From NCBI RefSeq assembly GCF_016132445.1, contig NZ_CP046056.1, forward strand, positions 2,101,501 to 2,165,500: 64,000 nt of DNA, in the 5' to 3' direction. The notes under the pieces were generated by a model. It was not told where the DNA came from and searched no databases. It worked only from the letters and a program-made list of their open reading frames with translations. The translations under genes and the position numbers were made by a program. The first letter of the stretch is position 1; each line of letters opens with the position of its first letter. Shown in pieces: positions 1 to 64,000 of the stretch. The DNA comes from Venatoribacter cucullus (lineage in GTDB: Bacteria; Pseudomonadota; Gammaproteobacteria; Pseudomonadales; Oceanobacteraceae).

Positions 1-182
1 GCACCGTGATGAGCAAAATCGGCAACAGTTCGATGACCCTGCACCACGAAGCCTGGCAGGATGGCAAACTAGCGGCCAAAGGAACGGCAGTGATGGTGCA
101 TTTTGACCTGAAAGCCAAACAGTCAAAAACCATTCCGGAACCCATCCGCCAGCAACTGCAGCAGCATCTGGTAACGGCGTAA
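1..182 (+). CDS. Acyl-CoA thioesterase-like protein, C-terminal part
   Basis: This is an open frame entering from the left edge and stopping at 180-182, so only about 59 C-terminal residues are visible. The readable part (TVMSKIGNSSMTLHHEAW, then GTAVMVHFDLKAKQ and a basic/Gln-rich tail) resembles the last two strands of a single-domain hot-dog thioesterase of the 4-hydroxybenzoyl-CoA/YbgC/FadM type. In those proteins the G-x-A-V-M-V-x-F/V-D strand precedes a short helix ending in P-x-x-(R/I). The active-site half lies outside the window, so substrate and subfamily cannot be judged. It converges on yciH with a 1-nt gap between stop codons. Confidence 0.6.
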   Translation, partial: TVMSKIGNSSMTLHHEAWQDGKLAAKGTAVMVHFDLKAKQSKTIPEPIRQQLQQHLVTA

Positions 183-183
183 T

Positions 184-540
184 TCAGCCGCCGGCTTTTT
201 TCACGGTAAAACCCCGTTTACTCAGTTCGGCGACCAGCAATTCACGCTGGTCGCCCTGAATTTCAATCACACCGTCTTTCAGTGCCCCACCCACCCCGCA
301 GCGCTGTTTCAGCGCCTTGGCCAGATCTTTCAGTTCGGCATCGGCCAGCGGCACACCGGTGACCAGCGTCACCACTTTGCCGCCACGGCCTTTGCTGTCA
401 CGGCTGACCCGCACAATGCCATCGCCCAGCGGGCGCTCAGGCTGCTTACAGGTGCACTGATCCTGCGGCTGACGACAGTCGGGGCAAGCGCGGCCAAATT
501 CGGTGGAATACACCAGGCCGCCGGAGGACTTTTTGCTCAT
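184..540 (-). CDS. yciH: YciH, SUI1/eIF1-like translation factor
   Basis: A 118-residue protein of the bacterial SUI1 family (YciH), related to eukaryotic eIF1 and thought to act at the small ribosomal subunit during initiation or under stress. Visible features are a Cys-rich N-terminal stretch (CPDCRQPQDQCTC, about residues 19-31) that could bind a metal, then the SUI1 core with VRVSRDSKGRGGKVVTLVTG, followed by LKQRCGVGGALKDG and the end EIQGDQRELLVAELSKRGF. The ATG at 540 is chosen because upstream in-frame codons run into non-homologous sequence and the family usually starts just before the Cys motif. It lies 32 nt downstream of the kinase gene on the same strand and may share its transcript. 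Confidence 0.9.
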   Translation of the reverse strand: MSKKSSGGLVYSTEFGRACPDCRQPQDQCTCKQPERPLGDGIVRVSRDSKGRGGKVVTLVTGVPLADAELKDLAKALKQRCGVGGALKDGVIEIQGDQRELLVAELSKRGFTVKKAGG

Positions 541-572
541 AGCAGATTCCGTACTCGATAACGGCGCGCAAA

Positions 573-2210
573 CTAAACCAATCGTTCCCTGGCGGCAACT
601 GTTAACCCCGTATCCGCACAAGGAAAACGCAGCGTCACCACGGTCCCCTTGCCCGGCGTGCTGTCGATCAGCAGGTCGCCGCCATGATGCTGCATAATGT
701 TGTAAGCCACGGTCAGGCCCAGACCAGTGCCTTTACCGATTTCTTTACGGGTAAAAAACGGGTTAACGGCGCAGCTTAAATCGGCGGCATTCATGCCCAC
801 ACCATTGTCTTTGATCATCACCGCCAGCCAGCCGGCCTCATGCTCACCGGCAATTTCGATGGTGCCTCCATCGGGCATGGCATCGCGGGCGTTATCCAGA
901 ATATGGCGGAATACCAGCCGCACCTGGGTGCCCACACATTCCAGCTCGGGCAGGCCATCCAGCAATGACACCAGCCGGAAGCGTTTATCCTGCTGTAAAT
1001 CCAGTTCCTGCACCGCCTCCTGCACCAACAGAGCCACCGGCACCCGCTCTTTGGGTTGCTGGTCGCTGTCCGCAAAGGTACGCAGTTCGCGCACAATATT
1101 GCGTACCCGGTCGAGGCTTTGGCGGGTATTGCGCACCAGCTCCGGCGCATCACTGCGGACATAATCGAGATCGATGCTGTTACGCAAACGAAACAGCGAT
1201 TCCAGTAACTGCTCATCCGCAATCAGACGCTCGGCCAGTTCGTATTCATCGGTGAGCTGTAATAACTCGGCCAGGTACTCTCCGAGGGTAGCGATATTGC
1301 TGTACACCACCGCAATCGGGTTATTGATTTCATGGGCAATGCCGGCTGCCAGATGCCCTAAAGAGGCCATGCGCTGGGCCTGCAGCAGCAGGTCCTGCGT
1401 GCAGCGTAACTCATCCAGGCTGTGCTGCAGCTGATGGGTACGGGCGCGGACTTTTTCTTCCAGCTGTTCATTCATAAAGCGCACACGGCCTTCAGCTTCC
1501 TGGCGCTGCTGCACTTCCTGCTGCATTTGCCGCAGCAGGGCATTCATTTTGCTGACCAGTTCATCCAGTTCCGTGCCGCGCAAGCGCTGATCCACCTTGG
1601 GCAGGCGTTCGGCCGAGCGCGGATCCAGATTGACCAATAAGCGCATCAGCCGCCGTACCGGTGTGGTAATCCTGGCCCGCAACAATAAGGCCAGCACCAG
1701 CGCCAGTACGCTGTAGCGCAATACATCCAGCAATAAGGTAACGGCAGCCCGGCGGTTGAAACCGGGCCGGCTGAGACGGTCATCTGACCATAAATACAGG
1801 GTACCGATGCGGCGCGGAGTGTCGCTGTAGGTACCCGGCTCCAGCAGCGGGATACTGTGACGCCGGAAATACATCGCCTGCTGCTCATCCTGCAGCAACG
1901 CCGGACTGAAACCGGCATGGCGCACATAGCCGCTGTTGGTTTCTTCCACCCGGCTGGCCACGGCCGCCACATTCAATAACAGGCTGTCGAGAATGGATTC
2001 CAGCGCGGCATTATCGTAGTTGTACAGCGCCAGTGCCGCCGGCCCTTGCTGACGGTTAAGCAAATCATGGGTTTCGGTCAGAAAGCGTTGTTTTTCGTTG
2101 TAATAATCAACACCAATCTGTAACCCGCTGAACACCAGACCAAATAAAATGGTGAGGCTCAGCACATGGAAGGTCAGCTTACTTTCGATGGAATTCAGTC
2201 GCTGCTGCAC
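573..2210 (-). CDS. Membrane sensor histidine kinase, orphan
   Basis: A sensor kinase of about 545 residues. In order: a membrane segment near residues 11-33, a periplasmic sensor region of about 120 residues with no recognised domain, a second membrane segment near 157-178, a HAMP linker, a long Gln/Glu-rich coiled coil (to about 280), the phospho-acceptor box AAGIAHEINNP with His near 293, then an ATPase domain with HILDNARDAM (N box), KDNGVGM (G1) and GKGTGLGL (G2). The H-box type is that of NtrB/PAS-like kinases. The preferred start is a GTG at 2210, preceded by GGGGTG at good spacing; an ATG at 2291 also exists but adds a poorly structured N terminus. No response regulator gene adjoins it, so its partner is unknown. 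It follows the Lrp-type gene directly. Confidence 0.88.
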   Translation of the reverse strand: MQQRLNSIESKLTFHVLSLTILFGLVFSGLQIGVDYYNEKQRFLTETHDLLNRQQGPAALALYNYDNAALESILDSLLLNVAAVASRVEETNSGYVRHAGFSPALLQDEQQAMYFRRHSIPLLEPGTYSDTPRRIGTLYLWSDDRLSRPGFNRRAAVTLLLDVLRYSVLALVLALLLRARITTPVRRLMRLLVNLDPRSAERLPKVDQRLRGTELDELVSKMNALLRQMQQEVQQRQEAEGRVRFMNEQLEEKVRARTHQLQHSLDELRCTQDLLLQAQRMASLGHLAAGIAHEINNPIAVVYSNIATLGEYLAELLQLTDEYELAERLIADEQLLESLFRLRNSIDLDYVRSDAPELVRNTRQSLDRVRNIVRELRTFADSDQQPKERVPVALLVQEAVQELDLQQDKRFRLVSLLDGLPELECVGTQVRLVFRHILDNARDAMPDGGTIEIAGEHEAGWLAVMIKDNGVGMNAADLSCAVNPFFTRKEIGKGTGLGLTVAYNIMQHHGGDLLIDSTPGKGTVVTLRFPCADTGLTVAARERLV

Positions 2211-2291
2211 AATCACCCCGTTGTTCGTTGCGCCATTACAGCCCGTCAGCAGGCAGTATAGCGGAGGATACCCCGCCCCGCCGGGTACCAT

Positions 2292-2768
2292 TCAGCCCAG
2301 CGGCAAAGCCGTGCGGTCCAGCACCTTGCGCATCACAAAACTGGAATGCACCCCGCTGACGCCTTCAATACGGGTAAGCGTACCCAGCAGAAACTCCTGA
2401 TAATGCTGCATATCACGCACAATCACCTTCAGCACATAGTCGGCGCTCTGGCCGGTGATCAGGTAGCATTCCAGCACTTCCGGGCAGGCGCTGACCCGCG
2501 CCTCAAAGTTATCAAAGCGCTCGGGGGTGTGCCGGTCCATGCTGATATTCACCAGCGCCAGTAAGTCCAGCCCCAGCTTACGGGCATCCAGAAGCGCCCG
2601 GTAACCGACAATCAGACCGCTGTCTTCCAGTGCCTTCACCCGCCGTGAACAGGGCGATGGCGACAAGCCCACCTGCTCAGCCAGCTCCAGGTTGCTGAGG
2701 CTGCCATCCTGCTGCAGCAGCGCCAGAATTTTACGGTCAGTACGGTCCAGCGGCAGCGCCATCGACAT
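2292..2768 (-). CDS. Lrp/AsnC family transcription regulator
   Basis: A 158-residue Lrp/AsnC regulator. The N-terminal winged helix-turn-helix is clear (LDRTDRKILALLQQDGSLSN, then ELAEQVGLSPSPCSRRVKAL), followed by the RAM/AsnC ligand-binding domain (about residues 65-150, including ECYLITGQSADYVLKV). Such proteins bind DNA as dimers to octamers and sense amino acids. A GTG lies at 2774, but the ATG at 2768 has GAGG at normal spacing and is preferred. It is divergent from leuA across about 190 bp, which makes leucine biosynthesis a natural target; this is inference from position only. Its stop directly abuts the kinase reading frame. Confidence 0.9.
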   Translation of the reverse strand: MSMALPLDRTDRKILALLQQDGSLSNLELAEQVGLSPSPCSRRVKALEDSGLIVGYRALLDARKLGLDLLALVNISMDRHTPERFDNFEARVSACPEVLECYLITGQSADYVLKVIVRDMQHYQEFLLGTLTRIEGVSGVHSSFVMRKVLDRTALPLG

Positions 2769-2954
2769 ATACACCTCACAAGGGTTGCTGAAAGATCAGC
2801 AGTAAAGATTATTAATTGCCAACATTAAACAAATAATGGATTTATATTGCGCAATTAAGGCAAAACAACAGCAACTTTGCAAACACCTGCTGCCAGCCGC
2901 GCCTTATACTGTGCTTCATCTGTTAACACCGTGACATCCGTAAGAGGAACCACC

Positions 2955-4625
2955 ATGAACCGCTTTGATCACCGCAAATACCGCCCGTTTCCGGTTATCC
3001 GTAAAACCGACCGCCGCTGGCCTGACCAGACCCTGAGCGCGGCACCGCTGTGGTGTTCGGTGGATCTGCGCGATGGTAATCAGGCGTTAATGGAACCCAT
3101 GAACGTCAGCCAGAAACAGCGTATGTGGGCTTTGCTGGTGAAGATGGGCTTCAAAGAAATTGAAGTGGGTTTCCCGGCCGCCTCGCAACCGGATTACGAC
3201 TTCGTACGCTGGCTGATCGAACACAACCAGATTCCGGCCGATGTGACCATTCAGGTGTTGGTGCAGGCGCGCGACGAACTCATTGAGCGCACGTATCAGG
3301 CGCTGGAAGGCGTGCACAAAGCCGTGGTGCATGTGTACAACTCCACCTCGCCAGTGCAGCGCAATAAGGTCTTTAACCAGAGCAAGGAAGGCATTATTGA
3401 AATCGCCCGCAAAGGCGCGATGAAAGTGCAGAGCGAAGCGGCGAAATACCCGCAGACCGACTGGGTATTCCAGTACTCACCGGAAAGCTTTTCAACCACC
3501 GAAGTGGAATACGCGGTTGATGTGTGCAACGCCGTGATCGGCGTATGGCAACCAACCCCACAACGCAAAGCCATTATCAATTTACCGGCTACCGTTGAAA
3601 GCGCCATGCCCAACGTATTCGCCGATCAGGTGGAATGGTTCTGCGACCATGTGAACCAGCGCGACAGCCTGATTATCAGCATTCATACCCACAACGACCG
3701 TGGCTGTGGCGTGGCGGCGGCCGAACTCGCCTTGCTGGCCGGTGCCGACCGCATTGAAGGCACCTTGCTCGGCAATGGTGAGCGCACCGGCAATATGGAC
3801 ATCGTTACTATGGCGATGAATATGTACAGCCAGGGCATCGACCCGATGCTCGACATCAGCATCGCCGACGACATCATTGCCACGGTTGAGGCCTGCACCA
3901 ATATCAAAACGCATCCGCGTCATCCGTGGGTGGGCGAGCTGGTGTACACCGCGTTTTCCGGCAGCCATCAGGACGCTATCCGCAAATGTCTGGCGGTACA
4001 AGCTGCCGATGAACCCTGGGATGTGGCTTACTTACCCATCGACCCACAGGACCTCGGCCGTAATTACCAGTCGGTGATCCGCGTCAACAGCCAGTCGGGT
4101 AAAGGCGGCGCCAGTTATTTGCTGGAGCAGGAATTGGGCGTGACCTTACCGCGCTGGATGCAGATCGAATTAGCCCAGCCGATTCAGCGCGAAACCGAAA
4201 TCCGCGCAGGTGAATTAACCCCGGCGGATATCGTCGGCGTATTCCGCCGCGAATTTATGCACAACGATGGGCGCTATTCATTAGCCAGCTATCAGGTGGA
4301 CAAACAGGGCAACCATTACCACTTACAGGCCGCCCTGCACGATGGTAATCAGGTGACCTTAATTCACGGTCAGGGCAGCGGTGCCATCAGCGCCTTTGCC
4401 GATGCCATGCACAAAGCGATGGGTATGGATATTCAGGTGGTGCAGTTTGACGAACAGGCGGTGGAAGCCGGTTCCGATGCGGTGGCCATGGCTTTTGTAC
4501 AGGCCAGCATCCGCGGTCAGCGCTTTACCGCGGCAGCCCAGGATGGTGATACCTTATCGGCCAGCCTGAACGCCATTCTGAATACCGTGAATAAAGCTCT
4601 GCAGCATAATCTTCAGGTGGCCTGA
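2955..4625 (+). CDS. leuA: 2-isopropylmalate synthase
   Basis: LeuA condenses acetyl-CoA with 2-oxoisovalerate, the first committed step of leucine synthesis in the cytosol. The 556-residue protein is of the longer LeuA form also found in pseudomonads. Visible motifs include SVDLRDGNQALMEPM (catalytic Arg-Asp, about residues 35-50), GFKEIEVGFPAASQPDYDFV, the metal-binding HTHND near 240 and GNGERTGNMDI. The regulatory LeuA dimer domain fills about 420-556. The start at 2955 has AAGAGGA 7 nt upstream; an upstream ATG-less extension to 2877 is not supported. A TATACT at 2905-2910 is a possible -10. It is monocistronic, with a strong terminator behind it, and is divergent from the Lrp-type gene. 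Confidence 0.97.
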   Translation: MNRFDHRKYRPFPVIRKTDRRWPDQTLSAAPLWCSVDLRDGNQALMEPMNVSQKQRMWALLVKMGFKEIEVGFPAASQPDYDFVRWLIEHNQIPADVTIQVLVQARDELIERTYQALEGVHKAVVHVYNSTSPVQRNKVFNQSKEGIIEIARKGAMKVQSEAAKYPQTDWVFQYSPESFSTTEVEYAVDVCNAVIGVWQPTPQRKAIINLPATVESAMPNVFADQVEWFCDHVNQRDSLIISIHTHNDRGCGVAAAELALLAGADRIEGTLLGNGERTGNMDIVTMAMNMYSQGIDPMLDISIADDIIATVEACTNIKTHPRHPWVGELVYTAFSGSHQDAIRKCLAVQAADEPWDVAYLPIDPQDLGRNYQSVIRVNSQSGKGGASYLLEQELGVTLPRWMQIELAQPIQRETEIRAGELTPADIVGVFRREFMHNDGRYSLASYQVDKQGNHYHLQAALHDGNQVTLIHGQGSGAISAFADAMHKAMGMDIQVVQFDEQAVEAGSDAVAMAFVQASIRGQRFTAAAQDGDTLSASLNAILNTVNKALQHNLQVA

Positions 4626-4659
4626 ACAGGCGCTGAATAAACGTCTGGAAAAAACCTGA

Positions 4660-4698
4660 AAAAACGCCGGCAGCTGCACCGTTGCCGGCGTTTTTTTA
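4660..4698. terminator. Bidirectional intrinsic terminator between leuA and helicase gene
   Basis: A 9-bp perfect stem, ACGCCGGCA at 4664-4672 and TGCCGGCGT at 4683-4691, has T7 on the right and A-rich sequence on the left. It can therefore end transcription from both convergent genes. Confidence 0.9.
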
Positions 4699-4704
4699 TG
4701 GTGT

Positions 4705-7002
4705 TCAGACATCCTGAATAAAAGCTGCGGCGGTGCGTTTATCCAGCGTCCGTGCTTCGCGCTCACCAGCAAAACGTACTTTTAAATAGCGCTCATCTTC
4801 ATACACCACCGCCCCGCGCCCCAGGCTCTGGTGCTCAATAAAACGCAATGGCTCGGTAGCGGCATATTTGCGCACAATCACCGTATCCGCCGGCGGCTTG
4901 GGCGGTGGCGGAAGGTCTTCCAGGGTTAACTGCAGGGTTAACCCGGTGCGTTCAAAATAATCATCCAGCCAGGGCGCCAGCGGGCCCGCCAGAGGATTCA
5001 GTGCCACGGTGGCGGCACCACGGCTGAGCGCCTCGCCAATACGGATACTGTGTGGCGCCTGTAATTCGCGCTGAAAGCGGCTGGGAAATTCACGCCCGGC
5101 GGCAGCTTTTTTATCGGCCTGGGTGGTATCCGGTGCAACTAAATGCAACTGCTCACGGGCGCGGGTCATGGCCACATACAGCAAGCGCCGCTCACTTTCT
5201 TCACTGGCCGGCGTGGTAAATTCACCGTCCGGCGTGTACGGGTAATAATGCGCATTAAGACCGGGAATAATCACCACCGGCCACTCCAGCCCTTTGCTTT
5301 TATGAATGGAGGTTAAATGCACCCCACCCTGCTCGCGGCTTTGCTGCAGGCGCTGGGCTTTTAATTGTTGCAGGTAATCATAGGCCGCGTGGCTGCTGAC
5401 CCCGGTTTCGCGCATAAAGCGCACAAAAGCCTGAATGGTTTGCAGGCGGTCTTCAATCTGCTGGGCCGAAAAGGCACTGTCGGCAATACCGTCTTCCAGT
5501 TCAGAACGGGCAATATAATTCTGCAGTAAGCGGTGTGCCGGTTGCTCAATATGTTCGGCATCGGCCAGCACTTCGGCGCGCGCCTGCAGGGTTTTGGCCT
5601 GCCATTTACTGATGGAATCGGGCAGCGCCTGCGCTAAGGCTTCGCCAAAATTTTCGCTAACCGGGGCCAGTTGCCGCGCCATCTGTTCCAGCTGCTGGCG
5701 TTTAATTTTCGGGTAGGGCGTGGTCAGAATCTGCAGCCAGGCCGCTTCACGTTCTTTGTCGCTGCGCTGAGCGAAGCGGCCGGCGGCGATTTCCAGCAAT
5801 AACCAGAAAATCTGTAATTCCCAGCGATCCAGCACCGACTGCGAATTATGCAACTGGTATGGAATACCGGCCTGTAATAACCCCAGTTCCACTGGTGCGC
5901 ACAGAGCCCACAAACGATTAATGACGGCAATCTGATCCAGCGGCCGCTGCTCGGATTCGCTGCGGATTAAGGTCAGAATCAGCGCCGGTTCATAGCGCGC
6001 ATAATGCAGTTTAATGCGCGTGGCCGGAGTGGATGGATGTGACAAACACAACACCGGCTCCCGCTCGCTGTTGTGGGAAATCAGGTGATTGGCCAGCAGT
6101 GCCAGCTGATGCCCGTAACGGAAGGTATGCGGTAACTGGTAACGCGATACCTGCTGCATTTGCTGGTCAAACCCATGCACAATAAATTCCGGCTTGGAGC
6201 CACGGAATTCATAAATGGTCTGATCCGGGTCACCGATGACCATCACTGAGCCGCGCCCGCCGTACAGAATCTCCAACAGTTTCTGCTGAATCGCATTAAT
6301 GTCCTGATATTCGTCGACCAGAATCCATTGCATATGGCCGCCGAATTGCGCGGCTATTTCCGGCTGGTACACAAAGGCCATCACCGGGTCGTAGAGCATA
6401 TCGGCGTAGGTAATACGGCGCTGCTGGCGGCGCCAGTCTTCGAACTGGTCAAATAATTCCACAAACATTTGGCATTGCGGCGGTAATTCCAGTTGCTCGA
6501 ACACCTCGGCCGGCGTCTGTAAGCCGGATTTCACCAGATCAATAAAACCCAGCGCCGGCTCCACCCATTTTTTGCGCTGCGACAGAATATCCTGGCGGGT
6601 ATCATCATCAGCCAGCTGCTGCAGCATGCGCCACACCACCGGTTCCATTTCACCGTCACTGAGCGGTTTACCCTGAAACGGAGGTAATACACCCTGGGCG
6701 ATCAGGCGCTGATAAATCCGTAAGCCCAATGAGTGAAAGGTGCGTACTTCCGGTAAGGGTTGCTGCGGCAATAAATGCTGTAATTTACGCTCAAAATCTT
6801 CCCGCGCACTGCGGTTATACATCAGAACCAGCATGCGCCGCGGGCTGACGCCCTGCTGCAGACGGGCGGCAATAAAATGCGTAAGCGTGGTGGTTTTACC
6901 GGCACCCGCCACCGCCACGACCCGGGCATGGCCGGACGAATGGGCGATAACTTGCTGCTGTTCAGCAGTTAATGTGGGCGAGTGGTGGTGGGAAACGGTC
7001 AA
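4705..7002 (-). CDS. UvrD/Rep-family (SF1) ATP-dependent DNA helicase
   Basis: A 765-residue superfamily 1 helicase of the UvrD/Rep/PcrA type, which unwinds DNA 3'-5' in repair or replication restart. Motifs in order: Q-like LTAEQQQVIAHSSGHARV, Walker A AVAGAGKTTTL (about 30-40), motif Ia and Ib in PEVRTFHSLGLRIYQ, Walker B ILVDEYQDIN, motif III VMVIGDPDQTIYEFRGS, motif IV region HTFRYGH, motif V HLTSIHKSKGLEWP and motif VI ESERRLLYVAMTRAREQL. The C-terminal 120 residues are not recognised. The apparent start is TTG at 7002; no better codon lies before the first motif. It is too divergent from UvrD or Rep to name, and stands alone, converging on leuA. Confidence 0.88.
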   Translation of the reverse strand: MTVSHHHSPTLTAEQQQVIAHSSGHARVVAVAGAGKTTTLTHFIAARLQQGVSPRRMLVLMYNRSAREDFERKLQHLLPQQPLPEVRTFHSLGLRIYQRLIAQGVLPPFQGKPLSDGEMEPVVWRMLQQLADDDTRQDILSQRKKWVEPALGFIDLVKSGLQTPAEVFEQLELPPQCQMFVELFDQFEDWRRQQRRITYADMLYDPVMAFVYQPEIAAQFGGHMQWILVDEYQDINAIQQKLLEILYGGRGSVMVIGDPDQTIYEFRGSKPEFIVHGFDQQMQQVSRYQLPHTFRYGHQLALLANHLISHNSEREPVLCLSHPSTPATRIKLHYARYEPALILTLIRSESEQRPLDQIAVINRLWALCAPVELGLLQAGIPYQLHNSQSVLDRWELQIFWLLLEIAAGRFAQRSDKEREAAWLQILTTPYPKIKRQQLEQMARQLAPVSENFGEALAQALPDSISKWQAKTLQARAEVLADAEHIEQPAHRLLQNYIARSELEDGIADSAFSAQQIEDRLQTIQAFVRFMRETGVSSHAAYDYLQQLKAQRLQQSREQGGVHLTSIHKSKGLEWPVVIIPGLNAHYYPYTPDGEFTTPASEESERRLLYVAMTRAREQLHLVAPDTTQADKKAAAGREFPSRFQRELQAPHSIRIGEALSRGAATVALNPLAGPLAPWLDDYFERTGLTLQLTLEDLPPPPKPPADTVIVRKYAATEPLRFIEHQSLGRGAVVYEDERYLKVRFAGEREARTLDKRTAAAFIQDV

Positions 7003-7076
7003 AATAAAACCCGGGCAGCGGTCAGAAACAGGATTCTACCAGATACCCGGGCAGCGGTTCAGGCACAGACACAGAC

Positions 7077-7685
7077 TCAGGACATACCGTTGCTGAATTC
7101 CACCAGACCTTCGCACAACTTGCCGCGTACCGGTTTCAGTGCCGCCGCATAGGTGTGCAATACATCCAGCGCATAACGGGTGCGGTTAGCCAGGTAGGTG
7201 TCGCTCATGCGCCCCTCCTGCCCCACCCACAAATCGTTGGCATCACGCAGGATCAGATGCTCAGGTAAATACAGCAGGCGGGAATTTTTATAGCCACTGT
7301 TGCGGATGTCGGCAATGGCAAAGGCACCGCCTACCGATGCAGACACGCCCACCAGCAAGACCGGCTTGTGGGCCAGTTCTCTGGCACCGCACCAGAGCAG
7401 CATATTTTTTAAGCCCGCCGGCGCCATGCCGTGCCATTCGGGAATAATAAAGATCAGCGCATCGGCGTCGTGCAGGCTGTTTTTAACGTATTCCACTTGC
7501 CGGGCTTTATCGCTGTCGGCCGGCAGCGGATCACCATCCCACAGCGGTAATTTCAGATCGTACAGGTCAACAATGCTGCCACGCCCGGCGAGAAAATGTT
7601 CACGCATATACTGCGCAATACGCAGACTTTGGGCGTTGGCCCGATGACTGGCTACCACCAGGCAAATATTCAGATCAGTGCTCAT
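7077..7685 (-). CDS. NADPH-dependent FMN reductase family protein
   Basis: A 202-residue flavodoxin-fold protein of the NADPH-dependent FMN reductase family. It has the nucleotide-binding start ICLVVASHRANAQSLRIAQY, a middle strand/loop DALIFIIPEWHGMAPAGLKNML (P-E-W/Y-x-G-x-x-P-x-x-L-K-N is the flavin-contacting family signature) and KPVLLVGVSASVGGAFA. The physiological acceptor (free flavin, quinone or azo compound) cannot be told. The ATG at 7685 is chosen over an upstream ATG at 7769 that would extend into the GST gene; the two genes are then 16 nt apart and likely co-transcribed, suggesting a small redox or detoxification unit. Confidence 0.87.
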   Translation of the reverse strand: MSTDLNICLVVASHRANAQSLRIAQYMREHFLAGRGSIVDLYDLKLPLWDGDPLPADSDKARQVEYVKNSLHDADALIFIIPEWHGMAPAGLKNMLLWCGARELAHKPVLLVGVSASVGGAFAIADIRNSGYKNSRLLYLPEHLILRDANDLWVGQEGRMSDTYLANRTRYALDVLHTYAAALKPVRGKLCEGLVEFSNGMS

Positions 7686-7701
7686 ACCAAATTCCGTTTT
7701 A

Positions 7702-8313
7702 TCAGGCGTTATAAGAAGGACGTTGTTGCATAGCGCTGTACCAGCGCTGAATAGCCGGGTATTCATCACCCGCCCGCAGTTTGATTACGCGGGCAAATTC
7801 CAGCGTACAGAGCGCCGTAATATCGGCCACCGAAAAATGTTCGCCGGCAATAAAGGGATGCTGCTGTAATTGCTGCTCCAGCACGGGCAGGAATTTTTGT
7901 GCCTGCAGCATGGATTCTTCGCCCCAGGCCGGTACCACATTCATACGGTCTTTAAAAAAACCGGTGCCATGCTGAAAGCAAAAACCGACCGGCTGCATAA
8001 AACTGTTTTCTAAGCGGCGGTCCCACATATCAATAATGGCTTTTTCGGCCGGCATCGAACCCAGTAACGGCGGCTGCGGATAAAGGCTTTCCAGATAACA
8101 GATAATGGCGGCGCTTTCGCTGATGCAGGTGCCATCGTCCAGCTCCAGTACCGGCACTTTGCAGAGCGGATTACGGGCGCGGAATTCAGCGCTGAGGTTA
8201 TCGCCTTTCATCAGGTCGACATTAATCACGTCAATATCCGTGATGCCTTTTTCGGCCATCACCATCAGTACGCGACGGGGGTTGGGTGCTTGGGGGGCGC
8301 TGTACAGCTTCAT
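7702..8313 (-). CDS. Glutathione S-transferase
   Basis: A 203-residue cytosolic GST. The N-terminal thioredoxin-like domain has MKLYSAPQAPNPRRVLMVMAE, the cis-Pro segment NPLCKVPVLELDDG and the glutathione-contacting SESAAIICYLE. The C-terminal helical domain contains the folding/N-cap motif GEHFSVADITAL. Serine or tyrosine catalysis is not obvious from the first strand (S5 or N11 are candidates). The start has CGGAG 7 nt upstream. It leads the two-gene unit with the flavin reductase. The substrate is unknown. Confidence 0.92.
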   Translation of the reverse strand: MKLYSAPQAPNPRRVLMVMAEKGITDIDVINVDLMKGDNLSAEFRARNPLCKVPVLELDDGTCISESAAIICYLESLYPQPPLLGSMPAEKAIIDMWDRRLENSFMQPVGFCFQHGTGFFKDRMNVVPAWGEESMLQAQKFLPVLEQQLQQHPFIAGEHFSVADITALCTLEFARVIKLRAGDEYPAIQRWYSAMQQRPSYNA

Positions 8314-8407
8314 AACGAACTCCGGCCAGATTGGGAAGTTCCCAACCTAGCCGGAGTAAGAGATCTGGTCAACCTGCCATTATGCTGTGGCCGGCTAACG
8401 CAGTTTT

Positions 8408-10336
8408 TCAGCCTTCGCGGGCTTTACGCGGGGCCCGGGCAGCCGGAGCTGCACCATCGGCACGCGGCTTGGCACGATAGGATTTTTTGGCGAAATCGCG
8501 GTTACCAGCCTCGCGCGGAGCACGATCGCGGTTAAAGCCTTCGTTACGGCTGCGTACCGGACGGGTGGTGCCACCAGCAGCCGGAATTTCGCTTTCGCTG
8601 TACGGACGGATTTCCAGCGGCCGGCCACACACGCGGGCTTTTTTCAATTTGTTCATCACCGGTGCCGGCATGCCATTGGGCAGGTCAACCACGGCAAAGT
8701 TTTCCATAATTTCGATATGGCCAATGTATTCGCTGTCGAGATCCGCTTCGTTAGCCACGGCGCCAACCAGGTTACCCGGCTTGAGGCCGTCGTTGTAACC
8801 AACGTTCACCATAAAGCGCACCATTTCAACTTCCGGATGGCCTTTTAACGGCTTCGGACGGCTCTCCGGGGCGGCTTTGGCAGCGGCACGCGGGGCACGG
8901 TCAAAACGCTCACGGCTGTCACGCTCACGACGGTCACCCCGTTCACCACGGGATTCGTTGCGGGCTTCATTACGGCTTTCGCGCTCACGCGCTTCCAGCA
9001 TGCGGGCATCCTGTTGTTCGTTAATAAACAACTGTTTGTCACCCTGCAGCAATGAGGCCATGGCGGCAGCAACGTCCAGCGCATCGACCGGATTTTGCGC
9101 CAGAATGGCTTCAATCATTTCACGGTACGGCTGGTTACGCTCGGAATGCATGGCATCCAGAATCTGCGCCTGAAATTTCTCGCGGCGTTTTTCGTTAACC
9201 TGCTTAGCACTCGGCAGCGGCATTTCTTCAATTGGCTGGCGGGTGGCTTTTTCAATGTCGCGCAGCATGCGTTTTTCGCGGCCACGCACAAACACAATGG
9301 CCTCACCGTTACGACCAGCACGACCGGTACGGCCGATACGGTGTACGTAAGATTCCGTGTCAGACGGAATATCGTAGTTAATCACGTGGCTGATACGCTC
9401 AACGTCCAGACCACGGGCGGCTACATCGGTGGCCACAATAATATCGAGCTGGCCGGACTTTAGTTTTTCCACGGCTTTTTCGCGCAGAGCCTGCGGAATA
9501 TCACCGTTCAGCGGCGAACATTTGAAACCGTTGGCCTGCATAAAATCAGCGACTTCTTCGGTGGCCTGTTTGGTGCGTACAAACACCATCATGGCATCGA
9601 ATTCTTCGGTTTCAGCAATGCGCAGCAGCGCATCATTTTTATGCGCGCCGCCCACAAACCAGTAACGCTGACGGATTTTGTCGTTGGTGGTGGTTTTGGT
9701 CTGAATTTTTACCTGTACCGGATCTTTCAGATGGGTTTCAGCCACATTCTGAATTTCACGCGGCATGGTCGCCGAGAACAACGCCACCTGACGCGAGCGC
9801 GGAGTGTGTTCCAGAATCCAGTTCACATCGTCGATAAAGCCCATGCGCAGCATTTCGTCGGCTTCGTCCAGCACCACCGCGCGGATATCCGCCAGCTGCA
9901 GCGTGCCACGACGCAGGTGATCCATTACCCGGCCCGGTGTGCCCACAACCCACTGCGGACCGCGCTTCAGATCACGCAGCTGTGAACCGTAGTCAGAACC
10001 GCCGTAAATAGCAGTGACGTTAATGCCAGGCATGTATTTGCTGTAGGTTTTTACCGCTTCAGCAACCTGCTGGGCCAGTTCACGGGTCGGCGCCAGACAG
10101 AGCACCTGCGGGGAATTGAAATCCACCTGGGTACGGGTCAGCAGCGGCAGCGCGAAGGCGGCGGTTTTACCGGTGCCGGTCTGAGCCATGCCCAGTACGT
10201 CACGGCCTTCCAGCAAGGAAGGAATGCTTTCAGCCTGAATGGGGGAAGGTGCTTCGTAGCCCAGTTCGTCCAGAACGCGGAGAATAGGGAACGGCAAGCC
10301 AAGGCTGGCGAAGCCAGTCGGAGTAGAGTCAGTCAT
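8408..10336 (-). CDS. deaD: DEAD-box ATP-dependent RNA helicase, DeaD/CsdA type
   Basis: A 642-residue RNA helicase of the DeaD/CsdA type, which remodels RNA in ribosome assembly and mRNA decay, often in the cold. Motifs: Q motif GFASLGLPFPILRVLDELGY with SPIQAESIP, motif I AQTGTGKTAAF, Ia APTRELAQQ, DEAD box VLDEADEML, motif III SATMP, ATDVAARGLD and HRIGRTGRAGR. After about 440 comes an Arg/Glu-rich linker, then a DbpA-type RNA-binding domain (EVEMVRFMVNVGYNDGLKPG ... VCGRPLEIRPY), then a basic RGG-poor tail with many Arg and Ala. The ATG at 10336 starts MTDSTPTGFASLG. The roughly 200-bp leader to the divergent kinase gene is a plausible cold-shock type 5' UTR, which I did not analyse further. 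Confidence 0.93.
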   Translation of the reverse strand: MTDSTPTGFASLGLPFPILRVLDELGYEAPSPIQAESIPSLLEGRDVLGMAQTGTGKTAAFALPLLTRTQVDFNSPQVLCLAPTRELAQQVAEAVKTYSKYMPGINVTAIYGGSDYGSQLRDLKRGPQWVVGTPGRVMDHLRRGTLQLADIRAVVLDEADEMLRMGFIDDVNWILEHTPRSRQVALFSATMPREIQNVAETHLKDPVQVKIQTKTTTNDKIRQRYWFVGGAHKNDALLRIAETEEFDAMMVFVRTKQATEEVADFMQANGFKCSPLNGDIPQALREKAVEKLKSGQLDIIVATDVAARGLDVERISHVINYDIPSDTESYVHRIGRTGRAGRNGEAIVFVRGREKRMLRDIEKATRQPIEEMPLPSAKQVNEKRREKFQAQILDAMHSERNQPYREMIEAILAQNPVDALDVAAAMASLLQGDKQLFINEQQDARMLEARERESRNEARNESRGERGDRRERDSRERFDRAPRAAAKAAPESRPKPLKGHPEVEMVRFMVNVGYNDGLKPGNLVGAVANEADLDSEYIGHIEIMENFAVVDLPNGMPAPVMNKLKKARVCGRPLEIRPYSESEIPAAGGTTRPVRSRNEGFNRDRAPREAGNRDFAKKSYRAKPRADGAAPAARAPRKAREG

Positions 10337-10544
10337 ATTGTACCTGTGTGTCGCGAGCAAGGGCTTGGCCGTTCTGGTTCGCACTCACTGCTCACACGGC
10401 TTGACCCGACTCGTCGGTTTTCTAAAGGGAGGCGGACTATACCGGAATGACGCCGGCTTGTCCTGTTTCTTTTCGTTGCCGAACCGCCTACGCAAGCGCT
10501 GGCGTTGCTGTTAGGCTGTCAGCATCCGGCCAACAGACAGCTGT

Positions 10545-12137
10545 ATGAATATTAAAACCCGCATCTTACTCAGCGTTATCCTGCTGCAGATAACCGGCTT
10601 TGCACTGGTATTGCTGAACCACCAGCAACGCGCTACCGACGGTATTCTGGCTGCCAATCAGCAACGCATTGCGGACGAAAGCTACCAGAATATGCGCTAT
10701 CTCGATGCCCGCGCCGAAACCCTGGCCGGGCCGGAATTGATTCCCGCCGCCTTAACGCTGCTGCAGCCACAAACCAGTCCGGCGGACAGCCGTTTATGGT
10801 TATTCAGTGCCGCCGGCGACAGCCTCACCGGGCAACCGGCGGCCGGCATCACCAGCACCGTGAACAGCCTGCTGCCCCTGCCCGGTGGCAACCAGAAAAC
10901 CCGGATTATCCGTCATGCGGACAGCCTGTTGTTTATTCAGCCCGGACGCAGCGGTCTGATCAGCGTCTTACAGGTGCCAAAGTCAGGTATGGATGCGCTG
11001 GTCAGCCATAACCTCAATGACGATATGTTCATCAGTGCCGCTATTGCGCTGTTATTTATTTCTGCCATGGCATTAATGCTGGAAATTTTATTCAAACCTT
11101 TTGAACAGGTATTGCAGCGGCTGCGTTATGCCGTGGCCCGTAACCGTGATGCCGGCCAGCCCATACTGCAAAAAGTGCATTACCCGGAAAACAACGAGTT
11201 TACGCCGCTGGCTGAAACCTTTAACACGCTGGTGGATCAGGTCGGTGAATTTACCGACCGCCTGTCGCACAGCAATGCGTTATTGCAACGCGAGCAGCAA
11301 CGGGTGGCCGAGCTGAATACCTCACTGGAACAGCGGGTCAGTGACCGCACCCGGGAACTGGCGGAAAAAAATACCGAACTGCAGGAGTCCCTGCAGCAGC
11401 TAAAGCTGAGCCAGCAACGACTGGTAAGCATGGAAAAAAATGAAGCACTGGGTGAGATCGTAGCCGGTCTGGCCCATGAGATTAACAGCCCCCTGGGCAT
11501 CAGTGTTGCCGCCATCAACAGCCTGCAGGATCAGCTGCCCGAATTTGCCACCCTGCCGCCCGCCACCCTGACCCTGACCCGGGAGAACCTGGATATTGCC
11601 GCGAACAACCTGCAGCGCGCAGCGGATATGATCGAACGCTTCAAACAGGTGAGTGTGGATCAGAGCAGTGAACAGCGGCGTGATTTTGACCTGGGCGATT
11701 ATCTGCACAGCATCCTGCTGTCATTGCGGCCCTGGTACAAATACCGCCCGGTGGATATCCGGGTGGAGTGCCCGCCGCAGCTGTTTATCAGCAGTTATCC
11801 GGGGGCCATTGCACAGATTATGACCAACCTGATGCTTAACGCCCTCACCCACGCCTTTCCCGACCCGCTGCAGAATGGCCACATTGTTATCCGGGTCTGG
11901 CAACAACAGGAACAGGTTTTTCTGAGTTTCCGAGATGACGGCCAGGGGATGGATGAAACCACCCGACAGGGATTTTTTGAACCCTTTTTCACCACCTGCC
12001 GCGACCAGGGCGGCAGCGGACTGGGCGGCTATATTATCCGTGAACTGACTGAGCAATCACTGCATGGCAGCGCCCGTGTCAGCAGCACCCCCGGCGCCGG
12101 TTGCGAAGTGCAGCTGAGCTTTCCCCGCCGCCCCTGA
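10545..12137 (+). CDS. Membrane sensor histidine kinase, orphan
   Basis: A 530-residue sensor kinase with a membrane segment at about 5-25, a periplasmic part of about 135 residues without a recognised domain, a second membrane segment near 162-182, a HAMP-like stretch, a long coiled coil (about 235-300) and the acceptor box EIVAGLAHEINSPLG with His311. The ATPase domain has MTNLMLNALTHAFP (N box), FRDDGQGMDETT (G1), FFEPFFTTCRDQGGSGLGGY (F and G2 boxes). The G2 box reads GGSGLGGYI where most kinases have GTGLGL. The architecture resembles the first kinase in this window (573-2210) but the sensor parts differ. No response regulator lies nearby. It is divergent from deaD. Confidence 0.88.
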   Translation: MNIKTRILLSVILLQITGFALVLLNHQQRATDGILAANQQRIADESYQNMRYLDARAETLAGPELIPAALTLLQPQTSPADSRLWLFSAAGDSLTGQPAAGITSTVNSLLPLPGGNQKTRIIRHADSLLFIQPGRSGLISVLQVPKSGMDALVSHNLNDDMFISAAIALLFISAMALMLEILFKPFEQVLQRLRYAVARNRDAGQPILQKVHYPENNEFTPLAETFNTLVDQVGEFTDRLSHSNALLQREQQRVAELNTSLEQRVSDRTRELAEKNTELQESLQQLKLSQQRLVSMEKNEALGEIVAGLAHEINSPLGISVAAINSLQDQLPEFATLPPATLTLTRENLDIAANNLQRAADMIERFKQVSVDQSSEQRRDFDLGDYLHSILLSLRPWYKYRPVDIRVECPPQLFISSYPGAIAQIMTNLMLNALTHAFPDPLQNGHIVIRVWQQQEQVFLSFRDDGQGMDETTRQGFFEPFFTTCRDQGGSGLGGYIIRELTEQSLHGSARVSSTPGAGCEVQLSFPRRP

Positions 12138-12177
12138 ACAGAGCCCGCGGGCCTGTAGCCAGCCACCGGCAGATGCG

Positions 12178-12183
12178 TATAAT
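12178..12183 (+). promoter_or_regulatory. Candidate -10 box for ppnP
   Basis: A consensus TATAAT lies 28 nt before the ppnP start, in the short gap after the kinase gene. I see no good -35, so this is a partial promoter match only. Confidence 0.45.
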
Positions 12184-12210
12184 CGCCGCTCTTAACTGCG
12201 GAGAAGCATC

Positions 12211-12492
12211 ATGCTGAAAGTAAATGAATATTTTGATGGCAAAGTAAAATCCATCGCCATCCAGACGGCCACCCTGCCCGCTACTGTTGGCGCCATGGAA
12301 GCCGGTGAATACGAATTCGGTACCAGCCAGAAAGAAGTGATGACCGTTGTTTCCGGCAGCATGGATGTGCTGTTACCGGGCAGCGCAGACTGGCAGACCT
12401 TTGCTCAGGGCCAGTCATTTGAAGTAGCTGCCAACGTAAAATTCAAAGTAAAAATGGCGACCCAGACTGCTTACTTCTGCACCTACGAATAA
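12211..12492 (+). CDS. ppnP: Pyrimidine/purine nucleoside phosphorylase PpnP
   Basis: A 93-residue small cupin of the YaiE/DUF1255 family. PpnP phosphorolyses several nucleosides to base plus ribose-1-phosphate, so it belongs with nucleotide salvage (compare upp/uraA at 16-18 kb). The whole length matches the family: [18 protein letters not shown], the conserved [32 protein letters not shown], and the end [22 protein letters not shown] precedes the start. It stands alone, with its own -10-like box and an inverted repeat behind it. Confidence 0.93.
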
Positions 12493-12501
12493 GCCCTGCC
12501 A

Positions 12502-12537
12502 CCACTGCCGGCCGGTTTTTGCAACGACCGGCAGTGG
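12502..12537. terminator. Inverted repeat between convergent ppnP and PilZ gene
   Basis: A perfect 10-bp stem, CCACTGCCGG at 12502-12511 and CCGGCAGTGG at 12528-12537. There is no T tract on either side, so it is a possible rho-dependent or processing hairpin and not a classic terminator. Confidence 0.5.
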
Positions 12538-12551
12538 CAAGCCTGGCCGTA

Positions 12552-13226
12552 TCAGTTTTGTTTGTAAATATTCGACAGCACATAGCCATGCAGGGTAATG
12601 CGGTCAGAATCACTCATACTGACGAACTGCACCCCCAGGCCCACCACACCATCTTCCTGCGTCACCGAACGGACGATGCCATTCAGATTAATAATGCGCT
12701 CGACCCCGCTGACCGAAACCTGCGCCGTCAGCTGAATTTCCTCACCGTTCATGACCGGCAGCATTTTAGCCTGCAACCGTGCACCGCCCAGGCTTAAATC
12801 ACGCACCATGGCCGAACTCTGCTTGGCAAACCCCTCGCCATAATGCACCGCAGTAATCAGCGATACCCGTGCCCGCACCGATCTGCGCACCTCGCCCAGC
12901 ACCAGATTTTCCGGCATCGCCAGATGCAGATGCGAATAAGGGGCACGGGAAATATGCACCACCTCGGTCCGGAAAGCGCAGGCACAATTCATCTGTGGAG
13001 CAAACAAACGTACGGTTAGGCCGGCACCGAGTTTCAGCACCATGGGTGAGCCATTAACGACGGGGGTAGAAACAATAATGCCCTGATTGGCGCGGTAACC
13101 GATCAGCAAGGCCTTGTCGCGGTCACTGGTATAACCATCAAAGTCCAGCTGCAGCGGCTGACCGGGCAACAAACGTAAATCTTCGAAACGCGTGCGTTTT
13201 TCTTCCATGTTCAAGGCCTGATTCAC
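12552..13226 (-). CDS. YcgR-like PilZ domain protein (c-di-GMP effector)
   Basis: About 224 residues with two domains: an N-terminal YcgR-like beta domain (PGQPLQLDFDG ... VVNGSPMVLKLGAGLTVRLF) and a C-terminal PilZ domain. The PilZ c-di-GMP motifs are both present: an R-x3-R-type box in RRSVRARV and D-x-S-x-x-G in DLSLGGARL. Proteins of this layout bind c-di-GMP and slow flagella or act on other surface functions. The chosen start is GTG at 13226 behind AGGAG; an ATG at 13208 is the alternative. No motility gene is near, so the target is unknown. It converges on ppnP. Confidence 0.87.
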   Translation of the reverse strand: MNQALNMEEKRTRFEDLRLLPGQPLQLDFDGYTSDRDKALLIGYRANQGIIVSTPVVNGSPMVLKLGAGLTVRLFAPQMNCACAFRTEVVHISRAPYSHLHLAMPENLVLGEVRRSVRARVSLITAVHYGEGFAKQSSAMVRDLSLGGARLQAKMLPVMNGEEIQLTAQVSVSGVERIINLNGIVRSVTQEDGVVGLGVQFVSMSDSDRITLHGYVLSNIYKQN

Positions 13227-13344
13227 AATATCCTGTTCTCCTGAAGATCTGCCACGATTGTAGCCTAAGCACACAATACCGGCTTTGCCTTGCAGGACAA
13301 TTATCGGTTAGTCATCATATCCGTACTGAGGAGCGCAAAATACC

Positions 13345-13602
13345 ATGTTTGAGAAAAACGATTTAGTGCAATTAGTGACAATGACCATGCCCTTTGGCAA
13401 ATATCAGGGCCGGTTGCTGATTGATATTCCCGAAGAATACCTGCTGTGGCTGAATAACAAAGGTATGCCGGATGGCAAACTGGGCCTGTTGCTGAGCCTG
13501 GCACTGGAAATAAAAATGAACGGATTGGAAGATATTCTGAACCCGCTGCGTAGCCGCCAACGCCCTGCTGTGTTCCACTCCGGGCCGGATACCCTGCAAT
13601 AA
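13345..13602 (+). CDS. DUF3820 family protein
   Basis: An 85-residue protein matching the DUF3820 family (also described as putative quorum-sensing-regulated virulence factor). The signature is TMPFGKYQGRLLIDIPEEYL followed by LWLNNKGMPDGKLGLLLSLAL. A conserved fold is likely; no biochemical function is known to me. A short Pro/Arg-rich tail ends the protein. It starts 21 bp before the amidotransferase gene and is probably co-transcribed with it. Confidence 0.85.
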   Translation: MFEKNDLVQLVTMTMPFGKYQGRLLIDIPEEYLLWLNNKGMPDGKLGLLLSLALEIKMNGLEDILNPLRSRQRPAVFHSGPDTLQ

Positions 13603-13623
13603 CACCCCTGTTGTGAGCCGCTG

Positions 13624-14343
13624 ATGAAGACGCTTGGACTCCTGGAAACCGATGTACTGTACGCCGACCTGCAAACCGACTTCCGCTCGTATGGCCACCT
13701 GTTTACTGAATTTTTTCAGCGCTATGGCGTAGCACTGAATTACCGGTTTTATCAGATTCAGCAAGGGGAATTACCACAGCCCGGCGACTGTGATGCCTAC
13801 CTGATTACCGGCTCCAAAGCCGGCGTCTACGATGATTTGCCCTGGATACCGCCATTACAGGCGTGGATTCGTGAGGCGTTTGCGCGTCAGGAAAAAATCA
13901 TCGGTATTTGTTTTGGACACCAGTTACTGGCACACACACTGGGCGGTTTTGCCGCCCGCAGTCCGAAAGGCTGGGGGATTGGTGTGCGCAGCGAAACCAT
14001 TCAGCAGTTGCCGGCCTGGCTGGACGATACCGCCGCTCAACTAACCCTGATTTACAGCCACCGAGACCAGGTGGAACGCCTGCCGCCAGCAGCCGTGCGC
14101 ATAGCCGGCAGTGAATTCTGCGAAAACGCCGCCTTTGTTATTGGCGAGCAGGTGCTGGCATTGCAGGGACATCCGGAATTTACCCCGGCCTACACCCGCC
14201 GCTTACTGCCACGCCGGGAAACCTGTGTGGGTTCAGAGCTGCTGCAGCAAGGCTTAAACAGCCTGGAGCAACCCACCGATGCCGGCAGGGTGTGCAACTG
14301 GATGGCAACCTTTATCGGCGCACGTTTAGGAGCCTCTGAATAA
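13624..14343 (+). CDS. Class I glutamine amidotransferase
   Basis: A 239-residue stand-alone class I glutamine amidotransferase of the GuaA-like/YfeJ type. The nucleophile elbow GICFGHQLLAHTLGG carries Cys near residue 98, and the His-Glu pair of the triad is in LQGHPEF near 182. An oxyanion-strand-like YLITGSKAGVYDD lies near 60. No synthetase domain is attached, so it may hydrolyse a gamma-glutamyl compound or partner with another protein. The last five codons and the TAA stop come from the left terminal repeat of an inserted 262-bp element (14329-14590), so the native C terminus has been replaced. Confidence 0.88.
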   Translation: MKTLGLLETDVLYADLQTDFRSYGHLFTEFFQRYGVALNYRFYQIQQGELPQPGDCDAYLITGSKAGVYDDLPWIPPLQAWIREAFARQEKIIGICFGHQLLAHTLGGFAARSPKGWGIGVRSETIQQLPAWLDDTAAQLTLIYSHRDQVERLPPAAVRIAGSEFCENAAFVIGEQVLALQGHPEFTPAYTRRLLPRRETCVGSELLQQGLNSLEQPTDAGRVCNWMATFIGARLGASE

Positions 14344-14590
14344 CTCTGCACAGCTCTGCGCGAGTCTTTCCGGGCTGTAGAGTAAGGCGGTGAACGCCGA
14401 GAATGGCGAGCCCTTTTCAAGTTCGCCAACGCCGCTATACGGCCCGGAAAGCCGCGCCCTGCGGGGATTGCAGGAAAGCCCTGACTCGGTGTCGCCGGGT
14501 TTTGACAGAACCCGCTATGCCTGCAACCCGGCTTCGTGATTCAGAACTTTCCTGCAATCCAGAGCGGGCACCGAGTTATTCAGAGGCTCC
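14329..14590. mobile_element. MITE-like element with 18-bp terminal inverted repeats
   Basis: The two ends are a perfect 18-bp inverted repeat, GGAGCCTCTGAATAACTC at 14329-14346 and its reverse complement at 14573-14590. TTA stands on both outer sides (14326-14328 and 14591-14593), consistent with a 3-bp target duplication. Inside are nested inverted repeats: about 22 bp around 14359-14380 pairing with 14435-14457, a perfect 14-bp pair GGATTGCAGGAAAG (14465-14478) with 14547-14560, and ACTCGGTG near 14483 pairing with CACCGAGT near 14569. There is no reading frame of note. It sits between two convergent genes and provides the stop codon of the left one. The ends resemble a decayed copy at 20960. 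Confidence 0.8.
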
Positions 14591-14824
14591 TTAAAGAAAT
14601 TTCTGCACATACCAGCAGCTGGCCTGCTTGTGGTACTGCTGCTGGTCAGCCCAGGCCAGCCCCGCTTTTACCAGCTCTTCGGCCAGGCCTTGCCCACGCA
14701 GGGCAAAGGGCACATAGGTGCGGGTAAAATCAATATCCGAACCCGTCACTACATATTCCAGCACGCATTCGTGACCGTCTTTATTCAGCACAAAACGCTG
14801 CTGTTCGGGTTGATGTTCAATCAT
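14591..14824 (-). CDS. Small GNAT-like acetyltransferase (YjdJ type)
   Basis: A 77-residue protein matching the short GCN5-related acetyltransferase-like family (COG2388/YjdJ type). The core is FVLNKDGHECVLEYVV, then FTRTYVPFALRGQGLAEELV, where R-G-x-G-x-A is the acetyl-CoA pyrophosphate loop, and a C-terminal KQASCWYVQKFL. The acceptor is unknown. Its TAA stop coincides with the TTA next to the inserted element on its right edge. It lies 22 bp downstream of the DUF3301 gene on the same strand. Confidence 0.83.
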   Translation of the reverse strand: MIEHQPEQQRFVLNKDGHECVLEYVVTGSDIDFTRTYVPFALRGQGLAEELVKAGLAWADQQQYHKQASCWYVQKFL

Positions 14825-14846
14825 ATTTCAGGATCCTCTGAATGCT

Positions 14847-15194
14847 TTAATGAATCCGGTGCGGCGCTAACTGCAGCTGCAACAGCCGCCGGCCGGCCAG
14901 AATTAATTCACCCGCATAGCGTTCATCTCCGGTGGAGGAAAACTCAAACCGGTAACGGCGCAGCAGCTGCCAGCCGGAGGGACGTGGACGGTTACTGGCG
15001 CCGACCACGGCCAGTTTGGGTAAGCGTTTAATCCGCAGGGATTCCAGCATCAGGGTGTCGTCCAGCAGCTGCACATCTTCCTGCTGACAATGCCGGCGCA
15101 CCAGCGCCAGGGCCTGTAACTTGGCCTGCTGTTCACGGCTCCAGAACAGGAATAAGGCGGCCACCAGGGTGAGGAAAAATAACCAGCCTAGCAT
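14847..15194 (-). CDS. DUF3301 family membrane-anchored protein
   Basis: A 115-residue protein with one N-terminal membrane segment (LGWLFFLTLVAALFLFW, about 2-18) and a basic cytoplasmic domain. The segment ALVRRHCQQEDVQLLDDTL and the end YRFEFSSTGDERYAGELILA match DUF3301, a gammaproteobacterial family without known role. It starts at the first ATG. It is downstream of hairpin element A and of uraA on the same strand, so it could be reached by read-through. Confidence 0.82.
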   Translation of the reverse strand: MLGWLFFLTLVAALFLFWSREQQAKLQALALVRRHCQQEDVQLLDDTLMLESLRIKRLPKLAVVGASNRPRPSGWQLLRRYRFEFSSTGDERYAGELILAGRRLLQLQLAPHRIH

Positions 15195-15277
15195 GTGATG
15201 AACTCTTTACTATTTCCGGCAGTGTACACCGCTGCTGCGGTTCTGGCAGCCTGTTAGCCGGCTTGGCTGCCGGCCTG

Positions 15278-15301
15278 GCCGTCACGGCGTGACGGCTTTT
15301 T
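15278..15301 (+). terminator. Terminator-like hairpin beside element A
   Basis: GCCGTCA (15278-15284) pairs with TGACGGC (15290-15296) and is followed by T5, the shape of an intrinsic terminator on the plus strand. No plus-strand gene precedes it, so it may instead be an outer hairpin of the repeat region. The rest of 15195-15313 holds a few more short GC palindromes and nothing coding. Confidence 0.4.
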
Positions 15302-15313
15302 GCGGACTGATGT

Positions 15314-16110
15314 ATGCCAGCCTTGCAGGCTGGTTTAGCTGCCACTGCGTGGCAGCTTATGCGGGGCTCCGCCCCCGCGCCCCGATTGCGAGGAACTTAT
15401 CCTCGCGCTCCAGCTTTGCGCTGTATAGCACGTATCCCTCATTCACCGTCATTGCCGACGGCCACGGATCGTAAGGCACGTCCTGTGCCACGATCCTCGC
15501 CCGGAATCATCCGGGCGGACCTGTCAATGACGATTCATTTCGGCGTGCTATAGGCGCGGTTAAAACCGCAGCGGCTACGCCGGAAAGGCTTTCTTGGGCG
15601 TGCTACGCACACAAAAAACGAAAACCGAAAACTCTTCCGGCCGAAGGCTGCGAAATAACGTTCAAGTTGCTGCGGTTTTTCCCCGGCCCATTCGGACTAG
15701 CCCGACGTTTGGCAAAGCCAATAGCATCGTTTGGATGATTCCAAACGAGCGGGTAAGGGCATGGACAATTTTGTTGGAACAAAATTGAACAGCCGAAGGC
15801 TGGCCCGCAGGGCGAAAGGCAGGATGCCTGAAGTCTCCCCCCTATGGCCGCGTATGCGTCATTGGCTTTGGTAAACGAGGCAACGACCAACGGGAGTAAC
15901 AGCCGCAGGCTGGCCCGAAGGGCGAGCGAAGCGAGTAACCAGCTGGAACGCGGGCCAGAGAGGATTGTAAGGAGACCCCTCTTCTTACATTGGGGCTCAG
16001 GGCCGGTTTTTGCTCCTGCAAAACCGGCATTTCCACCATCCATGGCGGTAGCGGAGCCCCGCATCAGCTGCCACGCAGTGGCAGCTAAACCAGCCCGGCA
16101 GGGCTGGCAT
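15314..16110 (-). mobile_element. Hairpin-array element, copy A (non-coding, about 0.8 kb)
   Basis: This 797-bp stretch has imperfect terminal inverted repeats of about 59 bp (15314-15372 against 16052-16110, both reading ATGCCAGCC inward). Between them is a chain of short hairpins: 15317-15333, 15388-15406 (GCGAGGA/TCCTCGC), 15466-15496 (GGATCGT/ACGATCC enclosing GGCAC/GTGCC), 15600-15610, 15727-15748 (9-bp stem), 15766-15787 (10-bp stem, 2-nt loop), 15967-15988 and a GC-rich one at 16002-16028. It is related to copy B (51400-52161) in the opposite orientation. The strand is given as the direction in which uraA transcription would enter it; its right end is 6 bp after the uraA stop. No convincing gene is present: the long minus-strand open frame (15603-16172) runs through the hairpins. 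Confidence 0.8.
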
Positions 16111-16116
16111 GCGATA

Positions 16117-17415
16117 TCAGCGACTGTGGTCGAGTATATCCTCAACAATGTCCTGCTCTTCATGCAGATCATCCGCTTCCGGCTGCGGGTGCGGCAGCAC
16201 CAGATTCAGGAAGATGGCCAGTAAGGCACACAGACTGACACCCTGCAGGTGCCACTCCGACGACCCCACCGCCATACCGCCAATGCCGAATACCAGCGTG
16301 GTCGCCACAATCACCATATTGCGCTGAGTGCTCATATCAACTTTGCCTTTGATCAGAATATTCATCCCCACCGCCGCGATGGAGCCAAACAGCAGGATCA
16401 GAATACCGCCCATCACCGGGGTGGGTACGGTTTGCAGCAGCACGCCGAACTTGGCCACGAAGGCCAGCACGATGGCGAATACGGCCGCCCAGGTCATTAC
16501 CACTGGGTTAAAGGCTTTGGTCAGCATCACCGCACCGGTCACTTCGGAGTAAGTGGTGTTCGGCGGGCCACCGAATAATGAAGCCGCCGAGGTGGCCAGA
16601 CCATCGCCCAGCAACGTGCGGTGCAGGCCGGGTTTTTCTACGTAGTTTTTACCGGTAACACTGCCAATGGCGAGTACATCGCCAATGTGTTCAATGGCCG
16701 GGGCGATGGCCACCGGCAACATAAACAAAATGGCGGCGAGGTGAAATTCCGGCATGATGAATTGCGGCACCTGTATCCAGCTGCTGTTATCAACAGCCGT
16801 CAGGTCCACCATGCCCATAAAGGCAGCAATGGCATAACCCACCGCCACACCGGCCAGAATCGGCACCAGCCGGAAAATGCCTTTGGCCAGAGTCGCTACC
16901 AGCAGGGTAGTCAGCAGTGCCGGCATGGACACCAGCATGGCATCGGCATAGGGAAACAAGACCGCCGAGGCATCGCCGGTTTTGCCCATCGCCATGTTCA
17001 CCGCCACCGGGGCCAGTCCAAGGCCAATAATCATAATGATGGAGCCGGTGACCACCGGCGGCAGTAAGCGGTGCAGAAAACCCGGGCCGCGCCAGGCGAC
17101 CATGCCGGCCAGAAAGACGTAGAGTAAACCGGCACAGAAGAGTGCGCCCATGGTCGCCGCCTGCCCCCACATCTGTACGCTGAACATAATGGGCGCAATA
17201 AAGGCAAAGGATGAAGCCAGAAATACCGGCACTGAGCGTTTGGTACTGAGCTGAAAAATCAGTGTACCGATACCGGCGGTAAATAACGCCACACTGGGAT
17301 CCAGCCCGGTAATTAACGGCACCAGCACCAGTGCCCCGAAGGCCACAAACAGCATTTGCAGACCGGCTAACGGCAAGCGCCAGCCGCGGTACAGCGTTTC
17401 ACCTGAGTTTTGCAT
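16117..17415 (-). CDS. uraA: Uracil:H+ symporter UraA (NCS2 family)
   Basis: A 432-residue inner-membrane nucleobase transporter of the NCS2 family, carrying uracil into the cell. It shows 12-14 hydrophobic segments and family motifs: GLQMLFVAFGALVLVPLITG at the N terminus, AIAPAIEHIGDVLAIG (the QH/EH-containing central motif with the substrate-binding Glu), and GGPPNTTYSEVTGAVMLTKA. The ATG at 17415 has GGGGAGAA at good spacing; the extension to 17445 is not needed. It lies behind upp on the same strand, the usual uracil uptake and salvage pair. The whole 180-bp gap between them is a tandem repeat array, and hairpin element A begins right after the stop. Confidence 0.93.
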   Translation of the reverse strand: MQNSGETLYRGWRLPLAGLQMLFVAFGALVLVPLITGLDPSVALFTAGIGTLIFQLSTKRSVPVFLASSFAFIAPIMFSVQMWGQAATMGALFCAGLLYVFLAGMVAWRGPGFLHRLLPPVVTGSIIMIIGLGLAPVAVNMAMGKTGDASAVLFPYADAMLVSMPALLTTLLVATLAKGIFRLVPILAGVAVGYAIAAFMGMVDLTAVDNSSWIQVPQFIMPEFHLAAILFMLPVAIAPAIEHIGDVLAIGSVTGKNYVEKPGLHRTLLGDGLATSAASLFGGPPNTTYSEVTGAVMLTKAFNPVVMTWAAVFAIVLAFVAKFGVLLQTVPTPVMGGILILLFGSIAAVGMNILIKGKVDMSTQRNMVIVATTLVFGIGGMAVGSSEWHLQGVSLCALLAIFLNLVLPHPQPEADDLHEEQDIVEDILDHSR

Positions 17416-17429
17416 GCTTCTCCCCTTGC

Positions 17430-17600
17430 GCCGGCAGGCCGGCATTCAGTTATCGGCCAGTAAAGCCGGCATTATTATTAGCCGTTACGACGGCATCTTT
17501 ATTGGCCGCCATAACGGCATAATTATGAGCCGCCATAACAGCATGATTATTAACCGTTATAACGGCGTAATGACTGGCCGCTGAACACGGCGTAATTACT
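17430..17600. repeat. 24-bp palindromic tandem array between upp and uraA
   Basis: Units start at 17481, 17505, 17529, 17553 and 17577, an exact 24-bp period. Two more degenerate units lie before them (from about 17430 and 17456). Each unit holds a dyad of the form GCCG-TTAT-A-ACGGC; the clearest is CCGTTATAACGG at 17554-17565. The last unit covers the upp stop codon and the array ends just before the uraA ribosome binding site, so the uraA leader consists of it. Function is unknown; serial hairpins in the mRNA are possible. Confidence 0.85.
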
Positions 17601-18222
17601 TGGTACCGAAAATCTTATCGCCGGCATCACCCAGGCCGGGAATAATGTAGCCGTCGGCGTTCAGATGGCTGTCGACCGAGGCGGTAAAAATTTCCACATC
17701 CGGATGCGCTTCCTGCACTTTTTTAATGCCTTCCGGTGCTGCTACCAACACCAGCGCGCGGATACTGGAACAGCCCGCCGCTTTCAGCAGGTCAATGGTG
17801 GCGACCATGGAACCGCCGGTGGCCAGCATCGGGTCAACAATCAGGGCAATACGCTGGTCGATGTCGTGGGCCAGCTTGTCAAAGTAGCTGACCGGCTGCA
17901 GGGTTTCTTCATCGCGGTAAATACCCACTACGCTGATTTTGGCACTGGGCACCAGCTCCAGCACGCCATCCAGCATGCCTAAACCAGCACGCAGAATGGG
18001 TACCACGGTGATTTTTTTGCCGCGGATACGCTCTGCTTCAATCGGGCCGCACCAGCCTTCAATGATGTAGTTTTCCAATTCCAGGTCGCGGGTGGCTTCG
18101 TAAGTCAGCAAGCTGCCCACTTCTGCGACCAACTGGCGGAAACTGCGGGTGCTCAGGGATTTGGATCGCATCAAACCAATTTTATGGCGCACCAGTGGGT
18201 GGCGGATCTCATGTACGCTCAT
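17596..18222 (-). CDS. upp: Uracil phosphoribosyltransferase
   Basis: A 208-residue Upp, converting uracil and PRPP to UMP in pyrimidine salvage. The family length and motifs agree: [38 protein letters not shown], the PRPP loop [19 protein letters not shown] and the end [17 protein letters not shown] (uracil site). The ATG at 18222 follows GAGGC. Upstream in-frame codons to 18369 overlap the divergent ppiC leader and are not used. uraA follows on the same strand. Confidence 0.97.
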
Positions 18223-18345
18223 GCATGCCTCATTCTGTCGTTCGGGTACAATAACGGCGCGATTTTCGCACAGCACCGGAATGCGTGCGACGCAAAATTT
18301 AACTGAATGGTCAGATTGACCCGTTACCCTACCCGGAGACCCCCC

Positions 18346-18624
18346 ATGCCACGCGCCTGCGCCCGCCATATTCTGGTGAAAACCCGCGATGAAGCGGAAA
18401 AAATCAAAGCTCTGCTGCAGAAAGGCGGCGATTTCGACAAACTGGCGCGCCAGTATTCCACCTGCCCGTCGGGCAAGAAAGGCGGCAGCCTGGGAGAATT
18501 CAGTCAGGGGGATATGGTGAAGGCTTTTGATGAAGTGGTATTCAAAGGGCCGTTATTGCAGGTGCAGGGGCCGGTGAAAACCCGCTTTGGCTGGCATCTG
18601 ATTGAAACCATTTACCGCAGTTAA
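18346..18624 (+). CDS. ppiC: Peptidyl-prolyl cis-trans isomerase, parvulin type (PpiC)
   Basis: A 92-residue single-domain parvulin, a cytosolic rotamase acting on X-Pro bonds. The whole chain is the rotamase domain: [55 protein letters not shown] and the end [15 protein letters not shown]. There is no signal peptide, unlike SurA or PpiD. The start at 18346 follows CCGGAGA. Its stop overlaps the convergent rsmJ stop by 4 nt, and it is divergent from upp. Confidence 0.94.
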
Positions 18625-19397
18625 AGCGCCTGCACTTTGGCCAGGGCATACACATCAAAGCGGTTGGCTTTGCCGGTTAAGGCATAAGAGGGTGCGCGGC
18701 CGGCCAGCGGGGCCGCTTTACGGGCGCGCTTTACCACCACCCGGCAGCGGGCACAGGCCAGTGCTTTTTCCAGCAGATCATCGGCGTCAGTGTCCTGCCC
18801 CACCACGGCCCGGAACGCCTGCATATCTTTTTTAACCTGCGCCGTTTGTTTGTCGTCGTGCTCAAACATCGGGTCCAGATACACCACATCCGGCTTGTGG
18901 GCCGGGTCGGCAACCGGCTGCAATAATTCATGACTGCTGCCGTACTGCAGGGAAATGCGGGCAATAATATCGGCAATGTCCGGGTCGGCAGCGGCACGCT
19001 GTAAGCCATCGGCCAACAAAGCGGCGACCACCGGCTGCCGTTCCTGCGCGAAGACCCGGCAACCCAGCGTAGCTAACACAAAGCTGTCGCGCCCCAGCCC
19101 GGCGGTGGCATCCACCACCGTGGGTTTATAAGCTGAAATACCAATGGCTTTGGCAATATCCTGCCCCTGCCCGCCACCAAATTTACGCCGGTGGGCGGCA
19201 GCCCCTTCGGAAAAATTGACCTGTACGGCTGTGCGCGGGAAATTACCCTGTTTCAGGCTTAAACCCTGCTCATCCAGACACAGATAAAACTGCTCATCGT
19301 CCGGTAATACTGTGGCCAGGGTAAAACCATACTGGGCCGCCAGCTGCTCGGCCCGCCGTTGCTGGCGGTTGTCCTGCACAATTAACCGCGGCGTCAT
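18621..19397 (-). CDS. rsmJ: 16S rRNA (guanine1516-N2)-methyltransferase RsmJ
   Basis: A 258-residue SAM-dependent methyltransferase of the RsmJ/YhiQ family, which modifies G1516 of 16S rRNA. Visible are the N-terminal family part (EQFYLCLDEQGLSLKQ, AHRRKFGGGQGQDIAKAIG), the SAM loop VVDATAGLGRDSFVLATLG and the catalytic-type motif VVYLDPMFEHDD, then KRARKAAPLAG. The ATG at 19397 is preferred over TTG at 19415. It follows uppP with a 7-nt gap. Confidence 0.95.
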   Translation of the reverse strand: MTPRLIVQDNRQQRRAEQLAAQYGFTLATVLPDDEQFYLCLDEQGLSLKQGNFPRTAVQVNFSEGAAAHRRKFGGGQGQDIAKAIGISAYKPTVVDATAGLGRDSFVLATLGCRVFAQERQPVVAALLADGLQRAAADPDIADIIARISLQYGSSHELLQPVADPAHKPDVVYLDPMFEHDDKQTAQVKKDMQAFRAVVGQDTDADDLLEKALACARCRVVVKRARKAAPLAGRAPSYALTGKANRFDVYALAKVQAL

Positions 19398-19404
19398 GGC
19401 CCGC

Positions 19405-20202
19405 TCAGCCGACAAAGAATAAAAACAGCACCGACCCCAGAATCAGGCGGTACAGCACAAAGGGCAACATGCCAATGCGGTTAATAAAGGCGAGGAAGTA
19501 ATAAATACACAGCCAGGCACTCACCGCTGACAGCGCTGCGCCAATCAACAGCGCCTGCCAGTCAACCGGTAATAAAGAGTCGCTAAGCTCCAGGGTTTTT
19601 AAACCACCGGCGGCCAGAATAAGCGGAATGGACAGCAAAAAAGAAAAATGCGCCGCATCACTGCGCTGCATACCCAACAGCAAAGCAGCGGTAATAGTAA
19701 TACCAGAGCGCGAGGTGCCGGGTACCAGTGCCAGTGCCTGTGCCACACCAATAACCAACACCATCAGCAAGGTGATCTGGGTGATGCCGATCGTCCCATG
19801 ACGACGGTCAGCAAAGCCGAGCAAAATACCAAAGCCAATGGTGGTCCAGGCAATCACTTCCACCGAACGCAGGTTATCTTCAATCCAGTGGTTCAGCAGC
19901 CATCCCGCCAGGCAGGCAGGAACAGAGGCGACAACAACATACCAGGCCAGACGCCCATCGGCGGAAGGATTACGGGTAAATCCGGTGGTCAGCCAGCCCT
20001 GTGTTAAACGCACAATATCGCGGCGGAAATACAGCATCACGGCGGCCAGCGTACCGACGTGCACAGCGACATCGAAGGCCAGTCCCTGATCGCTCCAGCC
20101 CAATAATTTTGACGGCAGAATAAGGTGGGCAGAACTGGAAATCGGCAGAAACTCAGTCAAGCCCTGCAATAACGCCAGTACAATAATTTCCAGTAAATCC
20201 AT
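19405..20202 (-). CDS. uppP: Undecaprenyl-diphosphatase UppP/BacA
   Basis: A 265-residue integral membrane phosphatase that recycles undecaprenyl pyrophosphate to the monophosphate carrier for peptidoglycan and other polymers. Family motifs are intact: ALLQGLTEFLPISSSAHLIL (the E-x-x-P-x-S-S-x-H active region, residues 12-31) and LALVPGTSRSGITITAAL near 160, plus about eight hydrophobic segments. It lies between tsaB and rsmJ on the same strand, with short gaps (15 and 7 nt), so the three are probably one transcript. Confidence 0.96.
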   Translation of the reverse strand: MDLLEIIVLALLQGLTEFLPISSSAHLILPSKLLGWSDQGLAFDVAVHVGTLAAVMLYFRRDIVRLTQGWLTTGFTRNPSADGRLAWYVVVASVPACLAGWLLNHWIEDNLRSVEVIAWTTIGFGILLGFADRRHGTIGITQITLLMVLVIGVAQALALVPGTSRSGITITAALLLGMQRSDAAHFSFLLSIPLILAAGGLKTLELSDSLLPVDWQALLIGAALSAVSAWLCIYYFLAFINRIGMLPFVLYRLILGSVLFLFFVG

Positions 20203-20217
20203 AGCGGGTATTAATCC

Positions 20218-20910
20218 TTAATCACGACGCAGTAAACTGGGCTGTTCAGCCAGTTTTTTCCAGGCCACCGACTCCCGCAGATACACGGGCTGGTGTTGTT
20301 GCGGGTCCGCAAACTGTTGGTTGTCCCAGGCTTGTTGTGCCAATGGCAGCATCACATCGGCTTGCGGTTTTACCGCAGCCCAGCGCTGCTCCAGATGTGC
20401 CAGGGCGGGCAAGGCCAGGCCATCACCGGCGAGAACACCGGTAAAATCCTGCACTTCCTGCAGACATTGCTCCGGCGCACCGACTTTCTCGGTTCCCACT
20501 AACCGGCAGGTCGCACCTTCGCGCTGATAACAACCCCAGAATACTTCGCCCATATGGGCATCCATAATGGCCATCACCTGCTGCGCGTCACTGCTATTAA
20601 ATACCGACTGCGCCACCGCCTGTAATGAAGAAATACCAGCCACCGGAATATTCAGCGCCAGTGCAATTCCCTGCATTACCGAAGCGGCAATACGGATACC
20701 GGTAAAGGACCCCGGACCACAACCGTAAGCAATGCCCTGAATAGCGGTTTTGCGGATACCGGCCTGACGGACAATATCATCCACCATAGGTAATAAGCGC
20801 TGGGCATGACGCCGCGGCTGTTCTTCAGTGATATGCCAGTTCTGATTATTGGCCAGCAAGGCAACCGAACAAAGGGTGGACGATGCATCCAGAACGAGTA
20901 GACAGGTCAT
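20218..20910 (-). CDS. tsaB: tRNA threonylcarbamoyladenosine biosynthesis protein TsaB
   Basis: A 230-residue member of the Kae1/TsaD superfamily that supports t6A37 formation on ANN-decoding tRNAs with TsaC, TsaD and TsaE. The ASKHA fold start LLVLDASSTLCSVALLAN is clear, with IAYGCGPGSFTGIRIAASVM and AIMDAHMGEVFWGCYQ as TsaB hallmarks. The length is normal. The ATG at 20910 is preferred over a GTG at 20922. It heads the tsaB-uppP-rsmJ run. Confidence 0.95.
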   Translation of the reverse strand: MTCLLVLDASSTLCSVALLANNQNWHITEEQPRRHAQRLLPMVDDIVRQAGIRKTAIQGIAYGCGPGSFTGIRIAASVMQGIALALNIPVAGISSLQAVAQSVFNSSDAQQVMAIMDAHMGEVFWGCYQREGATCRLVGTEKVGAPEQCLQEVQDFTGVLAGDGLALPALAHLEQRWAAVKPQADVMLPLAQQAWDNQQFADPQQHQPVYLRESVAWKKLAEQPSLLRRD

Positions 20911-20959
20911 AAACGGGGTCACGGCGAAAATTCGCCGGCGAGTATATCACAACCTTTCA

Positions 20960-21030
20960 GGAGCCTGAGAATAACCCTGCACCACACAGCGCGGGGCTTT
21001 CCTTGCTGCAGAGCAGATAAGGCAGATAAC
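20960..21030. repeat. Decayed end of the 14.3-kb MITE-like element
   Basis: GGAGCCTGAGAATAACCCTG at 20960 resembles the left end of the element at 14329 (GGAGCCTCTGAATAACTCTG). The similarity continues with gaps through GCGCGGGGCTTTCC and CTGCAGAGCAGATAAGGC. No right-hand terminal repeat is visible here, so this is a truncated copy. It lies between the tsaB and AT-hook genes. Confidence 0.6.
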
Positions 21031-21058
21031 AAAAACCCGGCCGGAGCCGGGTTTTTGT
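21029..21058 (-). terminator. Intrinsic terminator of the AT-hook protein gene
   Basis: A perfect stem (AAAAACCCGGC with GCCGGGTTTTT, 4-nt loop CGGA) lies 15 bp after the stop at 21074. A/T runs on both sides make it usable in both directions. Confidence 0.9.
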
Positions 21059-21073
21059 TGCAGCAGGAACGGT

Positions 21074-21973
21074 TTAAGAAGCCTGTTCCGGAGTCGCTGC
21101 CGGAGCGGTCGCCGCTTTTGGCGGACGACCACGACGCTTCGGCGCTGCGGCGGTAGCGGTAGTGGCTTTGGCCGGACGACCGCGACGCTTCGGTGCTGCG
21201 GCGGTCGCGGTAGTGGCTTTGGCCGGACGACCACGACGCTTCGGTGCTGCGGCGGTAGCGGTAGTGGCTTTAGCCGGACGGCCACGACGCTTCGGAGCAG
21301 CGGCAGCAGTAGCAGCTTTAGCCGGACGACCACGACGCTTCGGTGCGGCGGCGGTTGCCGTAGTGGCTTTGGCCGGACGACCACGACGCTTGGGCGCCGC
21401 TTCAGCAGCCTTTACTACGGTAGTCGCTTTGGCTTTCAGTTTTTTCGCAGCAGCATTGGCCTTGGCTTGTTCTTTACCAGCCTGGGCTTTCACTTTAACG
21501 CCATCCGCTTTAGCACGAGCTTTACGCCATTTAGCGGTAAAGGCTGCAATGGCTTTGGCCAGATCGGCTTCTGCTTTGGCCGCCAGTTTGGCTTCAAACG
21601 CAGCAACGGCTTCCTGGGCTTTGGCCGCTACGGCTTCCGCCTTGGCTTCAATCTGTGCCGCTTTAGTGGCTACTTTTGCCGTGCGCACAGCCGCTTTCAG
21701 CGCCTGCAGCTTTTCTTTTTCTGCATTTAATTTAGCCGTCGCCGTTACACTGGCGCGTTTGGTTGCCGGTGTGGTTGCTTTGGCTTTAGCGGCTTGTGCT
21801 TTCGCGAGTGCAGCAGCCACTTTTGCATCCTGTGCGCTGACTGCCAGCACGGCTTTTTCTTCGGCTTTTAATGCCGCCGCGACGACTGCAGGAACCGCAG
21901 CAACGGTTTTAGCGGCTACTTTTGCTGCAGGTTTGCGACCGCGTTTCGCCGGTGCTTTTTTTGGTCTGGCCAT
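21074..21973 (-). CDS. AlgP/histone H1-like protein with AT-hook repeats
   Basis: A 299-residue Ala/Lys-rich basic protein. The N terminus MARPKKAPAKRGRKPAAK is AlgP/H1-like. Residues about 20-195 are a low-complexity Ala/Lys/Glu helix-forming stretch (KAAQIEAKAEAVAAKAQEAV), probably a long coiled coil. The C-terminal third repeats PKRRGRP-AKA-TTATAAA six times; R-G-R-P is the AT-hook core that grips the minor groove of AT-rich DNA. I therefore infer a nucleoid-associated or global regulatory role, like AlgP (AlgR3) of Pseudomonas, where such proteins are linked to envelope polysaccharide regulation. The ATG at 21973 begins the conserved part. Its upstream region is strikingly AT-rich. Confidence 0.82.
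   Translation of the reverse strand: MARPKKAPAKRGRKPAAKVAAKTVAAVPAVVAAALKAEEKAVLAVSAQDAKVAAALAKAQAAKAKATTPATKRASVTATAKLNAEKEKLQALKAAVRTAKVATKAAQIEAKAEAVAAKAQEAVAAFEAKLAAKAEADLAKAIAAFTAKWRKARAKADGVKVKAQAGKEQAKANAAAKKLKAKATTVVKAAEAAPKRRGRPAKATTATAAAPKRRGRPAKAATAAAAPKRRGRPAKATTATAAAPKRRGRPAKATTATAAAPKRRGRPAKATTATAAAPKRRGRPPKAATAPAATPEQAS
21118..21400. repeat. In-frame 51-bp tandem repeat encoding AT-hooks
   Basis: Six copies of a 51-bp (one 48-bp) unit lie inside the AlgP-like gene, beginning near 21121, 21172, 21223, 21274, 21322 and 21373. Each carries the block CCACGACGCTTCGG or a one- to two-base variant. Copies are close to identical at the DNA level, which invites slippage in register and change in hook number. 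Confidence 0.85.
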
Positions 21974-22274
21974 AAATGAGATCCTCGGAGATTTTGCTGT
22001 CTGGGCTTTTTCCACTGGCACTATTATTTATGTGCGCAGCTAACGCAAACAATAATAGTATTTTTATTTAAGAAAACCAAAAAATATTATCGGTTAATAA
22101 ACCTGCCTGAACATTAAAGACAATAGCGATGGTCTGCCACACATTATAAGAATCTGAGATATATCATCCGGCTTAGCCGGCAATATCCTTAACCCCTTTT
22201 TAACTTATTGATTTTATTGGTTTATAAACCATGCCCGTGAACAATAAACAAAACAGCGGGTACTGTTACCGGCA
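21974..22274. other. AT-rich gene-free stretch between AT-hook gene and adk
   Basis: About 300 bp without a gene. The part from roughly 22040 to 22250 is much richer in A and T than its surroundings, with A/T runs such as TATTTTTATTTAAG and TAACTTATTGATTTTATTGG. It is the upstream region of the AT-hook gene and may hold its promoter and AT-hook sites. I could not fix a promoter. No reading frame is convincing. Confidence 0.6.
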
Positions 22275-22300
22275 TAAAAAAAGGGCCTGACGGCCCTTTT
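22275..22300 (-). terminator. Intrinsic terminator of adk
   Basis: GGGCC (22283-22287) pairs with GGCCC (22292-22296) across a TGAC loop, extended by A/T pairs, with a T8 run on the minus strand. It lies 20 bp after the adk stop. Confidence 0.88.
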
Positions 22301-22319
22301 CTTAAATGCAGCGGCCGAT

Positions 22320-23012
<693 letters not shown>

Positions 23013-23118
23013 TCAGAAAATTGTACAAAATTCAACCAGTCAGGGAAAAAATAGGCCTAACCTTACTCCGTGGCGTGAACTTGCTCAAGAGATTGCATGA
23101 AAAATGCCGGGCAAGTCA

Positions 23119-23138
23119 GGCCAGACTTTAGTCTGGCC
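23119..23138 (-). terminator. Second hairpin behind ppc
   Basis: A perfect 8-bp stem GGCCAGAC/GTCTGGCC with a 4-nt loop. It stands about 9 bp beyond the main ppc terminator and has only a short T stretch farther on, so it may be a back-up or 3'-end protecting hairpin. Confidence 0.6.
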
Positions 23139-23146
23139 ACGGCCGG

Positions 23147-23183
23147 AAAAACGCGCCGGAGCCGCGCGCTGTCTGGCTCCGGC
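23147..23183 (-). terminator. Intrinsic terminator of ppc
   Basis: A 9-bp stem GCCGGAGCC/GGCTCCGGC (23155-23163 with 23175-23183) is followed on the minus strand by GCG and T5. It lies 11 bp after the ppc stop. Confidence 0.85.
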
Positions 23184-23194
23184 CAATCGGGGCA

Positions 23195-25849
23195 TTAACC
23201 GGTATTACGCATTCCCGCCGCAATACCAGCCATGGTTACCTTTAAGGCGCGTTCCACTTCGGTACTGATCACTTCCTGTTCCTGGCGTTCGCGGTACAGC
23301 AGCTCAGCCTGCAGATAATGCAGCGGGTCGGTATAAGGATTGCGCACCTGCATGGACTGTTGCAGCGCCATATTATTCTGCAATAAATGGTCCTGCTGCA
23401 GCACCTGCAGCACCAACTGCCGGATATTATCCAGACGCTGACGTAATACACTGCCCAGCGGTTGTAATTCCGCCTGCACCAGCCGCGCTTCGTAATACTG
23501 CACAATGGCGGTATCGGCTTTGGAGACCACCATTTCCAGCATATCAATATAGGTGCGGAAGAATGGCCATTGCTGATACATGGCGCGTAATTCATCCAGG
23601 CCAGCGTTATCAACCGCTTGTTGCAGGGCGTTATCCGACCCCAGCCAGGCGGGCAGCATTAAACGCATCTGGGTCCAGGCAAAAATCCACGGAATGGCGC
23701 GTAATGATTCAATGCCGCCACCGCTTTTACGCCGTGCCGGCCGGCTGCCCAGGGCTAATTTGCCTAATTCCTGCTCGGGCGTTGCGGCGCGGAAATAGCG
23801 GACAAAATCGGGATTTTCCCGCACCATCGCCCGGTACGAAGCCACGCCGTCGGCGGCCAGTTGCTGCATCCGTGAGCGCCAGGCCGGTAATGGCGGTTGC
23901 GGCGGCAATAAATTCGCCTCCAATACCGCCGCCACATAAATCTTCAGATTCAGCCGCGCCACATCGGGTAAACCGTATTTAAAACGGATCACTTCGCCCT
24001 GTTCGGTTACCCGCAAACCACCGCGTACTGAACCCGGTGGCTGAGCCAGAATGGCGCGGTGCGCCGGACCACCGCCACGGCCAACGCTACCACCGCGGCC
24101 ATGAAATAAACGCAAACGAATAGTGTGATCGGCCGCCACGGCTGCCAGTGCTTCCTGCACCTGATATTGCGCCCACACCGCGGCCAGCTGGCCGGCATCT
24201 TTAGAGGAATCGGAATAGCCGATCATAATCTGCTGGTGCCCCTGGCAATAATCCCGGTACCAGTTCACCGACCAGAGTTTCTGCATGCGCGCCGGGGCTT
24301 GTTCCAGATCACTCAGGGTTTCAAATAACGGCACAATGGGCAGATGATCGCGTACACCACAGGCCTGTAATAACAGCGCCACGGCGAGAATATCGGACGG
24401 TTCACCAGCCATGGAAATAATGTAACAGGACACACCGTCACCGGCGTCGCTGGCCAATACCTGCATGGTATCCAGCACTTCCTGCGTATCCGCCGACGGC
24501 GTCCAGCGGTTGGGTATTAATGGCCGCCGCGATGCCAGTTCACGCAATAAAAATTCCTGTTTTTCATCTTCGCTCCAGCTCAGATAATCGCCCCAGTTAT
24601 ACCAGGCACAGATTTCGGCCAATACGGCACTGTGGCGGGTCGATTCCTGACGCACATCCAGCTTGCCCAGGGTTAAACCAAAGCAGGCAATCCGCCGCAA
24701 GGTATCCAGCAAATGACTGTCAGCAATACGTTGCGAACCGACACTGACGAGGCTGTCGTAACAATGCTGCAACGGCTGGCGTAAGGCTTCAGGGTCGAGC
24801 AACGGCTGACGTTCACTGTCCTGGCCACGGGCGCGGGCGGCCGCCCAGCTGCGGGTATCTTCCAGCTGCTGACGCAACTGATGCAAACAACTGCGATAGG
24901 GTTCTGCCCCCGCCTGCGGATACTGATGGCGGAATTCCGCACTGGCCTGGCTCATGGATAACTGGGCAATCAGCTGTTCGATATCGCGCAGATATAAATC
25001 CGCCGCCATCCAGCGCGCCAGATACAGCACTTCACGGGTAACCACCGAGGTCACATTGGGGTTACCGTCGCGGTCGCCACCCATCCAGGAAGAAAAACGC
25101 ACCGGCGCTGCCGTTAAAGGTAATGGGTCGGCGCCGCGGCGATGCAGTTCGGCATCGAGGTCGCGCAATAACGCCGGCACCGCATACCAGAGCGAATTTT
25201 CGATTACCGCAAAGCCCCACTTGGCTTCGTCGACGGCGGTCGGGCGCACCTGACGGATTTCATCGGTGTGCCAGATTTCGTCAATTAATTCACCCAGCTG
25301 CTGCTCCAGGGCGGCCAGTTGCGGATGGTCATCGCGCAGGTCATCGCGTTGTTGTAATAAGCGGGCAATATTGTCGTATTTCTGAATTAGGGTACGGCGG
25401 GTAATTTCGGTGGGGTGAGCGGTTAACACCAGCTCAATATTGGCAGCGGCAATCTGTTCACTGAGCGCCGCACCATCAATACCCTGTTGCTGCAAACGAT
25501 CCAGCAACTGGCTGAACATGGCATCGGTATCATCAGTGCCCGTGGTCTGGCGGCGCCAGCTGACGCTGTGTTGCTGCTCGGCAATATTGGCCAGATTTAA
25601 AAACTGATTAAAACCGCGCACCACCGGCACCAGCGACTGGTCGGGTAAATTCTGTAATAACTGCAACAGGATATCGCGTTCGGCACTGGCGCCGCTGCGG
25701 GCTTTTTTGGCTTGTTTGCGGATCTGCTCAATCTGCTCCAGCATGGCCGCGCCATACTGGTCACCGATGGTTTGCCCTAACAGGCTGCCCAGAATCCGGA
25801 CTTTATCACGCAGTACCGGATCGAGTTGCTGTGTTGCTGTCTGACTCAT
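23195..25849 (-). CDS. ppc: Phosphoenolpyruvate carboxylase
   Basis: An 884-residue PEP carboxylase, making oxaloacetate from PEP and bicarbonate to refill the TCA cycle. Hallmarks: LVLTAHPTEITRRTLIQKY (catalytic His, about 135-150), FSSWMGGDRDGNPNVT, the catalytic FHGRGGSVGRGGGPAH near 575-590, and the conserved C-terminal end AGIAAGMRNTG that carries the inhibitor/hinge Asn-Thr-Gly. The length is standard. The start has GGGAGTGG upstream. It is transcribed alone, with two hairpins after it. Confidence 0.97.
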   Translation of the reverse strand: MSQTATQQLDPVLRDKVRILGSLLGQTIGDQYGAAMLEQIEQIRKQAKKARSGASAERDILLQLLQNLPDQSLVPVVRGFNQFLNLANIAEQQHSVSWRRQTTGTDDTDAMFSQLLDRLQQQGIDGAALSEQIAAANIELVLTAHPTEITRRTLIQKYDNIARLLQQRDDLRDDHPQLAALEQQLGELIDEIWHTDEIRQVRPTAVDEAKWGFAVIENSLWYAVPALLRDLDAELHRRGADPLPLTAAPVRFSSWMGGDRDGNPNVTSVVTREVLYLARWMAADLYLRDIEQLIAQLSMSQASAEFRHQYPQAGAEPYRSCLHQLRQQLEDTRSWAAARARGQDSERQPLLDPEALRQPLQHCYDSLVSVGSQRIADSHLLDTLRRIACFGLTLGKLDVRQESTRHSAVLAEICAWYNWGDYLSWSEDEKQEFLLRELASRRPLIPNRWTPSADTQEVLDTMQVLASDAGDGVSCYIISMAGEPSDILAVALLLQACGVRDHLPIVPLFETLSDLEQAPARMQKLWSVNWYRDYCQGHQQIMIGYSDSSKDAGQLAAVWAQYQVQEALAAVAADHTIRLRLFHGRGGSVGRGGGPAHRAILAQPPGSVRGGLRVTEQGEVIRFKYGLPDVARLNLKIYVAAVLEANLLPPQPPLPAWRSRMQQLAADGVASYRAMVRENPDFVRYFRAATPEQELGKLALGSRPARRKSGGGIESLRAIPWIFAWTQMRLMLPAWLGSDNALQQAVDNAGLDELRAMYQQWPFFRTYIDMLEMVVSKADTAIVQYYEARLVQAELQPLGSVLRQRLDNIRQLVLQVLQQDHLLQNNMALQQSMQVRNPYTDPLHYLQAELLYRERQEQEVISTEVERALKVTMAGIAAGMRNTG

Positions 25850-25965
25850 AACCCACTCCCCACATTGATGGTTTCAGTGTGGAGAAAAATCGGGTGAGTG
25901 CAAGTGAAAAAGCCGATTTAAAACACTGCTGCCAGAAGGGCATGACAGCGGCCGTAAAAAACGGA

Positions 25966-26775
25966 TCAGCGGCCCTGTTTTTTCGCCAGCTGCCAGGCGG
26001 CTTCCATGCTGGCCGGGGTGGCTTTATGCCAGCCGCCCTGGCGGCCCACCTGCTCTTCCACCACGGCAAAGCGCTGGTAAAAACGCTGATTGGTACCGCG
26101 CAGGGCCAGTTCCGGGTTTACCTGCAGGTGGCGGGCTAAATTGGTGACGGCAAATAGCAGATCACCGATTTCCTCTTCCAGCCGCTGCGGGTCGCGGCCC
26201 GGCAATTCGGCTTCCACTTCCGCCAGTTCTTCATGAATTTTGGCCACCACGCCCTGAATATTGTCCCAGTCAAACCCAACGGCGCCGGCTTTTTTCTGCA
26301 GTTTTACCGCCCGGCTCAGGGCCGGCAGGGTAACGGGCACATCATCCAGCAGGCGTTCCGGCACTCTGGGCTTGCCGGCCTTTTCCTGTTGTTTAATGGC
26401 GTCCCAGTTGGCATTAATCTGCGCGTCTTCCGGCGTAATACCCGGGTCACGTTCACTGTGCAGCGTGCCGGCCGGAAAGACATGCGGATGCCGGCGGATT
26501 AATTTTTCCACCAGCCGGTGAATAATGGAGTGCAGGTTAAATAATTGCTGCTCATCCGCCATCTGGCCGTAAAAAATCACCTGAAATAACAGGTCACCCA
26601 GTTCTTCTTCCAGATGCGGCCAGTCCTGTCGCTCAATGGCGTCGGCCACCTCGTAGGCTTCTTCCAGGGTGTGCGGCAAAATACTGGCAAAATCCTGTTT
26701 TAAATCCCACGGGCAGCCGGTGTGCGGGTCACGCAGGCGGCGCATCAGGTACAGCAAATCATCCAGACTGTGCAT
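25966..26775 (-). CDS. mazG: Nucleoside triphosphate pyrophosphohydrolase MazG
   Basis: A 269-residue MazG, which hydrolyses (d)NTPs to monophosphates and has been linked to lowering ppGpp. It has the double MazG layout: LMRRLRDPHTGCPWDLKQDF and TLEEAYEVADAI with EELGDLLFQVIFY in the N-terminal half, and a second metal-binding set KIHEELAEVEAEL, EEEIGDLLFAVTNLAR in the C-terminal half. The start ATG shares bases with the relA stop (TGATG), so translation is probably coupled, which fits the functional link to the stringent response. Confidence 0.96.
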   Translation of the reverse strand: MHSLDDLLYLMRRLRDPHTGCPWDLKQDFASILPHTLEEAYEVADAIERQDWPHLEEELGDLLFQVIFYGQMADEQQLFNLHSIIHRLVEKLIRRHPHVFPAGTLHSERDPGITPEDAQINANWDAIKQQEKAGKPRVPERLLDDVPVTLPALSRAVKLQKKAGAVGFDWDNIQGVVAKIHEELAEVEAELPGRDPQRLEEEIGDLLFAVTNLARHLQVNPELALRGTNQRFYQRFAVVEEQVGRQGGWHKATPASMEAAWQLAKKQGR

Positions 26776-29018
26776 CAGCGCGCTCCTGCCCGCACCCGGC
26801 GGGCTGAAATAACATTGGGCAACTGGGCAATGCGGGTCATCAGACGGCCAAACCGTTCCAGACTTTCCACTTCCACCGTCAGCTGCATACTGGCGGTATT
26901 TTCGCCCTGATTGGACGAGGTATTTACCGAGGTCACATTCACCCGTTCATTGGCCAGCAAGGCGCTGACATCGCGCAGCAAACCGGTCCGGTCATAGGCC
27001 TGAATCAGCATATCCACCGGATAAGTACGGTTGGGTTTATTGCCCCAGCTTACCTGCAACACGCGCTGAGGTTCGCTGATTTCCAGATGCAATAAGTTAT
27101 CGCAGTCACTGCGGTGAATGGTGACACCACGTCCCTGGGTGACATAACCACGGATATCATCGCCCGGCACCGGCTGGCAGCATTGCGCCAGCAGGGTCAC
27201 CAGATTGCCGACCCCTTCAATATAAATATTGTTGTCGTTGGCTTTGCGGTCCTGTTCCGGTTTCCGCAGCAGCGGTAATTCCTGCTGGGTCTGACCGGTA
27301 TCGGCCCGCCGCAGCACGGCGGTAACAATCTGACCAACGCGCAAATCACCGGCACCAATGGCAGCGAACATATCGTCGACCGATTTCATGTTCATATCGC
27401 CAGCGATTGGCGTCAGTGGTTCATTGGCCAGATCCAGACGATCGAGTTCGCGTAATAACAACTGGCGGCCTTCTTCGACGTTCTGATCACGGGCCTGCAA
27501 TTTAAACCAGTGCGCCACTTTGGCACGGGCGCGGCTGGTATGCAGATAACCGGCTTCCGGATACAACCAGTCGCGACTGGGGTGGCCGTTGGGGCTGGTC
27601 AGAATTTCCACCTGCTCGCCGTTTTTCAGCAAATACGTCAGCGGTACAATGCGGCCGTTAACCTTGGCGCCGCGGCATTTATTGCCCACTTCGGTATGCA
27701 CCCGATAGGCGAAATCCACCGGCGTGGCGCGTGGCGGTAAATCCACCACATGGCCATCCGGGGTAAAGACATAAATTCGGTCGGGGTTAATGTCGGCGCC
27801 GAAATCCTGCGCTAATTCGGGTAAGTCACCCAGTTCTTCGTGCCATTCCAATACCTGCCGCAACCAGGTAATTTTCTGTTCGTAACCCTGATCTTTGGCG
27901 TTGATATCGGTGCCTTTATATAGCCAGTGCGCACACACGCCCAGTTCGGCATCTTCGTGCATCTGATGGGTGCGGATCTGCACTTCCAGAACTTTGCCTT
28001 CCGGCCCCACCACGGCGGTATGCAAGGAGCGGTAACCGTTTTCTTTCGGGTTGGCGATGTAGTCGTCAAATTCGTTGGGAATATGCCGCCACAAACCATG
28101 CACAAGCCCCAGCGCGGCGTAGCAGTCTTTTAATTCCGGCACCAGAATCCGCACCGCGCGGATGTCGTAAATCTGCGAAAAATCGAGATTTTTCCGGCTC
28201 ATTTTGCGCCAGATACTGTAGATATGTTTTACCCGGCCATAGACATCACATTTAATGCCGGCACCGAGTAATTCATCACGCAGGCGCTGCACCACATCGT
28301 CAATGTAATCCTGCCGGGCCAGGCGTTTTTCATCCAGCAGGCGGGCAATTTTCTTATAGGCCTCCGGCTGCATATAACGGAAGGCCAGGTCTTCCAGCTC
28401 CCATTTCAGATGGCCGATACCCAGGCGGTGCGCCAGCGGCGCATAAATATTAAAGACTTCTTCGGCGACTTTACGGCGCTTGTCTTCCGGGCCGTCTTTC
28501 ACGGCACGGATGGCCGAGGTACGTTCGGCCAGCTTGATTAACGCCACCCGCACATCGTCGATCATGGCGACCAGCATTTTGCGCAGGTTATCCACCTGTG
28601 CCTGACGCTGGCCCAGCACCACTTCATCGCCGGAATTCTGAATGGCGCTGATGGCCGCCATGCGCAACACGCCTTCAATCAGCTTGGCGACTTCGGCGCC
28701 GAAATCACGTTCCACTTTCTGCAGCGCCAGCCGCCCTTCGCGCACCGCGCGGTACAGAATGGCCGCCACCAGCGATTCGGTGTCCAGGCGCAGATCCAGC
28801 AGAATCTGCGCCATTTCCAGACCCATCTGCACACTGTCAATGGACCAGTAGGTACGGTTGACAATGGCTTCATCAGACAGCTGTTTGGCCAGCGTCAGCG
28901 CCCGCCCCAGGGTGTCCGGATCTTTTACATCGTAGGCTTGCTGGATACTGTCGAGCCAGCTGGCAACGTCCAGTGAACCATCGTGTAACAGCGGATGGTC
29001 GTCACGCACCTTAACCAT
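26775..29018 (-). CDS. relA: (p)ppGpp synthetase RelA
   Basis: A 747-residue RelA, the ribosome-bound synthetase of ppGpp in the stringent response. Order: degenerate hydrolase domain (AAILYRAVREGRLALQKVE has lost the His-Asp metal ligands of SpoT), synthetase domain with DIRAVRILVPELKDCYAALG and EFDDYIANPKENGYRSLHTA, TGS domain (DRIYVFTPDGHVVDLPPRAT), zinc-finger-like/helical region with AQCCQPVPGDDIRGYVTQGR, and a C-terminal ACT domain. The missing hydrolase residues and the EFDD motif point to RelA, not SpoT. It overlaps rlmD by 8 nt and mazG by 1 nt, so rlmD-relA-mazG form one unit. Confidence 0.96.
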   Translation of the reverse strand: MVKVRDDHPLLHDGSLDVASWLDSIQQAYDVKDPDTLGRALTLAKQLSDEAIVNRTYWSIDSVQMGLEMAQILLDLRLDTESLVAAILYRAVREGRLALQKVERDFGAEVAKLIEGVLRMAAISAIQNSGDEVVLGQRQAQVDNLRKMLVAMIDDVRVALIKLAERTSAIRAVKDGPEDKRRKVAEEVFNIYAPLAHRLGIGHLKWELEDLAFRYMQPEAYKKIARLLDEKRLARQDYIDDVVQRLRDELLGAGIKCDVYGRVKHIYSIWRKMSRKNLDFSQIYDIRAVRILVPELKDCYAALGLVHGLWRHIPNEFDDYIANPKENGYRSLHTAVVGPEGKVLEVQIRTHQMHEDAELGVCAHWLYKGTDINAKDQGYEQKITWLRQVLEWHEELGDLPELAQDFGADINPDRIYVFTPDGHVVDLPPRATPVDFAYRVHTEVGNKCRGAKVNGRIVPLTYLLKNGEQVEILTSPNGHPSRDWLYPEAGYLHTSRARAKVAHWFKLQARDQNVEEGRQLLLRELDRLDLANEPLTPIAGDMNMKSVDDMFAAIGAGDLRVGQIVTAVLRRADTGQTQQELPLLRKPEQDRKANDNNIYIEGVGNLVTLLAQCCQPVPGDDIRGYVTQGRGVTIHRSDCDNLLHLEISEPQRVLQVSWGNKPNRTYPVDMLIQAYDRTGLLRDVSALLANERVNVTSVNTSSNQGENTASMQLTVEVESLERFGRLMTRIAQLPNVISARRVRAGAR

Positions 29019-30342
29019 GTCGTTTTGCCTTCCGTTCCAGTAATACCATGGTTTCCACATGATGAGTCTGCGGAAACATATCCATAATGCCGGCCCGCAC
29101 CACCTGGTAGCCGGCCGTTATTAATACATTCAGATCGCGGGCCTGAGTGGCCGCATCGCAGGCCACATAGAGAATGCGCGGCACCTGCCGCTGCAGCAGC
29201 TCCTGCATAATGCCGGCGGCGCCGGCGCGGGGCGGATCGAGCAGCACCGCTGCCGGACCGGGCAGCTCGCGCAAGCCGTCATTACCGCTTAAATCGGCGC
29301 AGCGGGCGTGCAACGGCAACTGTAATTGCTGCGCCTGTTGCTGCAGGCTGGTAACCATGGATTCATCACCTTCCACCGCCCACACCTGCTGCGAGCGTTT
29401 GGCCAGTGGCATGCTGAAATTGCCATGACCGGCGAACAGATCCCAGATCACCTCATCGGGCTGCGGCTGCAGCCAATCGAGCGCCTGTTGCACCATGGCG
29501 CGGTTTACGGCGCCATTTACCTGGATAAAATCGTCCGGCTGAATCTGCAGCGGCAGTTCGTCTACCAGGTGATATAACGGTTCCGCCGGCGCAGGCCACA
29601 GCAACTGCGGTGCGGCCTGTTTGTCGGTTTTCAGCCACAGCTGCAACGGCAGACTGCCGGCGGTTACAGTGCCCTGCAGCCAGTCAATTAACGAGGTCTG
29701 ATCCGCGTCACTCAGGGGTTTTAAAATCCGCAGCACCAGGGCCAGGGCGTTATCCGCGACAATGACTTCAATCTGGGTAATGTGCGCCCGCCCCTGCAAC
29801 TGCCCCAGCTGCTCGCGCCAGTGCGCCCAGTTAAGCGCCGGGTGCGCCGGTAACACCAAGCATTCATCAATATTGGTCAGATGCGCCGAGGCGGCTTCGC
29901 GGAAGCCGACAAAGTTTTCGCTTTTCTGCTGGCTGAAACGCACGCCCAGGCGCGCCTTACGCCGGTAATGCCAGGGTTCGGCCTGAATGGGTGGCTGCCA
30001 GTCGGGCACGCTGATGTTCTGCCGACTGAATTCCCGCGCCACCCGCTCCTGCTTAAAACCAAGCTGCGCCGGATACTGCAGATGCTGCAGATCGCAGCCG
30101 CCGCAGCGCTGGTAATGCGGACAAAGGGGTTCGGTACGCTGCGGGGATGGGGTCTGAATGCTCAGCAGGCGGGTTTGCCACACCTGCCGGCGCCGGCCAT
30201 TTAGCACCACTTCAACGGTTTCACCGGGCAGCGCGCCCGGTACAAAGTAGATGTCGCGGTTACGCCGCGCCACGCCCTCGCCTTCTGAGGTCAGATTATC
30301 GACCGTCAGGGTCAGGCGCGTGGTTGAAGTTGCAGGTTTCAC
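29011..30342 (-). CDS. rlmD: 23S rRNA (uracil1939-C5)-methyltransferase RlmD
   Basis: A 443-residue RlmD (RumA). It carries an N-terminal TRAM domain (LTVDNLTSEGEGVARRN), the 4Fe-4S cysteines CPHYQRCGGC near 75-85 with a further Cys in DECLVLP, the SAM site DLFAGHGNFSMPLA, VLLDPPRAGA and the catalytic-Cys segment ILYVACDAATQARD (Cys near 400). The start is GTG at 30342 with GAGG upstream. It leads into relA with an 8-nt overlap. Confidence 0.96.
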   Translation of the reverse strand: MKPATSTTRLTLTVDNLTSEGEGVARRNRDIYFVPGALPGETVEVVLNGRRRQVWQTRLLSIQTPSPQRTEPLCPHYQRCGGCDLQHLQYPAQLGFKQERVAREFSRQNISVPDWQPPIQAEPWHYRRKARLGVRFSQQKSENFVGFREAASAHLTNIDECLVLPAHPALNWAHWREQLGQLQGRAHITQIEVIVADNALALVLRILKPLSDADQTSLIDWLQGTVTAGSLPLQLWLKTDKQAAPQLLWPAPAEPLYHLVDELPLQIQPDDFIQVNGAVNRAMVQQALDWLQPQPDEVIWDLFAGHGNFSMPLAKRSQQVWAVEGDESMVTSLQQQAQQLQLPLHARCADLSGNDGLRELPGPAAVLLDPPRAGAAGIMQELLQRQVPRILYVACDAATQARDLNVLITAGYQVVRAGIMDMFPQTHHVETMVLLERKAKRHG

Positions 30343-30443
30343 CAGCGCTCCTCAGATTAAAGAACCAACCGCAGGTATGGGTGCGGCGGCGTTACGGCGC
30401 TCAATATGAGGGCAACGGCAGAATTTGCAAGCCCGTCAGGCCC

Positions 30444-31343
30444 TTACTGTGGCGCAAACACACCGGACGATAAATAACGGTCACCGCGGTCGCAGACAAT
30501 CACGACAATGGTGGCATGCTGCAGCTGTTGTGCCAGCCGCAATGCCGCCGACACCGCCCCACCCGAGGAAACACCGCAGAAAATGCCTTCTTTACGCGCC
30601 AGTTCGCGCATGCAGTGTTCGGCTTCCTGCTGGGTGATATCCATCACCGTATCCACCCGCTCGCGCTCAAAAATGGTCGGCAGGTATTCCTCTGGCCAGC
30701 GACGGATACCGGGAATAGAGGCGCCATCGGAGGGCTGCAGGCCAACAATCTGCACCTGCGGATTCTGTTCTTTCAGGTACTGCGAAGTGCCCATAATGGT
30801 GCCGGTGGTGCCCATGGAGCTGACAAAATGGGTCACCCGGCCGCCGGTCTGGCGCCAGATTTCCGGGCCGGTGCTGGCGTAGTGCGCGGCCGGATTATCG
30901 GTATTACCAAACTGATTCAGCACCTTGCCCTCGCCACGGGCTTCCATCGCCAGCGCCAGATCGCGCGCACCTTCCATGCCGTTATTCACCAGAATCAGTT
31001 CGGCACCGTAGGCCTCCATGGCCCAGCGCCGTTCCATGGTGGCGCTGTCCGGCATAATCAGAATCATGCGGTAGCCTTTAATGGCCGCCGCCATCGCCAG
31101 CGCGATGCCGGTATTGCCACTGGTGGCTTCAATTAAGGTATCGCCGGGCTGAATCACACCACGGGCTTCGGCGTTGGCGATCATCGCCAGCGCCGGGCGG
31201 TCTTTAACCGAGCCGGCCGGATTATTGCCTTCCAGCTTCAGCAGAATGGTATTGCTGTTGCCGGCCGGCAGCAGACGCTGCAAACGCACCAGCGGGGTGT
31301 TGCCAACGGTGTCGGCAATGGTGGGATACTGAAAGTCGGTCAC
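30444..31343 (-). CDS. cysM: Cysteine synthase B (CysM)
   Basis: A 299-residue PLP enzyme joining O-acetylserine with sulfide or thiosulfate. Motifs: TVGNTPLVRLQRLLP, PLP lysine in NNPAGSVKDRPALAMI (about residues 40-50), EATSGNTGIALAMAAAIKGY, and FVSSMGTTGTIMGTSQYLKE. The NPAGSVKDRPA form and the length (under 305) fit CysM more than CysK. A GTG codon starts it. It precedes rlmD with a roughly 100-bp gap and is divergent from the gacS/barA-type gene, the same arrangement as in Pseudomonas. Confidence 0.94.
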   Translation of the reverse strand: MTDFQYPTIADTVGNTPLVRLQRLLPAGNSNTILLKLEGNNPAGSVKDRPALAMIANAEARGVIQPGDTLIEATSGNTGIALAMAAAIKGYRMILIMPDSATMERRWAMEAYGAELILVNNGMEGARDLALAMEARGEGKVLNQFGNTDNPAAHYASTGPEIWRQTGGRVTHFVSSMGTTGTIMGTSQYLKEQNPQVQIVGLQPSDGASIPGIRRWPEEYLPTIFERERVDTVMDITQQEAEHCMRELARKEGIFCGVSSGGAVSAALRLAQQLQHATIVVIVCDRGDRYLSSGVFAPQ

Positions 31344-31522
31344 GGCAGGCCCTGTCTATATAACCAAAGGGCGCACAGTTTACCTGTGCACAGGGGCAGA
31401 AGGTAATATCCCTTCGATCTTTACTTATATCAGGCTGAAGGCTGGAGACTGGCCCGGCGCAACGATTGCACCGCCGTCCGGCGGGCTTTATTCTGGCCGC
31501 ACTTTCGCGTTGAGCTGCCGGC

Positions 31523-34330
31523 ATGAACCACTGGACCATTCAGAACCGCATCCTGTTTTTAGCCCTGCTGCCCGGGGTGCTGGTAACGCTGGTGCTGGGC
31601 ATTTTTTTTATGTCGGAGCGCGCCCGGGATTTAAACAACCTGCTGGAAGAGCGCGCGCTGGCGATGGTGAAGCAGCTGGCGCCGACCTCGGAATACGGCG
31701 TGATGACCGGCAGCAGCGGTATTCTGCAGAATATTTCCAACAATATGCTGGAAGAACAGGATGTGCGGGCGGTCAGTATCTACAACCCGGACATGGTCAT
31801 CATGGCGCACGCCGGCCCACGCATGCACACCGAACGGCTGGGGCAGCAACAACTGCTGGATGGCCAGCTGCTGCTGCAACGTACCGAGGAGTCGGTGCGG
31901 GTACGCGCACCGGTGTATGCCCAGAACCTGATTATCGACGATGAATTCAACAGTTTTGCGGTACAGCCGACCGGCCCGTTACAGGTGCTGGGCTGGGTTG
32001 AACTGGAACTGTCGCTGAACAACACCCGCTTACAGCATTTCCAGCATCTGGCGTCCTCCCTGACGGTAATCGCCCTGGCGCTGCTGATCTGCAGCTTTAT
32101 CGCCCTGCGCTTCAGCCGCCAGGTATCACAACCCATGCAGCACATTGCCCGGGCCATGAAAGATCTGGAAAACGGCAAGCTGGATACCCGGGTGCATGTG
32201 CAGGCAGGGGCCGAATTTGTGCAGCTGGCCTCGGGCATTAATGCCATGGCCAGCGCTCTGCAGCGGGCCAATACCGAGCACCAGCACAACCTGGAACAAA
32301 CCACCCGCGATCTGCAGGAAACCCTCGACGAGCTGGAAATCCGCAACCGCGAACTGGCCATCGGCCGTAAAGAAGCGCTGGAAGCCAGCCGCATGAAATC
32401 GGAATTTCTGGCCAATGTCAGCCATGAAATCCGCACCCCACTGAACGGCATTATCGGCTTCAGCGAGCTGCTGGCGCGCACCCAGGTTAACGACCGTCAG
32501 GCGGATTATCTGGCCACCATTCATAATTCCTCAACCGACCTGCTGAAGATCATCAACGATATTCTCGACTTATCAAAAATCGATGCCGGCAAGCTGATTA
32601 TTGAACACACCGATATCAATCTGCGCGATGTACTGGAAGACGTGCTGACCGTGCTGGCACCGGAAGCCGGTAACAAAGGGCTGGAACTGAACTACCTGAT
32701 TTATTCCGATGTGCCGCTGCACATTCAGAGCGACCCGCTGCGCCTGAAACAGGTGCTCACCAACCTGATTAATAACGCCATTAAATTTACCGAGCGCGGC
32801 TCGGTGAACGTGCGGGTGTCGGTGATCAGCCAGAATAACAACCGCGCCGGCATCCGCTTTGAAATTCAGGATACCGGTATCGGCATGAGCGACGCCCAGC
32901 TGGGCAAAATCTTCACCGCCTTTACCCAGGCCGATGCCAGCACCGCACGCAAGTTTGGCGGTACCGGGCTGGGGCTGATTATTTCACGCGCGCTGGTCGA
33001 AGCCATGCACGGTGACATTCAGGTCAGCAGCCAACCGGGCCGCGGCTCCACCTTCAGTTTCCATATTGAAGCCGGCCTGCAGCCCAACCCGCAGGATGAT
33101 CTGCCACCGCTGCCGGGGTTACGGCTGGCCCTGTTGGAACCGGCAGTGATGAACCGGATGAACATTGCCAGCCTGTTGCAGCAATGGCAGATCGACCACA
33201 CCGATTATGAGCATCTGCCTCAGTTGCAGGACGCGCTGGAACAAGAAGGTGCGCCGCCCTGGCAGGGGCTGATTATCAGTATCGGCCGTCATCTGCCCGA
33301 TTCCGAAGCCGTGCGTAAACTGCTGCATCAGGTCCGTCAGCAAGGGCTGCCGGTCATCGCCCTGACCGAACCCGGCAGCAGCGACAGTGCCGAAATATTG
33401 CTGCAGGCTGGTGTCAGTTTCAGCATCAGTCAGCCCTGCACCCGCCGGCATCTGTACCGGGTGCTGCGCCAGGCTCTGCAGCTGCCGGCCCTGCCTGGTC
33501 AGGGGCAGGATGCCGCCCGCAATAACGGCAACAAAGCCGCACCGGTAATTCTGGCGGTGGACGATAACGCCGCCAACCTGAAACTGGTGGTAACGCTGCT
33601 GCAGGAACTGCAGCTGCCGGTGCTGTCGGCCACCTCCGGACGCGAAGCCATTGATGTGGTGCGGCAGCAGAATGTTGACATGATTCTGATGGATATTCAG
33701 ATGCCGGATATGAACGGCCTGGAGGCCACCGGTCATATCCGGGCGCTGACCGAACGCGGCAATATGCCCATTGTTGCCCTCACCGCCCACGCCATGGCCG
33801 ATGAAAAAGAAGCCCTGCTGAAAGCCGGTATGAACGACTACCAGACCAAACCCATTTCACAGGAACAACTGGTTAACTGTATTGAACGCTGGACCGGTTT
33901 CCGCTGTACCATTCAGCCCGTGGCACCAGCCGTTGCATCGGCCCCCGCCCCGCTGTGTCACTGGGTGTTTGATACTGCCATCGCGCTGCGCCATGCCAAT
34001 AACAAAGCCGACCTGGCCACCGATATGTTCCGTATGTTGCTGGATTCGCTGGCGCTGGATATGCCGGCCATTATGGAAGCCTGGGAAGAAGAGGATATGG
34101 AACAACTGCTGGAGCGGGTACACCGGGTACACGGCGCCACCCGCTACTGTGGCGTGCCCTGCCTGCGCAATACCCTGGAAAAACTGGAAACCGCCCTCAA
34201 AGCAGGCCAAAACAGCATGCTGCCGGACTTAATGCGGCAACTGGTGGAAGACAGCGCCAATCTGCAGCACTGGGCCCACAGCAATGACTGGGAAACCCTG
34301 TTACTGGAAGGTACTGCGGTCAGCGACTGA
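31523..34330 (+). CDS. gacS: Hybrid sensor kinase GacS/BarA
   Basis: A 935-residue tripartite hybrid kinase of the GacS/BarA type, which with GacA/UvrY controls small Csr/Rsm RNAs. Two membrane segments (about 10-30 and 178-196) flank a periplasmic domain; then HAMP, a coiled coil, the acceptor box FLANVSHEIRTPLNGIIGF with His301, the ATPase domain (NLINNAIKFTERG, DTGIGM, GGTGLGL), a pseudo-receiver without a phospho-Asp at about 530-650, a true receiver near 674-790 (ILAVDDNAANLKL, Asp in LMDIQMPDMNG), and a C-terminal HPt domain with RVHRVHGATRYCG. The position between cysM and the pdxJ-acpS cluster supports the GacS name. Its stop overlaps the acpS stop by 11 nt, tail to tail. Confidence 0.94.
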   Translation: MNHWTIQNRILFLALLPGVLVTLVLGIFFMSERARDLNNLLEERALAMVKQLAPTSEYGVMTGSSGILQNISNNMLEEQDVRAVSIYNPDMVIMAHAGPRMHTERLGQQQLLDGQLLLQRTEESVRVRAPVYAQNLIIDDEFNSFAVQPTGPLQVLGWVELELSLNNTRLQHFQHLASSLTVIALALLICSFIALRFSRQVSQPMQHIARAMKDLENGKLDTRVHVQAGAEFVQLASGINAMASALQRANTEHQHNLEQTTRDLQETLDELEIRNRELAIGRKEALEASRMKSEFLANVSHEIRTPLNGIIGFSELLARTQVNDRQADYLATIHNSSTDLLKIINDILDLSKIDAGKLIIEHTDINLRDVLEDVLTVLAPEAGNKGLELNYLIYSDVPLHIQSDPLRLKQVLTNLINNAIKFTERGSVNVRVSVISQNNNRAGIRFEIQDTGIGMSDAQLGKIFTAFTQADASTARKFGGTGLGLIISRALVEAMHGDIQVSSQPGRGSTFSFHIEAGLQPNPQDDLPPLPGLRLALLEPAVMNRMNIASLLQQWQIDHTDYEHLPQLQDALEQEGAPPWQGLIISIGRHLPDSEAVRKLLHQVRQQGLPVIALTEPGSSDSAEILLQAGVSFSISQPCTRRHLYRVLRQALQLPALPGQGQDAARNNGNKAAPVILAVDDNAANLKLVVTLLQELQLPVLSATSGREAIDVVRQQNVDMILMDIQMPDMNGLEATGHIRALTERGNMPIVALTAHAMADEKEALLKAGMNDYQTKPISQEQLVNCIERWTGFRCTIQPVAPAVASAPAPLCHWVFDTAIALRHANNKADLATDMFRMLLDSLALDMPAIMEAWEEEDMEQLLERVHRVHGATRYCGVPCLRNTLEKLETALKAGQNSMLPDLMRQLVEDSANLQHWAHSNDWETLLLEGTAVSD

Positions 34331-34745
34331 GCAGCGCAAAAGCCAGAATCAGCGCCCCTTCATCCGACAAACTGACCAGCGCCTGCTGCGCCCCCAGCTG
34401 CTGCAGACGCTGTAACGCCACGCCGTACAGCTGCACCTGTGGCGCACCGGCAGCATCGCGCAATATCTCCAGCTGCTGAAAACCAACCCCCTGAGCAATG
34501 CCGGTACCCAGCGCTTTGGCCAACGCTTCTTTGGCGGCAAACTGCTTGGCCAGAAAGTTCAGCGGCTGCGCCCGCTGGCGGTACAGCTGCTGTTCTGCCG
34601 GGGTCAGAATCCTTGCCACAAAGCGCTGCCCATGCCGCGCCACGGCCTGCTCAATGCGCTGGCTGTCGAGCAGGTCAGTACCGACCGCGACCACTCCGGC
34701 AACTCGGCCAGGCATACTCTGCAAGGTGGGAGGCGTAATGTTCAT
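34320..34745 (-). CDS. acpS: Holo-[acyl-carrier-protein] synthase
   Basis: A 141-residue AcpS that transfers phosphopantetheine from CoA to acyl carrier protein. Motifs: VVAVGTDLLDSQRIEQAV (metal-binding Asp near 24), RILTPAEQQLY, and FLAKQFAAKEALAKALGTGI (W/F-A-x-KEA signature). The ATG at 34745 lies 16 nt after the pdxJ stop. The rest of the upstream frame overlaps pdxJ and is ignored. It closes the long rnc-era-recO-pdxJ-acpS transcript. Confidence 0.95.
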   Translation of the reverse strand: MNITPPTLQSMPGRVAGVVAVGTDLLDSQRIEQAVARHGQRFVARILTPAEQQLYRQRAQPLNFLAKQFAAKEALAKALGTGIAQGVGFQQLEILRDAAGAPQVQLYGVALQRLQQLGAQQALVSLSDEGALILAFALLSR

Positions 34746-34761
34746 CAGCTGCGTAACCGCT

Positions 34762-35508
34762 TCAGGCGCGGCTGGTCGCCGCAGCCAGCAAAGCACGCAT
34801 TTCCCGCACCGCTTCGGCCAGCCCGACAAACACGGCGCGCGCGACAATGGCGTGGCCGATGTTCAGCTCGTTCATACAGGGAATGGCGGCAATGGCCTCA
34901 ACGTTGTGGTAATGCAGACCGTGGCCGGCATTCACAATTAAGCCACATTCATGGGCATAGGCGGCGGCCTGCTGAATGCGCTGCAATTCCGCCAGCTGTT
35001 CGGCTTCGGTAGTGGCATCGGCGTAGCGGCCGGTGTGCAGTTCGATCACCGGCGCGCCGGTGCGCACGGTGGCGTCGATCTGGGCAACGTCCGGGTCGAT
35101 AAACAGCGACACTTCACTGCCAATGGCCTGCAGCCGTTGTACCGCGGCGCGGATATGGGCTTCCTGACCCACCACATCCAGACCGCCTTCGGTGGTGAGT
35201 TCTTCACGTTTTTCCGGCACCAGACAGCTGGCCGCCGGGCGCACCTCCTCGGCCAGGGTCAGCATGGCGTCGGTGACGGCCATTTCCAGATTCATCCTGG
35301 TGGACAGGGTTTTGGCCAGCACCAGCACATCGCGGGTCTGGATATGGCGGCGGTCTTCGCGCGGGTGCACGGTAATGCCATCGGCGCCGGCTTGTTCAGC
35401 GATAAAGGCCGCCTGCACCGGATCCGGGTAGATGGTGCCACGGGCCTGACGCAGGGTGGCCACATGGTCAATATTCACACCCAATAACACTCGTTGCGGA
35501 TTTTTCAC
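34762..35508 (-). CDS. pdxJ: Pyridoxine 5'-phosphate synthase
   Basis: A 248-residue TIM-barrel enzyme that makes PNP from 1-deoxyxylulose-5-phosphate and aminoacetone-phosphate in vitamin B6 synthesis. Signature segments: [49 protein letters not shown] and [17 protein letters not shown]. The start is a GTG overlapping the recO stop (GTGA). Its position is the classic recO-pdxJ-acpS order. Confidence 0.97.
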
Positions 35509-36194
35509 GGCAGTCTCCCGGTGGCGGCATCGGCCGCAGTTGGTGTTCCGGCCGCACGGGCCGGCAATAATAATTCGCGGCTGAGCAGCGGTTGCTGCAG
35601 CACATGATCAAGCGCCTGGCGCAATACTGCGCGCGCCAGGCGCCACAGCGGTAAGGCATTGGCACCGCTGGCAAACGCCAATAAATCAGCACCGGCCAGG
35701 CCACTGGCGGCGGGACTGAAACCCTGCCCCGGCACAAACCGGTAGTATTGCCCGGCCTGCAGCGGCTGACCGCTGCTGTCCTGTTGCCAGGAAAAACCAT
35801 AGCCCAGCTGCGTCAGTAACTGTACTTCAAATAACCGTAACCAGGGGTCGGCCACCGGGCTGTTGTGCAGGCCGTTCAGGGTCGCCTGATAGGTTGCAAA
35901 CAAGGCGGGCTGCGGCTCATGCCGGGGCAGTAATTTCACCAGCAGTTCGTTCAGATAAAAACCACAGAACAACGCGGTGTCCTGTAATGGCCAGCTCTGT
36001 TGCCGGTGCCAGCCTTTCAGCGCCGGCCAGTCCTGCGCCGGTTGCCAGTCGCCCTGATACAGAGTGAATAAGTCCGGTACGGTTTGTGGCCGGTTCAGCA
36101 CCAGGCTTAAGCGGCCACGCTGGCTGCTGAACACATCCAGCAGCCAGTCCTGCTCGCGCAGCGGCTGGCGCTGCAGAATGATCAGCGCCTGCAT
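35505..36194 (-). CDS. recO: DNA repair protein RecO
   Basis: A 229-residue RecO, which with RecR loads RecA on gapped DNA and anneals SSB-coated strands. The N-terminal OB fold is visible ([32 protein letters not shown]), followed by a helical domain ([20 protein letters not shown]). It lacks the zinc-finger cysteines seen in some RecO proteins. It starts 3 nt after the era stop and overlaps pdxJ by 4 nt. Confidence 0.94.
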
Positions 36195-36197
36195 GGC

Positions 36198-37094
36198 TTA
36201 ACCGATGCGGTCGTCGTAACCCAGACTGCGCAGAGCGCGTTCATCGTCCGACCAGCCGGCTTTTACCTTCACCCACAGCTTCAGCATCACTTTGCAGTCA
36301 AACATCACTTCCATATCTTTGCGCGCATCCTGACCGATCTGCTTGATACGGGAACCACCATCACCAATCACAATGGCTTTCTGGGTCGCCCGCTCCACCA
36401 GAATCAGGGCGCTGATATCAATTAACGTGCCGTTATGCACAAACTCTTCAATTTCCACCGTCATGGCATAGGGCAGTTCATCGCCCAGCTGGCGCATGAT
36501 TTTTTCGCGCACCAGTTCGGCCGCCAGAAAACGCGAGCTGCGGTCGGTAATCTGATCTTCCGGAAAGAAGTGCTGGCTTTCCGGCAGGTAGCTTTCAATC
36601 AGATGCTCCAGCCGGTCGACGTTGTGGCCGGTCTTGGCACTGAGCGGAATAATCTGCTCAAAATTATGTTTTTTACTGACTTCTTCCAGCCACGGCAGCA
36701 GCTCGTCTTTTTCTTTAACGAAATCGACTTTATTCACCACCAGCACCACCGGTGCCCGCTGACCTTTAATGGTGTTCAGCACCATTTCGTCTTCGTCGGT
36801 CCAGCGCATACGGTCGATCAGCATCAGAATTAAATCGACGTCTTTTACCGCTGTGGTGGCCGCTTTATTCATATAGCGGTTAATGGCTTTGTCCTGCAGT
36901 TTGTGAATACCCGGGGTATCCACATAAATCACCTGCTGATCGTCTTCGGTTTTAATGCCCAGAATCTGATGGCGGGTGGTTTGCGGCTTGCGCGAAGTAA
37001 TGGATAACTTCTGGCCGAGAATACGGTTCAGCAACGTGGACTTGCCGACATTAGGCCGGCCGACAATAGCAACGTAACCGGTACGCTGGGTCAT
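36198..37094 (-). CDS. era: GTPase Era
   Basis: A 298-residue Era, a GTPase that helps 30S subunit assembly by binding the 3' end of 16S rRNA. GTPase motifs: G1 [11 protein letters not shown], switch TTRHQILG, G3 DTPGIHK, G4 NKVDFV, and G5-like SAKTG. The KH domain is at the C terminus ([20 protein letters not shown]). Its ATG overlaps the rnc stop (ATGA), as is usual for the rnc-era pair. Confidence 0.97.
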
Positions 37095-37798
37095 ACAGTT
37101 TCCTTCCCGCCGGACGGGGTTTGATCAATTCCGAGTAACACCAGCATCTGCTGGGCCGCCTGCTGTTCTGCCGCGCGGCGGCTGTTGCCCCGGGCCACGA
37201 CCGGTTGCGGACATTCCGGCACCCGGCATTCCACAGTAAAAATCTGTTCGTTGGTCGGGCCTTCTACCTGCAACACCTCATAAGCCGGCAGACGCGACTT
37301 ATTACCCTGCTGATGTTCCTGCAGGCGGGTTTTCGGATCTTTGATCGGATCTTCCAGGCTCAGCAGATCCAGCCGCGGGCCAAACCAGCTTAAAATGCGG
37401 CCACGCACTTCCTCTAAACCGGCTTCCAGATACAGCGCACCGATTAAGGCTTCTACGGTATCGGCCAGGATGGAATCGCGGCGGTGGCCACCGCTTTTTA
37501 ATTCACCGGAACCGAGCAGCAGAAAGTCGCCCAGATCCAGTTCGCGGGCGATTTCTGCCAGGGTTTCCCCTTTCACAATTTTGGCCCGCAGACGGCTGAG
37601 TTTGCCTTCTTTGGCTAAGCCGAACCGTTGGTACAGTTCTTCGGCAATCACAAAATTAAGAATGGAGTCGCCGAGAAATTCCAGCCGTTCGTTATTGGTG
37701 CCACCTTTGCTGCGGTGCGTCAGTGCCAGCAGCACCAGACTTTCATCGCGGAAGCGGTAACCGAGTCGTTGCGATAATTTAACTAAGGGATTATTCAC
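37091..37798 (-). CDS. rnc: Ribonuclease III
   Basis: A 235-residue RNase III cutting double-stranded RNA in rRNA and mRNA processing. The catalytic signature [20 protein letters not shown] is near 35-54; a second metal-site set is [19 protein letters not shown] dsRNA-binding domain with [20 protein letters not shown] follows at the C terminus. It starts with GTG that overlaps the DUF4845 stop (GTGA) and is coupled to era. Confidence 0.97.
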
Positions 37799-38166
37799 TG
37801 GCTGAATTCTTGGTTTTGCGTAAAAGTAACCACCAGGTCGACATTACCCAGCCAGGTGCGGCGCATTTCATACTGCCAGTCCATCTGCACCCCGTTCTGG
37901 GCCGGACGGAAGGTCAGGCCGCTCATATCAACATCAATATTATTGCTGTCCATGCGTTCCTGAATAATACGTTTCAGCTGCGCCGGGCGCACTTCCGTGC
38001 GCTCGTCCGGGTTACTGTGCATTTTTTCCAGTACCGTGCTGATCATCTTATGATCCCAGTACATGGAAAATAACCCGAACGCGGCTTTCAGCAATAAGGC
38101 CACGCCCACCAGAATAATCAGCACCGATACCATCGACATTCCGCGTTGTTGCTGCATATCAGTCAT
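37795..38166 (-). CDS. DUF4845 membrane protein
   Basis: A 123-residue protein with one N-terminal membrane segment ([18 protein letters not shown], about 9-27) and a small periplasmic domain ([20 protein letters not shown]). It matches DUF4845, found between lepA/lepB and rnc in pseudomonads. The function is not known; a type IV pilin-like start is possible but no clear cleavage site is seen. The ATG at 38166 overlaps the last codons of lepA; an ATG at 38157 is the alternative. The signal peptidase gene lepB, usually placed here, is absent. Confidence 0.85.
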
Positions 38167-39961
38167 CCACTTTAAGTACGGCGAGGAAGGCAGATTGTGG
38201 AATTTCCACATTGCCGATTTGTTTCATGCGTTTTTTACCTTCTTTCTGCTTCTGCAGCAGTTTCTTCTTCCGCGATACGTCACCGCCATAACACTTGGCA
38301 GTTACGTTCTTACGCAATGCTTTAACGGTAGTACGGGCCACCACCTGGTTGCCAATGGCTGCCTGAATGGCCACATCGAACATCTGGCGCGGAATTAATT
38401 CTTTCATTTTTTCGGTTAACGAGGCACCGCGGCGACGGACATTATCGCGGTGCATAATCACTGCCAGGGCATCGACTTTTTCACCATTAACCAATACATC
38501 CAGACGCACCAGCGGTGCCGCCTGGAAGCGCTTGAAACTGTAATCCAGCGAGGCAAAACCACGGCTGGCCGATTTCAGGCGGTCAAAGAAATCCATGACC
38601 ACTTCGCCCAGCGGAATTTCATAGCGCAGGGAAACCTGTGAACCGGTGTACTGCATATCCATCTGCACACCGCGTTTTTCAATGCACAGGGAAATAACGT
38701 TACCCAGATAATCCTGCGGCACCAGAATATTGCACTCGGCAATGGGTTCACGCATTTCTTCAATGGAACCGGCGTCGGGTAATTTGGACGGGCTGTCGAC
38801 CTGCAGGGTTTCACCTTTACGGGTAACCACTTCATAAATTACCGTGGGGGCGGTGGTAATCAGGTCAAGGTCGTATTCACGTTCCAGCCGCTCCTGAATA
38901 ATTTCCATGTGCAGCATACCGAGGAAGCCACAACGGAAACCAAAGCCCAGCGCGTCAGAATTTTCCGGCTCATAAAACAACGAAGCGTCATTCAGCGACA
39001 GTTTTTCCAGCGCATCGCGGAAGGTTTCAAAATCATCTGAGGAGACCGGGAATAAACCGGCATACACCTGGGGTTTTACTTTCTGGAAACCTGGCAGAAT
39101 CGGGGTTTCATCAGCAAATTTGGTGCTGACGATGGTATCACCCACCGGGGCGCCATGAATTTCTTTGATGCTGGCCACCAGATAACCCACTTCGCCGGTA
39201 CCCAATATTCCGGTCGGGGTCATCTTCGGGGTAAAAATACCGATACCGTCAACGATATGATCGCGGCCGGTGGATTTCATCCGTACTTTATCGCCCTTGC
39301 GGATCACGCCGTTTTTAACCCGGATAAGGGATACCACGCCCAGGTAAGAGTCAAACCAGGAATCAATAATCAGCGCCTGCAGCGGTGCGTCCGGGTCGCC
39401 TTGCGGCGGCGGGATATGAGTGACCAGATCTTCCAGCACGTCTTCCACGTTAAGGCCGCTTTTGGCACTGCAACGCACGGCGCCGGTGGCGTCGATACCG
39501 ATAATTTCTTCAATTTCCTGGGCGACTTTATCCGGATCAGCCTGCGGCAGATCCATTTTGTTCAGCACCGGGCGCACTTCCAGCCCCTGCTCAATGGCGG
39601 TGTAGCAGTTAGCCACCGACTGGGCTTCCACGCCCTGAGCCGCATCCACCACCAGCAGCGCGCCTTCACAGGCCGCCAGTGAACGGCTGACCTCGTAGCT
39701 GAAGTCAACGTGGCCGGGGGTATCAATAAAGTTGAGCTGATAGGTTTTACCATCACGGGCGGTGTAGTTGAGGGTAACGCTTTGCGCTTTGATGGTAATA
39801 CCGCGCTCGCGTTCGATGTCCATGGAGTCCAGCACCTGAGCCTGCATTTCACGGTCACTGAGACCGCCACAGACCTGAATAAAACGGTCTGACAGGGTGG
39901 ATTTGCCGTGGTCAATATGGGCGATGATGGAAAAGTTACGAATGTGGTCCAGCTGGCTCAC
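38159..39961 (-). CDS. lepA: Elongation factor 4 (LepA)
   Basis: A 600-residue LepA, a ribosome-bound GTPase that affects initiation and back-translocation. Motifs: [17 protein letters not shown] (G1), [12 protein letters not shown] (G2), [14 protein letters not shown] (G3), [10 protein letters not shown] (G4). The C-terminal LepA-specific domain ends [24 protein letters not shown] at 39961 gives the normal length and [10 protein letters not shown]; the frame also has a TTG at 39970. It is followed by the DUF4845 gene with a short overlap. Confidence 0.97.
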
Positions 39962-40066
39962 AGAAAACAACCCGTTGCTCGTTAAAATGGGTTGCGATTT
40001 TACTTGAAAGGCGGGGTAAAGGCTATTTTGTGCCCACCGCCGGCCGGCGGTGGGCTGCAGGGCAGA

Positions 40067-41470
40067 TTACGGCGCAATACGCAGCGGAATAAACATCGCC
40101 GCACCACGCCGCACAATGCGCATCGGCACGCTGCGGCCGGCCGGCAAACCCGCCACCACTTTGTCGAACTCTTCGACGGTACGCACCGGCTCGCCGTAAA
40201 TCATGGTGATAATATCGCCATTGATCAGGCCAGCCTGAGCGGCGGTGCCCTGCAATACTTCACGCACCACCACACCATCACCAACGTTTTTACGCTGGGC
40301 CGGATTCAGGTCAGCCACTACCAGCCCCAGGCGGTTGCTGCTGCGTTCTTTCGGATTGCTGTTGTTCAGCGCCAGCTCGGCACTGTCAGCGTCCGGCAAT
40401 GTACCGATGGTAACGCTCACTTTACGGCGTTTGCCGTTGCGCACCACATCCAGTGCCACTTTGCTGCCCGGTTTTACCCGGCCAACCTGATGCGGCAGAT
40501 CGGACGACATATAAATTGGCTTGCTGTTGAAATGGGTGATGATATCGCCATTCTGCAGATCGGCATCGTCGGCCGGGCTGCCCGGTACAATCTGGGCCAC
40601 CAGGGCACCGGCGGCTTTTTCCAGACCAAAGGATTCCGCCAGCTCTTTGCTCACTTCCTGAATCACCACACCCAGCCAGCCCCGGCTGACGCGGCCTTTT
40701 TCTTTCAGCTGCTCACTGACATCCAGCGCCACATTAATTGGAATAGCAAAAGACACGCCCATAAAACCGCCAGAGCGGGTATAGATCTGCGAGTTAATGC
40801 CCACTACTTTGCCATTCAGATCAAACAGCGGGCCACCGGAGTTACCCGGGTTAATGGCAACGTCAGTCTGAATAAAAGGCACGTAATTTTCGTTCGGCAG
40901 GCTGCGGCCTTTGGCGCTGACAATACCGGCGGTGACGGAATAATCAAACCCGAAAGGTGAGCCGATGGCGACCACCCACTCACCCACTTCCAGGGTTTCG
41001 GAATTGCCCAGCTTCACCGTCGGCAGGTTTTTGGCTTCCACTTTCAGCAACGCCAGGTCGGTACTTTCATCCGCACCAATCAGCTTGGCTTCCAGTTCGC
41101 GGCGGTCGTTCAGACGCACAATAATTTCATCGGCATCTTTAATAACGTGATTATTGGTAAGAATGTAACCATCGCGGGAAATAATAAAACCCGAGCCCAG
41201 CGACGTGCTTTCACGACCGCCCTTCCCACCCGGACCACCTTGCGGCGGCACCGGAATACCGAAGAAATGGCGGAAAATTTCCGGCACCTCCTGGGGCAGG
41301 CCATAGCGTTGCTGATAATCACTGCCACCGGCACGCTGTACGGTGCTGATGTTCACCACCGCCGGCGAGGCTTCTTTCACCAGATCACGGAAATCCGGCA
41401 GGTTTGCCAGTGCCTGACCGGCACTCAGCCATAACAGCGTTAAAACAAAATAACGGAGCACTGCATTCAT
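40067..41470 (-). CDS. mucD: Periplasmic serine protease MucD/DegQ (HtrA family)
   Basis: A 467-residue HtrA protease acting in the periplasm on misfolded proteins; in Pseudomonas MucD restrains the AlgU pathway. A signal peptide (FVLTLLWLSAGQALA, cut near 23) is followed by the trypsin-like domain with His in TNNHVIKDAD, Asp in DESTDLALLKV and Ser in NPGNSGGPLFD, then two PDZ domains (from about 265 and 370). The position next to rseC and mucAB supports MucD. About 11 nt separate it from rseC. The downstream gap to lepA holds no clear terminator. Confidence 0.95.
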   Translation of the reverse strand: MNAVLRYFVLTLLWLSAGQALANLPDFRDLVKEASPAVVNISTVQRAGGSDYQQRYGLPQEVPEIFRHFFGIPVPPQGGPGGKGGRESTSLGSGFIISRDGYILTNNHVIKDADEIIVRLNDRRELEAKLIGADESTDLALLKVEAKNLPTVKLGNSETLEVGEWVVAIGSPFGFDYSVTAGIVSAKGRSLPNENYVPFIQTDVAINPGNSGGPLFDLNGKVVGINSQIYTRSGGFMGVSFAIPINVALDVSEQLKEKGRVSRGWLGVVIQEVSKELAESFGLEKAAGALVAQIVPGSPADDADLQNGDIITHFNSKPIYMSSDLPHQVGRVKPGSKVALDVVRNGKRRKVSVTIGTLPDADSAELALNNSNPKERSSNRLGLVVADLNPAQRKNVGDGVVVREVLQGTAAQAGLINGDIITMIYGEPVRTVEEFDKVVAGLPAGRSVPMRIVRRGAAMFIPLRIAP

Positions 41471-41481
41471 AGACTTACCTG

Positions 41482-41943
41482 TTAGTGTGAAGATTCCGGA
41501 TACATTCGGTCAGAGGCAATGCGCACGCTGGGGCAGTGGCTCTGAATCTGTGGTTGCCAGCGACTGGCAAAGCGCTGCGCCAGGCTGCGGCTGAGCGCAA
41601 AGCCGGCCAGTAAGCCGCCCAGCCCCAGCAGCGCCGCCATGCCATCACCGCCCCACTGCTGGCCAACCGCGGCCGCCGGCAGCAGAGTTAATAAGGGCAA
41701 ACCGTAGAGTAATAAAGCGCTGCCGGCCAGGCTGCCGCGCGGCAGTATTAATAACACCTGCTGGCCCACCTGCCACTGACCACTGGCGGGCACCCACAGG
41801 CGTAACGGCCGGCCCAGCTGGCTGAGGCTGTGCTGCCCACAACCGGCCCGGGCACTGCAGCTGTGGCAGGCACTGCGCTGGGTACCTTCGACCCAGACGC
41901 CGCCTTGTCCCAGCGCGGTAATTTCGACCATTTCCTGATTCAT
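41482..41943 (-). CDS. rseC: RseC-family membrane protein
   Basis: A 153-residue inner-membrane protein of the RseC/MucC family, linked to sigma-E control and SoxR reduction. The cytoplasmic N-terminal part has CHSCSARAGCG, the conserved cysteines of the family, then two membrane segments (about 82-100 and 108-125: LLLYGLPLLTLLPAAAVG, MAALLGLGGLLAGFAL). It starts with ATG just 3 nt after the mucB stop. Confidence 0.9.
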   Translation of the reverse strand: MNQEMVEITALGQGGVWVEGTQRSACHSCSARAGCGQHSLSQLGRPLRLWVPASGQWQVGQQVLLILPRGSLAGSALLLYGLPLLTLLPAAAVGQQWGGDGMAALLGLGGLLAGFALSRSLAQRFASRWQPQIQSHCPSVRIASDRMYPESSH

Positions 41944-41945
41944 GG

Positions 41946-42881
41946 TTACTCCTGTTGTGCCGCTTTGGGTGCCGCCGCAGCCACGGGTTGCACCGAGCCG
42001 GCAATTTTCTGCAGCGTGGTGGCCGGCAATTCCCCCACCACCGTCACCCGGCGTGACTCGCCGGCCTCATTCTTTACCTGCTGCACCACCGCCGCAGTGG
42101 CCCCCCAGCGCTTTTGCAGGGGGGCAATCGTGGCGGCCGGACGATCAACAAAGACCGAAAAGGCGGCCAGACCATCGCTGAATAACAGCTGAATATCATC
42201 GCCTTGCTGACGCGCCGCCAAACGGCTGAAACCAGCCGGCAACCAGTCGGGTTGCCAGCTGACGTCGTCATCCGGATACGAAGGTGCCGGCGGTACCGGT
42301 TCACTGGCCGGGCGGGTAAATAATTCGGCCGGCATGATACTGCCGATTTCCAGCTGCGCAAACTGCACCCGCTCCAGCACCTGCTGGCGCTCATCCAGCA
42401 GTTCGGAACGCAGCAACAACGCGGTTTTCTGCTCCAGCCATAAGCGCATGGCGTAGCGATGCTGGTCTTTGGGTTGCAACACAATCAGGCGGGCATAATG
42501 GCCGGCAATGCGGTCATTGCCACCCAGGGTCAGTTCATATTGATCGCGCAGATCCGGGCCGGGTAAAAAACTGTGCAGAGGATTTTGCAGGGGCTGCCCC
42601 ACCGCCGGATTCAGAAAGAACACCTGCTCTCCCTGGCGCAACTGCTCCAGCGGCGCGCCGGTCAGGCGTTGCAGCCGTTCGTATTCCTGTCCGTCCTGCA
42701 GGGCGTGCTGTACCGCCAGGGAATCCCAGTGGCGCTGGTTGCCGTACAGCAGGACACCGCTGTAATTCTGTTCGCGGGCCGCCTGCACCATGCGTCCGAA
42801 CCAGTCGTAGGCACTGCTGCCGTCGGCGCTGGCCTGCGCTGCCAACAGCAGGCTCAGCATCAGCAAAGCGTGTTTTATCAC
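41946..42881 (-). CDS. mucB: Sigma-E regulator RseB/MucB
   Basis: A 311-residue periplasmic protein that binds the anti-sigma factor and protects it from cleavage. It has a signal peptide (ALLMLSLLLAAQASA), a lipoprotein-like LolA-type N-terminal domain (YDWFGRMVQAAREQNYSGVL, QEYERLQRLTGAP) and the MucB/RseB C-terminal domain (WQPDWLPAGFSRLA, SDGLAAFSVFVDR). The GTG start overlaps the mucA stop (GTGA). Confidence 0.93.
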   Translation of the reverse strand: MIKHALLMLSLLLAAQASADGSSAYDWFGRMVQAAREQNYSGVLLYGNQRHWDSLAVQHALQDGQEYERLQRLTGAPLEQLRQGEQVFFLNPAVGQPLQNPLHSFLPGPDLRDQYELTLGGNDRIAGHYARLIVLQPKDQHRYAMRLWLEQKTALLLRSELLDERQQVLERVQFAQLEIGSIMPAELFTRPASEPVPPAPSYPDDDVSWQPDWLPAGFSRLAARQQGDDIQLLFSDGLAAFSVFVDRPAATIAPLQKRWGATAAVVQQVKNEAGESRRVTVVGELPATTLQKIAGSVQPVAAAAPKAAQQE

Positions 42882-43456
42882 TGCTGGGCGCCGGCCTCCT
42901 GACCGAAGTTCACAACCCGGGCGAACGGCGCAATGGCGCGGGCCGGTGCCACGGTGGCCTGCTCGGTATGTTGCATCACATATTCCTGCAGTTTGTGCTG
43001 CGCCGCTTCCAGCTCCGCCTGTTGTTCCGGACTGAGGCTTTGTGCCAGCTGCTGTTCAGCCACCGGCGCCGGTTCGGCCTGCTGTGCCAGCGGCACACCA
43101 CCGGCGGCAGACTCAGTTTGCTGCCACTGTACGCCCACCAGCACAGCCAGCATCACACTGGCGGCAACGGCACCGGAAGCCAGCCAGCGCCAGCGGGGTG
43201 ACACCATTACCGCCGCCGGTACGCTGTGCGGTAAGTCATCCATGGGTTCACCGTCCAGCGCCTGGCGGATGCCCTGCGACAAATCGACGGTGGCCACCGG
43301 TTCACCCCGCATTACCGCCCCCAATAACTGGTAACGGTGCCAGGTCGTACGCAGTTCATCATCCTGTTCCAGCTGGTTCAGTAAACGCCGCACTTCCAGT
43401 TCATCGGCCTCGCCATCCATCAGCGCCGACAGGGATTCATTGATTCGTTCATTCAT
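42878..43456 (-). CDS. mucA: Anti-sigma-E factor RseA/MucA
   Basis: A 192-residue membrane anti-sigma factor. The cytoplasmic N-terminal domain (ESLSALMDGEADELEVRRLL, TWHRYQLLGAVMRGE) is the RseA sigma-binding family, a membrane segment follows (WLASGAVAASVMLAVLVGVQW, about 91-110) and the periplasmic tail is Gln/Ala-rich with the residues that contact MucB. Regulated cleavage of this protein releases the sigma factor. It begins 20 nt after rpoE and is translationally coupled to mucB. Confidence 0.92.
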   Translation of the reverse strand: MNERINESLSALMDGEADELEVRRLLNQLEQDDELRTTWHRYQLLGAVMRGEPVATVDLSQGIRQALDGEPMDDLPHSVPAAVMVSPRWRWLASGAVAASVMLAVLVGVQWQQTESAAGGVPLAQQAEPAPVAEQQLAQSLSPEQQAELEAAQHKLQEYVMQHTEQATVAPARAIAPFARVVNFGQEAGAQQ

Positions 43457-43476
43457 GGCGGTTGTTACCTCCTGAC

Positions 43477-44076
43477 TCAGGCCAGACTTTCGGCCGTGTC
43501 GGCCAGCAGCGGTTGCATTTTGCGCTCAATGGCTTCCCGGGCCCGGAAAATCCGCGAGCGTACCGTGCCGATGGGGCAATCCATCACTTCGGCAATTTCT
43601 TCATAACTGAGGCCATCCAGCTCGCGCAGGGTAACGGCCATGCGCAGTTCTTCCGGTAACGCCTCAATGGCATCAAACACCACCTTCTGCAGCTGATCGC
43701 GTTGCAGCAGGCTGTCCGGGGTTTCGATGTCTTTCAGATTTTTTTCGTCGGTAAAAAATTCGGCATCTTCCAGATCAATATCGCGGGTCGGGGTTTTACG
43801 CCCGCGGCTGACCAGATAGTTTTTGGCGGTATTCACCGCAATACGGTACATCCAGGTGTAAAACTGGCTGTCGCCACGAAACCCCGGCAACGCCCGGTAG
43901 GCCTTAATAAAGGCTTCCTGGGTAACGTCCTGGGCTTCGGCAAAATCGGGGATAAAGCGGCCGACCAGCGCCAGGATACGGTGCTGGTATTTGATAACCA
44001 GCAAATCAAAGGCGCGGCGATCGCCTTTCTGGACGCGCGCCACCAGCTGGCGGTCGTTATTCTGTTGGTCTGTCAT
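43477..44076 (-). CDS. rpoE: RNA polymerase sigma-E factor (RpoE/AlgU)
   Basis: A 199-residue ECF sigma factor controlling envelope stress genes. Region 2 shows FDLLVIKYQHRILALVGRFI and DVTQEAFIKAYRALPGF, with FYTWMYRIAVNTAKNYLV in region 2.3-2.4. Region 4 is LPEELRMAVTLRELDGLSYE with EIAEVMDCPIGTVRSRIFRA. The ATG at 44076 has GAGG upstream; the frame open to 44130 gives no homologous residues. It leads the rpoE-mucA-mucB-rseC-mucD operon and probably activates itself (see the candidate promoter). Confidence 0.97.
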   Translation of the reverse strand: MTDQQNNDRQLVARVQKGDRRAFDLLVIKYQHRILALVGRFIPDFAEAQDVTQEAFIKAYRALPGFRGDSQFYTWMYRIAVNTAKNYLVSRGRKTPTRDIDLEDAEFFTDEKNLKDIETPDSLLQRDQLQKVVFDAIEALPEELRMAVTLRELDGLSYEEIAEVMDCPIGTVRSRIFRAREAIERKMQPLLADTAESLA

Positions 44077-44162
44077 GCCTCGTTCCGCTGTTGTATACCG
44101 GGCATTCTCTGCCACTGCTGCCAGGCTCATAGATAACTTCCCTTCAGGTCAGATGATGCAGA

Positions 44163-44190
44163 TAGAGACACTGAAGGCGGATTTAGTTCC
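44163..44190 (-). promoter_or_regulatory. Candidate sigma-E type promoter of rpoE
   Basis: On the minus strand GGAACTA (44190-44184) is followed after 15 nt by TCTCTA (44168-44163), about 85 nt before the rpoE start. The -35 matches the GGAACTT consensus in six of seven bases; the -10 (consensus TCTGA-like) is weak. Autoregulation is usual for this family. Confidence 0.4.
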
Positions 44191-44285
44191 CGGCCCGGCT
44201 TATTCATAGATTGCGCGCCAGTGTATCATGCACCGCCCCGGCGCCTGTAACATGGCAGCCAATACTCTCGGCAAGCGGAATAATT

Positions 44286-45893
44286 ATGAGCGAATCCTAC
44301 CGTTTTGATGTGCTGATTATCGGCAGCGGCGCCGCCGGCCTGACCCTCGGGCTGTCGTTACCGGATCATCTGCGGGTGGCCATTATCAGCAAAGAACAAC
44401 TGGATTCCGGTTCTACCCGCTGGGCGCAGGGCGGCGTCGCCGCCGTATTGGATGAACACGACAGTGTCGAAGCCCATGTACAGGACACCTTAGTGGCCGG
44501 GGCCGGCCTGTGTCATGAACCCGCCGTACGCTTTACCGTGGAACATTCCACCGCCGCCATTCAGTGGCTGATTGATCTGGGCGTGCCTTTTACTCAGGAC
44601 AGCCCCGATCATTTTCACCTGACCCGTGAAGGCGGCCACAGCGCGCGGCGCATTATTCACGCCGCCGACGCCACCGGCCATGCCATTTCCGACACCTTAC
44701 TGGCACGGGCCAGGGCCAAATCCAATCTGACCCTGATGCAGAATTACATCGCCATCGACCTGATTACCCGGGAAAAACTCGGATTGGGCGGACACGGCTG
44801 TATCGGCGCGTATTTTCTGAATAACGACACCGGCGAAGTGGATGTGATCAGCGCCCACGCGGTAGTGCTGGCCACTGGCGGCGCCAGCAAGGTGTATCTG
44901 TATACCAGCAACCCCGACGGTGCCTCCGGTGATGGCATTGCCATGGCCTGGCGCGCCGGTTGCCGGGTCGCCAATATGGAATTCAACCAGTTTCATCCCA
45001 CCTGTCTGTACCATCCGCAGGCCAAGTCATTCCTGATTACCGAAGCGGTACGCGGTGAAGGTGGCAAACTGTTGCTGCCCAATGGCAGACGCTTTATGCA
45101 GCGCTTTGATGAGCGCGCCGAGCTGGCGCCGCGCGATATTGTTGCCCGCGCCATCGACCATGAAATGAAACGTCTGGGGGCCGACTGTCTGTTCCTCGAT
45201 ATCAGCCATAAACCAGCGGCCTTTATTAAGGAACATTTCCCCACCATTTATGAACGCTGTCTGGAACTGGGCATTGATATTACCCGCCAGCCCATTCCGG
45301 TGGTGCCGGCGGCGCATTACACCTGCGGCGGCGTGGTCACCGACGTGCATGGCCGCACCGACATCGAACATCTGTACGCCATCGGCGAAACCGCCAGCAC
45401 CGGCCTGCACGGGGCCAACCGGCTGGCCAGCAACTCCTTACTGGAATGTCTGGTGTTTGCCCGTTCTGCAGCAGCCCACATTACGGCCCACACCGACTTC
45501 AGCGAGCCGGTACCGGATATTCCGGCCTGGGACGCCAGCCAGGTAAAAGATTCCGACGAAGATGTGGTGATTTCCCACAACTGGGATGAGCTGCGCCGTT
45601 TTATGTGGGACTACGTCGGCATTGTGCGCACCACCAAACGGCTGGTGCGGGCCAAGCACCGGGTGCAGATGCTGCGCCAGGAAATTCAGGAGTTTTACAG
45701 CAACTACCGGGTCAGTAACGACTTACTAGAACTGCGTAACCTGGTCGATGTGGCGGATGTGATTATCCGCTCGGCGCTGCTGCGCAAAGAAAGCCGCGGC
45801 CTGCACTTCAGCCGCGATTACCCGCAGCCACTGCCGCGTGCCTTTGATACCGTGCTGACGCCCAAATACCTGAAAGAACTGGGCGAACTCTGA
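44286..45893 (+). CDS. nadB: L-aspartate oxidase
   Basis: A 535-residue FAD enzyme that oxidises aspartate to iminoaspartate in NAD synthesis. The FAD-binding start [59 protein letters not shown], the active-site [29 protein letters not shown] and [20 protein letters not shown] all fit NadB, not succinate dehydrogenase A. The ATG at 44286 is chosen. It is divergent from rpoE, the order known in pseudomonads, with ygfX-sdhE convergent on its 3' side. Confidence 0.96.
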
Positions 45894-45907
45894 TCGGTAC
45901 AGCGGGT

Positions 45908-46297
45908 TCAGGGCAAATACAGCGCCTTCAGCAGGCGCTGAAAATCCGCCGCCGGCAGGCTGTCGGCGCGGATCAGCAAGCGTTGCCAGGGCCACAGGCC
46001 ATAGCGCCAGCTGATTAATCCGGCGCGCCGGCTGCTGCCAGTGCGCCAGACCAGCGGTTGACGTTGCCCGCCGGCCTCCAGCCACCAGCCGCTGCCATCA
46101 TGATGCAGATAGGCCCGCTGCCAATGACGGCGCTGCCGCCACCACCACAAGGATCCCCACACCAGGGCCAGCGCGGCCAGTTCAGCCAGACTGAGCAACG
46201 GCCACAGCAACCCCAGCGTAACCGCCATAAACGCCGCATCCAGCCAGCGCTGGCGGCGCGAGGGCTGTAACAACCAGGTTTCAGCGGTTACGGGCAC
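45908..46297 (-). CDS. YgfX/CptA-like membrane protein
   Basis: About 129 residues with two adjoining hydrophobic segments (LDAAFMAVTLGLLWPLLSL, LAALALVWGSLWWW, about 18-52) and a Trp/Arg-rich cytoplasmic domain (GSGWWLEAGGQRQ, RRAGLISWRYGLWPW). Size, layout and its position directly behind sdhE match YgfX, which in enterobacteria was proposed to be a toxin inhibiting cell-division polymers; I only infer family membership. It may start at TTG 46303 or GTG 46297 and overlaps the sdhE end. It converges on nadB. Confidence 0.7.
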   Translation of the reverse strand: MPVTAETWLLQPSRRQRWLDAAFMAVTLGLLWPLLSLAELAALALVWGSLWWWRQRRHWQRAYLHHDGSGWWLEAGGQRQPLVWRTGSSRRAGLISWRYGLWPWQRLLIRADSLPAADFQRLLKALYLP

Positions 46298-46535
46298 GCT
46301 CAAGAATCCGGTTCACCATGGCTTCCAGCTCCGCATCCGGCGGGGTCTGATGCTCCATAAACCAGGCAAATAAATCCGGGTCTTCACATTCCAGCAGCCG
46401 CCGGTAGATGGCCTGATCGTCCGCGCTGAGGGTGGTGTACACCTGCTCAGCAAAGGGCAACAACAATACATCCAGTTCCAGCATGCCGCGGCGGCTGTGC
46501 CAGCGGACGCGTTTGGCTTCTAATTCGTCAGTCAC
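46281..46535 (-). CDS. sdhE: Succinate dehydrogenase FAD assembly factor SdhE
   Basis: An 84-residue SdhE (YgfY), which helps attach FAD covalently to SdhA. The signature RGMLELD (residues 16-22, the RGxxE motif) is present, with RLLECEDPDLFAWFM near 45. The GTG start follows GAGGAG. The ygfX-like gene overlaps its end. sdhE is divergent from ygfZ, whose product also serves Fe-S cluster and flavin-linked maturation. Confidence 0.94.
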   Translation of the reverse strand: MTDELEAKRVRWHSRRGMLELDVLLLPFAEQVYTTLSADDQAIYRRLLECEDPDLFAWFMEHQTPPDAELEAMVNRILERARNR

Positions 46536-46711
46536 CCGCTTCTCCTCAGAACAAGGTCATTTCAGACAGGGCGGCAGTATAGCAAAAGGCACCGCCACAC
46601 CAATGACACAAAGCGTTCACCAGCGCGCTGAAGTCCGGCATTAAATGGTTACCGCTTTTGCAGTAGACTGGCCGGCCTGTGCCATCTTTTTTATCCGACG
46701 CCGGAGCCAAC

Positions 46712-47593
46712 ATGAGTGATACCGCGGTTTTTTCTGTTCTGCCGGACCTGGCCCTGCTGGAAATCAGCGGCCCTGACAGCGAACGTTTTCTGCAAGGGCA
46801 ATTAACCTGTGACGTCGCCGCGCTGCAGGCAGGCCGGTGGACGCTGGGTGCCTGCTGCACCGCCAAAGGCCGGATGGTGGCTAATTTTGTGATCGGCCGG
46901 CAGGACAACACCTTCTGGTTACGCCTGCCACGCGAACAGGTGGCGGCGTTGCACCAGCATTTAAGTCGCTACGCCGTATTTTTTAAAACCACCCTCACTG
47001 ACCGCAGCGACGACTGGCAGGTACTGGGCGCCGTGCCGGCCCAGAGCAGCCCCGCCTTACTGACCCAGCCGCAACCGCTGCCGGTTATTGCTGACGGGCT
47101 GGAACTGCAGTGGCCGGATGGCCGCCGTGAACGCTGGCAGGCCGGCAACACCGCCGGCCACTCCCCGGATAACGGCCAGTGGGCCGCCGCCGATATCCGT
47201 CAGGGCCTGATCTGGGTAACCGAAGCCAGCCGTGAACAATGGGTGCCGCAGCACATTGACTGGCACCATCAGGGCGGCATCAGTTTCCGCAAAGGCTGCT
47301 ACACCGGCCAGGAGATCGTGGCGCGGCTGCAGTATCTGGGCAAAAGCAAAAAGCAGGTGATTCAGCTTTACAGTGAGCAGCCGCTTGATCTGGCGGTGTT
47401 AACCCCACTGCAGGATCAGCAGGGCAAAGCCATCGGCGAGGTGGCCTGCTGGGCCGGCCAGCAGGGTCTGGCGGTTATTAACGCCGGTTCCCTGCCGGCG
47501 GCGCTGCTGGCCGGTGATATTTCTCTCACCGGCGCCGGACTTTTCTATACTGACGGCATTAACGACGGAACGGATACGGAGCCCGCACAATGA
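46712..47593 (+). CDS. ygfZ: Folate-binding protein YgfZ
   Basis: A 293-residue aminomethyltransferase-like protein that uses tetrahydrofolate in Fe-S enzyme maintenance and supports MiaB tRNA modification. It has the GcvT fold start LALLEISGPDSERFLQGQLT, and the family signature KGCYTGQEIVARLQYLGKSK with the conserved Cys near 199. The ATG at 46712 follows CCGGAG. The last 4 nt overlap the HDOD gene (ATGA), so the two are likely co-translated. Confidence 0.94.
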   Translation: MSDTAVFSVLPDLALLEISGPDSERFLQGQLTCDVAALQAGRWTLGACCTAKGRMVANFVIGRQDNTFWLRLPREQVAALHQHLSRYAVFFKTTLTDRSDDWQVLGAVPAQSSPALLTQPQPLPVIADGLELQWPDGRRERWQAGNTAGHSPDNGQWAAADIRQGLIWVTEASREQWVPQHIDWHHQGGISFRKGCYTGQEIVARLQYLGKSKKQVIQLYSEQPLDLAVLTPLQDQQGKAIGEVACWAGQQGLAVINAGSLPAALLAGDISLTGAGLFYTDGINDGTDTEPAQ

Positions 47594-48429
47594 GCAACCT
47601 GGCCCTGCAGGTAAAAGATGAGATTGTCAGACAGATTAAGAACGATGAGCTGGTGTTGCCGACCCTGCCGGAAGTGGCCCTGCAGGTACGGGATGTGGCG
47701 GAAGATATCAATGCCACCATTACCGATCTGGCCCAGATTATTGCCCGCGATCCGGCCCTGAGCGCGCGTATTATCAAGGTCACCAACAGCCCGCTGGTGC
47801 GCACCAGCAGTCCGGTCACCGACCTGGGTACCGCCATTGCCCGGCTGGGCATTAACTTCACCAGCAATCTGGCCATTGGTCTGGCCATGGAGCAGATGTT
47901 CCAGGCCACCCACGACATCATCGACCGGCGCCTGCGCGAATGCTGGTCACACTCCATGGAAATTGCCGCCTCGGCGCAGGTGTTGGCGCGTCATTTCACC
48001 AAACTACAGCCGGATCAGGCCATGCTGGCCGGGCTGGTGCACCAGATTGGTATGCTGCCGATTCTGGCCTATGCCGAAACCCATGAAGGGCTGCTGAGTG
48101 ACAGCTTATCGCTGGATCTGGTGCTGGAAAAACTGCATCCGGCGCTGGGCGCCTACATTCTGCGCAGCTGGAAGTTTCAGCCAGCGCTGGCCGAGGTGCC
48201 GAAGGAATATCTGAATCTGCAGCATCAGGCCGAGCAGGCGGATTACAGCGATCTGGTGCAGGTGGCGACGCTGCAAAGCTACGCCGGCAGTGACCACCCA
48301 CTGGCCCGCATTAACTGCAGCGAACTGGGGTCGTTCCGCCGGCTGGGTCTGGATGCCGCCGAAGAAGTGACCATTCTGGAAGATCTGGCCGACGAGCTGA
48401 GCGCCAGCCAGGCGGCACTGCGGCATTGA
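47590..48429 (+). CDS. HDOD domain protein
   Basis: A 279-residue single HDOD domain (a metal-independent relative of HD phosphohydrolases), often found in signalling proteins. Family segments: LPTLPEVALQVRDVAEDINA, DLAQIIARDPALSARIIKVTN, AIARLGINFTSNLAIGLAME, and ECWSHSMEIAASAQVLARH. No other output or sensor domain is attached. It is coupled to ygfZ by a 4-nt overlap, which does not by itself reveal its role. A tandem hairpin array follows. Confidence 0.9.
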   Translation: MSNLALQVKDEIVRQIKNDELVLPTLPEVALQVRDVAEDINATITDLAQIIARDPALSARIIKVTNSPLVRTSSPVTDLGTAIARLGINFTSNLAIGLAMEQMFQATHDIIDRRLRECWSHSMEIAASAQVLARHFTKLQPDQAMLAGLVHQIGMLPILAYAETHEGLLSDSLSLDLVLEKLHPALGAYILRSWKFQPALAEVPKEYLNLQHQAEQADYSDLVQVATLQSYAGSDHPLARINCSELGSFRRLGLDAAEEVTILEDLADELSASQAALRH

Positions 48430-48436
48430 CACAACC

Positions 48437-48520
48437 GGCAGCACCTCAGCGCTGCTATCCATATAAAAGGCAGCGCTTCAGCGCTGCTATCCAAATAAGA
48501 GGCAGCGCCTCAGCGCTGCC
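48437..48520 (-). repeat. 32-bp tandem hairpin array between HDOD and enoyl-CoA-type genes
   Basis: Two full units of exactly 32 bp (48437-48468 and 48469-48500) and a third partial unit (48501-48520). Each contains a palindrome such as GGCAGCGC-NTCA-GCGCTGCC followed by an A/T-rich spacer (TATCCAAATAAGA). The third covers the stop codon of the enoyl-CoA-type gene. Read on the minus strand, two hairpins are followed by T-rich tails, so they could act as stacked terminators for that gene. Confidence 0.8.
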
Positions 48521-49646
48521 AGCCCGGCAGTTCCCGTAACGGATGATTGTCCGCCGACCAGGGCGATTGCAGTAGCTCTTCCGTCCAGCGGCGCGGAACC
48601 TCAGTCACCGCCGCATGCTGCCAGCGCGGTTGATAATCCTTATCGATCACCATGGCGCGGATGCCTTCGGCAAAATCCGGATGCCGTACCGCCTGATAGG
48701 CCAGCACCAGCTCCCATTGCGCCACCTCGCGCAGGCTCATCTGAGCGCCACGCGCCAGCTGCTCCATCACCACCCAGGCCGTACCTGGACAGCCGCGCAA
48801 ATAATTTTCAATGCCCTGTTTCACCCAGGGATTATCCCCCTGCCAGGCATGTAACGCGCGGTCGATGGCGGGCAGATCGGGCGCCGCAAACAATTCCTTT
48901 AAATCGTCCCGGGCCAGGGCTAACTGACTGGCCGGCAATTCATCTGCCCCCGCCTCCATGCCATGCAACAACGAACGCACCTGATGATGATTTTCCGCCA
49001 CATTGCCGCCCCAGGGCAGCTGCCGCAGGGCCTTCAGAACATCCTGCTGCTGCTCATGGCGCAGCGCATACTGAATCAGCTTCAGTTCACGACAATCGAG
49101 CGCATTCATCAGACTGCCGGATAACCCCATCCAGTGTCCGACCGGGTACGGCAACCGCGACAGGTACCAGCTGCCACCGACATCGGGAAACAAGCCGATA
49201 CGGATTTCCGGCCACGCCAACTTCAGGGTTTCAGTACCGACGCGGTGATTGGCGCCGATAAACAGCCCCAGCCCGCCCCCCATCACAAAGCCATTGCCCC
49301 AGGCGATTAAGGGCTTACTGAACAGATGCACGCGGTAATTTTTGCCGTATTCGCCGCGGAAAAAATCATCGGCATAGCGGTACTGCTCGTCACCCTCCGC
49401 CGTCATACTCTGATACAACTGGCGGATATCGCCACCGGCACAAAAGGCTTTATCGCCGGCACCGCGCATTAATACCGCCACCACCTTGTCGTTTTTTTCC
49501 CAGCGCGCCAGCTGTTTGTCGATCAGGTTGACCATGGTCAGATCCACCGCATTCATGGCGGCGGGAACATTCAGGGTTAATACCCCGATCTTATGACCAC
49601 TGCGGGCGGCGAGCGTGGTGGCAACCACCGGGCTGTCTGCTTTCAC
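48510..49646 (-). CDS. 3-hydroxyisobutyryl-CoA hydrolase-like enoyl-CoA hydratase family protein
   Basis: A 378-residue crotonase-fold enzyme. The oxyanion-hole parts GAGDKAFCAGGDIRQLYQ and GNGFVMGGGLGLFIGANHR, and the segment AWPEIRIGLFPDVGGSWYLS with the catalytic Glu/Asp, fit 3-hydroxyisobutyryl-CoA hydrolase (valine degradation) more than a plain enoyl-CoA hydratase, as do length and the extended C-terminal domain. The GTG at 49646 has AAGGAG at ideal spacing. The frame continues to 49742 but lacks a good start. It ends inside a hairpin repeat and is divergent from the hypothetical gene at 49736. Confidence 0.88.
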   Translation of the reverse strand: MKADSPVVATTLAARSGHKIGVLTLNVPAAMNAVDLTMVNLIDKQLARWEKNDKVVAVLMRGAGDKAFCAGGDIRQLYQSMTAEGDEQYRYADDFFRGEYGKNYRVHLFSKPLIAWGNGFVMGGGLGLFIGANHRVGTETLKLAWPEIRIGLFPDVGGSWYLSRLPYPVGHWMGLSGSLMNALDCRELKLIQYALRHEQQQDVLKALRQLPWGGNVAENHHQVRSLLHGMEAGADELPASQLALARDDLKELFAAPDLPAIDRALHAWQGDNPWVKQGIENYLRGCPGTAWVVMEQLARGAQMSLREVAQWELVLAYQAVRHPDFAEGIRAMVIDKDYQPRWQHAAVTEVPRRWTEELLQSPWSADNHPLRELPGWQR

Positions 49647-49735
49647 TGAAAACTCCTTCTGCAACAACCGGTTAACTGGCAGGAAACAGGCTGGATGGTA
49701 CACTTTCCGGCATCTGTTTGTCCGCGGACGTATCC

Positions 49736-50416
49736 ATGACATCTGTACTCAGCGTACTGGTAGTGGCTGTAATTATCGGAGTGCTGCTGTGGCTGGCGCT
49801 AGTCGACCGTGGTCGCAGAGGCGGCCGGCTGAGTGCTGAAGCAACCCGGCTGGGGCTGCACTACCGCCCTTATGCCAGCCTCAGCGAGCGCCTGCGCGAA
49901 GCGCATTTTATGCTGCTCGACTGCGGCCAGTTCCGCCACTTCCGCCACCTGCTGGAAGGCAGCCTGACCAACGGCCGCTACCTTAACCTGTTTGATTACA
50001 GCCTGATTACCGCCCACGGCGTCAGTACCCAGACCCTGCTGCTGCTACCCTGCCAGCTGCCCGACTGCGAACGGTTCTGCATCGGCCGCCACGCCTGGCT
50101 GGACGAAGACGGTTTCAGTGAAACCCTGCAGCACCCGCTGCAACCGCTGCGTAAAGACCAGCGCCCGCCGCGCCTGCATCAGTGGCAACTGCTCAGCAGC
50201 GAACCGGCGCAGCTGTGGAATATTCTGCAGCCGGAGCTGTGCGACTGGTTATTGGCGCATCCTCACCTTCACATTGAGTGGTCGGCTGGCATCCTGCTGC
50301 TGTGCCGGCCCGGACATCTGCTGGAACCGGAACAACTGGAAGCCGCCCTCGACCACGCCCAGAGCCTGATCCGGCTGCTGCAACGTCAGGCCGGGCTGCC
50401 AGCCGGGCACGACTGA
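49736..50416 (+). CDS. Hypothetical membrane-anchored protein
   Basis: A 226-residue protein that I do not recognise. One N-terminal membrane segment (LSVLVVAVIIGVLLWLALV, about 4-23) is followed by a cytoplasmic domain with Arg/Leu-rich helices (GGRLSAEATRLGLHYRPYAS, MLLDCGQFRHFRHLLEG), an apparent beta-rich middle and a Leu-rich end. The start at 49736 is an ATG; the longer frame starts with TTG. It lies 90 bp from the divergent hydrolase-like gene and 30 bp before the lipoprotein gene on the same strand. Confidence 0.65.
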   Translation: MTSVLSVLVVAVIIGVLLWLALVDRGRRGGRLSAEATRLGLHYRPYASLSERLREAHFMLLDCGQFRHFRHLLEGSLTNGRYLNLFDYSLITAHGVSTQTLLLLPCQLPDCERFCIGRHAWLDEDGFSETLQHPLQPLRKDQRPPRLHQWQLLSSEPAQLWNILQPELCDWLLAHPHLHIEWSAGILLLCRPGHLLEPEQLEAALDHAQSLIRLLQRQAGLPAGHD

Positions 50417-50446
50417 ACCGCTTATTACCTCACCCAAGGAACGACC

Positions 50447-51391
50447 ATGTTGCTACACCGATTAGCCGCCATCGCCACCCTGCTGTTCACCCTGGGCGGT
50501 TGTACCGCCAGTCAGCAGGATACCCTGCTGCAAAAAGTAACGGATACCGGCCGTCAGCAGGCGGGCCTGATCCCTGCCGTTGCTCAGGCTGACGATGTGC
50601 CCATGAGCTATCTGGAGCGTCCGGGCGACGGCCCGGTGGTGATGCTGGTGCACGGTTTTTCCGCCAACAAAGACACCTGGCTGCGCTTTGCCGCCGAACT
50701 GCCGGCCGATTACCGCATTATTGCCCCGGATCTGGCCGGCCACGGCGATACCCCGGCGCCCGCCAGCGGTGACTATACCCTTACCCGCCAGGCCCAGCGC
50801 CTGCACGCCCTGGCTGAGCATTTAGGCCTGCAGCAATTCCATATTCTCGGCAGCTCCATGGGCGGCGCGATCAGTGCCATTTACGCCAGCCAATACCCGC
50901 AGCAGATCGCCAGCCTGACGCTGATGAACGCCGCCGGCGTCGATGCCCCCAACCCCAGCGAATACATGCGGGCACTGGAACAGGGCCGCAACCCGCTGAT
51001 TGCCACCGACAAAGACAGCTTTGATTACCGCTGGGACTTTATTATGAGCCGCCCGCCGCTGCTGCCCTGGCCACTGCGCCCGGCGCTGGTGCGCCAGACC
51101 ATCGAACGCCGCGCCATCAACGAAGCCATCTTTGCCGGCATGCTGGCCACCCGCGAACAACTGGCCGCGGCTGACTTTGATCAGCAACTCACCGCCAACG
51201 TCACCATGCCGGTGCTGATTATCTGGGGCGCGGAAGACCGCGTGCTGGATGTATCCGCCGCGGCCGCCTTCAAGCAGCGGCTGCCGCAGGCAGAGACCGA
51301 GATTTACCAGGGCATCGGGCATTTGCCGATGTTTGAGAATCCGCAGGAAAGCGCGGGGCGGTATCAGCGTTTTATTAAGGCGCAGCTGTAA
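50447..51391 (+). CDS. Lipoprotein alpha/beta hydrolase
   Basis: A 314-residue protein with a lipoprotein signal (lipobox LGGC, Cys19) and an alpha/beta hydrolase domain. The oxyanion strand reads VVMLVHGFSANKDTW, the nucleophile elbow GSSMGGA (Ser near 141), the acid in WGAEDRVLD and the His in GIGHLPMFENP, so the triad is complete. Homologues act as lipases or esterases of the outer-membrane/periplasmic face; the substrate here is unknown. AAGGAA precedes the ATG. Hairpin element B begins 9 bp after its stop. Confidence 0.88.
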   Translation: MLLHRLAAIATLLFTLGGCTASQQDTLLQKVTDTGRQQAGLIPAVAQADDVPMSYLERPGDGPVVMLVHGFSANKDTWLRFAAELPADYRIIAPDLAGHGDTPAPASGDYTLTRQAQRLHALAEHLGLQQFHILGSSMGGAISAIYASQYPQQIASLTLMNAAGVDAPNPSEYMRALEQGRNPLIATDKDSFDYRWDFIMSRPPLLPWPLRPALVRQTIERRAINEAIFAGMLATREQLAAADFDQQLTANVTMPVLIIWGAEDRVLDVSAAAAFKQRLPQAETEIYQGIGHLPMFENPQESAGRYQRFIKAQL

Positions 51392-51399
51392 CCAGCACT

Positions 51400-52161
51400 G
51401 TACGCCAGCCCTGCCGGGCTGGTACGGCCGCCGCTACCGCTGCTGGCCTTTTGCGGGCTCCGCCCGCGGACTATGCAAGGGGAGGTATCCCCTTGCGAAC
51501 CCCTCTGGCCCGCGTTCCAGCTGATCCTCGTTTACAAAAGCCAATTAAGCATACGCGGCCAAGGGGGAGACTTCAGGCATCCTGCCTTTCGCCCTGCGGG
51601 CCAGCCTTCGGCTGTTCAATTTTGTTCCAACAAAATTGTCCATGCCCCTACCCGCTCGTTTGGAATCATCCAAACGATGCTATTGGCTTTGGTAACCATC
51701 GGGCTGGAACGAATGGGCCGGGAAAAACCTCAGCAACCTGAATCGCTTTTGGCGGCCTGCGGCCGGAAGAATTTTTGGGTTTTGGGTTTTGGGTTTTGGG
51801 TTTTGGGTTTTGGGTTTTGGGTTTTGGGTTTTGGGTTTTGGGTTTTGGGTTTTGGGTTTTGGGTTGCGCGAAGCGCACCAAAAACGGTGCCGGCGTAGCC
51901 GCTGCGGTTTTATCCGCGCCTATAGCACGCCGAAATGAAGCGGCATTGGCAGGCCCGCCCGGATGGACCGGGCGAGGATCGTGGCGCACGATGCGCCTTA
52001 CGATCCGTGGCCGCAGGCAATGACGGTGAATGAGGAAATACGTGCTATACAGCGCAAAAGCAGGGGCGTGGGGATAAGATCCCCACATCCGGGGCGCAGG
52101 GGCGGAGCCCCGCATCAGCTGCCACGCAGTGGCAGCCAACCAGCCCAGCGGGCTGGCGTAC
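51400..52161 (+). mobile_element. Hairpin-array element, copy B (non-coding, about 0.76 kb)
   Basis: It is bounded by the inverted repeat GTACGCCAGCC (51400-51410) and GGCTGGCGTAC (52151-52161). It is related to copy A throughout its centre, in the opposite orientation on the map. Hairpins include 51475-51496 (GCAAGGGGA/TCCCCTTGC), 51617-51638, 51656-51677, 51865-51877, 51976-52006, 52068-52086 (GTGGGGA/TCCCCAC) and 52140-52156. It contains a 13-unit TTTTGGG array at 51773-51863. The strand given is that of the upstream gene. No gene is credible in it. Beyond 52161, up to the DUF4442 gene, lie two more short palindromes (GCAGGCT/AGCCTGC near 52200) and nothing coding. Confidence 0.8.
51773..51863 (+). 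repeat. 13 tandem TTTTGGG heptamers
   Basis: Thirteen perfect units of TTTTGGG (91 bp). Runs of GGG spaced by TTTT form an ideal G-quadruplex pattern on the plus strand and in RNA transcribed from it. Copy A has only a short degenerate counterpart (CGAAAA-type units around 15612-15632), so the number of units varies between copies. Confidence 0.95.
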
Positions 52162-52262
52162 ATAATGCCAGGTCAGCCCGGCAAGGCTGGCATAACAGCA
52201 GGCTGGTAAGCCTGCACCCTCTCCCCTAAACTAGCCAAAATTAAGCACAGGACTATTTCCAA

Positions 52263-52754
52263 ATGAGCACAAATAATCGTTTAAGCCGCCTGGTCGGCAA
52301 GATTAATTCCCTGCCGCAGGGCCTGCGGCCACTGGCGCTGTCTCTGGTGATGGGCCGGGTGATTCCGTTCGCCGGCACCGCCGGGACGCGGGTAATGGAA
52401 CTGACGCCGCAAAAGTGCGTGATTGTGATGCGCAATAAGAAGAAGGTGCAGAACCACATCGGCAGCGTGCACGCCGCCGCGATGGGGCTGCTGGCGGAAT
52501 CGGCCACCGGTTTTATGACCGGCATGAGCGTACCGGATAACCGCATTATTGTGATCCGCAGCATGACGCTGGAGTACCTGAAGCGCGCCAGCGGCGATAT
52601 GACCGCCACCGCGACCTTCAGCGATGAGCAGCTGGCTTATGTGAAGAACACCGACAAAGGCGACATCGAAGTGCCGGTGGTCATCACCGACGGCACCGGT
52701 ACCGAAACGGTAAAAGCCACAATGATCTGGGCCTGGACACCGAAAAAAGCCTGA
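52263..52754 (+). CDS. DUF4442 hot-dog fold protein
   Basis: A 163-residue DUF4442/YiiD-C type hot-dog protein related to acyl-CoA thioesterases. Family segments: FAGTAGTRVMELTPQKCVIV, NHIGSVHAAAMGLLAESATG (H-x-x-x-x-G/A-type loop with His near 68) and a final strand VKATMIWAWTPKK. Thioesterase activity is likely but not shown. The ATG at 52263 follows CAGGA at long spacing. It is downstream of hairpin element B. Confidence 0.85.
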   Translation: MSTNNRLSRLVGKINSLPQGLRPLALSLVMGRVIPFAGTAGTRVMELTPQKCVIVMRNKKKVQNHIGSVHAAAMGLLAESATGFMTGMSVPDNRIIVIRSMTLEYLKRASGDMTATATFSDEQLAYVKNTDKGDIEVPVVITDGTGTETVKATMIWAWTPKKA

Positions 52755-52799
52755 TCCGGCCTTATTATTCCGCGCGCGCCCTGTTTCGGGGCGCCATCG

Positions 52800-52828
52800 T
52801 TCGTTTTTTATGCAGAAATGCGTATAAT
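52800..52828 (+). promoter_or_regulatory. Candidate promoter of the ABC-F gene
   Basis: A perfect TATAAT at 52823-52828 lies 41 nt before the start codon, with a weak TTCGTT at 17-nt spacing (52800-52805). A GC hairpin (GCGCCC/GGGCGC, 52776-52794) sits between it and the DUF4442 stop and may end that transcript. Confidence 0.5.
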
Positions 52829-52869
52829 CCCGCGCTTTCGTAAAACCCCCCGATTATCAGGATTACCTC

Positions 52870-54465
52870 GTGCTCTCTACCGCTAATATCACCATGCAAT
52901 TTGGTGCCAAGCCGCTGTTTGAAAATATTTCCGTTAAATTCGGTGATGGCAACCGTTACGGCCTGATCGGTGCCAACGGCTGCGGCAAATCCACCTTCAT
53001 GAAGATTCTGGACGGTTCCCTGGAGCCGACCGCCGGTAACGTGAGCCTGTCGCCCAACGAGCGCCTGGGTAAGCTGAACCAGGACCAGTTCGCCTACGAA
53101 GAATTCACCGTGCTCGACACCGTGATGATGGGCAACAAAGAGCTGTGGGCGATCAAGCAAGAGCGCGATGCCATTTACGCCAATCCGGAAGCCACCGAAG
53201 ACGATTACATGCGCGCCGCCGAGCTGGAAGGCGAATTCGCTGAACTGGACGGCTACACCGCTGAATCCCGTGCCGGCGAACTGCTGCTGGGTGCCGGTAT
53301 TGCCAGTGAACTGCACAACGGCCCGATGAGCGAAGTCGCACCTGGCTGGAAACTGCGGGTGCTGCTGGCGCAGGCGCTGTTCTCCAATCCGGACATCCTG
53401 CTGCTCGACGAACCGACCAACAACCTGGACATCAACACCATCCGTTGGCTGGAAAACATCATCAATAACATGAAGTGCACGATGATCATCATCTCCCACG
53501 ATCGTCACTTCCTGAACTCGGTCTGTACCCACATGGCCGATATCGACTACGGCGATATCAAGATTTATCCGGGTACCTACGACGACTTTATGATCGCCAG
53601 CACCCAGGCGCGTGAACGCCAGCAGGCGGATAACGCCAAGAAGAAAGCCCAGATTGCCGAACTGCAGCAGTTCGTATCACGCTTCTCGGCCAACGCCTCC
53701 AAGTCCAAGCAGGCCACCAGCCGCGCCAAGCAGATTGAGAAGATCAAGATTGACGAGTTCAAGCCATCCAGTCGTCAGAACCCCTTTATCCGTTTCAATC
53801 AGGACAAGAAACTGCACCGCACAGCGCTGGAAATTACCGGTCTGTCGCACACCTACGCCGGTGGCGAAACGCTGTTTAAGGGTGTCGACCTGATGATCGA
53901 AGCCGGCGAAAAGATCGCCGTTATCGGTGCTAATGGTGTGGGTAAAACCACCTTCCTGAAGTGCCTGGTTAATCACGTTACGCCAGCAGCCGGCAGCATT
54001 AAGTGGGCGGAAAACGCCGATGTCGGTTATTACGCGCAGGACCACGAATACGAATTTGATAAGGATATGAACCTGTTCGACTGGATGGAACAGTGGAAAA
54101 CCGAAGCACAGGACGAAACCGCGGTACGCGCTTCGCTGGGCCGGTTGTTGTTTAACGCCGACGCCATTAAAAAGAACGTGAAGGTGTGTTCGGGTGGTGA
54201 AAAAGGCCGCCTGCTGTTCGGCAAGCTGATGATGGGTAACCACAACGTGCTGATTATGGACGAACCGACCAACCACATGGATATGGAGTCCATCGAGTCA
54301 CTGAACCTGGCGCTGGAAATGTACGAAGGCACCCTGCTCTTCGTATCCCACGACCGTGAGTTCGTATCCTCGCTGGCCACTCGCATTCTGGAAATCCGCG
54401 ACAACAAGATCGTCGACTTCCACGGCACTTACGACGAGTACCTGCGCTCACAAGGGGTGGAATAA
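52870..54465 (+). CDS. ABC-F ATPase, YbiT type
   Basis: A 531-residue ABC-F protein with two soluble ATPase domains and no membrane part; such proteins act on the ribosome. Domain 1: Walker [12 protein letters not shown] (about 35-45), Walker [13 protein letters not shown] and H-loop [10 protein letters not shown]; domain 2: [12 protein letters not shown], signature [28 protein letters not shown] and [10 protein letters not shown]. The [20 protein letters not shown] start and spacing suit the YbiT group. The start codon is GTG. It is monocistronic. Confidence 0.9.
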
Positions 54466-54619
54466 AACCCCTGCTTTGGTAGGGTTATTTTCCGGCAGAC
54501 CTGTGACCTGGCTCAGGTTTGCCACCTTTCATAAGTGGCGCAGCATGCTATATTTCAACCGGTCTTAGTGCTTTGTTCGTAGCAGTACGAGTTGTTGCCG
54601 TTGTTTTCCAGGAGCCTTC

Positions 54620-55237
54620 ATGCATCGCATCACCCGCGAAGAGTACCCGATTGATACGCTGCAGCGCATTGTCAACGGTGTCACCTTTTTCAAAGAATTG
54701 ATTCAGACCGACCCCAGCCAGTTTGAACTGCTGATGAGCGTTACCCGCTTCGTAACGGCCGATCAGGATGAAATTATCCTGCACCGTGGCGAAGAGGCCA
54801 ACGTGCTGTATTTCTTGCTGAAAGGCCAGCTGGCCGTTTTAGCGGATGATGACAGCGGTGCGGTTATTAATGAAATTAACCCTGGTGAAATGTTCGGAGT
54901 AATGGCGCTGGTTCTGAACTTCAAACGCTCGGCTTCCATTAAAGTGCATGGCCGCAGCGCTCTGCTGGCCGGTATTGATTTCCATCACTTCAGTGATCTG
55001 AATGATTTCACGCTGTTCAGCCTGAAAACCAAAATCAGTTTTTTCCGCATGCTGGCCAATAACATCCGCTGGAATCTGGAGCGCAATAAAATGCAGACCC
55101 CGGAGCATCCGCTGATTGCCCGCCTGCGCACCCTGCCGCTGTTTAATGGCGAAAAAGGGACGCTGGAAGAACTTCATTTTCTGCACCATCAGGCCCATGA
55201 ATCGGCCGAATTGCTGTGCGCCTGGAATGAGGCCTGA
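54620..55237 (+). CDS. Cyclic nucleotide-binding domain protein without DNA-binding domain
   Basis: A 205-residue protein with one Crp-type cNMP-binding fold at about 45-145 (DEIILHRGEEANVLYFLLKG, NEINPGEMFGVMALVLNFKR). The usual phosphate-binding R-S-A stretch is represented by KRSASIKV. No helix-turn-helix follows; the C-terminal part is helical (RMLANNIRWNLERNKM), so it is unlikely to bind DNA as Crp does. It may regulate a partner by direct contact. The start has CAGGAG. It precedes nhaD by 112 bp on the same strand. Confidence 0.8.
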   Translation: MHRITREEYPIDTLQRIVNGVTFFKELIQTDPSQFELLMSVTRFVTADQDEIILHRGEEANVLYFLLKGQLAVLADDDSGAVINEINPGEMFGVMALVLNFKRSASIKVHGRSALLAGIDFHHFSDLNDFTLFSLKTKISFFRMLANNIRWNLERNKMQTPEHPLIARLRTLPLFNGEKGTLEELHFLHHQAHESAELLCAWNEA

Positions 55238-55349
55238 GCCTTTACCCACGCCGCATCAGACTGTTGCTTAAAAACCCCTTGGCCGGTTACCCCGGCAGGC
55301 CTAGAATGCGCCTGCTTTACTCTTCCTGACGTAATCGCCGAGGTACCCT

Positions 55350-56615
55350 ATGCCCGAATTTTTACCCTATCTGCTGATCGCTCTGGCCATTGCTGGTCTG
55401 CTGGCCGTCATTTTCGAAGAAGTTATCCACATTAATAAAGCCCAGTCGGTACTGTTTTTCGGCGCTTTTTCCTGGATTTTACTCTTTATGTTCTCGCCAG
55501 AGCCGGCCATCCATGAGCAGGTAAGAGCCGGGCTGGAACACAATATCAGTGAGATCGCCAGCCTGTGGTTATTTCTGGTCGCGGCCATGACCTTTGTGGC
55601 TTACCTGAACAAAAAAGGGCTGATCGAAAATATTATTTACCGGCTACTGCCGGCGCAGATTTCCGAACGGAAATTATTATTCCTCACCGGTATTTTCAGC
55701 TTTGTGTTTTCCTCGCTGGCCGACAACATTACCGCCACCCTGGTATCGGTGGCGCTGATTTTATCGCTGCGTTTACCGGCCGCCAAAACCCTGCGCTTTG
55801 CCACCGTAGTGGTGTTTGCTGTGAACTCCGGCGGCGTGGCCATGATTACCGGCGACGTTACTACGCTGATGATTTTCCTGGCCGGTAAAGTCAGCATTAC
55901 CAACCTGCTGCTGTTATCGTTACCAGCCTTACTGGCGGTATTACTGCTGGCCTTTATGCTGGCGCGGCCATTGCGTGAAACCGCCATCATTGAACACAAG
56001 CACAATGATGTGCAGCGGGTCGATGTGATGATTGCCTGTGTATTTATGACTACCATTCTGGCCACCATGGCCGGCAACGTGCTGTTTGATATTCCGCCGG
56101 TATTAACCTTCTTAAGCGGTCTGTCGGTGATGTTCCTGCTCGCCCGCGCCTATGGTGAAGACACCGAGCACGACCCGATTATGGATTACATCCGCCAGAT
56201 CGAATTCGATACCTTAATGTTCTTCCTCGGCATCCTGCTGATTGTGGGCGCGATGAAAGAAATTCATGCGCTGGATGGTTTTCTTGATCTGTATGCCGTG
56301 GTGCCGGTCTGGGTCGCTAATTTTCTGATGGGGCTGCTGTCAGCCATTATCGATAACGTACCGTTAACCGCCGCACTGTTAAAAGCCGACGTACAGATGA
56401 ACACGGCAGAGTGGATGGGGCTGACTTACGCCGTTGGGGTGGGTGGTTCATTGCTGATCATCGGCTCGGCGGCCGGTATTGTTGCGATGAGTAAAATCAA
56501 CGAGCTTACTTTCGGCAGCTACCTGCGCTATTTACTGGCACTGCTGCTGGCCTACCTGGTGGGCTATGCCGGGGTTTTGGGAATGGCCAAAATACTGCTG
56601 GAAACGGCGGCCTGA
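55350..56615 (+). CDS. nhaD: Na+/H+ antiporter NhaD
   Basis: A 421-residue inner-membrane antiporter with about 12 hydrophobic segments. Hallmarks of the NhaD family: the early INKAQSVLFFGAFSWIL, SLADNITATLVSVALIL (Asp-Asn in the transport core), FAVNSGGVAMITGDVTTLMI, and AIIDNVPLTAALL. It exports sodium against protons, typical for marine and alkaline-tolerant bacteria. The start follows CCGAGG. Its stop abuts the stop of the convergent hypothetical gene (0-nt gap). Confidence 0.95.
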   Translation: MPEFLPYLLIALAIAGLLAVIFEEVIHINKAQSVLFFGAFSWILLFMFSPEPAIHEQVRAGLEHNISEIASLWLFLVAAMTFVAYLNKKGLIENIIYRLLPAQISERKLLFLTGIFSFVFSSLADNITATLVSVALILSLRLPAAKTLRFATVVVFAVNSGGVAMITGDVTTLMIFLAGKVSITNLLLLSLPALLAVLLLAFMLARPLRETAIIEHKHNDVQRVDVMIACVFMTTILATMAGNVLFDIPPVLTFLSGLSVMFLLARAYGEDTEHDPIMDYIRQIEFDTLMFFLGILLIVGAMKEIHALDGFLDLYAVVPVWVANFLMGLLSAIIDNVPLTAALLKADVQMNTAEWMGLTYAVGVGGSLLIIGSAAGIVAMSKINELTFGSYLRYLLALLLAYLVGYAGVLGMAKILLETAA

Positions 56616-57110
56616 TCAGGGCAGCCGTAACTGCAATTCCACTTCAGCGCCCAGAATGGTGTCGGTAATCGGCAGAGCCTCGGCTTCTTCGGATTCATCC
56701 CAGTGCAAACGGCCGGAAACGTTCATGCGCTCTTCCCTTTGCTGCTGGCGGAAAAAATCCGGATAAGCCGCTGCATCTCCGGCCCAGCCCTGGTCATCCC
56801 ATTCCAGTTCCGGCAGAGATAAGTTCAGTGCCGGCACCGACGTTGGTTCTTTATTCCAGCGGCGGATGCTGGCGGGGCTGTCAGGACTGTCGGGTAAAGG
56901 ATACAGATTGGCCGGTGGCTCCGGCTCGCTGATCACCACACTGTCACCAGGCTGGCGGTCAGATTCTGACGAGGATGGTTGCAGCAGCTCAGGCAACGGA
57001 ATTTTGTAGCCGCGCAGTACCGGCGCCCGGTCCGGATGGCTCAGATACGAACCCAGCATCAGACCGCCGACAACAGCTCCGGCGAGGGTAATACTCCAGC
57101 TGACTTTCAT
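56616..57110 (-). CDS. Hypothetical membrane-anchored, proline-rich protein
   Basis: A 164-residue protein that I do not recognise. A short N-terminal hydrophobic segment (SWSITLAGAVVGGLMLGSYL, about 4-23) could be a signal anchor; a Pro/Ser/Glu-rich, low-complexity stretch follows, then an acidic end (GWAGDAAAYPDFFRQQQREE, ILGAEVELQLRL). Composition suggests a periplasmic, largely disordered protein. The ATG at 57110 starts the coherent part. It is 88 bp downstream of tilS on the same strand. Confidence 0.6.
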   Translation of the reverse strand: MKVSWSITLAGAVVGGLMLGSYLSHPDRAPVLRGYKIPLPELLQPSSSESDRQPGDSVVISEPEPPANLYPLPDSPDSPASIRRWNKEPTSVPALNLSLPELEWDDQGWAGDAAAYPDFFRQQQREERMNVSGRLHWDESEEAEALPITDTILGAEVELQLRLP

Positions 57111-57198
57111 AGGTTCTGAACCACATTCTCTCGGTTGGGGCTGGCTGGCCAGCAGCACTATTTTCCGCCGGCACGCTACCACAGGCATACGGCCCTTT

Positions 57199-58524
57199 TC
57201 AAATCAATGAAGCAGACCAATCCGGCCTTAGGCCACCGCTGACGCAAAAAGTTTCAGCCACGGCGATACCGCTGATGGCCACCAGCTGATCGTCCTGCAC
57301 CCATACCGGCCAGTGCGGCCGCAACGGTACCGGCACGCCGGCCTGTTGCAACCACACTGCCAGCGATTTTTCCGGCCGATCATGGGCACGCAATGTCGTC
57401 GCCGGGCTGGCGGCCGCCGGTACCAGCTGATAACAGCCAGGCAGCAATCCAAGCGGATTAGCCACGGCGCTAACCGGCGCTCCCGCCCAGGGCAGCGCCA
57501 CGGCCGGCGGCCAGTTCAGGGTCTGCAATGCGGGCAAGGCAACGGGCCGGTGCAGGTACAGGCTGTGCCGATGCCGATGCAGCCGCCACTCGCCCAACGC
57601 CAATACCGGCTGGCGGTCGGGGCGCGCTGTTAGCACCTCGGTAAATACCTGCTGCAGCCATTGCGCTGACGGCGCTGTTACACCGCAGCGGCGCAACCAG
57701 CCGCGCAGAATATAGGGTTGTAACAGCGCGGGCTGTTGCAGCAGCTGTTCGCCATCCAGTGCCAGCGCGGCGCATTGCGGCCAGGGCCAGGGCTGTAAAC
57801 AAGCCTGCAGGTGCGGTTCTAATAATGCCTGCAACACCTGCTGATCCTGCTGCAGTTGTTGCAGGCTGCGCGCTAGCGCCGCCTGCCGGCCGGGAAAGCG
57901 CTGCCACAGTTGTGGCAGCAGATGATTGCGCCACCAGTTGCGGTCGTAGCGGTTATCGGCGTTGGATTCATCCTCAATCCATGCCAGCTTCTCTGCAACC
58001 GCCCAGGCTTGCAGCTGCGCATGGCTATAACCCAGTAAAGGCCGGAATAAGGTGACACCGGGCTGTAATTGGCGCTGCGCCGGCATGCCAGCGAGGCCAT
58101 CGAGACCGGCGCCGCGCAGCAAGCGCATAAAAAAGGTTTCGGTCTGATCATCGGCATGCTGCGCCAGCAGCAGCAGATCACCCGGCTGACTGTGGGCACA
58201 GAACGCCGCATAGCGGGCCTGGCGGGCAGCCTCCTCAATACCATTGCCGCTTGGTGTTACCTGTACGCGCAGCGTCTGCAGCGGGATCTGTAACTGCGCG
58301 CACTGGCTGGCGCAATGCTGCGCCCAGTGGTCAGCGTTGAGGGATAAACCGTGATGAATGTGCAGCGCCCGCAGACGTTCTTTTATGCCCGCCAACCGGG
58401 CCAGACTGTGCAGCAGTACGGTGGAATCCAGCCCGCCGCTGAAGCCCACCAGCAACCGCCCGCCCTGATTCAGCAGCGGTTGCAGCAGCGGCAACAAGCA
58501 CTCAGGCGTAAACGGTGCGCTCAT
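57199..58524 (-). CDS. tilS: tRNA(Ile)-lysidine synthetase TilS
   Basis: A 441-residue TilS that puts lysidine on C34 of tRNA-Ile(CAU). The N-terminal PP-loop LLVGFSGGLDSTVLLHSLAR (SGGLDS near 30) is clear, with LHIHHGLSLNADHWAQHCAS, GNGIEEAARQARYAAF and LLLAQHADDQTETFFMRLLR. C-terminal domains follow, ending in LAVWLQQAGVPVPLRPHWPV, the TilS_C domain. It starts 4 nt after the dnaE stop and is likely co-transcribed. Confidence 0.95.
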   Translation of the reverse strand: MSAPFTPECLLPLLQPLLNQGGRLLVGFSGGLDSTVLLHSLARLAGIKERLRALHIHHGLSLNADHWAQHCASQCAQLQIPLQTLRVQVTPSGNGIEEAARQARYAAFCAHSQPGDLLLLAQHADDQTETFFMRLLRGAGLDGLAGMPAQRQLQPGVTLFRPLLGYSHAQLQAWAVAEKLAWIEDESNADNRYDRNWWRNHLLPQLWQRFPGRQAALARSLQQLQQDQQVLQALLEPHLQACLQPWPWPQCAALALDGEQLLQQPALLQPYILRGWLRRCGVTAPSAQWLQQVFTEVLTARPDRQPVLALGEWRLHRHRHSLYLHRPVALPALQTLNWPPAVALPWAGAPVSAVANPLGLLPGCYQLVPAAASPATTLRAHDRPEKSLAVWLQQAGVPVPLRPHWPVWVQDDQLVAISGIAVAETFCVSGGLRPDWSASLI

Positions 58525-58528
58525 AGAC

Positions 58529-61500
58529 TCAGCTGAACACCAGTTCCACCGCGTCCTCGCCGTAGGCGTAACGCAGTTCCTGCAGCTGTTCGTCGCTGGG
58601 GTTCACGCGCCAGCGCTCGCCCAGCTGAATATCGCAGCGGGCCAGGCTGTTGTGGAAATCCAGCACCACCGGGCAGCCGTTTGCCAGCGGTTGCAGCAGA
58701 CGTTTCAGGTCGGAGCAGAGACTGTCTTCGTGGCGGTCGCCGTCGACACGGATACGGATGGCTTTGGCAAAATTCAGCCGCGCCTGACTGATTTCCATCA
58801 CGTTGCGGCCGGTGGCTTTGAGGCCGCCGGAATAATCATCGTGGGCAATAATGGCTTCCACTACCAGCACCCGGTCTTTGGCCACGACGTCGCGCACTTT
58901 GTCGTAAATATCGGCAAACAGCGCCACCTCCACCCGGCCGGTGCGGTCATCGAGGGTAACGAAGCACATATTGTCGCCACGTTTGTTTTTCATCAGCCGC
59001 ATATCCACCACCAGACCGGCCAGTTTCTGCGGGGCTTTGCCTTCCTGCAGGTGCGACAGTTTAGTCGGCACCAGTTTGCGCACTTCGGTTTCGTATTCAT
59101 CAAAGGGGTGGCCGGTGACGAATAAACCAAGGGTGTCTTTTTCGCCCTGCAGACGTTCTTTCAGCGACCAGTCACGCAGGTTGCGGAAGCGTTCGTAGGG
59201 GTCGGCGTGCTGCGCTTCTTCTTCCTGCACTTCGCCGAATAAATCCATCATGCCGGCCGCTTCGTTGGCGGCGGTCTGACCGGCGCTCTTAATGGCGTCT
59301 TCAAGGCTGGCCATTAATACCGCGCGCGGAGCGGTGACCGCTAGCCGGTCAAAGGCACCGCAGCGCACCAGTGCTTCCATAACGCGTTTATTCAGTTTTT
59401 TACCATCGACGCGCTGGCAGAAATCGAATAAATCCTGGAACGGCCCACCGGCTTCACGGGCCTCAATAATGGCGGCCATCGGGCCTTCGCCCACGCCTTT
59501 AACCGCGCCCAGACCGTAAACAATGGCGTTGTCATCGTTCACGGTAAAACCAAACTGGCTCTGGTTTACATCGGGCAAAATTAACTCCAGCCCCATCTCG
59601 CGGCATTCTTCGATAAAGGTCACCACTTTATCGGTGTTCTGCATATCAGAGGTCAGTACTGCCGCCATAAAGGGGGCCGGATAATGTTGCTTGAGCCACA
59701 ATGTCTGGTACGACACCACGGCATACGCCGCCGAGTGCGATTTGTTAAAACCGTAACCGGCGAATTTTTCCACCAGGTCGAAAATTTTCATCGCCAGGTC
59801 AGGATCAACGCCCTGTGAAATCGCCCCTTCGCGGAAGGTGTCACGCTGCTTGGCCATTTCTTCCGGTTTTTTCTTACCCATCGCCCGGCGCAGCATATCC
59901 GCACCGCCGAGCGTATAACCCGACAGCGCCTGGGCGATCTGCATCACCTGTTCCTGATAGACGATAACGCCGTAGGTCGGCTCGAGAATTTCTTTTAAAT
60001 TTTCGTGTTCAAAATCCGGATGAGGGTAAGCGACTTTGGCACGACCGTGTTTCCGGTTAATAAAGTCATCCACCATGCCCGACTCCAGCGGGCCGGGGCG
60101 GAACAGTGCCACCAGAGCGATCATGTCTTCGATATTATCCGGCTGCAGACGGCGGATAAGGTCTTTCATACCACGCGATTCCAGCTGGAATACTGCGGTG
60201 GTCTGGGCTTTTTTCAGCAGCGCATAGGACGGCGCATCATCGAGCGGAATACGGTCAATATCCACCAGCGGCAGCCCCAGTTGCTGCTGCTTTTTATTGA
60301 TGGTTTTTAACGCCCAATCGATGATGGTTAACGTCCGCAGACCGAGGAAGTCGAACTTCACCAGACCGGCTTCTTCCACGTCGCCTTTATCAAATTGCGT
60401 TACCAGACCGGTGCCGTCGGGTTCGCAGGCGGTGGGCGAAAAATCGGTGAGTTTGGTCGGTGCAATCACCACGCCGCCGGCGTGCTTACCAGTCTGGCGG
60501 GCCACCCCTTCCAGTTTGAGCGCCATTTCCCAGATTTCCTGGGCTTCTTCGTCTTCGTCGAGAAATTCTTTCAGCAGCGGTTCGGTTTTTAACGCCACTT
60601 CTAAGGTCATGCCCGGATCGCCGGGAATCAGTTTGGATAATTTATCCGCCAGACCGAACGACTTACCCTGCGCCCGTGCCACGTCGCGCACCACCGCTTT
60701 GGCCGCCATGGTGCCGAACGTCACAATCTGCGATACCGCTTCGCGGCCATAGGTGTCGGCCACATAGGCAATCACCTGTTCACGGTTTTCCATGCAGAAG
60801 TCGATATCGAAGTCGGGCATAGATACCCGTTCCGGGTTCAGGAAACGTTCGAACAGCAGGTCGTATTCGAGCGGGTCGAGATCGGTAATTTTCAGCGCAT
60901 AGGCGACCAGCGAGCCGGCACCGGAACCCCGCCCCGGACCAACCGGAATATCGTGGTCTTTGGCCCATTGAATAAAGTCCATCACGATCAGGAAGTAACC
61001 GGGGAACCCCATCTGAATAATAATATCCAGCTCGAAGGTCAGACGCTCATCGTAGGGCTGACGTTTTTCGGCATATTCCGGCGACTGTTTATCCAGCCCT
61101 TCCAGAATCGTATCCAGCCGCTGCTCCAGCCCCACCTGCGAAATACTGCGGAAAAAATCCGCTTCGGTCATGCCTTGCGGAATCGGGAAGTCGGGCAGGA
61201 AATATTTGCCCAGCAACACTTCCACCGAACAACGGCGGGCAATTTCCACGGTGTTTTCAATAGCGGTGGGAATGTCGTGAAATAATGCCGCCATTTCTTC
61301 GGCGCTGCGGAAATATTGCTGATCGGAATATTCGCGCGGCCGGCGTTTATCTTCCAGCGCAAAGCCCTGACCAATGGCAACCCGGGTTTCATGGGCTTCG
61401 TAATCGTCGGCGGTTAAAAAGCGCACATCGTTGGTGGCCACCAGCGGCACACCGAGTTTACCGGCCATGGCCAGGCTGGCGCGGATAATGGTTTCTTCAC

Positions 61501-62026
61501 CGGGGCGGCCGGTACGCTGCACTTCCAGATAAAAACGCTCGGGAAAATGCTGCAGATATTCCTGCACCAGCAGGCTGGCATCGTCGGGTTTGCCTTTGAT
61601 AATGCGCTGGCCGACATCGCCATCGCGGCAGCCGGAAAGCAAAATAAGGCCGGTATTTTTCGCCAGCAGCCAGTCTTTTTTTACCACCGCTTTATCGTAA
61701 TGCTGATTTTCGGCGTAAGCCTGCGAAATCAGTTCGCGCAGGCCCAGATAACCCTCGGCATTCAGACACAGGGCAGTAACGCGGAACGGCTGGGTGACAT
61801 CATCCGGGTTTTCCAGCCACAGGTCGGCACCCAGAATGGGTTTTACGCCGGCATCCAGACAGCCCTTATAAAACTTCACCAGGCCGAACATATTGGCCTG
61901 ATCGGTCAGCGCCACCGCCGGCATTTCCTGTGCCGCCGCCGTGCCAATCAGCTTCTTGATGCGGATGGTACTGTCGTACAGCGAGAACTCGGAATGAACC
62001 CGCAGATGAACAAAACCCTGTGCCAT
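58529..62026 (-). CDS. dnaE: DNA polymerase III alpha subunit
   Basis: A 1165-residue DnaE, the replicative polymerase. The N-terminal PHP domain begins [20 protein letters not shown]; the catalytic palm shows [20 protein letters not shown] and [20 protein letters not shown] (three-Asp centre); [40 protein letters not shown] and [20 protein letters not shown] are family blocks. A helix-hairpin-helix and OB domain follow near 900-1100. The ATG at 62026 is chosen; a TTG at 62032 precedes it. tilS follows directly. Confidence 0.97.
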
Positions 62027-62201
62027 AACCAACCCGGTAACTCAATCAGATAAGGCCAGCATTGTAGCCATTAAGGGGCCGCAGGTCTTGTGCTGTGGCG
62101 CGCCGAAGCGGCCAGTGCGCAGAAGCCGAAGCGCCCTGATGACTTTTATCCAAGGCCGGTGCAGACTAGCGCTTATTCACCCCGATTCACCGGAAATCGT
62201 C

Positions 62202-63104
62202 ATGCGCATCGCTATTCTGTCCCGTAATTCCAACCTCTATTCCACCCGCCGCCTGAAAGAAGCCGGCGAACAACGGGGCCACGAAGTCGATATTATCGAC
62301 ACCCTGCACTGTTATATGGACATCACCAGTAACAAACCCGCCGTCCGCTATAAAGGCGAAGCGCTGCCGCATTACGATGCCGTGATTCCGCGCATCGGCG
62401 CCTCGGTTACCTTTTACGGCACCGCCGTGGTACGTCAGTTTGAAATGATGGGCACCTACTCCATCAATGAGTCGGTGGCCATCAGCCGCTCGCGCGACAA
62501 ATTACGCTCGCTGCAGCTGTTATCCCGCAAAGGCATCGGCCTGCCGCGCACGGGTTTTGCTCATCGTCCGGATAATGTCGACGACCTGATCAAAAATGTT
62601 GGCGGCGCGCCGCTGGTGATCAAGCTGCTGGAAGGCACCCAGGGCATTGGCGTGGTATTGGCAGAAAGCAAAAAAACCGCCGAAAGCATCATCGAGGCCT
62701 TTATGGGCCTGAACGCCAATATCCTGATTCAGGAATACATTAAAGAAGCCGGCGGTGCCGATATCCGCTGTCTGGTGGTGGGCGGCAAGGTGGTGGCGGC
62801 GATGAAACGTCAGGCCGCCGAAGGTGAATTCCGCTCGAACCTGCACCGGGGTGGCAGCGCCGAAATTGTGCGTTTATCGGCCGCCGAACGCCGCACCGCG
62901 GTGGAAGCCGCCAAGGCCATGGGTCTGAATATGTGCGGCGTGGATATTCTGCGCTCCAACAACGGCCCGCTGGTGATGGAAGTGAATTCCTCACCGGGTC
63001 TCGAAGGTATTGAAAGTGCCACCGGCAAAGACGTGGCCGCCATGGTGTATCAGTTCCTGGAAAAAACCACCCGCAGCAGCACCCGCACCCGCGGCAATGG
63101 TTAA
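62202..63104 (+). CDS. rimK: RimK, ATP-grasp glutamate ligase for ribosomal protein S6
   Basis: A 301-residue ATP-grasp ligase that adds glutamate residues to the C terminus of ribosomal protein S6 or similar substrates. The RimK-type start [20 protein letters not shown], the [20 protein letters not shown] segment, the ATP-binding [20 protein letters not shown], and the metal-binding [17 protein letters not shown] are present. The start at 62202 gives the standard length. A zinc hydrolase-like gene starts 17 nt behind it, suggesting a ligase/hydrolase pair. It is divergent from dnaE. Confidence 0.93.
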
Positions 63105-63121
63105 ATACTATTAAGGAATCT

Positions 63122-64000
63122 ATGCAAAGCAGTGTTCTTGAAATTGCCGGGGTCAGCATCCAACCCGGCACAACCCAAAAAATTGAGCTGCCGGTTGGCC
63201 GCCTGTACACCGATGCCTCGGTGGCCATGCCCATCTATGTAAAACGTGGCCGCCGCGCCGGCCCCACCCTGTTTATCAGCGCCGCCGTGCACGGCGATGA
63301 ACTGAACGGCATCGCCATTATTCAGCGCCTGATCGCCAGTAAAGCCCTGAACAGCCTGCGCGGTACCCTTATCGCCGTGCCGGTGGTGAATGTGTACGGG
63401 GTGATCAGCCACAGCCGCTACCTGCCCGACCGCCGCGATTTAAACCGCTCTTTCCCCGGCAGTAAAAAAGGCTCGCTGGCGGCGCGCATGGCCAATATGT
63501 TTCTGGAAGAAATCGTCAGCAAATGCGATTACGGCATCGACTTTCATACCGGCGCCATTCACCGCTCTAACCTGCCGCAGATCCGCGCCAATTTAGACGA
63601 TGAAGAAACCGCCGCCATGGCGCGCGCTTTCGGCGTTCCCGTGTTACTGAACTCCGACGTGCGCGACGGTTCATTACGCGGCTGCGCCGCCGAACGGGGC
63701 GTAAAAACCCTGCTGTACGAAGCCGGCGAAGCGCTGCGCTTTGACGAACTGTGCATCCGCGCCGGTGAGCGCGGCACCATCAATGTGCTGCGCCACCTAG
63801 GCATGCTGCCGAAAAGCCGCAGCCGCAAAACCGCCCTGATCGAACCCGTGGTGGCACGCACCAGCGCCTGGGAACGCGCCACCGACAGCGGTTTTGTGCA
63901 ATACCATAAAGAACTGGGCGACCGGGTAAAAAAACAGGAATTACTGGCCACCATCCGCGACCCGTTCGGCACCGTACTGGCGGATGTGCGTTCCCGCTAT
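63122..64000 (+). CDS. Succinylglutamate desuccinylase/aspartoacylase family protein, 5' part
   Basis: An open frame from an ATG at 63122 (AAGGAA upstream) to the window end, 293 codons visible. It is a member of the M14-like zinc deacylase family: the metal-binding SAAVHGDELNGIAIIQRL (H and E ligands), PDRRDLNRSFPG, GIDFHTGAIHRSNLPQIRA (third His) and VKTLLYEAGEALRFDE (catalytic Glu) are all intact. A C-terminal beta domain begins near 265 (GFVQYHKELGDRVKKQELLA). The substrate is unknown. Position after rimK suggests it may act on the RimK product or a related glutamyl compound; that is inference. Confidence 0.88.
   Translation, partial: MQSSVLEIAGVSIQPGTTQKIELPVGRLYTDASVAMPIYVKRGRRAGPTLFISAAVHGDELNGIAIIQRLIASKALNSLRGTLIAVPVVNVYGVISHSRYLPDRRDLNRSFPGSKKGSLAARMANMFLEEIVSKCDYGIDFHTGAIHRSNLPQIRANLDDEETAAMARAFGVPVLLNSDVRDGSLRGCAAERGVKTLLYEAGEALRFDELCIRAGERGTINVLRHLGMLPKSRSRKTALIEPVVARTSAWERATDSGFVQYHKELGDRVKKQELLATIRDPFGTVLADVRSRY

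Follow-up and report, generated by a model that had tools for sequence, protein, structure and literature searches.

Copies A and B, two inverted repeats in the 64-kb window (the whole stretch of DNA analysed, 64,000 nucleotides), are probably members of a non-coding, MITE-like repeat family whose payload is a back-to-back pair of domains related to TwoAYGGAY RNA, kept as folded strands. Both copies share the homologous core domain and its conserved pairing, and the paired changes between them are real evidence of kept folds, beyond chance. The observation itself is real. It is stronger than a reading of the sequence alone could establish, and it belongs to a wider arrangement. Table 1 lists the features of both copies.

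Table 1. Features of element copies A and B in the window
Feature	Position	Strand	Remarks
Copy A	15314-16110	+	Bounded by the outer palindromes; encodes no convincing protein
Copy B	51399-52190	-	Inverted relative to A
Left terminal inverted-repeat arm, A	15321-15378	+	Short palindromes; 58 nt, 90% complementary to 16045-16102
Right terminal inverted-repeat arm, A	16045-16102	+	Partner of 15321-15378
Left end hairpin, A	15388-15406	+	GCGAGGA-ACTTA-TCCTCGC
Left end hairpin, B	52068-52086	-	GTGGGGA-TCTTA-TCCCCAC (read 52086-52068)
Structured domain U*, A, outward	15418-15557	-	Degenerate TwoAYGGAY relative; R1 75.6 bits, E 3.5e-16
Structured domain U*, B, outward	51916-52055	+	Degenerate TwoAYGGAY relative; R1 69 bits, E 1.3e-14
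Second loop hairpin of U*, A	15475-15489	-	Minus strand GGCAC-AGGAC-GTGCC; helix 5; stem covaries with B
Hypervariable centre, A	15558-15690	+	Contains hairpin 15600-15610; enclosed by AACCGCAGC / GCTGCGGTT
Structured domain V, A, outward	15706-15877	+	Closing stem found; split by inserted module
Inserted hairpin module, A	15765-15836	+	AATTTTGTTGGAACAAAATT...GGCAGGATGCC; within V hairpin; also occurs across the order
Right end hairpin, A	15967-15988	+	GTAAGGAGA/TCTTCTTAC, one G-T; conserved in congeners
Second mobile double-hairpin module, A	16003-16049	-	CCATGGATGG + GCAGGAGC loops
Domain V, B	51526-51700	-	Split by the same module as V of A, at about 51568-51639
Right end hairpin, B	51475-51496	-	GCAAGGGGA/TCCCCTTGC

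We re-read both copies from the sequence. The five hairpins described in an earlier note on this DNA have the coordinates and pairings it gave them, and all seven two-sided changes that it counted between A and B are correct. Besides the end hairpins, the stem at 15475-15489 is GGCAC/GTGCC in A versus GGCGC/GCGCC in B, the stem at 15600-15610 is GTGC/GCAC versus GCGC/GCGC, and a T-A pair in 15317-15333 of A is C-G in B. Two further stem versions of the left end hairpin of A are found in congeners. No protein-coding, tRNA or Rfam-threshold feature accounts for the region of A and B; a search of the window copies for a group II intron, a tRNA or another Rfam family gave none, and a plasmid or phage origin of the element was rejected as no match was found. 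Copy B is situated between two convergent genes. Its centre carries tandem CCCAAAA units at about 51773-51876 on the minus strand (AACCCAAAACCC...), and at the corresponding point of other copies the A-rich CCAAAA runs are shorter.

Nucleotide and pattern searches located at least 14 copies of the element, A and B included, in the 2.83-Mb genome of the window (G000). R1 is a covariance model built on the outward strand of 14 sequences, all from cousins and none from G000; 15 of its 27 pairs show compensatory changes. R1 finds exactly two sites in the 64-kb window, the U* domains of A and B, with the next match at E 0.28. It recognizes U* in all 14 copies of this genome, and a weaker V-side match in the opposite direction in 10 of them and in the rearranged locus L068; the V-side match is lacking in A, B, L055 and L064, where a module interrupts V.

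Two-sided Watson-Crick alternatives are seen at 23 predicted pairs among the 14 copies, and consensus folding of 59 aligned U domains reveals compensatory changes throughout. We then considered a 77-row alignment of the core domain, composed of own, cousin and other-genus loci, in which two-sided variation affects 23 of the 27 pairs. Paired cells amount to 94.8% in this alignment versus 31–38% with slid structures. The covariation score is 0.545 versus 0.05–0.07 with partners slid by 1–3 columns, and none of 500 shuffles (which ignore kinship) reaches it. Since the alignment was fitted to the structure of the model, these figures lean towards that structure, and the stronger arguments are the slid controls and the replacement of sequence between genera: other genera have a like architecture with a different sequence. 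Helices 1 and 2, long-range helices with arms more than 100 nt apart, covary as well, and covariation of stems persists where the GGA loop is gone.

TwoAYGGAY (Rfam RF01731) is a probable RNA of unknown function (PMC2864571) in which CsrA-binding sites have been predicted (PMC4333381) and whose helices have been extended by covariation (PMC11701678; PMC7657543). The cousin domains match RF01731 on their outward strand, and many exceed the gathering cut-off of 43 bits (L175, 51.2 bits; L162, 48.8; L150, 48.3; L155, 48.0). A and B are below the cut-off and give no match; the best copy of their own genome, L059, scores 39.8 bits, near the cut-off, and the uninterrupted V of other own copies is found by R1. 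Congeners possess both AYGGAY-type hairpins; each U* domain of the window has kept a single GGA loop out of two, the second in A (ACAGGACGU) and the first in B (AUGGAC). The secondary structure of the A/B core is homologous to the TwoAYGGAY domain, as seen from the R1 matches and the 77-domain covariation. Because A and B score below the cut-off and retain one of the two loops each in U*, we call them degenerate relatives and not members of the family. Among 294 genomes of the order, 45 contain RF01731, mostly in several copies each. Like the described RNA, the congener domains have an outer stem that bears a pair of neighbouring hairpins, their loops of AYGGAY type; they lie on the same strand and exceed the curated score. 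They differ from it in arrangement: the literature describes a lone RNA, whereas here divergent pairs lie inside a multi-copy element, with A and B degenerate. In the literature searched, TwoAYGGAY is not linked to transposable elements.

Divergence is the rule for these pairs. All 20 pairs of domains within 600 bp of each other point outward in four genomes of the genus (G000, 9/9; G003, 4/4; G008, 5/5; G002, 2/2), as do all nine two-hit loci in other genera of the order. R1 applied to loci from a GTDB motif scan gives 13 divergent loci in Pseudomonas; the exceptions among the scanned loci are a tandem array (L321) and extra matches in L309 and L325. A strict regular expression for the AYGGAY double hairpin returned 8 divergent and 4 tandem pairs from 80 GTDB loci, the tandem ones all within one array; it was too insensitive and was superseded by R1. 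Each of three congeners contains 14–28 domain matches.

The congeners also give evidence of mobility. Five other genomes of the genus have 18–28 matches each to the end of the cousin family. Their elements are alike in architecture, with the middle sequence largely replaced, and are bounded by CACTGCTGTCCCACAGTTT or TAATGCTGTTCACTTAA, inverted ends of IS4 type that autonomous IS4 elements have as well. In G007, autonomous elements with these ends encode IS4-family transposases (L190/L192 and L194). Target duplications of 9–12 bp (at least 80% match) flank 22 of 33 congener elements or IS copies with both ends, 10 of them perfectly, versus a mean of 1.1 and a maximum of 6 for shuffled pairings. 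Empty sites rebuilt by joining the flanks are mostly bidirectional intrinsic terminators (A-run, hairpin, T-run), and the duplication restores a terminator at the flank; one autonomous G007 element likewise lies in a terminator, with an 11-bp duplication. The element at L113 in G006 occupies the terminator of a gene, a terminator that is uninterrupted in G002 and G008 (L110, L111). L069 (G008) and L072 (G003) share a site at which the core is inverted between colinear flanks, possibly by recombination between the inverted arms. With their shared ends, duplications and autonomous partners, the congener elements can be read as IS4-type MITEs. In G005, another member of the genus, CACTGCTGTCCCACAG ends number more than 100 and hardly differ from one another. 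Many of them lie at contig edges, and the picture suggests that this IS4 end type proliferated recently.

The window genome differs from these relatives. Neither IS4 end type occurs in G000 beyond chance-like matches with three mismatches, and A and B are without them. Reading the flanks of the own copies, A and B included, revealed no target duplication; the single DDE_Tnp_1 match in G000 belongs to the IS5 family, and PF01797 (Y1 transposase) has no match. Since IS4 ends and Y1 are lacking and the sole DDE_Tnp_1 is of IS5 type, the copies in G000 represent a related lineage, and the evidence for mobility is that of the congeners only. For copy A, no precise empty site was found in relatives because their neighbours beside the permease differ. 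Mobilisation of the IS200/605 or REP type, prompted by the end hairpins, was rejected on the absence of a Y1 transposase from G000. We also rejected a clean cargo island inside a copy (L152/L263), as no second half was found within 19.7 kb and the copy is just truncated. In L263 (positions 1-1200; G003:C1, about 1147900), this truncated copy adjoins a gene for a 716-aa protein, and the protein has a weak PADLOC match.

The mismatched pairs bear on whether folding matters in RNA or in DNA. With domains unoriented, G-T and A-C are equal over all pairs, but this count mixes two domains on opposite strands. On the outward strand, with the two loop-closing A-Y positions left out, G-T exceeds A-C by 36 to 12 when cells are counted; crude events give 22 versus 12 (p=0.12, not significant). 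Since the loop motif and the mild G-T excess both fall on the outward strand of each domain, folded RNA is tentatively favoured over DNA, and these sequence features lend modest support to folding as RNA (or as one particular DNA strand). A has no promoter-like site, and its centre no sigma-70 promoter. Pairing could instead be kept at the DNA level, with hairpins of single-stranded or supercoiled DNA recognized by a recombinase or host factor and the RNA incidental. Consistent with this, pairing is also kept in palindromes that lie beyond the TwoAYGGAY domain, namely the end hairpins, terminal arms and central hairpins, sub-hairpins occur in both orientations within copies, the whole core can flip, and G-T equals A-C before orientation. 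We nevertheless consider this explanation unlikely, given the outward-strand loop motif and G-T excess, the absence of an HUH (Y1) transposase from G000 and the DDE IS4 type of the congener transposases. DDE IS4-type transposases are not known to need a subterminal hairpin.

Part of the covariation has another origin. The copies in G000 are 650–800 bp long and are assembled from palindromic modules in the order terminal arm, left hairpin, domain U, hypervariable centre, domain V, right hairpin and other arm. Modules of about 50–70 bp are inserted at differing points in differing copies (in A and B, one each within a V hairpin), so that the A/B difference is partly block exchange. The left hairpin exists in this genome as two haplotypes only, in 9 and 5 copies, and its unpaired flanking bases change along with the stem; it thus moved as a unit, which makes a single event of its two paired changes. 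L059 carries a mixed form of the right hairpin, GTAAGGGGA/TCCCCTTAC (recombinant or intermediate), indicating that the two pairs of that hairpin vary separately. The seven A/B changes are therefore not seven independent events. Double-hairpin modules with CATGGATG and CAGGAGC loops (window 16003-16049, 15765-15836 and 51568-51639) recur across the order at many insertion points, as if these small modules were mobile in their own right. Like hairpin modules (AAATTTGTCAGGAACAAATTT + CCGCAGG + CCCGAAGGG + CATGG hairpin) also lie within an apparently repetitive coding region of G038 (L088, 300-1130).

Such exchange could be taken further, to a reading in which folding is under no selection and both arms change together through arm-to-arm copying by template switching or through whole-module exchange. 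The two block haplotypes with their linked unpaired changes, the shuffling of modules and inserts between copies and the existence of inverted modules all agree with it. It is distinctly improbable, however, as helices 1 and 2 covary across more than 100 nt, the same architecture recurs with different sequence in other genera, and several standard pair types occur per position, beyond the reach of block exchange. The earlier note had explained the paired changes by selection on folded RNA or DNA cruciforms, or by a copying mechanism that acts on them, and had staked this on covariation in further copies. Six sub-families and several genera do show strong covariation; the proposal held up in this test and is supported in part, with RNA tentatively favoured. 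Block exchange between lineages of the element accounts for some of the A/B difference.

About as improbable is that the elements simply replace the terminators they interrupt, their strong hairpins serving as transcription terminators or 3'-end stabilisers for flanking genes: this fits the congener insertions with their restored terminators and the position of B between convergent genes, but it leaves the conserved loops and the multi-helix domain without explanation, and terminator-like sites inside A are at chance level (2 versus 1.4 expected).

We therefore return to back-to-back domains kept as folded strands. Each domain lies on the strand running from the centre to an end of the element, U* leftward and V rightward, and would work as a folded single strand, most likely RNA, for which the paired changes are kept. 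Because the domains diverge, a transcript crossing the element from either side, or starting from its centre, would end with one sense domain whichever way round the element is inserted, and could be stopped by the split terminator present at either flank. Judged by the loop motifs and the predicted sites (PMC4333381), the hairpin loops may present GGA to CsrA/RsmA. As stems covary where the GGA loop is lost, an account by CsrA only is weakened. In the window genome, the family has probably lost its IS4 ends, many loops appear to be in decay, and IS4 has probably ceased to mobilise the copies.

The element combines traits of several known systems. With IS4-family MITEs, the congener elements share non-coding content, IS4-type ends common to autonomous IS4 elements, 10–12 bp duplications and high copy number; their conserved structured RNA domains and their insertion into bidirectional terminators set them apart, and the window copies are without IS4 ends. 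REP, BIME and REPIN sequences with RAYT (PMC2817692, PMC3116915) are likewise intergenic palindrome mosaics in many copies, but this genome has no Y1/RAYT protein, and the element is 650–800 bp long with a fixed multi-domain plan. Sponge RNAs of the CsrB/RsmZ type also present several GGA hairpin loops on one strand; here the candidate loops are dispersed in many copies by transposition.

TwoAYGGAY RNA and IS4 MITEs are thus known kinds, and their combination in divergent, terminator-targeting elements appears to be undescribed in the literature searched. We put forward, tentatively, that gammaproteobacterial TwoAYGGAY RNAs might largely be cargo of IS4-type miniature transposons which target terminators and distribute CsrA-binding RNA through the genome as divergent pairs, so that a transposon family would tune, or be tuned by, the global post-transcriptional regulator of its host, borrowing host terminators to finish its RNAs. 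As this repeat family illustrates, covariation can reflect in part selection on the fold and in part exchange of modules. An orphan Rfam family gains a physical context (paired, mobile and inserted in terminators), and the suggested link between TwoAYGGAY and CsrA becomes testable in culturable bacteria, several Pseudomonas included.
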